Positions 1 through 34,375 of a stretch of 34,375 nt of DNA are shown here, one piece after another. The stretch is from positions 1-34,375 of IMG/VR virus record IMGVR_UViG_3300029448_000178; one strand, written 5' to 3'. The notes beneath the pieces were generated by a model. It saw only the letters and a list, made by a program, of their open reading frames with translations. It ran no database searches and was not told the origin of the DNA. The translations under genes and the position numbers were made by a program. How positions within the stretch are numbered: position 1 is the stretch's first letter; each line of letters starts with the position of its first letter. This stretch comes from a virus.

Positions 1-98
1 TATATTGGCATTGTGGGAAAAAAAGAAAATCAAAAAAACAGGGCTAAGAAGGAGGCAAGATGATAGCTACAATAGCAATGATAATAATTATGAGTACG
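1..98. repeat. Left copy of 98-bp terminal direct repeat
   Basis: These bases are identical to 34277-34374; the next base differs (T at 99, A at 34375). The repeat holds a -10 box (TATATT, 1-6), six bases, the GTGGGA leader (13-18), a ribosome site and the start of a small gene whose promoter -35 lies only in the right-hand part of the window. The window therefore reads as a circle of about 34,276 bp or as a linear genome with a short direct terminal repeat. An assembler overlap at a circular contig junction is an equally good explanation. Confidence 0.9.
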
Positions 99-164
99 TT
101 AATAATGACAGAACCTGATCCAATTTATTTAGAAATCAGGATCAAAGAGGGAGGTAAACAGTGA
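60..164 (+). CDS. 34-aa hydrophobic peptide, putative single-pass membrane protein
   Basis: This small gene starts with ATG at 60 behind a good ribosome site (AAGGAGG, 49-55) and ends with TGA at 162-164, overlapping the GTG start of the next gene. Residues 2-16 are almost all Ile, Met, Ala, Thr or Leu, which fits one membrane segment. The charged tail (residues 17-34) would lie on one side of the membrane. It is the first gene behind the GTGGGA-type promoter that crosses the circle junction, so it should be made early. No family was recognised. Its role could be a leader peptide for the downstream gene or a small membrane effector; neither is shown. Confidence 0.6.
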   Translation: MIATIAMIIIMSTLIMTEPDPIYLEIRIKEGGKQ

Positions 165-451
165 TAAGAGCAAAAGAAATATTAGAGTTCAGTGATTATG
201 TTTCTGGTTACTACGACCAGGAGACAGGGTTATACAAAATACCTGGAGCTAACAAAGAGATGATCAATCAAGCGATTGACAAATATATTGACTACTTGGA
301 CAGTGAAGAGAACAAATGGGGTTTGACATGGGGTGGCGGTGATTCGATAGATCGTGAGAGGACTAGGGGTATCCTGAGAGATCTCATTGATGAGAGACAA
401 GATGATATCGAAAATAAATACATGAAACCTAAGATTAAAAGGATCTTATAA
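161..451 (+). CDS. Hypothetical early protein, 96 aa
   Basis: The gene begins with GTG at 161, four bases into the end of the upstream small gene, with a purine-rich ribosome site (GAGGGAGG) just before it. The protein is acidic and mainly helical, with a central glycine-rich stretch WGLTWGGGD (about residues 53-61) and a charged C-terminus. No known domain was recognised. It sits in the first plus-strand transcription unit and is followed at once by a second promoter (457-484). Its position suggests an early host-directed or regulatory protein, but nothing in the sequence proves that. Confidence 0.65.
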   Translation: MIRAKEILEFSDYVSGYYDQETGLYKIPGANKEMINQAIDKYIDYLDSEENKWGLTWGGGDSIDRERTRGILRDLIDERQDDIENKYMKPKIKRIL

Positions 452-456
452 AGTTC

Positions 457-496
457 TTGTTTTATTCTTATTAGTTGCTATAATCAAGGTGTGGGA
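457..496 (+). promoter_or_regulatory. Sigma70-like promoter with GTGGGA leader (second of set)
   Basis: A TTGTTT -35 (457-462), 16-bp spacer and perfect TATAAT -10 (479-484) are followed by exactly six bases and then GTGGGA (491-496), where transcription is expected to start. The surrounding 60 bases closely resemble the promoter at 34255-34294, including the shared TTCTTGTTTTATTCT block. It drives the LPD29-like gene. Confidence 0.75.
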
Positions 497-526
497 AAAA
501 GAAATCAACAAAACAAAGGAGACAAA

Positions 527-1042
527 ATGGCAAAACAATTAAGTAGCCAGGCTCAAGTTGCTAAGATCCTGAAACAAAAAGCGAAGGAGTTAGGACTTGA
601 GGCTAGATCTTACAGTCAGTCGTTCTCAGGGGGCGACAGCGTTACAATCAAGATATTATCAGGCACTGACGATAGTTATGCGAAACTCAAAGAGTACAGC
701 AGACAATATCAGTATGGACATTTTGATGGGATGATTGATCTTTACGAGATATCAAATAGAAGAGACGACATACCGCAAACTAAATACTTGTTTGTTAATG
801 ATGAAAGACTAGAAAAGATCATTGATGATAACTACCAGGGACCAAAAAATAGTTTCTATAGTTTAAGGTTTACAGAGAACGATGAGAACGTTGGTCAGTA
901 CAAATTCTTTCAAAGATTGAGAGAGATCGCTGGTGAAAACTGGGCATACTATGCAGCTGACATGATCAGAGACATAGACAGCAAGGGAGTTGTTGGTTAT
1001 TTACTTCAAGGCTGGGATTTAAAAATCTACAAACAGTCTTGA
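527..1042 (+). CDS. LPD29-like early protein, 171 aa
   Basis: ATG at 527 is chosen because AAAGGAG lies eight bases before it. An upstream in-frame GTG at 491 is part of the promoter leader and is unlikely to be used. Residues about 9-75 resemble large polyvalent protein-associated domain 29 (LPD29): a helical start, then SYSGG-like spacing (SFSGGDSVTIKIL) and the characteristic HFDGMIDLYE segment. LPD domains occur in mobile-element and phage proteins, often fused to larger enzymes; here the domain heads a small stand-alone protein with an unassigned second half. It follows its own GTGGGA-type promoter, which suggests early expression. Biochemical function is unknown. Confidence 0.7.
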   Translation: MAKQLSSQAQVAKILKQKAKELGLEARSYSQSFSGGDSVTIKILSGTDDSYAKLKEYSRQYQYGHFDGMIDLYEISNRRDDIPQTKYLFVNDERLEKIIDDNYQGPKNSFYSLRFTENDENVGQYKFFQRLREIAGENWAYYAADMIRDIDSKGVVGYLLQGWDLKIYKQS

Positions 1043-1079
1043 TTTGTTCTCGATTAATTCTTATAATGAAATTGTGGGA
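1039..1079 (+). promoter_or_regulatory. Sigma70-like promoter with GTGGGA leader (third of set)
   Basis: TTGATT (1039-1044) overlaps the stop codon of the upstream gene. After a 17-bp spacer comes TATAAT (1062-1067), then six bases and GTGGGA (1074-1079). In this copy the GGGAG of the leader also serves as the ribosome site for ATG 1086, giving a very short 5' leader. Confidence 0.75.
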
Positions 1080-1085
1080 GACAAA

Positions 1086-1256
1086 ATGAAAAACAAAAAA
1101 CAAACAAAGATCATTGAGCATTGGAGTTTCATTGACCACGAAGAGCAGGCTCAATGGTTTATTGACAACATACAAAGGCTGGCTGATCAGGGACTCAAGT
1201 CCAAAGCGATTGGTCTTAAATTTATTATATACAAAAGCGAGGAAATAAATGAGTAA
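1086..1256 (+). CDS. Hypothetical small early protein, 56 aa
   Basis: The start at ATG 1086 lies directly behind GGGAG of the promoter leader. A longer reading from TTG 1044 would run through the promoter itself and is rejected. The product is Lys-rich at its N-terminus, followed by a helical acidic/aromatic segment with HWSFIDHEEQAQWFIDNI (about residues 12-29). No family was recognised. It overlaps the next gene by eight bases, so the two are probably translationally coupled. Confidence 0.6.
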   Translation: MKNKKQTKIIEHWSFIDHEEQAQWFIDNIQRLADQGLKSKAIGLKFIIYKSEEINE

Positions 1257-1575
1257 AACAATAAACGTCAAACTTTATCACAATAACTTTGGTGATGTAG
1301 ACAAATACATTGGTGAGATACCAGTGAAAATCAAAGAACGTGAATCAGGTAAGCTCAAGGCACCTGATGATCTGATTACTATTCTTGAGGCTGTGTACGC
1401 CAGGACTCAAAACATAGAGGATTCATGGGGTAAGAGATATGGACTGGGTGATCAGAGATCTACTTCAGTTCAAGATTACATGATCATCGAGGGAGGCAAA
1501 TGGTATGTGGCTGACATTGGATTCTCTCAGGATCCAGTAGATTTCATGGGTAGACCAATTAAGGAGGTAAGTTAA
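1249..1575 (+). CDS. Hypothetical early protein, 108 aa
   Basis: ATG 1249 lies inside the end of the preceding gene and has GAGGAAAT as a ribosome site. The protein mixes predicted strands (residues 3-27) with a helical middle (about 38-55) and ends with a strand-rich region containing DYMIIEGGKWYVADIGF. No domain was recognised. It belongs to the chained plus-strand operon that leads into the serine recombinase; the next gene starts on its stop codon (TAATGA). Confidence 0.65.
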   Translation: MSKTINVKLYHNNFGDVDKYIGEIPVKIKERESGKLKAPDDLITILEAVYARTQNIEDSWGKRYGLGDQRSTSVQDYMIIEGGKWYVADIGFSQDPVDFMGRPIKEVS

Positions 1576-1877
1576 TGACAAAATATGCGTTATATCAATG
1601 TGCAACAGTAGAAAATCCAGTGGTCGTTTTCAAAGATAGAAGTGGCTACTGGGATCCAGCCAGTTATTTTTATGGGTTTGGATCTAGGATTAAAGTTAAT
1701 GTAGACAAATACAACGAGCAGATCCTGGGACTTGATAAGGGCGAGGTCGATCAGATCTTCTTTTCATCATTCAAAAGTACAGGACCTAAACCAAGGGACG
1801 AAGAGATTATAGCTTTCATCAGACAGTTCCAGGACGAGGGTTTCAAATGTGCGAAACTTGAGAAGGAGGCATCTTGA
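1575..1877 (+). CDS. Hypothetical early protein, 100 aa
   Basis: The ATG at 1575 overlaps the upstream TAA by one base, behind AAGGAGG. The first half is aromatic and strand-like (residues 1-45, with SGYWDPASYFYGFGSRIKV); the second half is helical. No known family was recognised. Its stop codon overlaps the ATG of the serine recombinase, so the pair is likely translated together, but a functional link is only a guess from position. Confidence 0.65.
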   Translation: MTKYALYQCATVENPVVVFKDRSGYWDPASYFYGFGSRIKVNVDKYNEQILGLDKGEVDQIFFSSFKSTGPKPRDEEIIAFIRQFQDEGFKCAKLEKEAS

Positions 1878-2515
1878 TGTACGTGGGTTATGTCAGGGTA
1901 TCGACAAACAAACAAGGAATTCAGGGATATGGGATCTCGGATCAAGAGCAGATCATCCAGCGTTACGTTGGCGATCAGCCCCTGGTCAAGATCTTCAAAG
2001 AGCAAGAGTCAGGATCCAGCAGATCCAGACCTGAGCTGCTCAAGGCTATTGATCTGTGCAAGAAGGAAGGACATACCCTGGTGATTGCTAGGGTAGACAG
2101 ACTTGCAAGGAACGTAGCCTTTACTGCGTCTCTTATGGACAGCGGTGTTAAGTTCGTAGCCTGTGATAATCCAGGCATGGACAAACTTACGATCCATATC
2201 TTTGCAGCTATTGCTGAAAAATATTTAGATGATTTGCGTAGAAACACTAAGGCAGCCCTGGCACAGGCTAAAAAACGTGGCGTGAAGTTAGGTAATCCTA
2301 ACATCAAACAGGTATCCAGACTTGGATCCAAGGCACAGCAAACCAATGCTGTTGCTTTTGCTGATCAGATCAAACCAATTATTGACGAGATCAAACAAGT
2401 AGGGAAAGTAAAAACATTAACAGGCATAGCAAATGCACTCAATGCTAGAGGAATCAAGTCCAGGACTAATAAGATCTGGTATCCATCTAGTGTAAGAAAT
2501 GTATTGGCAGCCTAG
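1877..2515 (+). CDS. Serine recombinase, resolvase/invertase family, 212 aa
   Basis: This is a small serine site-specific recombinase. The N-terminal catalytic domain (residues about 1-138) opens with YVGYVRVSTN, placing the nucleophilic serine at residue 9, and carries the conserved ARVDRLARN block near residues 71-79. ALAQAKKRGVKLGNP follows as the usual link to the DNA-binding part. The C-terminus (about 178-210) looks like the helix-turn-helix that ends resolvases. ATG 1877 is preferred to the TTG three bases upstream because AAGGAGG sits seven bases before it. At this size it matches resolvases and invertases rather than large serine integrases. It could resolve genome multimers, invert a segment or integrate the phage; no crossover site was identified. 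Confidence 0.9.
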   Translation: MYVGYVRVSTNKQGIQGYGISDQEQIIQRYVGDQPLVKIFKEQESGSSRSRPELLKAIDLCKKEGHTLVIARVDRLARNVAFTASLMDSGVKFVACDNPGMDKLTIHIFAAIAEKYLDDLRRNTKAALAQAKKRGVKLGNPNIKQVSRLGSKAQQTNAVAFADQIKPIIDEIKQVGKVKTLTGIANALNARGIKSRTNKIWYPSSVRNVLAA

Positions 2516-2525
2516 GAGAAAATAA

Positions 2526-2780
2526 ATGGGAAAATTTATAGGAATATATGACGAAAAATACGAGAGCAAAAGGTTTGTAAATACTGACAAGATCATATCT
2601 TTTCATGTGGTGAAATACCCAGAAAAGGAGGGAGAGTGTCCTTACAAACTGGTGATTAGATATGGCGTTGATGGCGGATCCGAGGGCGAGATCGGTGGTG
2701 ATCTGGACTTTAACTTTAAAGAAGAGAAGACTGCAAACGATGTAGTTACAAACATCTTGTTAAAACATGGTGATCTATGA
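2526..2780 (+). CDS. Hypothetical protein, 84 aa
   Basis: ATG 2526 follows GGAGAAAATAA, a good ribosome site, ten bases after the recombinase stop. The protein looks strand-rich, with a glycine- and acid-rich centre (residues about 48-62) and a short helical C-terminus. No family was recognised. It overlaps the exonuclease gene by four bases and so probably travels with the recombination module. Confidence 0.6.
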   Translation: MGKFIGIYDEKYESKRFVNTDKIISFHVVKYPEKEGECPYKLVIRYGVDGGSEGEIGGDLDFNFKEEKTANDVVTNILLKHGDL

Positions 2781-3730
2781 AAGTTACAGACGATACTAAG
2801 TACGTAACCTGTTCTAGGCTACCCTCTTTGTTTTGTATGCAGCATCCAATGGCACAGACCAGGAACCAGTATCTCGCTGAGGTTATGTCAAAGCGTGATG
2901 GATCTTGGATTGAGCCAGAGCAAAATCCTCATGCAAAGATTACAGATGACATAGAGGATATGATGCGTAACATTCTGTTCAGAGATTATCCTGGTTTATC
3001 ACTTGATCCAAAATGGGACAGAAACAAACCCATCGTTTCAGATCAGTGTCCGCTTGGAGCATCTTGTGATGACATCATGGACACAGATGGACCAGTAACA
3101 TTTACTGATCCTAATGGAGATGAGTTTACTTTTGAGGGCAAAGTCATTGTTGAATACAAATCAACAGTTATTACTTCAACCGATCTACCTCTATATCAAG
3201 GACCTCTACAAGTCCTAGGACAGATGTTATGCACAGGAATAAAACAAGCGTTGATCATGCGTTGGAATAAAAGAACAGCCAAGATCGAGTATTTTCCTAT
3301 GACCTGGCATGAGTCTACTATTAAAGAAATTGCTAGCTTGGCGATTGATTTTTGGCAGAGAGTGGAAGGTAAACTTGATGATCCTTGGTATGATCCTAGC
3401 GGCAATGAAGATCTACAGCTTTTGTATGGACACCCATCGCAAGACTCAGTAGATCTGGATGAGGATGTTGATTTCAAACAGGCTCTGATTGATTACAAAA
3501 AGGCGGATGAAACCATAAAGATCAACCAAGAGATCAAAGACAATGCACAATTCATTATGCAAAAGTCTATGAAAAATGCAACGACTGCGACAGCTGCTGG
3601 TCATGTTATATCCTGGGGTACCAGGAAGTTCAAGGCACAGCCAGAAAAGGTAGTACCAGCAAAAGATGCGTATGAGATAAGATCTAAATCAATCAAGGTG
3701 AGGGAGATAAATGATAAAAAAGAAAATTAA
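2777..3730 (+). CDS. YqaJ-like exonuclease (PD-(D/E)xK), recombination nuclease
   Basis: The 317-aa product resembles phage YqaJ-type recombinases, which degrade one strand of double-stranded DNA ends to make 3' tails for annealing. Visible active-site elements are an acidic motif in ASCDDIMD (Asp98/Asp99), the V-E126-Y-K128 motif and a downstream glutamine-rich helix (YQGPLQVLGQ, about 140-149). The C-terminal 90 residues are helical and charged, as in other YqaJ proteins, with a VISWGTRKF strand near the end. A RecT-type annealing protein lies two genes downstream, the classic exonuclease/annealase pairing. The start overlaps the upstream stop. Residue roles are inferred from the family pattern. 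Confidence 0.8.
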   Translation: MKVTDDTKYVTCSRLPSLFCMQHPMAQTRNQYLAEVMSKRDGSWIEPEQNPHAKITDDIEDMMRNILFRDYPGLSLDPKWDRNKPIVSDQCPLGASCDDIMDTDGPVTFTDPNGDEFTFEGKVIVEYKSTVITSTDLPLYQGPLQVLGQMLCTGIKQALIMRWNKRTAKIEYFPMTWHESTIKEIASLAIDFWQRVEGKLDDPWYDPSGNEDLQLLYGHPSQDSVDLDEDVDFKQALIDYKKADETIKINQEIKDNAQFIMQKSMKNATTATAAGHVISWGTRKFKAQPEKVVPAKDAYEIRSKSIKVREINDKKEN

Positions 3731-3968
3731 AAGATTGTGGAATGGACTTGCTGATATTCCAGATGAAGATATCAGAAAGTACATCAACAAAAACGAAACC
3801 CTGGAAATCACAGTAGCTGAAAAGCCAGGAGAAAAAATGATAATTAGTATTGATCAGATGAAAGATCAGTTGATCAAGTCAAAAAAAAATAAACTGCTCA
3901 AGGGTAGATACAGACTTGTAAACTTCTATTGGAAACCTGTCGATACTAGACAACAGGAGCTGTTATGA
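3711..3968 (+). CDS. Hypothetical basic protein between exonuclease and RecT, 85 aa
   Basis: ATG 3711 lies inside the 3' end of the exonuclease gene behind GGGAGATAA. The protein is Lys-rich (start MIKKKIKRLWNGL, and a second cluster near residues 55-66) and may bind nucleic acid, though no domain was recognised. Being sandwiched between exonuclease and annealase genes suggests a role in the same recombination pathway. That is inference from position only. Confidence 0.6.
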   Translation: MIKKKIKRLWNGLADIPDEDIRKYINKNETLEITVAEKPGEKMIISIDQMKDQLIKSKKNKLLKGRYRLVNFYWKPVDTRQQELL

Positions 3969-4870
3969 GTAAAGAAATAAAAGAGGCAGACATGGGATCT
4001 ATGGCATGGTGCGAGACTGTATCAAAGACCAACCTATGTCCAGCACAATACAAAGGTAAACCAGCTGAGATAATGATTGCTTGTCAAATGGGCAAGGATC
4101 TAGGACTAACACCATTTCAATCTATCCAAAACATTGCAGTGATCAATGGCAAGGCTAGCATTTATGGCGATGCACTGATCTCGATGTGTAGAAAACACCC
4201 AGAGTTTGAGGACATCAAAGAGTATTTCGAGGGCGATCAACAAAACAGGACCGCAGTATGTGAGGTTAAAAGGAATGGACAGTCCTGGTACAAGTCTACT
4301 TTCAGTAAGAAAGATGCGGCTACAGCTGGGCTGTTAGACAAGCCTGGTCCCTGGAGGACTTATCCAGATCGTATGCTCAAACTAAGAGCCAGAGGGTTTG
4401 CACTGCGAGATGTATTTGCTGATGCTTTTGGCGGAGTGATCAGCCGAGAGGAGGCTGAGGACTACCCAAAAAATAACGAAAGAAAGGTGGTGAACCCAAT
4501 GGACAGTATTGAAAAAATAGAAACACCTGTAATAGATCATATAGATCAGCAAGAAACACCCCAAAATGAGCCTTCTACAGCCCCTAACGAGGATGTTTTA
4601 GGTGAAGAAGACATGGATGTTTACACTGTATTTAAGATCAATGGCAAATCTGACAAGGTCAAAGGGCATGTAAGATACGCTAACGAGATGATTGATATCC
4701 TAAATGCAATTTATCATTCTCATAAATCCAAGGATCAAAAGGTTGGTTTTCTCAACAAGATCTTTGAGATCAATGACGAGGGTTTAACTAGACTCATGGA
4801 TGGCAATGGACTGGCACATGATAATCTTTCCAAGTTGCAACAAAGATATATTGTGGAGCTGGATCAATGA
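3965..4870 (+). CDS. RecT-family single-strand annealing protein
   Basis: The 301-aa product carries the RecT-family core at residues about 30-165: IMIACQMGKDLGLTPFQSIQ, then INGKASIYGDALISM, the GPWRTYP segment and RMLKLRARGFALRDVF. Proteins of this family form filaments on single-stranded DNA and anneal complementary strands during phage replication and recombination. The tail after about residue 175 is less conserved and acidic, then helical. The start overlaps the upstream stop (ATGA) behind CAGGAG. With the YqaJ-like gene it makes a host-independent end-joining or strand-annealing system, which also fits a phage with short redundant ends. Confidence 0.88.
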   Translation: MSKEIKEADMGSMAWCETVSKTNLCPAQYKGKPAEIMIACQMGKDLGLTPFQSIQNIAVINGKASIYGDALISMCRKHPEFEDIKEYFEGDQQNRTAVCEVKRNGQSWYKSTFSKKDAATAGLLDKPGPWRTYPDRMLKLRARGFALRDVFADAFGGVISREEAEDYPKNNERKVVNPMDSIEKIETPVIDHIDQQETPQNEPSTAPNEDVLGEEDMDVYTVFKINGKSDKVKGHVRYANEMIDILNAIYHSHKSKDQKVGFLNKIFEINDEGLTRLMDGNGLAHDNLSKLQQRYIVELDQ

Positions 4871-5082
4871 GCAACCTTACCAGAAGACAGCAAGAGGTTT
4901 TGTCTAAATTCAAAGGATACATCAGTGCAAATGGTGGTACGCCAACGCAAAAACAGTTGGCGATCTTATGTAATACAACAGAATCTAATGTAAACAGGAT
5001 GCTTAATGAGTTAGTACAAAAAAAATTTTTAAGAAAAACTGATAGCCTTTGTTGGCATCGCTACGAGTTATTTGTCGATTAA
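4867..5082 (+). CDS. LexA-like winged-helix DNA-binding protein, 71 aa
   Basis: The sequence matches the N-terminal DNA-binding domain of LexA: LTRRQQEVLSKFKGYI, a glycine turn, TPTQKQLAILCNTTESNVN as helix-turn-helix (about residues 25-44), then MLNELVQKKFLRK as the final helix and wing. The LexA self-cleaving peptidase domain is absent, so this is a stand-alone binder rather than an SOS-cleavable repressor. It is the last gene of the plus-strand arc and overlaps the RecT-like gene by four bases. It may regulate phage early promoters or host genes; its operator is unknown. Confidence 0.78.
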   Translation: MSNLTRRQQEVLSKFKGYISANGGTPTQKQLAILCNTTESNVNRMLNELVQKKFLRKTDSLCWHRYELFVD

Positions 5083-5098
5083 AAATATAAATATTATA

Positions 5099-5149
5099 GC
5101 CAGCAGATACGCTACGAAAAAAGCGACAGGTAAGTAAAATTCTGCTGGC
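5099..5149. terminator. Hairpin in the convergent intergenic gap, probable bidirectional terminator
   Basis: A perfect 9-bp inverted repeat, GCCAGCAGA (5099-5107) and TCTGCTGGC (5141-5149), encloses a 33-base loop that contains a second small stem (CGCT...AGCG). It lies exactly where the two transcription arcs meet, after the plus-strand stop at 5082 and before the minus-strand stop at 5155. A-rich sequence (AAAAATATAAATATTATA) on its left would give a U-rich end in the minus direction. Confidence 0.5.
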
Positions 5150-5154
5150 ACAAC

Positions 5155-5403
5155 CTATCGAGCCAGAGGATTATCTGATCTAGCTTTCATCTCATCAATA
5201 ACAGTCTTCAAAACTTTTATTTCAGCAGCATTGATCTGTATATCTTTTGTTTGACCTGATATGGTTTGCTCTAATGGTTTAAGATCAGGTGCTTGCCTAG
5301 CCTCTAAAACTTCTACTCTTTCGATTAGCTTGCCTTGGAAGATTAGTAGCCCACCTAATGTGATCACCAGTCCGACAGCTCCAGTTATTGTTTTAATATC
5401 CAC
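5155..5403 (-). CDS. Membrane-anchored coiled-coil protein, 82 aa
   Basis: Reading begins at GTG 5403, eleven bases inside the end of the upstream gene. Residues about 6-24 form one hydrophobic, glycine-rich membrane segment (ITGAVGLVITLGGLLIFQG); the rest (25-75) is a charged heptad-like helix. The layout of N-terminal anchor plus coiled coil resembles inner-membrane spanins or holin accessory proteins, and the gene ends the secretion/lysis-like cluster at 5155-8367. No overlapping second spanin gene was seen, so the spanin reading is only a possibility. Confidence 0.6.
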   Translation of the reverse strand: MDIKTITGAVGLVITLGGLLIFQGKLIERVEVLEARQAPDLKPLEQTISGQTKDIQINAAEIKVLKTVIDEMKARSDNPLAR

Positions 5404-7156
5404 GTATTATCTTCAGCTCCTCTTCAGCTCTTATTCTATTCGCAACAGCATCTTCAACCTTTTTTTGGTATTGAGCCATGCGGTCATTATATGGGTTTTG
5501 AATCTCAGCATATAGGTTTCTATTGTCTGAGTAATCTCTCGTATAGAAGTCATCCAAGGTTCCTCCATCTATTTCTAGTTGATCATTAAATATATTCTCA
5601 TTGAGAGTTCCATAAGAGTCAATCCTTTTGTTGTTGGATTGCATTGCTTTAGCAACGATCATTTGTGTAGCAACGATTTGTTTGTCAATAGATTTGATCT
5701 GTTTTGCTACCTGATCTTGTACGCTTGCTATGTCTATCGAAATACCTCCTTGATCTTCTGCACCATTTTCCACAACCTCCTCTGTAACAGGCTCGGCTGA
5801 TTCTGTTGTGATTTCCTCAGATCCAGATACTCTTGTCTCGCCTGCTCCACTTTCTCGTTCATCTGATCCGACCAGGTTTTCTTCTTCTGGACTCTCTTGC
5901 TGGTTGCTTTCAGTTTGTGTTTCGCTTTCGTTTCTGGCGACAGTTTCACTTTCTGGGGCAGGTTCTCTGGTGTTCCCTGCGATACGAGTTTCGTTGCTTT
6001 CAGTTCCTGGCTCTCGTTCATTTTCTCCGCTAGTGTTTTCGACCTCTTGGATAGTTTCATTTTCTGTCTCGTTGTTAAAACTTTCCCTTGTTTCTGTAAT
6101 GTCTTCTGTTCTTTCGATTTCTGCTGTGAACGTCTCGATGGTCTGTGGTTCTTCATATCTTTGTACCTCCATTGATACTTCAGGTAGCTCTTCAAATTCC
6201 TCGATCTCCGCTACCTCTTTGATCTCCCCTGGTGGTGGTAAATTAAATACATTTACTATTCCAGTGTTGATCTCTTCTGTAGTTAATTCTTGTATAAATA
6301 TTTCCTCGAATGTTTCGATGATCATTCTTGGTTCTTCAAAAGGAATAAAAATTATTTCCTCGATAGGTTCAAACTCAACCTTTTCGATCCTGGTTTCTAT
6401 GACCTCTTCGATTTCTTCAAAGGCTGTGTTGAGTTCTGTGCCAACGCTTGTGCAGGTACCTAATTGCTGACAGCCTGTAGTCTCTCCAAGGGTAGTAATA
6501 GATAGCTGAACATTATCTACATCTGGACCTCTATGATAACTATCATTGTTTGATCCATCGCCTTGATTATATAGCTCGGCTCTTATTGTTATGTCTGTTT
6601 GTGAGTTCGGACTTTGTATGTAGCTATCTGTATAGTTTGTAAACGTGCCACCATTAAAGTTTCTTGTTGGATCGTGGTCATTTATTGTTCTCGATTGCGT
6701 TGTGATAGAACCATCAGATCCTGTAATTGTTTGTTTTAAAGTTAATGTATTCTCAATGCTGTTCCAAAACCATACATCTGCTGACAAAGTTGAGGTAAAT
6801 CCCTCGTTGATTTGTGATTGTGTTAGATGACCATGTTTAACTAATGCACTATCTTGGAACACGTTGTCTTCTACATAACCCTCGAAAGCTAAAACGCCCC
6901 CTGTTTGATCCATATTTGCACCATAAGGGAAAGTACCGAAGTTGCCATGTGTATGTATACCATCTGAACCAGTTGTCAACCAACCTGTGGTTGTCGTAGT
7001 ATTGTTTGATCCAAAGGTAGAATTGGAAAGTATATTGCCTGTTGTAGTAACACAAGTTCTATCACCTAGAGTGTTAGTCGTACAGTTTGTCTCAGCAACA
7101 GCTGTGCTTATCATCAACAGCAGTACTGTACTAATCTTCTTCATCATCATCATCAA
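5393..7156 (-). CDS. Secreted, highly acidic protein with jelly-roll-like N-terminal part, 587 aa
   Basis: The start is a run of ATG codons followed by Lys-Lys and a hydrophobic core ending AVA, a clear signal peptide (about residues 1-21). Residues about 35-225 are Thr/Asn/Gly-rich and strand-like, with GVLAFEGYVEDNVFQ and a closing DVDNVQLSIT, reminiscent of carbohydrate-binding jelly-roll modules. Residues about 235-490 form an extreme Glu/Thr/Asn low-complexity region. The C-terminus (about 490-587) is helical. Export to the periplasm or outside is expected. Function is unknown: candidates are envelope disruption at lysis, a surface or superinfection role, or a virion-associated adhesin. 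Which ATG of the opening run is used is uncertain. Confidence 0.7.
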   Translation of the reverse strand: MMMMMKKISTVLLLMISTAVAETNCTTNTLGDRTCVTTTGNILSNSTFGSNNTTTTTGWLTTGSDGIHTHGNFGTFPYGANMDQTGGVLAFEGYVEDNVFQDSALVKHGHLTQSQINEGFTSTLSADVWFWNSIENTLTLKQTITGSDGSITTQSRTINDHDPTRNFNGGTFTNYTDSYIQSPNSQTDITIRAELYNQGDGSNNDSYHRGPDVDNVQLSITTLGETTGCQQLGTCTSVGTELNTAFEEIEEVIETRIEKVEFEPIEEIIFIPFEEPRMIIETFEEIFIQELTTEEINTGIVNVFNLPPPGEIKEVAEIEEFEELPEVSMEVQRYEEPQTIETFTAEIERTEDITETRESFNNETENETIQEVENTSGENEREPGTESNETRIAGNTREPAPESETVARNESETQTESNQQESPEEENLVGSDERESGAGETRVSGSEEITTESAEPVTEEVVENGAEDQGGISIDIASVQDQVAKQIKSIDKQIVATQMIVAKAMQSNNKRIDSYGTLNENIFNDQLEIDGGTLDDFYTRDYSDNRNLYAEIQNPYNDRMAQYQKKVEDAVANRIRAEEELKIIRGY

Positions 7157-7775
7157 TCATCCCAGAGGGTATAAGTTTGCCATTGAAGGTTTCATCTTTC
7201 TTGTCCATGATCGCTTTTCTTTTTAGCCAGGCATCATAGTCAGGTCGTAGTTCAGGGTTTGTATCCCAAAACAGTTTTGCCTTGGCTCCGATCATCCCTT
7301 GAGCAGGGCATATCGAACCTGCTTGTTCCATGCTGTAAAAAATTTTTGGATCCTGACAGAGACGAGCAAGGGCGGCTACCTTCATGTTAAGGCGATTCAA
7401 AAGAGCAGCATCCATTCTCGCCTCGCATTGTTCATCTATGTAGTAATTTCCATACGAGAGTCCCAAGCCTATAGTGGTTACGCCAAGGCTCAAAGGTATA
7501 ACGCAGCTCGATTGTGAGTATACTGACATTGATGGACTCGCAGCTGATCCTACTGGCTGACGTGATGCAGCATTGCTCGTTGAATTATTTGTGGTGCTGG
7601 TTGTATTGGAGCTGGATCCTGATTGATATGTGGTACTCGTTTCCTGGCTGTACCCTCCAGATATACTGGTATTTGTGCCACTGGTATTGGTCTGCTGTAT
7701 GTCATTAGCTCCGCTGTTGGTGCTGTCAGCTAAGGCAATATTACTACATAGTAATAATATAAATAATCTTTTCAT
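7131..7775 (-). CDS. Secreted Ser/Thr/Asn-rich protein, 214 aa
   Basis: ATG 7775 is chosen because it begins a textbook signal peptide (MKRLFILLLCSNIALA, then DS). An in-frame start 32 codons upstream would hide that peptide and overlap the neighbouring gene widely. After the signal comes a low-complexity Ser/Thr/Asn/Gly segment (residues about 18-75). A second hydrophobic stretch (CVIPLSLGVTTIGLGLSYG, about 91-109) follows, then a cysteine-containing helical part and a very acidic end. The start overlaps the upstream holin-like stop (ATGA). No family was recognised; the position suggests a role at the cell envelope during exit. Confidence 0.65.
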   Translation of the reverse strand: MKRLFILLLCSNIALADSTNSGANDIQQTNTSGTNTSISGGYSQETSTTYQSGSSSNTTSTTNNSTSNAASRQPVGSAASPSMSVYSQSSCVIPLSLGVTTIGLGLSYGNYYIDEQCEARMDAALLNRLNMKVAALARLCQDPKIFYSMEQAGSICPAQGMIGAKAKLFWDTNPELRPDYDAWLKRKAIMDKKDETFNGKLIPSGMIDDDDEED

Positions 7776-8206
7776 TTTCGTACAAGGCTGCCTCCAAAAT
7801 ATAAACCTATAATTGACGAGACGACATGGGTATCTAGTGGGGTGATCACCAGACCTGACAATGGTTTCCATTGAGTCATATCTACATCAGTTGCAAATAT
7901 CCACCAACCCTCTTGTACTGTTTCTGTATACCCTACATAAATAGGCATTGATGGATCTATAAATGGTGCGAGCTTAGGTATAACCAGTATAGATACAACA
8001 GCTATCAAAGCTATCCACCTTCTAGTATTCTTTGTAAATGCGTCAGTAACTTCTCTTGCTTTGTCTGCTTGTTCGGCTGCAAACTCAGCTCGTTGCATAA
8101 ACATTTTTTGCTTTTCTGCCTCAGCTTGAGATTTTTGAGCCATGATAGATAGGACACCACCTAGTACTGTACTAGCTAACATGCTTAATAATTCCATAGG
8201 TATCAT
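7772..8206 (-). CDS. Three-segment membrane protein, candidate holin
   Basis: This 144-aa protein has hydrophobic segments near residues 5-22, 64-83 and 128-139, with a charged, Gln/Glu/Lys-rich helix (25-60) between the first two. The arrangement resembles three-pass phage and gene-transfer-agent holins, which open the inner membrane at lysis. It is coupled by ATGA overlaps to the XhlA-like gene upstream and the secreted protein downstream. No endolysin gene is recognisable nearby, so the lysis assignment rests on topology and neighbourhood only. Confidence 0.6.
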   Translation of the reverse strand: MIPMELLSMLASTVLGGVLSIMAQKSQAEAEKQKMFMQRAEFAAEQADKAREVTDAFTKNTRRWIALIAVVSILVIPKLAPFIDPSMPIYVGYTETVQEGWWIFATDVDMTQWKPLSGLVITPLDTHVVSSIIGLYFGGSLVRK

Positions 8207-8367
8207 GAGTTATAAAAATAGCCTCCGACTATTGCAGCTATACCACCCAGCCATGCTATAAATGTAATAGCACCCTTGCCTTTGTTGATAGCCTCTTCAA
8301 GTTTAGTGATCCTCTCTTCCAGAGATTCTAGCTTATCTAGTATTTGTGAATTAGTTACTGTTCTCAT
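8203..8367 (-). CDS. XhlA-like small membrane protein, 54 aa
   Basis: ATG 8367 follows AGGA at a fair distance and the TGA overlaps the next start (ATGA). Residues about 6-28 form a heptad-patterned charged helix (LDKLESLEERITKLEEAI) and residues about 33-51 a glycine-rich membrane segment (ITFIAWLGGIAAIVGGYFY). Coiled coil followed by a C-terminal membrane segment is the pattern of the XhlA haemolysin/holin family, which works with a second holin-like protein; here that would be the next gene. The assignment is by pattern only. Confidence 0.65.
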   Translation of the reverse strand: MRTVTNSQILDKLESLEERITKLEEAINKGKGAITFIAWLGGIAAIVGGYFYNS

Positions 8368-8389
8368 GTCAATATCCTACTACATATTT

Positions 8390-9073
8390 TTAATAAGCCA
8401 TATGTTTTATTCGTGGAGATTCTTCTAAAAAATCATTAACCCACCTTATTAGTTTGGCATTGTGTACATCATAGGGTTCTACAAATACCTTGCTTTTATC
8501 CAGTTTATTAAGGTCTATAATATCATCACAATTATTTAATGTAGTGTTTAAATCATAATAATTAGCTTTTACAGGTACATATTCAATTTCAAAAAATGCA
8601 CATATTCTTCTGCAAACATTGTTTGGATCATTAAACAAGTCTTGACTATTTACAAAAATAATATCTTTTGAATCATTCATATACTTAACATAATTTAACC
8701 ATATATACGCTCTAGTGGTTGTTTGATGTAACACTCCAACAAGTTTTTCTGTAGCCTTATTATACTTTTCTAATAACTCTGGTTTATAAGGGTGATTAAA
8801 AAAGTTTTTATAAACATCAAATCCTATGCCTCTTTCTTTTCTACCATTTTTAAGTAAATCGCTATATAAAGTTCTGTATAAAAATACTTTTTTACCTCCA
8901 TGTTTAAGAACTTTGTATGCCTCCATGCTTGGATATTTAACTAAACAGTTTGGTTTTTCTATTATTTCATCCTTTCTACACCAAGTAGGTTCTGAATATG
9001 TTGGTATAGATTTACTTAACAGACACGCTAAATAAGTTGAGCCACAATGACTTGTATGCCAAATACTATACAT
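8390..9073 (-). CDS. Sulfotransferase-like protein, 227 aa
   Basis: The N-terminus HTSHCGSTYLACLLS (residues 6-20) matches the phosphosulfate-binding loop of PAPS-dependent sulfotransferases, which move a sulfate group onto a hydroxyl or amine. KVFLYRTLYSDLL (62-74) fits the strand and helix carrying the conserved Arg and Ser (Arg67, Ser71) that bind the 3'-phosphate. VNSQDLFNDPNNVCRRICAF (141-160) matches the typical 'YEDL..DP......FL' region. The substrate is unknown. It is the last gene of an AT-rich, GATC-poor cassette that differs from its surroundings and includes two oxygenases that could create hydroxyl acceptors. It lies just downstream of the tail-fibre genes. Confidence 0.72.
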   Translation of the reverse strand: MYSIWHTSHCGSTYLACLLSKSIPTYSEPTWCRKDEIIEKPNCLVKYPSMEAYKVLKHGGKKVFLYRTLYSDLLKNGRKERGIGFDVYKNFFNHPYKPELLEKYNKATEKLVGVLHQTTTRAYIWLNYVKYMNDSKDIIFVNSQDLFNDPNNVCRRICAFFEIEYVPVKANYYDLNTTLNNCDDIIDLNKLDKSKVFVEPYDVHNAKLIRWVNDFLEESPRIKHMAY

Positions 9074-9632
9074 TTTGTACCTTGTCTAAGTCGATAAGTT
9101 TATATGCTAAAGTAACTCTTAAATCATTAAATGCAATTGAAATAGGAGTAGCATGATGAGTAATGTCTGCTTGAAAATATACAGCAGACCAAGGTTTAGG
9201 ATATATTATTTCATAATCATCTTCATCTTTTTTAAATGCTGTATATCCACCCCATTCACTTTTCCACTCAGAGTTACAATAAATTAAAAAAGTTACTTCT
9301 GATCTACTTAAAGTTGGATTATCAACCATACCTGTAATACCTGTATCTTTATGCTCATATCCAAATGAGCCAGCTGTATGACCATTAAAATAAATTCTTT
9401 GAAATGCTAAATTATTTCCTGTTATTTTTTTAATTTTATTAAAAAGAGTATGAGTAAAAAAGGAATCAAGCTCCAATGGTTCTCTCATAGCCCAAAAACT
9501 ATAATTAGCACTGTGTTTGGACTTTTGACCATATGCCCAATTGTTAGTCTTAATTTTTTTACGAATAGTATCAATGTCATCTTGACCTAAAAAATCATTA
9601 AACTTTTTTATCATTTGAAAAATCTGCCTCAT
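9066..9632 (-). CDS. 2-oxoglutarate/Fe(II)-dependent oxygenase, 188 aa
   Basis: The double-stranded beta-helix signature is present: His94-Lys-Asp96 as the HxD iron ligands, a distal histidine in DITHHATPI (His159 or His160) and Arg172 in LRVTLAYKL for binding 2-oxoglutarate. The core WGGYTAF and WSAVYFQADITHH segments resemble prolyl-4-hydroxylase-type enzymes. Such enzymes hydroxylate protein side chains or small molecules using oxygen and 2-oxoglutarate. The gene overlaps the previous oxygenase by 35 bases and the sulfotransferase by eight. A start at ATG 9614 (six codons later) is possible and would reduce the first overlap. Substrate is unknown. Confidence 0.8.
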   Translation of the reverse strand: MRQIFQMIKKFNDFLGQDDIDTIRKKIKTNNWAYGQKSKHSANYSFWAMREPLELDSFFTHTLFNKIKKITGNNLAFQRIYFNGHTAGSFGYEHKDTGITGMVDNPTLSRSEVTFLIYCNSEWKSEWGGYTAFKKDEDDYEIIYPKPWSAVYFQADITHHATPISIAFNDLRVTLAYKLIDLDKVQNV

Positions 9633-10197
9633 TTCTACATAACCAATTTATGATACAATACCTACCCTCTCCATGAATTAAATCTTTTCTGTTCATTTTA
9701 ATTGGTCTAACTCCATGTTGTAATCCACTACCAAACATAACAAATTTATTATAGGTACACTCTATTTCTGTATCTATTTCTGGAAAATATAAGTTGCCTC
9801 CTGTAAATTGTTTAGGTTGTTTATACAAATATATACAGCTTGTAAATTGTGCAAAGTCTGTATGAGGCTTATATTCCTGACTATCTTCATAATACTTTAT
9901 AGTGGGAATTAGGTCAGTAGCTGCATCTATATTGCCATATAAAACATTTAATTTTTTAACTTCTGTTTTTAAGTCTTCATTTAAAAAAATTTTATTCCAA
10001 CAAATTTGAGATATGCTTGAAAATTGTCTTTCTTTAAATATAACTCTAGGGTTATATGACAAGTGATTGGTTTTTTCTAATTGAGAACCTGAATCTAAAG
10101 ATGATATAAGTCTATAAGGACTTGTCGCCCACTCTAATTCTTTCCAAACTAATTTTAACTCATCTTCAGTAAAAAAATTATCAATAGTATAAATCAC
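9598..10197 (-). CDS. 2-oxoglutarate/Fe(II)-dependent oxygenase, 199 aa
   Basis: GTG 10197 starts this gene, four bases after the previous stop codon begins. The iron and co-substrate residues are visible: His112-Thr-Asp114, distal His161 in GSGLQHGVRPI and Arg179 in GRYCIINWL, with GGNLYFPE (133-140) as the usual central strand. The fold matches prolyl-hydroxylase-like oxygenases. It differs clearly from the adjacent oxygenase, so the two are not a recent duplication. Both sit between the tail-fibre tip genes and a sulfotransferase, suggesting modification of a fibre, a host surface molecule or a metabolite. Confidence 0.82.
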   Translation of the reverse strand: MIYTIDNFFTEDELKLVWKELEWATSPYRLISSLDSGSQLEKTNHLSYNPRVIFKERQFSSISQICWNKIFLNEDLKTEVKKLNVLYGNIDAATDLIPTIKYYEDSQEYKPHTDFAQFTSCIYLYKQPKQFTGGNLYFPEIDTEIECTYNKFVMFGSGLQHGVRPIKMNRKDLIHGEGRYCIINWLCRNEADFSNDKKV

Positions 10198-10200
10198 AAT

Positions 10201-10509
10201 TTAAGACCATGGATCATATGGAGCTGGACCATCTCCTGTTTCAACACCATTATCATCTGCGGTTTTTGTTATAGGGGCTGGATCGACTGTGGAATCCCAT
10301 GCAGTAATTGTTCCAAAATCACCAGCAACACATCTGTTGTATATTTCTATTGTGTGAGTATATATATCTTCAAGCCTAGCTGCAAATGAAGAATAATCCT
10401 CACTATTTATATGATCGAAGTTTACTTCACATACTATCAAAGTTTTTTCTTCATTCGCCCATCTAGGGTTTTTTACATCACTATAAGTTATTCCTATATT
10501 TTCTGCCAT
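10201..10509 (-). CDS. Tail-associated hypothetical protein, 102 aa
   Basis: A good ribosome site (GGAGATAATT) precedes ATG 10509. The protein starts with strand-like sequence (ITYSDVKNPRWANEEKTLIV), has a helical middle (residues about 37-62) and ends in a Pro/Gly/Asp-rich tail ending PYDPWS. It sits directly after the fibre-tip gene on the same transcript, a place where phages often carry fibre chaperones or tip attachments. No named family was recognised; either role would be inference. Confidence 0.6.
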   Translation of the reverse strand: MAENIGITYSDVKNPRWANEEKTLIVCEVNFDHINSEDYSSFAARLEDIYTHTIEIYNRCVAGDFGTITAWDSTVDPAPITKTADDNGVETGDGPAPYDPWS

Positions 10510-10518
10510 AATTATCTC

Positions 10519-10995
10519 CTATGATATTCTTACCCAAAGCCCATTAGTTGCCAAGTTGGCGGATGAAGTACCAGAGGCAACTCCACTCATACATCTCCAA
10601 GTTCCTGTATTAACATGAGCTGATTGACTTCCAGAACGAAATCCTGTAAAATATGATTCTTCACCGCCATCACTTGTATAAAGACCTCTCGCTCCTTGTG
10701 CATATAATTGACTGCCAGCTAATGTACTATCAACAGCTTTGTCAGTACGACTGTTTAGTCTACCCATAACATAAGTTCCTATTGCACGATAAGTTGTAGG
10801 CGGATCAGCACTTATAGTACTAAAAGTCATAGAACCATCAGCGTCTGAAGTTAAGGCTTGTCCTGATGTACCATTCCCACTTACATTAAGTTCGGCTGCT
10901 CCAACAGTATTATCTGTAATTTGGGATGCACCTACTGTATTTGATGATAAAGAACCAGCGTCTATAATTGTTGTTCCATTTGATATTATTGCCAT
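10519..10995 (-). CDS. Putative tail-fibre tip protein, 158 aa
   Basis: The N-terminus (TTIIDAGSLSSNTVGASQIT, then DNTVGAAELNV) is the repetitive low-complexity motif common at the start of marine phage fibre segments. The C-terminal half is rich in Gly, Ser, Thr and aromatic residues (for example TSDGGEESYFTGFRSGSQ), as in receptor-binding tips. It lies in a chain of three fibre-like genes. A receptor-binding role is inferred from composition and place; no enzyme motif is visible. Confidence 0.65.
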   Translation of the reverse strand: MAIISNGTTIIDAGSLSSNTVGASQITDNTVGAAELNVSGNGTSGQALTSDADGSMTFSTISADPPTTYRAIGTYVMGRLNSRTDKAVDSTLAGSQLYAQGARGLYTSDGGEESYFTGFRSGSQSAHVNTGTWRCMSGVASGTSSANLATNGLWVRIS

Positions 10996-10997
10996 TT

Positions 10998-11798
10998 CTA
11001 AACTTCCTCCAATTTAAATTTATATTTTTTACCATTGTTTCTGTTTATAAGAAACAAATTATTTGAACCCTCTTGAATTGTCCATGAACCAGATGTACCA
11101 TCTACCTCATTTTTTCTTGTATGTGTATTATTTAAATTCAAGTCTCCTGTATATACATCTCTAAATACTTTAGAACTAGAACCTAAATCATAAGCGTCAT
11201 TAGTGGCTGGAATAAGTGCTGTGCTTGTAACTGATAGCACATCTGAGTTTCCTACTTTAATGTCTATTTGATCGTCTGTATCTGCTGTAATTGAGCTGTC
11301 TCCATCTACATCTAATATTAGTTCGTTACCATTCATATCAACAGTGTTGCCATTAGCATCTAATGTTCCACCAAGTTGAGGTGTTGTATCGCTAACAACA
11401 TTTGCTAAAAATCCTGAATCATTGGTAAACATACTAATGTTTCCAGATTTGTTGGTAAGCGTATCTGTTGAAGACGCAGTAAATGTAATATTAGAAGTAA
11501 GGGCAAATGTGCCTGTACCACCAGGAATTGTGTGTGTATTTACTGTACCTAAATTTGTTATGTTATTTGATTGTGCGTCTAATGCTCCGCCTAGTTGTGG
11601 TGTTGTGTCTTCTACGACATTCGCTATACTTCCTGAAGCTATTTCAGAAAATTTAGCTAGTCTTTCTCCACCAGCAGTAGAGCCATCATGCACTCTTAGT
11701 GTTTTTAAATCAGTATCAACAGTTACTTCTCTTACAGAACCTGTAAACGAGCCATGTGCAGATGTTGTACCTCCTCTTAATTGTAGTTTTTTAGCCAT
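10998..11798 (-). CDS. Tail-fibre segment protein, 266 aa
   Basis: The start MAKKLQLRGGTTSAHGSFTG, followed by an EVTVDTDLKTLRVHDGSTAGG block, is the small domain seen at the N-terminus of many phage fibre and tropism proteins. Two copies of the module V-x-DTTPQLGG-x-LD follow (about residues 60-80 and 135-155); a third copy ends the upstream fibre gene. The rest is strand-rich with NDAYDLGSSSKVFRDVYTGD, a typical beta-helix shaft or tip segment. The ATG overlaps the preceding stop (ATGA), so it is co-translated with the main fibre. Confidence 0.75.
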   Translation of the reverse strand: MAKKLQLRGGTTSAHGSFTGSVREVTVDTDLKTLRVHDGSTAGGERLAKFSEIASGSIANVVEDTTPQLGGALDAQSNNITNLGTVNTHTIPGGTGTFALTSNITFTASSTDTLTNKSGNISMFTNDSGFLANVVSDTTPQLGGTLDANGNTVDMNGNELILDVDGDSSITADTDDQIDIKVGNSDVLSVTSTALIPATNDAYDLGSSSKVFRDVYTGDLNLNNTHTRKNEVDGTSGSWTIQEGSNNLFLINRNNGKKYKFKLEEV

Positions 11799-13582
11799 TA
11801 TGTTATACCTCCAAAGTCTAGCTGTAAGTTAGTACCATCTATTGTACCAATGTTGCTCATGTTGTTATTTTGCCCATCTAATGCACCACCTAATTGTGGC
11901 GTAGAATCTTCTACAACATTAGCTATGCCAGCAGTTATACTAGCCCATGCACTACCATTGTAAAATTTTAATTGATTATCTGTTGAATTATATGCTAAAT
12001 CACCCTCATCTAAACTAGATGTTGGATCGCTTGAACCTACTCTGTATCGTTCAGCAAAGCTATTAACTCCAGATATATTGGTAGCTACTGTATTTATATT
12101 TGTAACTGCACCAGCTACTGTAGAAATATTTGAATTAGCTCCAGCTACTGTTGTAATGTTTGAATTTGCTGACGCTACTGTATTAACATTTGATATTGCT
12201 CCAGCAACTGTACCAATATCTGTAGCGTCTCCAGCTACTGCTGTTACATTTGATGAAATGCCAGCTACTGTTGTTATGTTACCTGATATTCCAGCGACTG
12301 TATTTACATTGGCTATATCTGTAGCAACAGTATTTATGGTATTTCCAGAGCCAGTTGTTATTGCTCCTAAATCTCCTAAGTCTTCTGTAAATAATATTTG
12401 ACCAGCCACTGCATTAATGTTTGTTGCATTGCCAGCAACTGATGTAACGTTTGTGCTGATACCAGCAACTGTAGCTACCTCAGTAGATACTCCAGCAACT
12501 GTTGATATGTCACTCGAGCTTAGTCCAGACAATGCAGTAATTTCACTGCTTTGATTAGCTACTGATGTTACATCGCTAGATATACCAGCAACTGTTGTAA
12601 CATTAGCTTGAATTCCAGCTACTGTGTTTATATTAGATAAACCGCCTGCTACTGTATTAACATTGGAAATACTGCCACCAACATTATTTACATTGGTTAT
12701 AGCTCCAGCTACAACTTCTATTTCTGATGATGTTTCATTTAGATCATCAGCTACAGTTTCTATTTCAGATACTGCCTCAGCTAAATCATTTGCTACAGCT
12801 ACTACTTTAGTTATGTCCGCAGCGACTGTATTAACTGAGGTTATGTTTGTAGCTACTGTGTTAATGTTAGTAGCATTGCTAACCGCAGAATTTATGTTGC
12901 TAGCATTAGATACTGCTGCATTTATATTACTTGCATTTGATACTGCTGAATTTATGTTACTAGCATTAGATACTGCTGAGTTTATGTTACTTGCATTTCC
13001 AGCAACAGATGTAACATTGCTTGATATACCAGCGACTGTAGTTATATCAGATGCTATGCCAGCCAAGGTGTCAATGTTGGTTGTTGTGGATCCTAGCTCA
13101 AACGCATTTCCTGATGAATTAAATTTGATAATTCTGTTGGCGTTACTGCTCTCTGTGTTGTTATAGGGTAACTCCAGGGGCGTTGTTGCGTCTGTGTTTA
13201 TTGGTAAAGTAAAAGCTCTGTCTACCCTTTCTGATAATTGTGAGATCAGCAAAGTTTGTGAGTTTAATTCGTTTTCAAGTGATGCTGCTGTAAGCGGTCC
13301 TCCAGACGTAAAAGCTGTGGTCCTGCTGATAGATCTATCACCTATGATTGTAACTAAAACCCCAGTGCCTGGCGTATTCCCAGTAGTCGTTGTAATGGAT
13401 CCTGTGCCATCTGATCCGATAGTAACTGTATAGTGAGTGGTCAGCGTCTTTTTAGTGCCATCGAAGTAAACAGCTATATCTGCTGCTGCCTCTATAACAA
13501 AAGTAAAGGCAAAGCTCGTGGTCGAGTTGTTACCTGTATACTGTACTCGCCTGGTCGTACTGGTTATGGCGTTTAGTGCCAT
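11798..13582 (-). CDS. T7-type tail fibre with long repeat shaft, 594 aa
   Basis: Residues about 1-130 resemble the virion-attachment domain of T7 gp17-like fibres: strand-rich sequence, LTTHYTVTIGSDGTGSI, then SLENELNSQTLLISQLSERV. Residues about 150-520 are an almost pure series of short repeats such as NI-x-TVAG-x-x-x-N or SNASNINSAV, expected to form a long trimeric shaft. The end contains VVEDSTPQLGGALDGQNNN, the same module found twice in the next protein. At 594 aa it is near the size of T7 gp17 (553 aa). It follows the internal virion genes as in T7. Confidence 0.85.
   Translation of the reverse strand: MALNAITSTTRRVQYTGNNSTTSFAFTFVIEAAADIAVYFDGTKKTLTTHYTVTIGSDGTGSITTTTGNTPGTGVLVTIIGDRSISRTTAFTSGGPLTAASLENELNSQTLLISQLSERVDRAFTLPINTDATTPLELPYNNTESSNANRIIKFNSSGNAFELGSTTTNIDTLAGIASDITTVAGISSNVTSVAGNASNINSAVSNASNINSAVSNASNINAAVSNASNINSAVSNATNINTVATNITSVNTVAADITKVVAVANDLAEAVSEIETVADDLNETSSEIEVVAGAITNVNNVGGSISNVNTVAGGLSNINTVAGIQANVTTVAGISSDVTSVANQSSEITALSGLSSSDISTVAGVSTEVATVAGISTNVTSVAGNATNINAVAGQILFTEDLGDLGAITTGSGNTINTVATDIANVNTVAGISGNITTVAGISSNVTAVAGDATDIGTVAGAISNVNTVASANSNITTVAGANSNISTVAGAVTNINTVATNISGVNSFAERYRVGSSDPTSSLDEGDLAYNSTDNQLKFYNGSAWASITAGIANVVEDSTPQLGGALDGQNNNMSNIGTIDGTNLQLDFGGIT
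12871..12990. repeat. Four tandem 30-bp repeats in the fibre shaft
   Basis: Units at 12871-12900, 12901-12930, 12931-12960 and 12961-12990 differ at only a few bases and encode a 10-residue period (SNINSAVSNA-like) in the fibre. The wider region, about 12060-13080, is a more diverged set of related repeats. Such tracts can gain or lose units by slippage and so change fibre length. Confidence 0.85.
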
Positions 13583-13584
13583 TG

Positions 13585-16500
13585 TTAGTTACCCTCCAAT
13601 ATATCTCTTAATGGTTCTATATTACGTTTATTTACTGTGTTATTCAAATATAATGCCTTTTCCTTAAGATCAGGATACATGATTGTTAGTAGCCTTTGAG
13701 GTCCATCTAGGGGGATAGTATCTAAATCTTCTAGGCTGCGTTGTTTTTGTGCAGACTTTCCAAGCGTGTGAAAGTTGGTCTGTCTACTGATCATCTTGCT
13801 CCTAGCTGTATCTGTAATATCATCATCATTCCCATATAAGAAATACTCTTCGCTTTTGATCAGGCTCCTTAGTCTGTCCTTATAAGTTTCTCCTGATGTG
13901 AAAAATTCGTAGTATTCTGGACTTAAAGCCGCAGCAGCCTCTATTTTTTGATCCTCGGATAACTCGCTAAAGTCTCCATTGATAAATCTAACAAAGCTAT
14001 TTTTCTGATCAGAGTTAAGAGGAATCTTAAATCCTTGCATACTAATATAGTTTGGATGTCTTCTGGGCGGACTACCCAATCTTTCCATTTCGCCCATGAC
14101 TCCTATAATGTCTATCATAGATGTCCATGAGCTAAATCCTTTTATGTCTCTTGCATTTGCTATCTCGTTTGCCCTTTTGTTGTTAAACATTAAAGGCAGA
14201 GAAGAAAAGTCATCTTCATTAAATAAACCAAAGTCTATTAGTTCTTGCCTGTTATAAGGTAGATCCCTACTAGCTATTGGTGAATAGGTAACAGCCCAGT
14301 CTCCACCTACTCTAGGATCGTTATACGCTTGTTCTCCCCAATAGTTTAATTTTCTTGGCAAAACTTTTCTGTCAATCTTTTTATCTATTTCGTTTTGAAA
14401 GTCTATTGCAAACTTCTCTAAAGAGGTTTCTCCTACGTTCCTGTCTTTTTCAGGAACCATATCGTAAGATCCATCTCCATTGTCTATAAAAATCATATCA
14501 ACGCCTTCCTCGTTTTTCATTCTAAAAACAGCAGGTAACTCGCCAGATCTTGCTATAACGTTACCATCCTCGTCTTGATCAAATAATTGTTCAATGTTTG
14601 CTCCAAATCTGCCAGTAAATGGCACAAAGTTAGCTAAAGACTTAGCTCCCCACCTAACAAATTTATCTGTAGCCATTTGCTCTGACGTAAATATTTCAGT
14701 GAAGTCTGCTATATTTACAGCAAAAGAGCTATCTGCTATTTTTCCAAAAACATTAAAAGTGAATTTAACCATAGCCTCACCCAATGCTTTTTCATCATCT
14801 ACTGATTCGATAAGCTGTGCTATTGCATAACCATTACTTAAGAAAATGCCTAATGGATCTAGTCTGTCTATCGCATAGGACTTGTCTTTGCCATCATGTA
14901 GTTCGCCCAGATATTTACCCTCTGGATCAATAGATCCCCAAGGAATAACAATGCTGTAGTCTTGTGGACCATTTCTTAATATTGACATTTTCCTGCTTGT
15001 TTGTGTATTCATGCCTTGTGGGCTACCGCCTTGCACGTATCCATTCATAGCTCCCATGATAAAAGGCAATGTTAGAAGATGCGAAGTAATCAAGTGTCCT
15101 TTAGCCATGTCTCTTTGTATTGGATCTGGCGATCTTAACATTTTGCCGAGTTTGCCAATATCTGCTCCTGCTAAAATTGCATTGATTCCAGGGGTTACTT
15201 CTAAACCTACTTTGGTTAAGTTATAAAGGGTGTTGAAAAATGGCACTAATACTTTTGCGAAACCTTCACCCAATGCTCCTGACACACCACCTCCTTTGTC
15301 TTCTTTTAAAAATCTATTTATAGACTGACCTATCTTATCCATAGGTCTTTGCAACACTGTCTCTCTTGCAACGTCCATGCTTTCGATTCTAATCTCTGGT
15401 GCTTGTTTACTAGGATCATTCATTATTTCATCCATCCTTTTGCTAAAATCTTTTGCTGGTAAAGCCCCAGATGCCACTTCTTCTGATACCTGTTTGTATG
15501 CGTAAGTATGTAGCTGGGATCTGTAAAAAATATATTTCATAAAATCATCCCCAGACTTCATCATCCTAGGGGCTATTCTGGTGCTAATATCTAGTATAGA
15601 ATCTATGATCTGGAAAAAAGGTTCGTCTGCTAAATATTCTGGATTGTTTTCTAGCTTTTCTCTTACGCTTGATCCTGCTTTGCTTTTACCTAGAGTAAGT
15701 CTGTCTTTGTTTTTAATTGTATTGTAGACAATATTTCTTGTAGTAATTTTTCCCTGAGTTCCTCCATAAGGTATTTTAGAAAACGTATCAATAGATTTGC
15801 CAGTTAGAAGAGAAGATCCTCCTATTCGCAAGCCATCAAATATAGATGCTATATAACCATAATAACTTGATAATCCATTTTCAAAAGTAAGACCTCCTGT
15901 GTCTTTTCCCATAACCTTATTTCTAATAGATCCATAACCTCCTCCCATTAATCTGCTCATGTGCCAAAAGTGTTGATACACAAGTCCTGCACCTAAATTA
16001 ACAGATTGTGTCGTTACGCCATTTAGTAAGTTGTTGTAGTAAACCTGGTATAGCATTGACCTGGTTGTTGCTAGATTTATTTCTCTAGCCCCTTTAGCCG
16101 CCCTTGTAGGATCTCTATCTATAATTCCATATAGAGCCTCAAGTTTAGATTCTGTCATTTCTCTGCCTTCTGTTTTATCGAAGATGTCTTTTAGTGCTGC
16201 GTCTTCATCTCCTATATTATCTAGGGATCCCTTCATGGTTTTAAGTATTCTAAATGATCTACCAATCTCTGCCCTAGCTCCCATGATCTGGTTTGTTAAA
16301 GCACTGTAGGTTTGTGTCATTTGCATGGCAAAAATCTTTTCTCTATCACCAGCTCCATCTGACATAGCTTTTTTGAGAGACTTATGTAAGGCTACTCTGA
16401 ATCTTTTTAAAAGTTCTATAGATCCATACATTTGCTCTACATTGTAGATATCTCCTATGTTTCTACGTAGTACATCGTCTATTTGTAAATTTAGCTCACC

Positions 16501-16905
16501 TGCTAAATCTTTGACTACCTTGTCTTTTAGAACGCCTTTTCTGTCTCCACGTCTACCCTTGATTCTAGCTTTTTCGTAGTATTTGCCTATAACCTCTATA
16601 ACAGCATCTACCTCACCAGGATCTTTAACTTTATACCAAAGGCTGTTTTTGTATGAGTTGAAATCGTCAGGGAACAGTTCTTTTGGCAGATCTCCATTGT
16701 CCATTGCTTTGAGCAAGTTATTCATAAACTTAGGATCTAGCGTTTGCTCTATTGATTTCTCAGACTTGCCTATAATATCTTGTGATTTTTTTTGTGTTTG
16801 CACAGTTTTTTCTGTAGCACTATCCATCTCTGGAATATTTTTTGTCATCCAGGCACTTACTTTATCTGCTATTTCTTGTGAGTTGAAGTTACCAAATCTT
16901 GACAT
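13585..16905 (-). CDS. Large internal virion (ejection) protein, gp16-like position, 1106 aa
   Basis: This is the largest protein and lies just before the fibre gene, the position of T7 gp16 (1318 aa), which is ejected into the cell and helps form the DNA channel. It is mostly helical and charged. YYNNLLNGVTTQSVNLGAG (about 289-307) and RMMKSGDDFMKYIFYRSQL (about 447-465) resemble segments of large phage core proteins. A hydrophobic stretch (about 605-623) could insert in a membrane. The N-terminal lytic transglycosylase of T7 gp16 is not visible. Its ATG overlaps the end of the 605-aa gene. The role rests on size and gene order. Confidence 0.72.
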   Translation of the reverse strand: MSRFGNFNSQEIADKVSAWMTKNIPEMDSATEKTVQTQKKSQDIIGKSEKSIEQTLDPKFMNNLLKAMDNGDLPKELFPDDFNSYKNSLWYKVKDPGEVDAVIEVIGKYYEKARIKGRRGDRKGVLKDKVVKDLAGELNLQIDDVLRRNIGDIYNVEQMYGSIELLKRFRVALHKSLKKAMSDGAGDREKIFAMQMTQTYSALTNQIMGARAEIGRSFRILKTMKGSLDNIGDEDAALKDIFDKTEGREMTESKLEALYGIIDRDPTRAAKGAREINLATTRSMLYQVYYNNLLNGVTTQSVNLGAGLVYQHFWHMSRLMGGGYGSIRNKVMGKDTGGLTFENGLSSYYGYIASIFDGLRIGGSSLLTGKSIDTFSKIPYGGTQGKITTRNIVYNTIKNKDRLTLGKSKAGSSVREKLENNPEYLADEPFFQIIDSILDISTRIAPRMMKSGDDFMKYIFYRSQLHTYAYKQVSEEVASGALPAKDFSKRMDEIMNDPSKQAPEIRIESMDVARETVLQRPMDKIGQSINRFLKEDKGGGVSGALGEGFAKVLVPFFNTLYNLTKVGLEVTPGINAILAGADIGKLGKMLRSPDPIQRDMAKGHLITSHLLTLPFIMGAMNGYVQGGSPQGMNTQTSRKMSILRNGPQDYSIVIPWGSIDPEGKYLGELHDGKDKSYAIDRLDPLGIFLSNGYAIAQLIESVDDEKALGEAMVKFTFNVFGKIADSSFAVNIADFTEIFTSEQMATDKFVRWGAKSLANFVPFTGRFGANIEQLFDQDEDGNVIARSGELPAVFRMKNEEGVDMIFIDNGDGSYDMVPEKDRNVGETSLEKFAIDFQNEIDKKIDRKVLPRKLNYWGEQAYNDPRVGGDWAVTYSPIASRDLPYNRQELIDFGLFNEDDFSSLPLMFNNKRANEIANARDIKGFSSWTSMIDIIGVMGEMERLGSPPRRHPNYISMQGFKIPLNSDQKNSFVRFINGDFSELSEDQKIEAAAALSPEYYEFFTSGETYKDRLRSLIKSEEYFLYGNDDDITDTARSKMISRQTNFHTLGKSAQKQRSLEDLDTIPLDGPQRLLTIMYPDLKEKALYLNNTVNKRNIEPLRDILEGN

Positions 16906-18722
16906 TATTGAAATACCTCTCTCATATTTATGTTTAGGCTGCCTTCTATTTCTCTTAGCTTAACAAGAGTCCTGCCATATACCCTAGTAATATATCTTTC
17001 TTGAGCAGGCGTAAATACATATACAGACATTAGTTTTTTAGCAGGACTATAATAAGCCTTATGCTGTTCGTCTAAAATGTCGTTAGCATATTTAGGTCTA
17101 AGTTGTAGCTCAGTGCTAATTCCTAAATCGTGCTTAATTTGTATATGTATTGATCTGAGTTCTGGTTTGTAATCTATCTCTAATACATTAAAGTTTTGTT
17201 GTATTTTAGATATAACGTTTTTTGCCTGTGTTGAAAACTCGACAGGATTATTAAATACCATTCTTTGACCTAGATAATCTCCTATTTCATTTGGTTTTTT
17301 ATTTTGTCTTTTCAGCTTATCTTCCAGCCCTTGAGAATCTTTTACCCTAGATTCTATTTTTATATCTAAATCTGATGCTACGTTTTTTACTTTATCATCA
17401 AGGTTGTTTTGATTTTCCTTGGCTATTTTTAATATTTCATCTGTGGTATCATAGTCTTGTATGGAACGATTACTAATACCACCATCAGTTGTAGATGGAT
17501 CAGTTGTTGGGTTATCCAAAGACTCAATGTCGTCTGTTCTTTGGGACGAAGGTACGTCTTCATTTAAGTCAGGTGATGGTCTCTTTACAGTTGCAGAGGT
17601 AGCTGACGCACCTCCAGCATCATCTAAACTCCTAGAATCTGTAGGATTAACGTCTGATAAGTTCGAGGTACTTGCAACATCTTCTCCTGATCTTACAGAC
17701 TGAATATCTTTTCTAACTTTAGTTAGAGATTCCATGTCAGATCTAGCTGGATCTACTGTCCCTCTACTTTCAAGGAAATTGTCATAGAACGATTTTGTTC
17801 CCATGTTGTCTTGATTGACAGCTGTGTTCATGTGTTCTTTTGCTTTTGCTACAAACTCTGGAAATTGTGATGCTATTTTTACAGTAGCAAATATTGATGA
17901 TATAACTGCTCCAATGAAAATGCCTTCTGCGGTTTGTTTACCTCTAGCTGCAAATTTTGCTTTTATGTCTTTTTCAAACTGATCAACCTCTTCTGGTCTA
18001 CTATCTAAAGCCTGTATAAATTCATTGGCAACGCCCATTTCTACCAATACACTTGATAGATTTCCATGAGTAGGATCAAACATAAAATCTGCAACAGCAC
18101 CAGCTGAGTAATGCCTGAATAAGTTACCTCCAGCTGTTGTTGCTTTTGTCATTTTCAAAAACGACACATAAGGAACCATAAACGAGAATATTCCAGATAA
18201 AACATTTCCTGTTGTAGACTGAGGAGCATCTACTAAATCTAGCTTATATGGCTCATAGCCTTCGCCTAAATCGTCAAGCTCCTGTCTTGTTAAATAATCA
18301 AATTCCCCATCGTTGTATACAAAAGCTCCTACACCAGTAAGTCTGTCTAGGTCTTCACCTAATACAAATATGTTATTAGCCGCTGACTGTATGCCATGCC
18401 CTATAGTTGTAAGAGCCTCTTCAACAAATCCATTTTCTTTTTCGTCAAATTCTATGGTTTCTGTTAAGATCTTAGCTGATTCATAGTTCCCATCTTTTAC
18501 AGCAGTATTGACAAGATCTATGTTATCTTGCCTTTCTTTAGCTATTGATAAGTTTTCTGGTTTTTGCATATTGTTTTCATAATGCCTAAGCTGCACTGCT
18601 CGATCAATATGATCAGCTCCATCTAGGTTATCAACATGATTTCTACGATCCTGAACATTTACGTCTTTTTCTATCGGTCCTGGATATACATTTATTGGGG
18701 CTAGATCTATTGTTTCACTCAT
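16905..18722 (-). CDS. Internal virion protein with C-terminal RelA/SpoT-like domain, 605 aa
   Basis: Residues 1-310 are helical and contain two hydrophobic segments (about 175-192 and 267-287), as expected for an ejected membrane-active virion protein. A Ser/Thr/Asp-rich linker (about 320-430) leads to a compact domain at about 440-560 that matches the (p)ppGpp synthetase fold. Visible signatures are SRVKDSQGLEDKL (Arg459, Lys461), GDYLGQRMVF (Asp482, Arg487), RSIHIQI (His526), ELQLR (Glu538, Gln540, Arg542) and EQHKAYY (His554). No hydrolase (HD) domain is present. The gene lies between the gp15-like and gp16-like genes with overlapping stop and start codons, a place where T7 has no gene. 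It may deliver nucleotide pyrophosphokinase activity at infection. The usual Tyr before the SIH motif is Leu here, so activity is unproven. Confidence 0.72.
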   Translation of the reverse strand: MSETIDLAPINVYPGPIEKDVNVQDRRNHVDNLDGADHIDRAVQLRHYENNMQKPENLSIAKERQDNIDLVNTAVKDGNYESAKILTETIEFDEKENGFVEEALTTIGHGIQSAANNIFVLGEDLDRLTGVGAFVYNDGEFDYLTRQELDDLGEGYEPYKLDLVDAPQSTTGNVLSGIFSFMVPYVSFLKMTKATTAGGNLFRHYSAGAVADFMFDPTHGNLSSVLVEMGVANEFIQALDSRPEEVDQFEKDIKAKFAARGKQTAEGIFIGAVISSIFATVKIASQFPEFVAKAKEHMNTAVNQDNMGTKSFYDNFLESRGTVDPARSDMESLTKVRKDIQSVRSGEDVASTSNLSDVNPTDSRSLDDAGGASATSATVKRPSPDLNEDVPSSQRTDDIESLDNPTTDPSTTDGGISNRSIQDYDTTDEILKIAKENQNNLDDKVKNVASDLDIKIESRVKDSQGLEDKLKRQNKKPNEIGDYLGQRMVFNNPVEFSTQAKNVISKIQQNFNVLEIDYKPELRSIHIQIKHDLGISTELQLRPKYANDILDEQHKAYYSPAKKLMSVYVFTPAQERYITRVYGRTLVKLREIEGSLNINMREVFQ

Positions 18723-20767
18723 TATTGATCTCCAAATAATATTCTGTATCTTTCTTTTTCTGCCATAGGCACTACATCACTTGTCATTAATAAGTCTTGT
18801 ATGGTGTCAGAGTTAAGTTCAAATACAAAATTATCTTTTTTGTAATATGTTCTGCCTAGCACAAATTTTATATTTGAAGTTTCTAGTAATTTTTTTTCTG
18901 CATTTATATCATCCATATTAAATACTTTTAACTTTTCTTGCTCTTCTGCAATGCTTTGTAGTATAGGCTCCCTTTCTTCTTCTGATGTAGCTTTTGCTAG
19001 TTTATTTCTTTGCTGTCTTATTTTCTCTGTTATGATTTCAAATCTTTTTAGTTCATCTGATTTTTCTTTACCAGATCCAGCAAGCGTATTAAATGTCTGT
19101 TTGTCTGTTGCAATGTTTTTTGTTTGTGAAAGATCATCAATTATTCTGCCAATATGGTTTGAATTAACATCTTGTGTACTAAAGTTAAAACCTTCTCCTT
19201 CAAGACCTAAGTGTAAATCGCTATATATTCCTCTTAATTCTTTTGTGTTGTCAGTCGATCCAAAATTGATGAATCCCATACCTCCTTCTGACTTTGTAAT
19301 ATGTTTCATACCTCTTTTGTATATATCATCATCTGTATAATCTCTTCCTCCTAGCTGGTAATTAATGGCACTTTCAATAATCTTTGCTTTTGATTTTCTA
19401 GTAAGTGATGAAGAATAAAGCATTTCACTGTAGTCTAACTCGCCATCTCTTGCTTGTTTCATGTATTCCATAAGGATTACAGCATCATCGCTAGGTCCTG
19501 AGTTTTTATCGAGCAATAATTCACGCAGGGGATCAGTAACTTTTTTGGCATCAAATGTTGGATAATCTCTTTCTAGTTGCTTTATTCTGGAAAAAATAAC
19601 ATCTTCTGTAGTTCTGTTTTGCTGTCCTTGATCTAAGTAATTAAAAATATCTGTTATAACAGTTTTTGATTCTTGTTTTAATAGATTAAGATTTTTCGAG
19701 TTTTCTTTTTCTGTAAGAGAATTAAGTTTTTCTGTTTCAAAAATAACTTGTTTATATATCTCGTCAGCTAGCTCGTTTCTTTGCTTTTCGCTAAAACCTA
19801 GTTGAGATATCGTGGTCTCTTTGTTGCCAAGTATTGTAGATCCATCTTGAGCCATCATGGGTTCGTAAAAATCTTTAGTTACATATTCGCCAGTCCTAAT
19901 TGCTGATAGTTCTTTAACCAAGCCAGTTACGTCTCCATGCTCAAACTGGTTCGTAAACTTGTCAGCAAGATAATGATATTGGAATCTTGTTCTTGCGTAC
20001 AAAAGCTCTTTGTTCATTTTTTCAGCACTAAATAAATTTGTTCTGGTAGGATCAGCACTGAATGATACTCCTGCTGCTATAAATTCTGTGGATGGTCCAT
20101 GTTGTATGTAGTTACCAAAAGCACCATTTATAAATTTACCTACATTGATAGCCGATTGAGGACTATTTCTATATGTTTCAAACATACTCTCTATATGACC
20201 AGAATCTACGATATTTCTAAAAGACGTGCTTACAATGTCTTCTTGTTGTTTTGCATAATTAGCATATACATTTTTACTAGCTGCAAAAATCTTTTGATCA
20301 AAATCATATCTAAAATAATCAAACATAGCTGGGTTTTTTTCTTGTATTGATGACAATAACCCATCTCTAATGTCTGTTGTTTCTGCGTTAAAAGCATTGG
20401 GATCGTATTTGTTTTTTAAAAATGCTGTTTGTAGTTTTTGTTGAAACAAAGTATCTATCTGATACTTAGCGTTTTGTTGTGCCGCTTTGTAATAAGTCGT
20501 ATCGTAATCTGTGGTTCCTCTTTGCGGTGCATCGTTAAATGTTAAACTTCCATCTTGCTCTTGCCTAAATGCTTGGTACTTTTCTGCGTCTTGTCCTGCT
20601 CTAAGTTGGCTCTCTTTCGATACTTGTTTTATAGCCACGTTTGTAAGCTGATTGATTCTGTTCGATAAATTACCAAACATCCTCTCTTCGCCTGTTCCAA
20701 TCTGGACTCCAGGCACAGTTCTAAGCGATGCTCCTAATGGTTTATATTTTATATTTTTTACTGCCAT
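18722..20767 (-). CDS. Internal virion protein, gp15-like position, 681 aa
   Basis: The size and place (after the gp14-like gene) match T7 gp15 (747 aa), an internal core protein ejected into the periplasm to build the DNA channel. The sequence is largely helical, soluble and charged, with long Gln/Lys/Glu-rich helices, a tyrosine-rich region near residues 85-200 and no signal peptide. No catalytic motif was recognised. Both ends overlap neighbours by one base, tying it into a single translated block of ejection proteins. Confidence 0.68.
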   Translation of the reverse strand: MAVKNIKYKPLGASLRTVPGVQIGTGEERMFGNLSNRINQLTNVAIKQVSKESQLRAGQDAEKYQAFRQEQDGSLTFNDAPQRGTTDYDTTYYKAAQQNAKYQIDTLFQQKLQTAFLKNKYDPNAFNAETTDIRDGLLSSIQEKNPAMFDYFRYDFDQKIFAASKNVYANYAKQQEDIVSTSFRNIVDSGHIESMFETYRNSPQSAINVGKFINGAFGNYIQHGPSTEFIAAGVSFSADPTRTNLFSAEKMNKELLYARTRFQYHYLADKFTNQFEHGDVTGLVKELSAIRTGEYVTKDFYEPMMAQDGSTILGNKETTISQLGFSEKQRNELADEIYKQVIFETEKLNSLTEKENSKNLNLLKQESKTVITDIFNYLDQGQQNRTTEDVIFSRIKQLERDYPTFDAKKVTDPLRELLLDKNSGPSDDAVILMEYMKQARDGELDYSEMLYSSSLTRKSKAKIIESAINYQLGGRDYTDDDIYKRGMKHITKSEGGMGFINFGSTDNTKELRGIYSDLHLGLEGEGFNFSTQDVNSNHIGRIIDDLSQTKNIATDKQTFNTLAGSGKEKSDELKRFEIITEKIRQQRNKLAKATSEEEREPILQSIAEEQEKLKVFNMDDINAEKKLLETSNIKFVLGRTYYKKDNFVFELNSDTIQDLLMTSDVVPMAEKERYRILFGDQ

Positions 20768-21315
20768 TACCTAAATATACTCATAAATCCTTGATTAGCT
20801 GGCTGTATTGTTTGCCCTCTGCTATCCATCAATGTTCTGCCTGCTACATTACCGCCCTGGTTTCCAAGACCGCTGAATCCGCCTGCCTGATATATAGATG
20901 CTGATCCCATAGCCATTGTTGTAAGTGCGTTTGTCATCCCTTGTTTTTTGGCTATCCTTCCTTCATACCTTAACATCTCTGCCTGGTGTTGAGACATATC
21001 GAGTGCAATAGTTTGGTTATAGCCATTAATATTAAATTCCCTTATGCCTTTAGACTGTAAAGACAAACCAACCCCCAGCTTAGATCCAGAAAATGGATCA
21101 ATAGATCCTGCTCCAGCATAAGCGTTTGCGTAAGACATCTGTTCAAGCATATTGTCTAAAATTTTTACTCCATCCATTTTGTGTTTTACCGCTTGACTCC
21201 TGCCTTGCAATTCTACTAATTCCGCTTGCCTATCAAGCCTGTCTTGTTGTGCTTTACCTTGCTGGTATTGCGAATATGCCGACATGGCTGTTAATGCTAA
21301 TGCTGCGTATTGCAT
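20767..21315 (-). CDS. Internal virion protein, gp14-like, 182 aa
   Basis: The start (MQYAALALTAMSAYSQYQQG) is a short hydrophobic helix followed by a Gln/Lys-rich helix, and later parts are Ala/Gly/Met-rich (ALTTMAMGSASIYQAGGFSG). That composition and size fit T7 gp14 (196 aa), which is ejected first and makes the outer-membrane pore. It directly follows the nozzle gene, as expected in T7-like order after gp12. The assignment rests on pattern and position. Confidence 0.72.
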   Translation of the reverse strand: MQYAALALTAMSAYSQYQQGKAQQDRLDRQAELVELQGRSQAVKHKMDGVKILDNMLEQMSYANAYAGAGSIDPFSGSKLGVGLSLQSKGIREFNINGYNQTIALDMSQHQAEMLRYEGRIAKKQGMTNALTTMAMGSASIYQAGGFSGLGNQGGNVAGRTLMDSRGQTIQPANQGFMSIFR

Positions 21316-21324
21316 AATTTTCTC

Positions 21325-23649
21325 CTAAATGCTTACCTTATACTCTATTCCCAGCAAGAAAAAAAACAAAGGCTGGTCTAGCGTTATTGTTAGTTGCGTC
21401 TCTTCTGTGAATCCATTTACTGGCTGTATTGTTTTTATGCCTGTAAAAAACTCTACACCTGATCCGAGTTTTAAGTCTGTCAAATTTCTAAAAGTTAATA
21501 CCTCGCCATCTACTGTGGCGGTTTGCGACAGATGTAATATTAAATTGACCTCTGTAATTTTTTTTAAAAATCCCTGGACATTGCCATTCGGTAGCTTTGT
21601 TTCTATCGGCAAGGTTTTTAGCCTTACTGGATATGGAATACCTACCTCTACATAAGTAGATGGTATAGCGTCCAAAGTAATTTGATTCGAGGCTACAGTT
21701 TGTTTTGACAAGGCAAGATCATCTCTTACTATGTCAGCATTAAATCCATCAATATGATCTAATCCTGTAGCGGTTGTGTTGCTGATAGCGTTACCTAAAA
21801 CGCTAGAATATTGTTTAGCTGCATCTGTAGTAAAGTCTTCATCAAACTTTTCTAAATAATAATTAGATTCGGTTCCTAAAGAAAACTGAGTAACAGCTAA
21901 TCTTGTAGGATCTGCTGACGTAACAGTTAAGTTTTCATAACCGCTGACAGCTCTTGTAACTGTAACAGTGTTTGTCGAGACAGACGCACTGAAGTTAGGA
22001 TCAGCATCTATCAAGGTTTTTAGGTTTGTAGCTGTAGCATTGTTGCTAGTTTCTACTACAAATTCACTAGATCCTGCTGTGCCTGTTACAGCTGTAAAAG
22101 TGGATTCGGTGCCATCTGGCTGCTGCAATATAATAGGTGAATTGTTTGAAATGTTTGCATAATCGGTAACTGTAATAGTGCAAGATGCAAAGTTACTTGC
22201 AGGTCTTTTTACGACTACATATATTTCGTCAAAATCTACACAAGTAGAAACAAAAGATCCTGCTGTGTTCCATAGAGTAGGAGCTACCACTTTTTGATCA
22301 CGCAAAAAAGGGTAACACGCAATAGTTCCATCGCTGTTTATAATAATTAATTTGTCAGAATCGTTTGTGTTTACTTGCCTTCTTAATGTCATGTCTACAG
22401 GATCATTAAGTAAATGAGATGAAAACAAAGAAAAGTTTATAGATTTGTAGTTTACATCTGTGTCAGCAAATAAATATTCTCTAAGCTGCTTGCCTTGTTT
22501 TTGTATAAAGTATGTAGCGTTTTCAGTTGCCAATGGTTTTATCTGTTTTGCTCCTACCCTGGTTGTGCTTTTAAAAACAATGTTTGTAGGCTGAATTGGA
22601 TCTAGGTTTCCTTGTGGGACAAAAAACTCACCACCAGTCGTAAAGATCAATAAATCTCTATTAGATAATATGGCTGTAATCGCATTAACCTGGTCGGTAC
22701 TTATTGTTGCCTCTAGCCCTTCGTCTGCTAGTTGCTGCCCTGGATTGAAGTTAAAAAAATCAGATACATTAGATCCCCAAATTGTAGATGGTCTGTTTTT
22801 GGATCCGCCAAAATATAACCTGCCTTCATGGAAAGTAGATGATCTAGGATAGCCATAAGTGCTGGACCAAACGTCTACGTAGCCACTTTCTAGCTCCCAG
22901 TCTCCATTTGCTACTGCATTGGTGTTAGCAAATGGTATTTCAACAAAAGCCTCAACAGTCGTGCTGGTTAAAAATTTAATTACTCTTGCTCTCCCAAAAC
23001 CATTTTCTGCATTTATGTACTGATTAACGTATGAAGAGCTTGCTACTGCACTACTAAAAGTCAAAGTAACATTTCCATCTATAGCACTTGGCGTTAAAGT
23101 TCCTGCTGGATTTGATGTGCTTAAGCTAAAAGCGTATTTAGGAATAAAACCAAAAGATATGTTAGCTACAGTCCAGGTTGTATGGTTTGCTCCCCTTGTA
23201 ATAGATACAGGGTTCATGTCCTCTTGTGTTATTATCATTGTGTCAGCTGATTGTGAAAAATATAACTCACTAATATTTGTTGAAGATATGCCTGTAGAAG
23301 ACAAATCTAAATAATCATTTCCTGATCCATTAATATTGGTTTGCAAAACTCCTAATTTATATATATATAATCTGTTGTTTGAGAACAAGAATACGTATTG
23401 TTGTGTCGTAGAAAATTCAAAATTGACAAGCCTTACTCCATTTTGTGGAGCAGCCGCACCTGGGATTGTGCCGATATATTCTAGTCCTGGTCTTCTTTCT
23501 ATCGGACCTTGTGGCAAACACAAAAAGTTAGTTAGCTCGTCTGCTGCCGCAAAATACTGATCGAGATCAACACGCCCTCTTAGCAGAGGATCAAACTCAC
23601 CTGCTGTAAAGTTAGATTGTAATCTTATAATGTTTTCGTTATCTGCCAT
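21325..23649 (-). CDS. Tail tubular protein B (gp12-like nozzle), 774 aa
   Basis: The N-terminus is characteristic of podovirus nozzle proteins: LQSNFTAGEFDPLLRGRVDL, then YFAAADELTNFLCLPQGPIE and RRPGLEYI. The protein is strand-rich with repeated FxxSN and RLYI-type segments, and its length is close to T7 gp12 (794 aa). Six copies form the tail nozzle through which DNA leaves. The start overlaps the gp11-like stop by one base, giving the usual adaptor-nozzle pair. Confidence 0.92.
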   Translation of the reverse strand: MADNENIIRLQSNFTAGEFDPLLRGRVDLDQYFAAADELTNFLCLPQGPIERRPGLEYIGTIPGAAAPQNGVRLVNFEFSTTQQYVFLFSNNRLYIYKLGVLQTNINGSGNDYLDLSSTGISSTNISELYFSQSADTMIITQEDMNPVSITRGANHTTWTVANISFGFIPKYAFSLSTSNPAGTLTPSAIDGNVTLTFSSAVASSSYVNQYINAENGFGRARVIKFLTSTTVEAFVEIPFANTNAVANGDWELESGYVDVWSSTYGYPRSSTFHEGRLYFGGSKNRPSTIWGSNVSDFFNFNPGQQLADEGLEATISTDQVNAITAILSNRDLLIFTTGGEFFVPQGNLDPIQPTNIVFKSTTRVGAKQIKPLATENATYFIQKQGKQLREYLFADTDVNYKSINFSLFSSHLLNDPVDMTLRRQVNTNDSDKLIIINSDGTIACYPFLRDQKVVAPTLWNTAGSFVSTCVDFDEIYVVVKRPASNFASCTITVTDYANISNNSPIILQQPDGTESTFTAVTGTAGSSEFVVETSNNATATNLKTLIDADPNFSASVSTNTVTVTRAVSGYENLTVTSADPTRLAVTQFSLGTESNYYLEKFDEDFTTDAAKQYSSVLGNAISNTTATGLDHIDGFNADIVRDDLALSKQTVASNQITLDAIPSTYVEVGIPYPVRLKTLPIETKLPNGNVQGFLKKITEVNLILHLSQTATVDGEVLTFRNLTDLKLGSGVEFFTGIKTIQPVNGFTEETQLTITLDQPLFFFLLGIEYKVSI

Positions 23650-24263
23650 TATCTCATGTTGGTTAGTACATAATCTGTTATAACATTAGGCGGCTGTCCT
23701 TGTGCGTCTATTTGAGTTGCTACCCTGAAGTAGCCTCCACGCCCTTGATCAATCGGATTACCCAAAGCTGTTTTTTTCCAGTAATCAGCTTTTGTTGTTT
23801 GATCTGTTAAAGGTTCCGCTAGGTGCCAGGCAGCCTGGTATACTAATAAAGTTATAAAATAAGAAGGCATAGCGTCTTCTTGCACATCATATACGTAATC
23901 AACAAAGACAGTTTCTGCATCAGTTAATATTTTTTTCTCGTAGACATCAAATCTCAATTCGGATCTAGCTCCGACTTCGCCACTAAAAAATACAGCGTTA
24001 GGTAAACCGCTTATGCTGTCGCTTGGCATTGAATATTGATAAGTCCATTCGTTATTTGGTGTAGCTGAGTCTCTGGCAAGTTCTACTTTTTTAAGAGCAA
24101 ACTTCCAGGGATACATGGATAGGGTGTGATTTTTAACAAACTCGTAGACACCATCGGCAATAGACGATTTCTTTGATCCATCAGAAAATGAGGTGATTGT
24201 ATCTACCCCCAACAGTCTAATGGCATTGTTTACTGTTGATAAACTTGTATCGCCAGCTGCCAT
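23649..24263 (-). CDS. Tail tubular protein A (gp11-like adaptor), 204 aa
   Basis: The sequence shows the adaptor pattern: STVNNAIRLLGVDTITSFSD at the start, HTLSMYPWKFALKKVELA in the first third and VYQAAWHLAEPLT near residue 150. Its length is close to T7 gp11 (196 aa). Twelve copies join the portal to the nozzle. It follows a hairpin-rich gap and lies directly upstream of the nozzle gene. Confidence 0.9.
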   Translation of the reverse strand: MAAGDTSLSTVNNAIRLLGVDTITSFSDGSKKSSIADGVYEFVKNHTLSMYPWKFALKKVELARDSATPNNEWTYQYSMPSDSISGLPNAVFFSGEVGARSELRFDVYEKKILTDAETVFVDYVYDVQEDAMPSYFITLLVYQAAWHLAEPLTDQTTKADYWKKTALGNPIDQGRGGYFRVATQIDAQGQPPNVITDYVLTNMR

Positions 24264-24277
24264 AATATCTCCAAAGT

Positions 24278-24328
24278 GATCCCCCTGTACCTCTACAGAG
24301 GGATCGTTTATTTAGTGATTAATCACTA
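24278..24328 (-). promoter_or_regulatory. Stable hairpin and palindrome between head and tail genes
   Basis: A 12-bp stem with one mismatch (24278-24289 with 24294-24305, loop CCTC) lies in the short gap before the adaptor gene. A perfect 16-bp palindrome, TAGTGATTAATCACTA (24313-24328), overlaps the stop of the upstream gene. No U-run follows on the minus strand, so these look more like mRNA processing or stability elements, or a leaky attenuator, than a strong terminator. Confidence 0.5.
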
Positions 24329-24600
24329 TCTGTTGCACTAATAGCTGTACCATCACCAATATCGACAACGCCAGAGGCGTTGCTTACTACTGGGTGAAAG
24401 CTAAATGTAGCAGTTCCACCAGTTGAGGCGAAAACATAAATAAGATCACCGACCTTTAAAAGATCAGATGCACTATTGAAATATCCACTAGCGTCTATCG
24501 CTGTTTTTGCATCAGTTGATGTGTAGCTCCATACTTGAGGAGCATTTCCTGCTTTTGCTTGACCGCCTATTGGCTGTAAGCCTGTACTTGAATATGCCAT
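24319..24600 (-). CDS. Small protein after major capsid gene, possible head decoration, 93 aa
   Basis: The protein is Gly/Ser/Thr/Ala-rich and strand-like, with LLKVGDLIYVFASTGGTATF (about 48-67) in the middle and no charged helices. Small beta-rich proteins immediately downstream of the capsid gene are often capsid cement or decoration proteins. A ribosome site (AGGAGTAAATC) precedes ATG 24600. It shares a structured transcript segment with the capsid gene. The role is inferred from position and composition. Confidence 0.62.
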   Translation of the reverse strand: MAYSSTGLQPIGGQAKAGNAPQVWSYTSTDAKTAIDASGYFNSASDLLKVGDLIYVFASTGGTATFSFHPVVSNASGVVDIGDGTAISATDSD

Positions 24601-24612
24601 GATTTACTCCTC

Positions 24613-25458
24613 CTATTCTTCGCAAGTTATTTTTACAATGCCTTCGTCATCAATAGCGATAGCACCTGCTGAGAACATGCTATTTACCAAGAAAGATGTT
24701 TTTTCTGGTACATAGTTAATCTCAGTTTTGATTCCCATACCTTCTGCCATACCGCAAGAATCTTTATGGAACGCAAAAATAGTTCTGTCGCTTGATGATA
24801 GAGGCAAGCCGCCTTCGTCTCGATCTCCAATCTGTATGATTCTGAAACCAAGCATACTAGCCACTTCTCCATTCAATAACGCTTTTACAGCGAAATCGTT
24901 AGAGATTGCTCTTTCATCGCCTAATAACCCACTCAAACTGTTGGCATGAATGACTAAGCATCTGTCCTCAGCTGGTACGTTTTTAGCGTCTAACGCTTTT
25001 TTAGCAGCAATGATCTTACCAACATTAAGGTTACTAGCAGTAGCAGAACCAGAGGTTACAACTGTTTTAGCAACTGTTGAAGGTGAAGATGCTGCGTCTA
25101 AAGCATCAATGATTAATTGATCTTGTCTTCTGGAAATCGCTTTACTGACTACCTGAACAAGCTCCTGTCTTTCGTCAAAATTAACTTTTGCTTGATGGAA
25201 TATATCGCTATATTCAGCAGCGTTGAAGTCTGACATTGTTGCTGTAACTTGTGAATAAGTTACATTTAATGGTGTTACGTCTGTTTGCGGAATACGTACT
25301 GTAGCAGCTCCTTTACCTATTTTTGGAAACTTCACAGTATTTGAACCTGATCCAGATCTTAAACGTACAGTATCACGTAGCTTTGATTCGCCTTGATATG
25401 CTTGTTTTACTTCTTGATCAAACAGGGTAACAAAAGCATTGGTTATACCTTGTGCCAT
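24613..25458 (-). CDS. Major capsid protein, 281 aa
   Basis: The protein has features of an HK97-fold capsid of the podovirus type: a short N-terminal arm (ITNAFVTLFDQEVKQAYQGE), a strand-rich elbow (KFPKIGKGAATVRIPQTDVT), then SRRQDQLIIDALDAA as the spine-helix region. The A-domain follows (CLVIHANSLSGLLGDERAIS, then LGFRIIQIGDRDEGG). It is shorter than T7 gp10A (345 aa) but in the right place, after scaffold and before tail genes. It alone in the head block has a long 5' leader, consistent with the high output needed for a capsid subunit. Confidence 0.88.
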   Translation of the reverse strand: MAQGITNAFVTLFDQEVKQAYQGESKLRDTVRLRSGSGSNTVKFPKIGKGAATVRIPQTDVTPLNVTYSQVTATMSDFNAAEYSDIFHQAKVNFDERQELVQVVSKAISRRQDQLIIDALDAASSPSTVAKTVVTSGSATASNLNVGKIIAAKKALDAKNVPAEDRCLVIHANSLSGLLGDERAISNDFAVKALLNGEVASMLGFRIIQIGDRDEGGLPLSSSDRTIFAFHKDSCGMAEGMGIKTEINYVPEKTSFLVNSMFSAGAIAIDDEGIVKITCEE

Positions 25459-25671
25459 AATTTAGTTACTCCTATATTGTTAATTACTTATTTTCTGTGT
25501 AGTTGTCTTAGATAAGGCTACAGCTAACTTTATTAACTGAGGTCCTAAAAGGATTGTCTCTTATGGGTAAGAATAAACTATGAGTATTTGTAATGCAACA
25601 CTAAGGTTGCACTACATTGATAACATCTAAATATTTTCAGCTACCCTGTGTAGCATGAATTATTTAATAGT
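25459..25671 (-). promoter_or_regulatory. Structured 213-base leader upstream of the capsid gene
   Basis: No gene was found here. On the minus strand it holds an 11-bp hairpin with one G-U pair (25589-25616, loop CTTAGT), a smaller stem (GCTAC-acagg-GTAGC) just after the scaffold stop, and a ribosome site (TAGGAG) before ATG 25458. A weak promoter is possible: TTGCAT (25593-25598), 17 bp, TATTCT (25570-25575). It overlaps the hairpin, so only one reading may be right. Confidence 0.4.
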
Positions 25672-26502
25672 TTAACCTGGTTTATATTCGCCTGGGTATC
25701 TTTTTTCAAACATTTTTTCTGTTTCAGCCCTGAAACTAGGATCAGTTTTGTATTGAGGACTCGCTACTCTAGCCTTAAGCTCTTCGTCTGAGATCCCTAG
25801 ATCAGCATTTGCCTCAACAACAGGTATGTTTTTTTCGCCATAGTAATTAAATACTTTATTGAAAACCCTGACACCAAGGGCTGTATTGCCCATATATTTA
25901 AACTCTTCGTACTCTTCGTCTGATAGTACGCCTTTCGAGTGCAAATTAGCTCCCAGCCTTCCTGTGTTCTTAAGAAGTTCATCTGCTTTTGGTCCGAGTA
26001 TTTCCATTTGCTCTTGATTGTTTGACTCTATACGATCAAGTTCTACATCAGTAGTTGATAACACTTTTGAAACCAAATCTTTGACCATAGCTTGTGGGGC
26101 GTTATATTGTTTTGCAACATCCAAAAGGGTTCCCAAAACAGGATCATCTTTTTCTACTTTACCCTCTATGATGTTTTCTAGCTGATAATTGCCATCTTTT
26201 GGAGCTTTATGCTCCCCCATAGAAAACTGTTTGCTCATTTCCCCATAGCTCTTAACTAACTTTTCTATTTGCGGACCTTCTTCTTCATCCCAAAACTTTT
26301 CTGGGAAATACTCAGGTCTTTCAAATTCAACGTTCTCTGGATCTATATCATCCTCTTCTCGGTGCGACATAGGTTCTGGTTCTGCGGTCTGATCTTGATC
26401 GTCTAGTTTTACCGAATCTAATAAAAGACCTTCGCCTTGTTCTTCTGTTTCACGTGAAACGTTCTCTTGTTGGTTGTCGTTCTCTGTTGCTGCCTCTGCC
26501 AT
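25672..26502 (-). CDS. Capsid scaffolding protein, 276 aa
   Basis: The sequence is strongly acidic, helical and rich in Glu, Asp and Gln, with an Asp/Glu-dense N-terminal half (residues 1-80), as in T7 gp9 (307 aa). The C-terminus becomes basic (EKMFEKRYPGEYKPG), matching the capsid-binding tail of scaffolds. It lies between portal and capsid genes, the T7 order. It would assemble inside the procapsid and leave during packaging. Confidence 0.85.
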   Translation of the reverse strand: MAEAATENDNQQENVSRETEEQGEGLLLDSVKLDDQDQTAEPEPMSHREEDDIDPENVEFERPEYFPEKFWDEEEGPQIEKLVKSYGEMSKQFSMGEHKAPKDGNYQLENIIEGKVEKDDPVLGTLLDVAKQYNAPQAMVKDLVSKVLSTTDVELDRIESNNQEQMEILGPKADELLKNTGRLGANLHSKGVLSDEEYEEFKYMGNTALGVRVFNKVFNYYGEKNIPVVEANADLGISDEELKARVASPQYKTDPSFRAETEKMFEKRYPGEYKPG

Positions 26503-26511
26503 AGTTGCCTC

Positions 26512-26796
26512 CTATTGCTTGGTTGTAGCTCTATTTATTCTTTTCAAGATTTCTCTCACTAAGCTGTTTTGTCCTTCCCTTACATATCCATAACTTGGAT
26601 CTGATCCAGGAAACCATGATGGACTCTCAAGTGTTTTAACAATTAAGTAATCCAAAACCTTTTTACCCTCTGGAGTTGTAAAAACTTTAGCACATAAAAT
26701 GTCAAGCTCCAGATCTTGTTTTGAAACATTCGTATTACTTTCGTAAAAATTAAGACCATCCCAGCCATTTTCTGAATAATCTATATCATTGCTCAT
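26512..26796 (-). CDS. Bbp19-like phage protein, 94 aa
   Basis: The sequence has the pattern of the Bbp19-like family found next to portal and scaffold genes in podoviruses: DLELDILCAKVFTTPEGKKV then LDYLIVKTLESPS, and a C-terminal GQNSLVREILKRI. The N-terminal 20 residues are polar and variable. Function is not established; the steady location between portal and scaffold suggests head assembly. It overlaps the portal gene's end by eleven bases. Confidence 0.7.
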   Translation of the reverse strand: MSNDIDYSENGWDGLNFYESNTNVSKQDLELDILCAKVFTTPEGKKVLDYLIVKTLESPSWFPGSDPSYGYVREGQNSLVREILKRINRATTKQ

Positions 26797-28357
26797 TCGT
26801 CATCTCCTGTTCTGGCTGACCTTGAGGCTGACCTTCTGGCTGTTGCATTTGCTGCTGCATTTGAGCTGCCTGCATCATCTGTTGAGCCATAGCCTCTCTT
26901 TCTTGTGGCGTTGTCCTAAGCTCTGTAGGCACACCTAGTTTGTCAGCAATATAGTCAGCTGCTCTGTCGATATTGACCGCCATTTGTCCAGATGGACCTA
27001 GCTGCCCAGCTATCTGAATAAACTGCATAGCTGTTTGTACCTCTTCATTAGACGCTGCTACAGCTAATGGACTTGTTGGTTGTACGCTTACCTCTAATCC
27101 ATTTATCTTTAAAGGCAGAGAAATCAGACCTTTGTCGTCCATAACAGATAATGTCCTGGACACTATTGGTAGTACAGCCTCTGATATCAGTCTACCGAAA
27201 GCTGATCCTAGGTTTTGAGACAATTCTTTCATTCTTTCTACTATCTCTGTAGCTGATCTAGCAGACATATTGTCAGGCGGCAGACTCTCGTCTAATAATA
27301 TTTTCTTAATATTTATCCTGAGATCGTTGATAACTAACTGACTTAAATTTACGTCCCCAGATCTAGCCAAAGGGGTGAGTGATGGACCTTGGGGACCAGC
27401 GTTCCTAGCAACAGGAATGATAGCTCCTGGTGCAATTCTCACTGTGTTCGGGTTTAAAACGCCATCATCGCTTGCGGTGTATACGCCAGCAATGTTAATA
27501 CTTGCATTTTTTAATAATAATTCTACTGTCTTATTTAGACTCTTAATGTCAGGCATTGCTGTCAGTAGAGGACCTCTACCATAGATTTCGCCAGCTACTT
27601 TCATGTATCTGCTGACTATCCAGGGCATGGTTTTATAAGATCTTTCTACAATTTTTTCAGAAGTTTTTTTGTAAATAACGCAATATTTATATTGATCTGT
27701 AGCTGGATCTAGCATGGTTGCCTCAACAAATTCTGTAAAATCTTCTGGTTTTCTATCTATTTTTTGCTGTAGATCTTGTGGTATTTTTGCATCTTCAAAC
27801 TGCCTTGTAATTACTGAGTTCTTGAGTCTGAGCTTTCTATATACGTTGTCAATCTCCCCATAAGGTCCCTCGTCAAAAGATATCAAATACTGTGGCACAG
27901 CTATAAAATTGATTGGTTTATCGTCTGATTTGCCAGGAAGTATTAGCATACACGCTGTTCCTACGCACAGATCTAATAAAAATTCACCAATAGCAACGTC
28001 AAAATTAGTCTGTCTTAGAACAGAAAACATAGTTTCGTTCATCTTGTCTAACGCTAACTGAACCTCTAATTTTCTGTCTTCTGGGATTTCTCCTCCAGGA
28101 TTGAGTTTCACCCAGTTTTTATAAGGCGGAAACAATGCCGATTGAATCCTGTTTGCAAACCTCATAGTAGAGTGAATAGCTGTAGAATCGAAAACCTTTG
28201 ATGTTTTTCTTTGCCCAGGTACATTGCCCTCATAGTATCCATCGTATAGATTTCTTTGAGGTAAGGCGTACTCGTAGCACTCCTCGTACATATCTCTCCA
28301 AAGACTTTTTCTTGATTCAGCCTTTTTATAAAGATGCAATATTTGTCTTGCGTCCAC
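26786..28357 (-). CDS. Portal (head-tail connector) protein, 523 aa
   Basis: The protein matches T7 gp8-type connectors (536 aa): SLWRDMYEECYEYALPQRN, then TSKVFDSTAIHSTMRFANRI and LFPPYKNWVKLNPG near the start. A helical crown region and a Gln/Met/Pro-rich C-terminal tail (about 485-523) follow. Twelve subunits form the ring through which DNA is packaged. Translation starts at GTG 28357, which overlaps the stop of a tiny upstream gene (TAGTG). Confidence 0.93.
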   Translation of the reverse strand: MDARQILHLYKKAESRKSLWRDMYEECYEYALPQRNLYDGYYEGNVPGQRKTSKVFDSTAIHSTMRFANRIQSALFPPYKNWVKLNPGGEIPEDRKLEVQLALDKMNETMFSVLRQTNFDVAIGEFLLDLCVGTACMLILPGKSDDKPINFIAVPQYLISFDEGPYGEIDNVYRKLRLKNSVITRQFEDAKIPQDLQQKIDRKPEDFTEFVEATMLDPATDQYKYCVIYKKTSEKIVERSYKTMPWIVSRYMKVAGEIYGRGPLLTAMPDIKSLNKTVELLLKNASINIAGVYTASDDGVLNPNTVRIAPGAIIPVARNAGPQGPSLTPLARSGDVNLSQLVINDLRINIKKILLDESLPPDNMSARSATEIVERMKELSQNLGSAFGRLISEAVLPIVSRTLSVMDDKGLISLPLKINGLEVSVQPTSPLAVAASNEEVQTAMQFIQIAGQLGPSGQMAVNIDRAADYIADKLGVPTELRTTPQEREAMAQQMMQAAQMQQQMQQPEGQPQGQPEQEMTNEQ

Positions 28358-28416
28358 TAAGAACCTTTTTTGCCTCTTTTCTTAGGTTTCTTAGCTGGAT
28401 TTCTAGGGTACCCCAT
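28357..28416 (-). CDS. Tiny basic peptide upstream of portal, 19 aa
   Basis: ATG 28416 overlaps the stop of the preceding gene (TAATG) and TAG 28357-28359 overlaps the portal GTG. The product MGYPRNPAKKPKKRGKKGS is nearly all basic and proline-rich. Both overlaps are of the coupling type used throughout this genome, which supports it as a real coding link rather than a spacer. The peptide may serve only to pass ribosomes to the portal start, or bind nucleic acid; neither is shown. Confidence 0.5.
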   Translation of the reverse strand: MGYPRNPAKKPKKRGKKGS

Positions 28417-28655
28417 TATGTTCTAGGGTTCCTGCCATACCCAAGGGTGTTGGTGGTTTCAAATTCCACTCCAGTTGCCCCTCTTTCTCCCAGCAACATT
28501 CTTTGTCCGCCTGTAGTTCTTGCTCTGCTTTTACGAGCTATTTCTAGTTTTTTCCTAGATTCTTGTGCATCAGCTGCTTGTTCCGCCCTACTAACAGTAT
28601 CTTCTGTTTTTTTTGGTGGTGGTGGAGCTGAAGGTCTACTAAATATTCCGCCCAT
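28416..28655 (-). CDS. Hypothetical basic protein near portal, 79 aa
   Basis: A ribosome site (AGGAGATATC) precedes ATG 28655. The product has a Pro-rich start (SRPSAPPPPKKTED), a charged helix (about residues 20-45) and an Arg/Gly-rich end (GGQRMLLGERGATGVEFETT). Small proteins of this type occur beside portal genes in T7-like phages and may be minor head components. No defined family was recognised. Confidence 0.6.
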   Translation of the reverse strand: MGGIFSRPSAPPPPKKTEDTVSRAEQAADAQESRKKLEIARKSRARTTGGQRMLLGERGATGVEFETTNTLGYGRNPRT

Positions 28656-29166
28656 TTTTGATATCTCCTAGCACTCTGCTAAACATTATGTAATCGTTTT
28701 GAGTAGGACCAAACTTACGCATTGTCCCCTCTTCTACAAACTCCATTGTTCTGATCCATTTGTCAGCAATTTCGTTTGTTACGTCAATGGTAACTTGTAT
28801 TCTATGTAATTGAAACAAAGAAAAAGCATTATCAAAAAACAGTTTGGTAGCCTTATGGAAAGGTAATGCGAATGAAATTGATGATCTAAGCTCTAAACTA
28901 GGAATCAACCATGCCTCAGCTGTCCCAGGAAACATTTTTACAAGACCAAAACACACTATAGGTTTGTTGTCTATAAAGGCTGTAAAAGATGAATTTTTTA
29001 TAGAGTTCTCATAAAGATAATCCTCGTAGTTGGGAATCTGATTGAAATAGTCTTTTTCGTGTTTCGGCAAACTTATGGTCCACAAGTCTTTCCTTTGGTA
29101 AAAGTCTACCTTTTTGTTTGTGTCAGACAGCTGCATCTCATCGTTAAGTACCTTGAGCATATCCAT
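28639..29166 (-). CDS. GNAT-fold protein, gp13-like, 175 aa
   Basis: The sequence fits the acetyltransferase-like family that includes T7 gp13 and related podovirus proteins (DUF2833-type): FTAFIDNKPIVCFGLVKMFP as the central strands, then AEAWLIPSLELRS, a long helix and FQLHRIQVTIDVTNEIADKW near residue 135. In T7 the homologue is needed for virion assembly but its chemistry is unclear. Here it is placed between large terminase and portal rather than after the nozzle gene as in T7. Confidence 0.72.
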   Translation of the reverse strand: MDMLKVLNDEMQLSDTNKKVDFYQRKDLWTISLPKHEKDYFNQIPNYEDYLYENSIKNSSFTAFIDNKPIVCFGLVKMFPGTAEAWLIPSLELRSSISFALPFHKATKLFFDNAFSLFQLHRIQVTIDVTNEIADKWIRTMEFVEEGTMRKFGPTQNDYIMFSRVLGDIKNGRNI

Positions 29167-30680
29167 TAGAAGATCTCGAAATCAGTTTTTGCCACAGCGT
29201 CTTTTACGAAATATGGGTTTACTCCGCCCCTAATTAGCCTGGTATGCTCCCCTCCACCTAACAAACAATAACCTAAAGCATCCCCAACGTGGGAATGTTG
29301 ATTTTTGTTTGGAGCATCTCTGTACCTTTCTTGCCCAGATATTTGTACCCTTTTAAAATGGTACCCACCTGCCAGACTTTTTCGCACCTTAGTGCATTTT
29401 GTATCTACCAAAAATCCTGGTTTATGGCTAATTAGCCTGGTCATAGGACCTGCTACAGCCTCACGTCTTGATTTGAAGTCGTTGGTAGCAGTAGGTCTAG
29501 CAACAATTCCTAGAGTCTTTAGGTGATCAAAAGCTGTGGTTTCATAGATCTGGTCTCTAGCTACACCAGCTGGATCGCCCCATACTTGAAAATCAAACTT
29601 AGGAAACCGCATCTCCATCTCGCCTTTCAGTAAATGACCGAATCTTTCTAGCCCCATCTCGAATGTAACCAGCTCATGCAAAACGTGCCAAGCACCGCTT
29701 GTCTGTCTTTGTGCAAACACAGCAGCTGGCGTAAGCCCAAAATCCAGCCCTATAATGATTGGTAGTCCTTTTTCAGGTTCTAGCCCTTCTGCTGACATCG
29801 TTGTATCTTCGTATTCGTGCCAAACAGGTTTTCCTTCCTGGACGAAAGTATATTTGCCTTGGGCATAACACTTGATCCAGTCTCTGGTTTTACCAGCTAA
29901 GATCTGAGAGTAATAGCCAGATGGCAGATTATCTATATTCTCAGCTTTTCTGTTCTCTTTCCACCAATGCCCTGCTGAAAAGATATAACCATTAGCCTCT
30001 GGCATATCAGGTAGTTCTTCTTTTTCTGCTTGTAGTACACCTGATGGTTGTTCAAAAAATTTCCAACCAAACTTGCCTTTGGGCAGAGTTTCTTTTTTAG
30101 ATGTAACATACCACCAATGATCATCTTCCATGGGGTTTGTGTCCATCCATACGCCACGCCAGGTAGGACCGCCATCAGCCTTGCTAGGATATCTTCCAAC
30201 CCTGTGTGTCAGCCCATCAATGACTTGTTTTGGCAGCTCCCTTGCCTCGTTTACCCAAGCACCAGTAAGCTCTAATGACAGCAGCTTTCTTACGTCTTTG
30301 GGTTGATCAAGAGCTAAGAATATAACCTCGCAGTCAATTCCTGCTGCACCCTCTCTTGAGGGTAACCTAATGTGGTGTGAAATCGGAGGAGACCATCGCA
30401 TAGGTCCCCAAGTGTTTTCTGGGAATATCTCTTGCCAAGTCTTGATCGTTGTTGTTCTTAGCTCTGGGTATGAGTTTCTAACGATAACAAAACGTGAATA
30501 TTTGATCCCATCTTTGGGTGATGGTTTTTGCTTGACTGCTCGCATAAAGATCTCAGCAGCACAAGCGTATGACTTGCCTGATCCTACAGGACCTACAACG
30601 CCTCTTACAAACGAGTTGTCCTGGAGAAACTTATAGATCGTAGGCGATTTTTTAAAATTAAATTTAAGATCATGACTCAT
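29166..30680 (-). CDS. terL: Terminase large subunit (T7 gp19-like), 504 aa
   Basis: This is the packaging motor ATPase and nuclease. Walker A is GPVGSGKS (residues 30-37), the Walker B region is TGAWVNEARE with Glu145, and NPMEDDHWWY (about 182-191) follows as the coupling region. The nuclease domain shows IIIGLDFG (Asp313), VWGDPAG (Asp369) and HVGDALGY (Asp467). ATG 30680 is preferred: GAGG lies nine bases before it and MSHDLKFNFKKSPTI is where homologues begin. A longer in-frame reading from TTG 30725 would only extend into the small terminase gene. Confidence 0.94.
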   Translation of the reverse strand: MSHDLKFNFKKSPTIYKFLQDNSFVRGVVGPVGSGKSYACAAEIFMRAVKQKPSPKDGIKYSRFVIVRNSYPELRTTTIKTWQEIFPENTWGPMRWSPPISHHIRLPSREGAAGIDCEVIFLALDQPKDVRKLLSLELTGAWVNEARELPKQVIDGLTHRVGRYPSKADGGPTWRGVWMDTNPMEDDHWWYVTSKKETLPKGKFGWKFFEQPSGVLQAEKEELPDMPEANGYIFSAGHWWKENRKAENIDNLPSGYYSQILAGKTRDWIKCYAQGKYTFVQEGKPVWHEYEDTTMSAEGLEPEKGLPIIIGLDFGLTPAAVFAQRQTSGAWHVLHELVTFEMGLERFGHLLKGEMEMRFPKFDFQVWGDPAGVARDQIYETTAFDHLKTLGIVARPTATNDFKSRREAVAGPMTRLISHKPGFLVDTKCTKVRKSLAGGYHFKRVQISGQERYRDAPNKNQHSHVGDALGYCLLGGGEHTRLIRGGVNPYFVKDAVAKTDFEIF

Positions 30681-31095
30681 CTTCTTTGACCTCAATGACA
30701 TCTGGTCCTTGGATCTGGATGCCAATGACAGAAGGTTTGTCGCTTTCTGATTCTGGCTGATCGAGTAATCCAGCAGCTTTGGCTACAGTCTGTAGGGACC
30801 TGATCTTGTCGTGCATCTCAATCTCAAGATTCTCGCCATCTTTGCCAGACACTTTGATTTTTTTTATAGATCTCAATGCCGCCTCTGGAATATTTGCTGG
30901 ATCTTTGAGGAACACTTTGCCGCCCTGCCAGTCCAGGACATCAGTGATATTGCTGGTAGAAATATTAACCAGCTCCTGGGCTACAGCGTCTTTGTTGTGA
31001 TCTATAATTTCGGATCGTTTGATCCTTTTTTGGATCATCTTCACGCCACCATATTTGACTACAGGGTTTGATTTATCTGTCTTCTGTCTTCCCAT
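30670..31095 (-). CDS. Terminase small subunit-like protein lacking its HTH, 141 aa
   Basis: Residues about 35-120 match the C-terminal part of small terminases: VAQELVNISTSNITDVLDWQ, IPEAALRSIKKIKVSG and MHDKIRSLQTVAKAAGLLD, the 'yDKl.AL..lgk..Gl' ending. The usual N-terminal helix-turn-helix is absent; the first 30 residues are only a basic, flexible stretch. A 63-aa HTH-like protein overlaps just upstream, so the DNA-binding half may be a separate chain. GAGGATATAG gives a good ribosome site for ATG 31095. It overlaps the large terminase. Confidence 0.75.
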   Translation of the reverse strand: MGRQKTDKSNPVVKYGGVKMIQKRIKRSEIIDHNKDAVAQELVNISTSNITDVLDWQGGKVFLKDPANIPEAALRSIKKIKVSGKDGENLEIEMHDKIRSLQTVAKAAGLLDQPESESDKPSVIGIQIQGPDVIEVKEDES

Positions 31096-31264
31096 CTATA
31101 TCCTCAAATATTCTTTCAAAAATGTCTGATCTTATTTCATCAATCTTTTTTTTACCTGACAACATAGCACGTAATTTGTTTTGAGGTACACCGCACAACC
31201 TATGAAGTTCCTCAACGCTGACTCTGTGTTTCAAACAAAGCTGCTGCAAAATCGAAAAGTGCAT
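31073..31264 (-). CDS. Small HTH-like protein upstream of terminase, 63 aa
   Basis: Residues about 5-45 read as a helix-turn-helix: LQQLCLKHRVSVEELHRLCG, then VPQNKLRAMLSGKKKIDEI, similar to small XRE-like or terminase DNA-binding domains. It begins on the upstream stop (TAATG) and overlaps the small-terminase start by 23 bases. It may supply the DNA-recognition domain that the next protein lacks, or be an independent regulator. Both readings are inference from sequence pattern and position. Confidence 0.62.
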   Translation of the reverse strand: MHFSILQQLCLKHRVSVEELHRLCGVPQNKLRAMLSGKKKIDEIRSDIFERIFEDIDGKTEDR

Positions 31265-31485
31265 TAGAAGTTATCTTTTTGGTAGGGTTCCTTAACCTTG
31301 ATACTTAGATACTCACCTTTGTCTCCTTGGTTTCTAAAACAATCAAGATCATACTCTCCAGGCTCTAGTGTAACAGGCTCTGTTATCTTAAATTTCTTAA
31401 AAGAATAAGGGGGTGCGTTTTCGTTGGTGGTGTCATTTTTATACGCTATCAGGCTCAAATAAACTTTCTCTCTTTCTTTTGGCAT
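31264..31485 (-). CDS. Hypothetical protein, 73 aa
   Basis: ATG 31485 follows GAGAGG at a good distance. The protein is strand-rich (KVYLSLIAYKND, ITEPVTLEPGEYDLDCF, EYLSIKVKEPY) with charged ends. It looks like a small beta-barrel or sandwich, possibly binding nucleic acid, but no family was recognised. It is the first gene after the hairpin region at 31501-31598 and leads into the terminase genes. Confidence 0.6.
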   Translation of the reverse strand: MPKEREKVYLSLIAYKNDTTNENAPPYSFKKFKITEPVTLEPGEYDLDCFRNQGDKGEYLSIKVKEPYQKDNF

Positions 31486-31500
31486 AAAAACCTCTCTAAA

Positions 31501-31542
31501 CTAGCGGCTGGATTGAATTGTGGGAAACAAGGCAACCGCTAG
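31501..31542 (-). promoter_or_regulatory. Hairpin ahead of the terminase block, GTGGGA in loop
   Basis: Arms CTAGCGGCTG (31501-31510) and CAACCGCTAG (31533-31542) pair over 9 of 10 bases; on the minus-strand RNA the remaining pair is a G-U wobble, so the fold favours minus transcription. The loop carries GTGGGA on the plus strand, without a -10 box at the usual spacing. A weak minus-strand promoter (TTCATT, 17 bp, TATATA, 31549-31577) would start RNA close to the hairpin. Confidence 0.4.
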
Positions 31543-31573
31543 TCATGTTATATACAAAAAAGGAAAATATGAA

Positions 31574-31598
31574 TGAATCAAAAACCTTTTGGTTGATT
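31574..31598 (-). terminator. Hairpin directly after the 90-aa gene, possible terminator
   Basis: On the minus strand, GAATCAACC, a short loop and GGTTTTTGATTC form an imperfect stem that begins immediately after the TAG at 31599-31601. It is followed about ten bases later by a T-rich run (TTTTCCTTTTTT). This could end or weaken transcription before the terminase block. Confidence 0.45.
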
Positions 31599-31871
31599 CT
31601 ACGACTTTTTGTTACGTTTTGCAAAATTTCTTGCCGATGCTACTGATCTGAATCCCCATCTTCTGAGGGCTAAAGCCTTACGTGTTGGTCTACCTTTGGA
31701 GTCTTTCATGCCTCCACGCATCCCAGCAAACCTAGCAGCAAACGATACACGTCTTGGATTCTTGCCTGATTTGACTGGTGCTTTGAGATTCGATCCTTCC
31801 TTGCGTTTAAAAAAAGCACGCCCTGCTGCGTTCAATCCGCCTTTAGGGTTTTGGTATTTCTTGGCTACCAT
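31599..31871 (-). CDS. Small basic protein, DUF6321-like, 90 aa
   Basis: The start KKYQNPKGGLNAAGRAFFKR and the later GGMKDSKGRPTRKALALRRW fit the DUF6321-like family of small basic phage proteins. Over a quarter of the residues are Lys or Arg. It is coupled to the upstream gene by TAATG. The family has no proven function; strong basicity suggests nucleic-acid binding or a packaged head protein. Confidence 0.72.
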   Translation of the reverse strand: MVAKKYQNPKGGLNAAGRAFFKRKEGSNLKAPVKSGKNPRRVSFAARFAGMRGGMKDSKGRPTRKALALRRWGFRSVASARNFAKRNKKS

Positions 31872-32125
31872 TACGCAAATGTACTCACGTTAGTTGGTTT
31901 CCCGCCTACTCCTTGTCTGACTTTTCTTTTTCTAGCCACAGCTGATTTGATCTGGGACTTGGTCATGCTTGCCGCCTTACTAGCTGGGACACACTTTGGA
32001 TAGCCTCTCTTAGATCCTTTCGCAGATGATCTACCGCATTTTTGAAACTTTCCATTTTTTTTCTTAGCCCCAATATCCACCCAGTTTTCTCTGAACCAGT
32101 TGGTCAGACCACCAGGTTTAGCCAC
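31871..32125 (-). CDS. Small basic protein, DUF5872-like, 84 aa
   Basis: The sequence follows the DUF5872 pattern: a Gly-Gly-Leu start with WFRENWVDIG, then a Cys-Gly motif (KCGRSSAKG), YPKCVPASKAASMTKSQIKS and an Arg/Lys-rich end. It starts at GTG 32125, inside the end of the 51-aa gene. The paired cysteines could bind a metal. Function of the family is unknown; members are common in virus genomes. Confidence 0.75.
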   Translation of the reverse strand: MAKPGGLTNWFRENWVDIGAKKKNGKFQKCGRSSAKGSKRGYPKCVPASKAASMTKSQIKSAVARKRKVRQGVGGKPTNVSTFA

Positions 32126-32273
32126 GTCTGTAGCCTCCCCCTTTCTTTTTGTAGGTCCTAACTAGCCAAGCGTTAGCGTATGCTGAGGGATAGACATCAA
32201 ACTTCTGTTTAGCTTGAGACTTAACTGAGGCATACAGCCCAGGATTAGTTGGAATATTTCTTGTTTTTGCCAT
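32118..32273 (-). CDS. Small basic protein with YPSAYANAW motif, 51 aa
   Basis: ATG 32273 to TAA 32118 gives a short, strongly conserved-looking protein. KSQAKQKFDVYPSAYANAWL followed by VRTYKKKGGGY is a pattern seen repeatedly in small phage and large-virus proteins. It overlaps the start of the DUF5872-like gene by eight bases and the previous gene by 29. No function is known. The gene is easy to miss because it is so short. Confidence 0.72.
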   Translation of the reverse strand: MAKTRNIPTNPGLYASVKSQAKQKFDVYPSAYANAWLVRTYKKKGGGYRRG

Positions 32274-32370
32274 TTTTCTTCTTGATCACGCCTTTAGCGA
32301 TCAATACGTCTTTCATTGTTACCTTCCCATCTTTGCTTAGATCAGGAAAATTCTTCTTCTTCATCTTCAT
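32245..32370 (-). CDS. Small protein with calcium-loop-like motif, 41 aa
   Basis: A strong ribosome site (AAGGAGGT) precedes ATG 32370, which overlaps the upstream TGA. DLSKDGKVTMKDVLIAKGVI (residues 10-29) resembles the DxxxDGxVT loop of dockerins and EF-hand-like peptides and is common in tiny phage proteins. The ends are Lys-rich. Metal binding is a guess from the motif. Confidence 0.66.
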   Translation of the reverse strand: MKMKKKNFPDLSKDGKVTMKDVLIAKGVIKKKNGKNKKYSN

Positions 32371-32516
32371 TTGCCTACCTCCTTCATTGCTAGTTTGTGT
32401 GCTTGACCAAAAGTCTTGCCCTTTTTCATTACTTTACGCATCAATGCCATATGTTTAGGGCTATGATGGACAGCATGTTTCATTAACTGATCTTGCTGTT
32501 TCTTTTTTATTTCCAT
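32367..32516 (-). CDS. Small His/Lys-rich phage protein, 49 aa
   Basis: ATG 32516 is chosen as the first ATG of the frame; a TTG 14 codons upstream is possible but has no obvious ribosome site. PKHMALMRKVMKKGKTFGQA followed by HKLAMKEVGK is a pattern common in small phage proteins of unknown role. Histidine and lysine content is very high. It overlaps the next gene by four bases (ATGA). Confidence 0.62.
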   Translation of the reverse strand: MEIKKKQQDQLMKHAVHHSPKHMALMRKVMKKGKTFGQAHKLAMKEVGK

Positions 32517-32567
32517 GGATTTATTATTATCTACCCAGCTGTGTTTGTAAACAACCAATACGAGGCT

Positions 32568-32605
32568 CTCAGATGCCTTAAAACGCCCTTTTAAGTAATT
32601 CTGAG
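32568..32605. other. Two-tier hairpin in non-coding gap
   Basis: An outer stem CTCAGA/TCTGAG (32568-32573 and 32600-32605) encloses an inner stem CTTAAAA/TTTTAAG (32577-32583 and 32589-32595) with loop CGCCC. No U-run follows on either strand, so a simple terminator is unlikely. It lies in the only sizeable gap of the replication side of the genome. Confidence 0.5.
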
Positions 32606-32737
32606 CAGCAATGTAGCAAACTTTCTAAAAAATAGGGAAAAAATTGTGTGAGAGACCTCTACGTACCCCTTCCCCCACCCCCTCATAGGGTATCTTTTTT
32701 GTGCAGGTGCCTGTGGATTTGTGCAGGTTTACAAGAT
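32606..32737. other. Candidate origin region: G/C tract and paired repeats
   Basis: No gene is seen between 32559 and 32737. In addition to the hairpin, it holds a C-tract (32666-32682) that reads GGGGGTGGGGGAAGGGG on the minus strand. There are also two perfect 11-bp direct repeats, TTTGTGCAGGT, at 32698-32708 and 32718-32728, spaced 20 bp apart (two helical turns). The repeats lie just past the stop of the initiator-like gene. Iteron-like repeats beside an initiator gene suggest an origin, but this is unproven. Confidence 0.4.
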
Positions 32738-33613
32738 CTAAACGTTCCTTTTGCTCTTGTATTTCAATATGCTCCCCAATCTCTGGATCTTATCCTTGGT
32801 CTTATTGCTCCTTGTCTGCTTGATCAGCCAGGGTTTGTAGAAGTTGATATGCTTTGGTACATCCTTCATGGGTTCACGCTCTCTAAACCATAGCAATGCC
32901 TCCTTCATCTTGTTTAGCGTTTGATCATCTACGATTAATCCTTCCTTCAAGATCCAATCCTTTACGACCAGGATCTGTCTGTGATCATAGCTGATGTCTT
33001 TGGCATAGATCTGATTCACTGCCTTGCACATGATCTGCATTGTTTGTTTTGCTTTACTTTCCCAATTAATATTATTATTAACGTTAATTGAATCGTTACG
33101 TGCTACCCCTGATGTTGCCAAAGGGGCTACCTGTGTGTTGCCATTCCCCTTTCTTCCCCCTTCTACTTGTGCTACCTGGGGGTTTCCTTTCCCTAGCTTA
33201 TCCCCAGAGTTATCCACAGTCTTGTCCAGGGTTTGTTTAGCAATCTCTTGCTCAATGATTGGTATGTCATGTTTAGCCAATGACGTATTCTTACATGCCT
33301 GGGATTCAGATGTATTCTTATCATAAACTACAAAGTAGCTGTTACCCCTCTGTCCTCTGAATTGCTTGCGAGCATACTTAACGTAGCCCCATTCAATGAG
33401 ACGTTTGATGTACCTCGATATTGCTTGCCTGGATACATTGAGATCTTTAGCAAGGGACAGTTGGTTTGGAAAACATATTCCCCTGGGATCTGTGTATGCA
33501 CACAATGCAGCTAAGACGAATAGTGCCTGGCGGTGCTGTTGTAGTTTTGGATCTTTGTACGCCCTGATTGGTAAATGTATATATAATCTTAGATCATTCT
33601 TTTTTTTAGCCAT
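32738..33613 (-). CDS. Winged-helix replication-initiator-like protein, 291 aa
   Basis: Residues about 20-85 form a winged helix: HRQALFVLAALCAYTDPRGI then CFPNQLSLAKDLNVSRQAIS and RYIKRLIEWGYVKYARK, as in phage replication proteins that bind the origin. A polar linker (about 105-190) is followed by a helical C-terminal domain with a Trp/Phe-rich segment (KEALLWFREREPMKDVPKHI) like those that recruit the host helicase. It is the first minus-strand gene, with GGGAG seven bases before ATG 33613. With no phage polymerase or helicase in the genome, it may hand replication to the host. Regulator is the main alternative. Confidence 0.7.
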   Translation of the reverse strand: MAKKKNDLRLYIHLPIRAYKDPKLQQHRQALFVLAALCAYTDPRGICFPNQLSLAKDLNVSRQAISRYIKRLIEWGYVKYARKQFRGQRGNSYFVVYDKNTSESQACKNTSLAKHDIPIIEQEIAKQTLDKTVDNSGDKLGKGNPQVAQVEGGRKGNGNTQVAPLATSGVARNDSINVNNNINWESKAKQTMQIMCKAVNQIYAKDISYDHRQILVVKDWILKEGLIVDDQTLNKMKEALLWFREREPMKDVPKHINFYKPWLIKQTRSNKTKDKIQRLGSILKYKSKRNV

Positions 33614-33621
33614 ATGTTATC

Positions 33622-33667
33622 TCCCACAATTTAGAAAACCATAGCATGAAAATAAATGAGGTTGCAA
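33622..33667 (-). promoter_or_regulatory. Minus-strand promoter for initiator and late arc
   Basis: TTGCAA (33662-33667), an 18-bp spacer and TATGGT (33638-33643) point leftward. The predicted RNA starts near 33631 and carries GTGGGA (33627 to 33622), whose GGGAG is the ribosome site of the initiator gene. Unlike the plus-strand promoters, GTGGGA lies ten rather than six bases past the -10. Confidence 0.5.
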
Positions 33668-33673
33668 ATATTG

Positions 33674-33714
33674 TTTACAAAACGTTCTCATTATATTACT
33701 ATTTAAACGTGGGA
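33674..33714 (+). promoter_or_regulatory. Plus-strand promoter with GTGGGA leader (fourth of set)
   Basis: TTTACA (33674-33679), 17 bp and TACTAT (33697-33702) are followed by six bases and GTGGGA (33709-33714). The GGGAGG of the leader is also the ribosome site for ATG 33724. Its -35 is only six bases from that of the opposite promoter. TTGTTT/TATATT (33671/33692) is an alternative pairing with a 15-bp spacer. Confidence 0.65.
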
Positions 33715-33723
33715 GGCAAAACA

Positions 33724-34248
33724 ATGAAAAGAAAAACATACAAAGAGAGAGCAATGGATCATTACGATGCCAAGTTCTTTCCAAGATATGAAAAGATCTT
33801 AATCAAATATGGTCTTGATCAAGACAAGATTGATTCAATTATAGATGATGAAAGATCAAAAATTAACCAGATCATAGACAGTTACGCACCAAAAAGCCCT
33901 GGCGGATGTAGTTATTCCACCGAGGCACAGGTTGTTAGCAGAGAAAATGATTACACACCATACGCTGAGTTTAGAATAGGGTTGTTCAAGGCGGAGGATA
34001 GTTTGGAAATACAAATAATTGCTTTCGATGATGTTGAACGCATTGACTTTGAAGGAAGTCAGTATCCAAAGGTTGAGTATTTGATCAACAAAAACCTATG
34101 GGCTACTGACGTAGACTGGAGAGACAGGATCCATGAGACATTGGTTGAGTATGATCCTGACAAAATGAGTTACGCTGTTACCGATGATGAGTGGATTAAT
34201 GAGATCAAGGACAGAAGATTGAACAGGATCTTAAATAAAGCTGCATAA
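33724..34248 (+). CDS. Hypothetical early protein, 174 aa
   Basis: ATG 33724 lies seven bases after GGGAGG of the promoter leader; the in-frame ATG at 33646 would put the promoter inside the gene and is rejected. The N-terminus is basic and helical (KRKTYKERAMDHYDAKFFPR), the centre has a CSYSTEAQVV segment, and the last third is acidic with EWINEIKDRRLNRILNKAA. No family was recognised. It is the first gene of the plus arc and so probably among the earliest made. Confidence 0.65.
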   Translation: MKRKTYKERAMDHYDAKFFPRYEKILIKYGLDQDKIDSIIDDERSKINQIIDSYAPKSPGGCSYSTEAQVVSRENDYTPYAEFRIGLFKAEDSLEIQIIAFDDVERIDFEGSQYPKVEYLINKNLWATDVDWRDRIHETLVEYDPDKMSYAVTDDEWINEIKDRRLNRILNKAA

Positions 34249-34254
34249 ACATTC

Positions 34255-34294
34255 TTGTTTTATTCTCATAGTATGTTATATTGGCATTGTGGGA
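34255..34294 (+). promoter_or_regulatory. Sigma70-like promoter with GTGGGA leader (first of set), at the junction
   Basis: TTGTTT (34255-34260), a 16-bp spacer and TATATT (34277-34282) are followed by six bases and GTGGGA (34289-34294). The -10 and leader are also the first 18 bases of the window. It drives the 34-aa and 96-aa genes once the circle is closed. Confidence 0.72.
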
Positions 34295-34374
34295 AAAAAA
34301 GAAAATCAAAAAAACAGGGCTAAGAAGGAGGCAAGATGATAGCTACAATAGCAATGATAATAATTATGAGTACG
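34277..34374. repeat. Right copy of 98-bp terminal direct repeat
   Basis: Identical to bases 1-98. Only this copy is preceded by the -35 element and the rest of the promoter, so the left copy is a promoter fragment unless the ends join. Confidence 0.9.
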
Positions 34375-34375
34375 A
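34336..34375 (+). CDS. Partial second copy of the 34-aa hydrophobic peptide gene
   Basis: The ATG at 34336, with AAGGAGG before it, repeats the first 13 codons of the gene at 60-164 and is cut by the window end. It is the same gene seen again through the terminal repeat, not a separate locus. Confidence 0.7.
   Translation, partial: MIATIAMIIIMST

Follow-up and report, generated by a model that had tools for sequence, protein, structure and literature searches.

Why would a phage carry two predicted oxygenases and a sulfotransferase-like gene directly downstream of its tail fibre genes, and on what would their products act? We addressed this question in a marine phage known from a 34.4-kb virus record (IMG/VR IMGVR_UViG_3300029448_000178, positions 1 to 34,375), the whole of which is here called the window. 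The cassette, with the genes termed OXB, OXA and ST, occupies positions 8390-10197 of the minus strand (Table 1). A sequence-only reading of this DNA had described three overlapping genes of apparently recent gain, encoding two oxygenases and a sulfotransferase-like enzyme, and had asked whether the cassette swaps together with the fibre tips.

The window proteins terL, portal and MCP are 66%, 62% and 63% identical to those of MEP301, a Methylophilales (OM43) phage, which also provides the best match for tail tubular protein B. Judged from these terminase, portal, capsid and tail proteins, the window phage is a MEP301/HTVC010P-like podovirus, and its host is probably related to that of MEP301. 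The minus-strand gene order is fibre, fibre, TIP, SM, OXB, OXA, ST, a 54-aa protein and a holin-like gene. SM has homologues of 86-94 aa, encoded directly ahead of OXB in those relatives that share the tip.

Table 1. Features of the window from the main tail fibre to the holin-like gene
Feature	Position	Strand	Evidence and remarks
Main tail fibre	11798..13582	(-)	phrog_21412, E 3.3e-67
Tail fibre protein, Mtd_N-like N-terminus	10998..11798	(-)	PF18454 E 1.9e-11; phrog_892
TIP, fibre-tip protein, domain AIGTYVMGR...NTGTWRCMS...GLWVR; candidate substrate	10519..10995	(-)	Tip homologues in cassette-bearing contigs
SM, small tail-fibre protein	10201..10509	(-)	phrog_1795
OXB, predicted 2OG-Fe(II) oxygenase, prolyl-4-hydroxylase-like, 199 aa, GTG start	9598..10197	(-)	PF13640; phrog_61
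OXA, predicted 2OG-Fe(II) oxygenase	9066..9614	(-)	PF13640; phrog_274, T4-GC166 family; ORF opens at 9632
ST, sulfotransferase-like, 227 aa	8390..9073	(-)	P-loop HTSHCGST, invariant Glu28 in SEPxW; viral relatives; predicted fold
54-aa membrane-type small protein after ST	8203..8367	(-)	Site of the APS-kinase-like gene in most other class I loci
Holin-like protein, anchor gene for locus comparison	7772..8206	(-)	Judged from size, hydrophobic segment and position

Two predicted 2-oxoglutarate oxygenases

The overlapping genes of the sequence-only reading are indeed present as three minus-strand ORFs (9598-10197, 9066-9632 and 8390-9073, of 199, 188 and 227 aa). OXB and OXA match PF13640 at 35.9 bits (E 1.5e-8) and 33.6 bits (E 7.6e-8), above the curated cut-off of 27. 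The full HxD...H...R set already noticed in both proteins, an iron triad plus the basic residue for 2OG, is confirmed. Residues H94, D96, H159 and R172 of OXA are invariant in a nine-member alignment, and OXB has a complete set in H112, D114, H161 and R179, with R179 being Lys in many relatives. By sequence, OXA and OXB are members of the 2OG-Fe(II) oxygenase superfamily with predicted activity. An ATG at 9614 is a more likely start for OXA than the opening of the ORF at 9632, because the homologues begin there. This placement gives a 17-bp overlap between OXB and OXA, which is found exactly in L164, L169, L261, L265, L272 and L274.

The nearest solved structure to OXB is a prolyl 4-hydroxylase (6t8m, E 3e-5), and those nearest to OXA are of the OGFOD1/PHD2 type with a weak match, so that protein hydroxylation is the favoured activity. 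The PHROG/RefSeq label of phrog_274, ‘DNA endonuclease V’, was considered for OXA and rejected, as the protein is a 2OG-Fe(II) oxygenase with an intact HxD...H...R. The same name is attached to the OXA family in cyanophage records (e.g. L097:5992-6495 and L099:6004-6513). We looked for a common neighbourhood of OXA homologues in bacterial genomes and found none. The neighbourhoods of OXA relatives in other viruses include sulfotransferases, a methyltransferase-like gene and a halogenase. On another viral contig (L011:6001-9142), the genes beside an OXA homologue are one tryptophan-halogenase-like and two sulfotransferase-like genes.

A viral protein family with a predicted sulfotransferase fold

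Direct searches with the window ST returned only noise from IMG/VR, INPHARED, plasmids, GTDB contigs and 398 genomes, and its match to Pfam Sulfotransfer_1 (E 0.02) is below the cut-off. Relatives were sought in IMG/VR using a degenerate DNA pattern back-translated from the P-loop peptide HTxHCG[S/T]TxLxxL, which relies on the ST sequence alone and is independent of the oxygenases. The pattern is present in 29 IMG/VR contigs, 27 of which encode ST relatives (E 6e-14 to 2e-44), and a subsequent profile scan of IMG/VR enlarged the set. Three members of the family used as queries had no match in the cultured phages of INPHARED.

In an alignment of 24 ST proteins, 22 positions are invariant, including the P-loop, Glu28, Pro29, Trp31 and Lys75. 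The invariance of the P-loop (5'-PSB) sequence HTSHCGST among these proteins is partly due to the construction of the search pattern, and a variant, HTSQCGST, occurs in five loci found via OXB (L259, L261, L265, L272 and L274). The canonical 3'-phosphate-binding (3'-PB) Arg...Ser (+8) takes the form [R/N]...invariant Lys75 in this family. PF00685 (Sulfotransfer_1) is matched by nine of the 24 members, at best with E 6.4e-7, while a bacterial Sulfotransfer_3 set gives only marginal matches to ST (23.6 with the single sequence against 22.6 for the best control; E 0.0016 with the family profile).

AlphaFold2 modeled ST with the family alignment at pLDDT 84.8 and pTM 0.85, compared with pLDDT 32 from the single sequence. 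All 26 Foldseek matches of the model in the PDB at E <= 1e-3 are sulfotransferases, heparan sulfate sulfotransferases among them, with a TM of about 0.5 at best. VIA-align scored the model at Z 11.6 to the sulfotransferase domain of CurM (curacin) over 186 residues and Z 11.0 to tyrosylprotein sulfotransferase. ST very probably has a sulfotransferase fold. The sequence-only reading was right to call it sulfotransferase-like, although it took the relatives and the predicted fold, both beyond the reach of the window sequence alone, to support this. A predicted fold in common with sulfotransferases is no demonstration of activity; we consider it likely that ST is a PAPS-dependent sulfation enzyme. 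The family appears to be undescribed; the components of the cassette belong to known superfamilies.

OXB, OXA and ST as a linked module

In the contigs found with the P-loop pattern, ST is almost always preceded by an OXB homologue or an OXB-OXA pair, with short overlaps like those in the window. A census of 50 non-redundant ST loci identified OXB upstream in 36 and OXA in 24, and we refer to the 24 loci with OXA as class I. OXB is present in 22 class I loci, the other two being contigs that end inside OXA, and an APS-kinase-like gene is located within 900 bp downstream in 18. By a crude tip definition, a recognisable fibre tip lies upstream in 17 of the 24 class I loci compared with 7 of the 26 without OXA (Fisher P 0.004). 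Distances among OXB, OXA and ST proteins correlate across 15 modules (Mantel r 0.74-0.88, P 1e-4). Scattered and unlinked homologues, named by the sequence-only reading as evidence against its proposal, were looked for; what we saw instead, in many uncultured phages, was the same order, the same overlaps and joint divergence. The three genes almost certainly form a linked module.

The converse scan shows OXB to be a broad family that mostly occurs without ST (ST in 10 of 55 loci). Some ST loci, here class II (L163, L173, L176, L183 and L190), have only OXB-ST and are located away from fibres, with the pair directly following a 93-aa protein that we read as resembling T4 gp33.

The APS-kinase-like protein of the relatives has 133-145 aa and carries the motifs GLSGSGKS, NGDEVR (vs DGDxxR), FS..GR and FIAP (vs FISP). 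Its best PDB matches are APS kinases (1.4e-7 with the single sequence, 9.8e-10 with a profile). The product of APS kinase is PAPS, from which sulfotransferases take their sulfate, and such a neighbour is what PAPS-dependent sulfation would predict. The gene is absent from L259, L261, L265, L272 and L274 as well as from the window, where an APS-kinase (APSK) profile had no match among the ORFs. In Casjensviridae (L253:7992-8732, L255:7992-8738 and L256:7992-8729), the kinase family forms the N-terminal part of a protein whose gene adjoins MazG, NADAR and cysteine-dioxygenase genes in a nucleotide-metabolism-like cluster without an annotated sulfotransferase.

One tip domain seen only with the cassette in the loci compared

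TIP homologues were searched by profile in 337 sequences, a set enriched for the cassette since its loci were fetched via ST, OXA, OXB, holin or other genes. Within this set, every locus with TIP also has SM, OXB, OXA and ST; these loci are the window and seven distinct contigs (L164, L169, L259, L261, L265, L272 and L274), of which some further loci are copies. No TIP was found in the cassette-free fibres of the loci anchored on the holin-like gene, and none among 50,697 cultured-phage records in INPHARED. On the question of swapping with fibre tips, the link thus turned out stronger than had been proposed, with one tip domain seen only together with the cassette.

The block TIP-SM-OXB-OXA-ST is located in two contexts, MEP301-like fibres and a second, unrelated fibre context. 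In L259, L261 and L265, the fibre shares 60% identity with MEP301 gp22 in its N-terminal part; phosphoesterase and peptidase genes like those of MEP301 are present in L261 and L265 as well. None of the tested MEP301 genes has a match in L164, L272 or L274, where the large tail protein encoded upstream is a different one; that of L164 had no match among solved structures. Our reading of the sequence of this protein and the absence of MEP301 matches suggest that this second context may be that of a different, siphovirus-like phage. In other class I loci the tip ahead of the module is of one of two further types, collar-like or glycine-rich, so the module overall is not tied to one type of tip.

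Gain of the cassette and base composition

We fetched 80 IMG/VR loci via the holin-like gene, and 54 of these have enough upstream sequence for comparison. None of the 54 has OXA or ST between fibre and holin, and one (L084) has an OXB homologue there. The interval is variable, holding fibre pieces, chaperones and, in several relatives, fatty-acid desaturases; such desaturase-like genes, single or two in tandem, lie at L016:7417-8843 and in L029/L030, L038, L047 and L049. The closest relatives, L012 and L013 (internal virion protein 93% and 87% identical), are on contigs that end in the fibre genes and thus carry no information on the interval. Because no relative at the holin locus has all three genes, we regard the cassette as a gain at this locus.

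Recent gain had been argued from base composition and from scarcity of GATC. The cassette is visibly more AT-rich, as had been noted: it has 28% GC against 39% in the rest of the genome and is the lowest-GC 1.8-kb stretch (0.284; stretches outside it go no lower than 0.321 and average 0.388, SD 0.023). Every carrier checked has a similarly low value (0.27-0.30 in the cassette vs 0.35-0.39). The AT-richness therefore travels with the cassette and by itself gives no date for the gain. The count of two GATC sites was also correct (4.5 expected from the cassette's own base composition), but the contrast with the neighbours did not hold, since GATC is equally unenriched in the fibre genes (7 vs 6.2 expected) and tips (5 vs 5.2). 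The enrichment lies in the rest of the genome, with 285 sites genome-wide against 118 expected, or about 2.4-fold. We accordingly rejected GATC scarcity as cassette-specific evidence; gain at the locus is supported, and the GATC argument for it is weak. A similar over-representation of about 2-2.5-fold is seen in L012 and L013, and other MEP301-like relatives are without enrichment.

Proposed role of the module and alternatives

Our main reading, to which we assign a probability of about 0.5, is that the cassette, placed in the late fibre operon, is a horizontally moving module for hydroxylation and sulfation of the receptor-binding tip. With O2, Fe(II) and 2-oxoglutarate, OXB and OXA would add hydroxyl groups to side chains of the tip proteins TIP, SM or both, and ST would then move sulfate from PAPS onto the new hydroxyl or a neighbouring one. 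The PAPS would come from the APS-kinase-like protein encoded next in many carriers and, for the window phage, from the host. Hydropathy revealed no evident signal peptide or membrane segment in the three enzymes, which fits modification in the cytoplasm before assembly. The receptor-binding tip would thereby be altered chemically and carry negative charge. We judge the odds that the tip is the substrate to be even. The proposal of the sequence-only reading, that hydroxylation could create the acceptor for sulfation on the fibre, a host surface glycan or a secreted product, is thus supported in part and extended. More tentatively, at somewhat short of even odds, the hydroxylases, the new viral ST family and, often, a PAPS-making kinase of their own may represent a mobile tip-modifying pathway that moves with the tip between unrelated phages. 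Several observations count against tip modification. Class II OXB-ST adjoins the gp33-like gene and not a fibre, the three tip types of class I share no one tip residue, OXB is mostly found without ST, the 3'-PB motif is altered, and the kinase family also occurs away from annotated sulfotransferases. The supply of PAPS by the host group is in doubt as well, because only few Methylophilaceae have an annotated cysC (PMC6794327).

The main rival, unlikely in our assessment, is that the cassette alters the part of the host surface to which the tip binds, for instance by hydroxylating and sulfating a glycan or lipid, thereby blocking re-adsorption or competing phages, and travels with the tip since it must match the receptor. 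Co-transfer with one tip is predicted by this explanation too, which also agrees with the heparan sulfate enzymes among the structural matches of ST, with the viral neighbourhoods of OXA relatives and with the glycosyltransferases of pelagimyophage host-recognition clusters, proposed to alter the host surface (PMC7029224). However, both oxygenases are nearest to protein hydroxylases, and the module has no glycosyltransferase. Surface exclusion is usually early, whereas the cassette genes abut or overlap late fibre genes. Should ST not depend on PAPS despite its fold, the module might only hydroxylate the tip, with ST transferring another group or merely binding. The altered 3'-PB motif, the sub-threshold Pfam match of the window ST and the lack of the kinase in the window and some relatives all fit such a role, which we nevertheless hold to be improbable in view of the P-loop region invariant across 24 proteins, the PF00685 matches of relatives and the APS-kinase-like neighbour in most class I loci.

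The enzymes could also serve auxiliary metabolism, with a small molecule or a metabolite of the host as substrate, their proximity to the fibres reflecting only a hot spot of gene gain. The hypervariable fibre-to-holin interval, with unrelated genes such as the desaturases, and the position of class II away from fibres agree with this view, as do proposals of 2OG balance or DNA repair for cyanophage 2OG oxygenases (PMC3037559). A hot spot leaves unexplained why, across several phage contexts, one tip domain was seen together with the cassette and never without it, and we consider a metabolic role improbable. Phages use 2OG oxygenases and kinases for base hypermodification, and the kinase family lies in a nucleotide-metabolism-like cluster in Casjensviridae, so we also weighed a modification of nucleic acid in which a base would receive a hydroxyl group from the oxygenases and a further decoration from the kinase or ST-like protein. 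With oxygenases of the PF13640 prolyl-hydroxylase type, a predicted sulfotransferase fold in ST and a module in the late fibre operon, this is very improbable. If tip modification is correct, it would add a previously undescribed chemical layer to host recognition, which predictions based only on the fibre sequence would overlook.

Comparison with known systems

The individual enzymes have counterparts elsewhere. Prolyl 4-hydroxylases, OGFOD1 and PHD2 have the same HxD...H...R/K core as OXB and OXA, but the similarity is weak and does not imply a substrate. Tyrosylprotein and heparan sulfate sulfotransferases and the PKS domains of CurM and Ols resemble the ST model in fold (Z about 10-11.6), yet differ in having about 10-19% identity to ST, in which the 3'-PB motif is altered. 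The APS kinase CysC (3cr7, 1d6j) has motifs like those of the relatives' kinase, which is shorter C-terminally and absent from the window. Metagenomic genomes of OM43 phages, which have the same likely host group as the window, contain the same two enzyme classes as separate 2OG oxygenase and Sulfotransfer_3 genes (PMC10580990). These are separate auxiliary genes with no cassette and no fibre link, and the function of the sulfotransferase was called unclear.

A close parallel is in Kyanoviridae (S-PM2, ACG-2014e, S-H9-2, S-CAM3, P-SSM7 and S-MbCM6), in which oxygenases of the OXA (T4-GC166) and OXB (T4-GC611 and others) families are located beside fibre genes as in the window, often as pairs with short overlaps. 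In cyanophages, OXA-family genes pair and overlap with genes of other 2OG oxygenases immediately behind the short tail fibre region, and P-SSM7 has a gene annotated as galactose-3-O-sulfotransferase about 4 kb from its OXB homologue. These clusters differ from the window in that its ST family, with three members as queries, had no match in cultured phages, and no APS-kinase-like partner was seen beside them. Within the open literature, with most subscription journals outside this scope, we came across neither a phage sulfotransferase paired with an APS kinase nor any account of fibre sulfation, and the tip-linked module appears to be undescribed. 2OG-Fe(II) oxygenases are widespread in marine phages without an established function, the guesses being 2OG balance or DNA repair (PMC3037559), and phage sulfotransferases have been called unexplained (PMC10580990). 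In comparison, a block that joins oxygenases and ST to one tip domain, often with a kinase, points to a concrete and easily tested function.

What the first reader, a model, noticed from the sequence alone, without database searches (positions are those of the whole stretch)
16905..18722. RelA/SpoT-like domain on a predicted ejected virion protein
The 605-aa protein sits between the gp15-like and gp16-like genes, where T7 has no gene. Its C-terminal 120 residues (plus-strand about 17043-17405) show the order of motifs of (p)ppGpp synthetases: RVK, GDYLGQR, SIH, ELQLR and a final H..Y. Membrane-type segments and a polar linker come before it, giving the layout of an injected carrier plus effector. 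The idea is that the phage delivers an alarmone-like or toxSAS-like activity at DNA entry, before any phage gene is expressed. Polymorphic toxins on phage-carried proteins are known, but I do not know of this one in a T7-like ejection block.
Basis: partly seen in the sequence, partly recalled or inferred. Interest (0 to 1): 0.87.

Follow-up and report, generated by a model that had tools for sequence, protein, structure and literature searches.

The report
Swappable RelA-like cargo on phage ejection protein
A marine bacterial virus carries, on a protein it probably pushes into the host cell together with its DNA, a RelA/SpoT-fold enzyme domain that related viruses swap for other domains; the ATP-using half of its active site looks intact, but the residue that normally holds the second substrate is missing.

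Summary
The 605-aa gene at 16905-18722 (-) lies between gp15-like and gp16-like genes. Its C-terminus passes Pfam RelA_SpoT (28.8 bits, cut-off 27). A profile of five homologues finds only (p)ppGpp synthetases among its significant PDB matches (best E 1.7e-7). A confident AlphaFold model (pLDDT 86) matches RelP/RelQ, Tas1 and CapRel.

Two things were not in the finding. (1) The slot is polymorphic: related IMG/VR phages carry Rel-like, ART-PolyVal-like, methyltransferase or other C-terminal cargo there. L075 and L077 share 276 N-terminal residues at 98% but differ afterwards, and the window's own Rel cargo appears to have been exchanged relative to its carrier. (2) In 13 of 13 aligned cargo domains the Mg2+-binding Asp and the catalytic Glu are kept under purifying selection, while the acceptor-binding G-loop tyrosine of alarmone synthetases and toxSAS is absent. 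Ordinary alarmone or toxSAS activity therefore cannot be assumed.

RelA/SpoT domains on injected phage proteins are already described (polyvalent proteins, MuF toxins), so I call this a new variant of a known kind: a swappable effector in a podoviral ejection block. Ejection and enzymatic activity are inferred, not shown.

The parts
16905..18722 (-). 605-aa slot protein: carrier (1-300), linker (301-433), RelA/SpoT-fold cargo (434-605)
   Evidence: ORF; carrier homology to internal virion protein D; Pfam RelA_SpoT; one-base overlaps with both neighbours
16908..17423 (-). RelA/SpoT-fold cargo domain, residues 434-605; donor-site residues R459, K461, K469, R472, D482, G485, R487, E538, Q540 present, G-loop tyrosine absent (L522)
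   Evidence: profile against PDB, AlphaFold, Foldseek and VIA-align, residue alignment
17424..17822 (-). polar linker, residues 301-433, 26% Ser+Thr, net charge -13
   Evidence: composition
17823..18722 (-). carrier, residues 1-300, with two hydrophobic segments; homologous to the N-terminal part of gp16-like internal virion protein D of roseo- and pelagiphages
   Evidence: fold not resolved
13585..16905 (-). 1106-aa gp16-like internal virion protein, directly downstream
   Evidence: PHROG 6651 internal virion protein, E 1.2e-4; part matches P0007 546-1004
18722..20767 (-). 681-aa protein, gp15-like by position
   Evidence: position between gp14-like and slot gene; no clear family match; homologues hold the same place in L001, L005, L012, L013
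20767..21315 (-). 182-aa gp14-like internal virion protein
   Evidence: PHROG 418 internal virion protein, E 2.7e-11

Best explanation
The protein is a virion-carried delivery protein with a swappable C-terminal effector. Inferred: residues 1-300, homologous to the N-terminal part of the gp16-like internal virion protein of other marine podoviruses, place it in the particle and take it through the envelope during DNA ejection; the linker lets the C-terminal domain unfold and refold in the host cytoplasm. Shown by sequence and structure prediction: that domain is a RelA/SpoT-fold nucleotidyltransferase with the ATP/Mg2+ donor site kept and the acceptor-binding tyrosine lost. Inferred: it transfers pyrophosphate (or another group) from ATP to an acceptor held differently from that of known alarmone synthetases, for example an RNA end or an unusual nucleotide, and so disturbs host translation, nucleotide signalling or defence in the first minutes of infection. 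Shown by comparison: the C-terminal cargo is exchanged between relatives, as expected of a part evolving in conflict with hosts.
For: RelA/SpoT fold. Donor residues R459, K461, K469, R472, D482, G485, R487, E538 and Q540 present in the window; K461, K469, D482, H526, E538, Q540, R542, P543 and H554 invariant in 13 homologues; dN/dS of the cargo 0.11-0.35. Gene order kept in L001, L005 and L012. Carrier and gp16-like part joined in one protein in other marine phages. Cargo mosaicism in the slot and exchange of the window's own cargo. Precedents for injected phage effectors with this domain (PMC5512222, PMC5576092).
Against: No virion proteomics and no enzyme assay. The G-loop tyrosine is absent in all 13, R459 and R487 are lost in the L012 clade, so part of the family may be inactive. 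No metallopeptidase domain, common in polyvalent proteins, was found. The carrier fold could not be predicted (pLDDT 38.7).
Confidence: 0.5

Rival explanations
1. The domain has lost its enzymatic activity and is used as a binding module or decoy (for ATP, RNA, or host Rel/toxSAS-type defence proteins), or as a structural part of the ejection machine.
For: The G-loop tyrosine is absent in 13 of 13; the L012 clade lacks two further donor-site arginines. Iyer et al. describe an inactive domain on phage Mu MuF (PMC5512222).
Against: The Mg2+-binding Asp, catalytic Glu and donor-site Lys residues are invariant in all 13 under purifying selection, which a plain binding module would not need.
Confidence: 0.25
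2. The domain is an ordinary (p)ppGpp or (p)ppApp synthetase, or a tRNA-pyrophosphorylating toxSAS, with the acceptor held without the tyrosine.
For: Closest solved folds are RelP/RelQ (VIA-align Z 13.8), Tas1 (11.9) and CapRel (11.6). RelA-like MuF toxin domains make (p)ppApp (PMC12226406).
Against: The tyrosine is conserved across known alarmone synthetases and toxSAS, and its substitution impairs or abolishes their function (PMC11782079, PMC9712102).
Confidence: 0.15
3. The protein is not ejected; it is made late and acts in the cell that is producing phage, for example to slow host metabolism or exclude other phages.
For: The gene lies in the late operon, so the protein is made in the producing cell in any case (inference).
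Against: The carrier is homologous to a part of gp16-like internal virion proteins, and the position inside the ejection block is kept.
Confidence: 0.08

Closest known systems
Phage polyvalent proteins with RelA/SpoT domains (Iyer et al. 2017, PMC5512222)
   Same: Phage-encoded multidomain protein beside virion genes, RelA/SpoT domain among swappable effector domains; related slots carry an ART-PolyVal-like domain
   Different: [quoted passage not shown] here the carrier is a gp16-related ejection protein of marine podoviruses, and the domain lacks the G-loop tyrosine
MuF polymorphic toxins, e.g. Apk2 (PMC5576092, PMC12226406)
   Same: Virion-associated N-terminal carrier plus variable C-terminal toxin domain, including RelA-like and ART domains, proposed to enter with phage DNA
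   Different: No MuF domain found in the slot protein; the next gene is gp16-like rather than an immunity gene; toxin-bearing MuF proteins were found only in temperate phages
Small alarmone synthetases RelP/RelQ and toxSAS (Tas1, FaRel2, CapRel)
   Same: Same fold and same donor-site residues
   Different: Acceptor tyrosine absent; part of a large phage structural protein; no antitoxin gene next to it
Internal virion protein D (gp16-like) of roseo- and pelagiphages
   Same: Carrier region homologous to its N-terminal part; gp16-like remainder matches the next gene
   Different: One polypeptide there, without Rel cargo; two genes here, with cargo on the first
Methylophilales phage MEP301 (PMC8024684)
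   Same: Closest isolated phage by major capsid protein (62.5%), similar genome layout
   Different: Its gp24 and gp23 gave no BLAST match to the carrier, the Rel domain or the 1106-aa protein

Membership tests
RelA/SpoT domain superfamily (PF04607) | Profile match above the curated cut-off | tested here: met
   28.8 bits against 27; homologue L046 33.9 bits
RelA/SpoT domain superfamily (PF04607) | Synthetase fold | tested here: met
   AlphaFold pLDDT 86.3; first 48 Foldseek PDB hits are alarmone synthetases, Tas1 and CapRel
RelA/SpoT domain superfamily (PF04607) | ATP/Mg2+ donor-site residues | tested here: met
   R459, K461, K469, R472, D482, G485, R487, E538, Q540 in the window; the serine position is G465
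Alarmone synthetases (SAS) and toxSAS | G-loop tyrosine that binds the acceptor base | tested here: not met
   L522 in the window; L, T or I in all 13 aligned homologues (role of the residue)
Alarmone synthetases (SAS) and toxSAS | Pyrophosphate transfer to a nucleotide or tRNA | not testable with these tools
   needs a biochemical assay
toxSAS toxin-antitoxin modules | Antitoxin gene or fused antitoxin domain next to the toxin | tested here: not met
   neighbours are the gp15-like and gp16-like genes; no PADLOC match
Phage polyvalent proteins | Multidomain phage protein encoded among virion genes, with swappable effector domains | tested here: met
   gene order; cargo differs between relatives
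Phage polyvalent proteins | Packaging into the virion | not testable with these tools
   needs virion proteomics
MuF polymorphic toxins | N-terminal MuF domain | tested here: not met
   Pfam scan shows no MuF domain
MuF polymorphic toxins | Immunity gene directly downstream | tested here: not met
   next gene is the 1106-aa gp16-like gene; no alarmone hydrolase domain among the window proteins scanned
Podoviral ejection (internal virion) proteins | Homology to a known internal virion protein | tested here: met
   carrier matches internal virion protein D, tblastn E down to 8e-8 and blastp 6e-13; the proteins hit are annotated by homology
Podoviral ejection (internal virion) proteins | Present in the virion and ejected into the cell | not testable with these tools
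   needs proteomics before and after ejection

The most novel reading that the evidence does not exclude
Marine podoviruses have a dedicated, swappable effector slot in the ejection machine, and its Rel-fold cargo is a new type of ATP-dependent transferase that uses an acceptor not used by any known RelA/SpoT relative, acting on the host before any phage gene is expressed.
Probability: 0.3. Interest if true: 0.82.

Novelty: new variant of a known kind. Interest (0 to 1): 0.63.

Why it matters
Short-tailed phages eject proteins that build a channel for their DNA. A swappable enzyme module in that set would mean the same machine also delivers effectors before phage gene expression, in a group of marine viruses with many relatives in metagenomes. 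The slot gives a simple rule for finding more such effectors: read the C-terminus of the gene between the gp15-like and gp16-like genes. The loss of the acceptor tyrosine, with continued selection on the donor site, makes the question of the acceptor directly testable.

Tried and rejected
Carrier structure: AF2 with 11 sequences gave pLDDT 38.7, so no fold statement is made. PHROGs, NCBIfam and PADLOC gave nothing useful for the 605-aa protein. A single-sequence PDB search found nothing; only the profile worked. tblastn of the L046 and L050 Rel domains in INPHARED phages found no match. The carrier was not found in a scan of 84,980 bacterial and archaeal species genomes, a scan that depends on short conserved patterns. 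The capsid protein was found in six MAG contigs; three are 31.6-34.5 kb, about phage size, one is 186 kb and was not examined for a prophage. Chance or artefact: rejected, because the domain recurs with its motifs in independent contigs. Simple fast evolution as the cause of the identity drop at about residue 434: less likely than allele exchange, because fourfold-site differences also rise against L001 (carrier 33/102, cargo 18/29, p=0.005) and because the closest pair differs between carrier and cargo; against L005 the fourfold-site test is not significant (p=0.64), so this is good but not conclusive evidence.

Full report
What is there. The window is an IMG/VR virus record of 34,375 bases with podovirus-type late genes: terminase, portal (Head-tail_con, E 2.3e-99), capsid (Phage_capsid_2, E 3e-66) and a tail tubular-type protein. 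The closest isolated phage by capsid is Methylophilales phage MEP301 (62.5%; PMC8024684). The gene at 16905-18722 (-) encodes 605 aa and overlaps both neighbours by one base (TAATG). Upstream lie a gp14-like protein (PHROG 418, E 2.7e-11) and a 681-aa protein that is gp15-like by position. Downstream lies a 1106-aa gp16-like protein (PHROG 6651, E 1.2e-4).

The C-terminal domain is RelA/SpoT-type. Pfam RelA_SpoT matches residues 458-559 above its cut-off, and a homologue (L046) does so independently with 33.9 bits. A profile from five phage homologues (A5) hits (p)ppGpp synthetases in the PDB, best E 1.7e-7, and nothing else at a significant level. AF2 on the same alignment gives pLDDT 86.3 and pTM 0.82. 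Foldseek's first 48 PDB hits are alarmone synthetases, Tas1 and CapRel. VIA-align gives Z 13.8 for RelQ/RelP, 13.5 for the exported Streptomyces synthetase, 11.9 for Tas1 and 11.6 for CapRel. In the viral library the strongest hits include phage proteins annotated RelA/SpoT, DdrB-like or ART-PolyVal-like, and unnamed ones up to 1321 aa, so relatives are already deposited without a worked-out function.

Active site. The FaRel2 residues given in PMC11782079 map as R64-R459, K66-K461, S70-G465, K74-K469, R77-R472, D90-D482, G93-G485, R95-R487, E145-E538 and Q147-Q540. This mapping is mine, from the alignments and residue spacing; FaRel2 itself was not aligned. The acceptor residue Y128 has no counterpart: the segment reads E-L-R-S-I-H. 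In 13 aligned cargo sequences K461, K469, D482, H526, E538, Q540, R542, P543 and H554 are invariant and the tyrosine is absent in all (L, T or I). The 13 are not independent: they fall into four groups (window/L001/L005; L012 clade; L096 clade; L046). The L012 clade also lacks R459 and R487; in the L096 clade R487 is K. dN/dS of the cargo lies between 0.11 and 0.35 in the pairs compared; counts are small for the closest pairs and synonymous sites are near saturation for window-L001. So the domain is kept by selection while the usual acceptor site is not kept. The L050-type Rel domains, a more distant group, do read G-Y at this place (by eye).

The slot is polymorphic. A capsid-guided scan gave 80 related loci. 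In 27 of them a second gene after the gp14-like gene could be read at least in part (leaving out L001 and L005); in a few, such as L013 and L082, this is a gp16-like gene rather than a separate slot gene. Its C-terminus differs: Rel-like in L012, L046 and L050, ART-PolyVal-like in L077 (28.4 bits, just below its cut-off of 31.2), methyltransferase in L036 (29.2 bits, above its cut-off of 27) and DUF7178-like in L017 (26.0, just below 27). L061 has a region homologous to the L050 Rel-like domain (E 7e-20), L075 and L077 share 276 N-terminal residues at 98% and nothing after, and L022 and L076 share cargo (29% over 333 residues) with no match between their carriers. A carrier-guided scan added nine loci with Rel cargo (L089-L093, L095, L096, L098, L099). 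The L050-type Rel domain recurs in seven contigs, one of them the L050 contig itself.

Exchange of the window's own cargo. Against L001, nucleotide identity is about 0.85 in the carrier, 0.66-0.75 over the stretch 17017-17467 and 0.93 just downstream. L001 and L005 are more alike in the cargo (85% aa) than either is to the window (58-60%), although by carrier the window and L001 are the closest pair (86% against 78-79%). Fourfold-degenerate sites agree for window-L001 (p=0.005) but are not significant for window-L005 (p=0.64). Allele exchange is the best reading, not a proven one.

Delivery. The carrier matches the N-terminal part of 'internal virion protein D' of roseo- and pelagiphages. There the same polypeptide continues into the gp16-like part: in P0007, residues 45-243 match the window's 605-aa protein and 546-1004 match its 1106-aa protein; L107 shows both in one 1132-aa ORF. 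So the slot protein looks like the N-terminal piece of a split gp16-like protein that carries a cargo. That it is packaged and ejected is inferred from this and from what is known of T7 gp14-gp16 (PMC8954989), not shown.

What is known. RelA/SpoT domains on phage polyvalent proteins and MuF fusions are described (PMC5512222). RelA-like and ART MuF toxins are proposed to be delivered with phage DNA, and toxin-bearing MuF proteins were found only in temperate phages (PMC5576092). A MuF toxin domain makes (p)ppApp (PMC12226406). In the papers I could search I found no report of such cargo in the podoviral ejection block; most subscription literature was not searchable. I therefore file this as a new variant of a known kind. 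It works like an injected polymorphic effector; membership in the functional classes of alarmone synthetases or toxSAS is not claimed, because the acceptor-tyrosine test was not met.

Noticed in passing
L075 12808-15585 and L077 10853-12895: Same 276-aa N-terminus (98%) with two unrelated C-termini; L077's is ART-PolyVal-like, L075's has no Pfam match.
   Followed up: partly
L022 7516-9540, L024 16168-18198, L031 9734-11824, L076 7359-10109: A shared C-terminal cargo of about 320 aa without a Pfam match occurs on different carriers; function unknown.
   Followed up: no
L012 7180-8802 vs L013 11980-15804: First 178 aa are 92% identical; then L012 continues into carrier and Rel cargo, L013 into a 1275-aa protein with no detected match to the window's gp16-like protein.
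   Followed up: partly
L050 13364-16543, L061 17665-20829, L085 12773-16024: A different, about 730-aa N-terminal part that looks ParB/DdrB-like by eye, with a more distant Rel-like domain that reads G-Y in the G-loop; in L085 the Rel-like stretch is by eye only.
   Followed up: partly
window 9066-10197: Two adjacent, slightly overlapping genes for 2OG-Fe(II) oxygenases (2OG-FeII_Oxy_3), next to the tail-fibre region.
   Followed up: no
window 11798-13582: Probable tail fibre with many short repeats of the type NINTVA/ITTVAG, varying in number between relatives.
   Followed up: no
window 10998-11798: Protein with an Mtd_N domain (major tropism determinant N-terminal domain, E 1.9e-11); whether a diversity-generating element is present was not checked.
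   Followed up: no
window 1874-2515: Small serine recombinase (Resolvase, E 4.5e-26); MEP301 has a recombinase family gene in a similar place. Lifestyle of the phage not settled.
   Followed up: no
window 5393-7156: 587-aa protein with a long Glu/Thr-rich low-complexity middle and no convincing family match.
   Followed up: no
L104 (186,520-base contig of a Hyphomicrobiales MAG): Related capsid gene (61%) inside a contig much longer than these phages, possibly a prophage; not examined.
   Followed up: no
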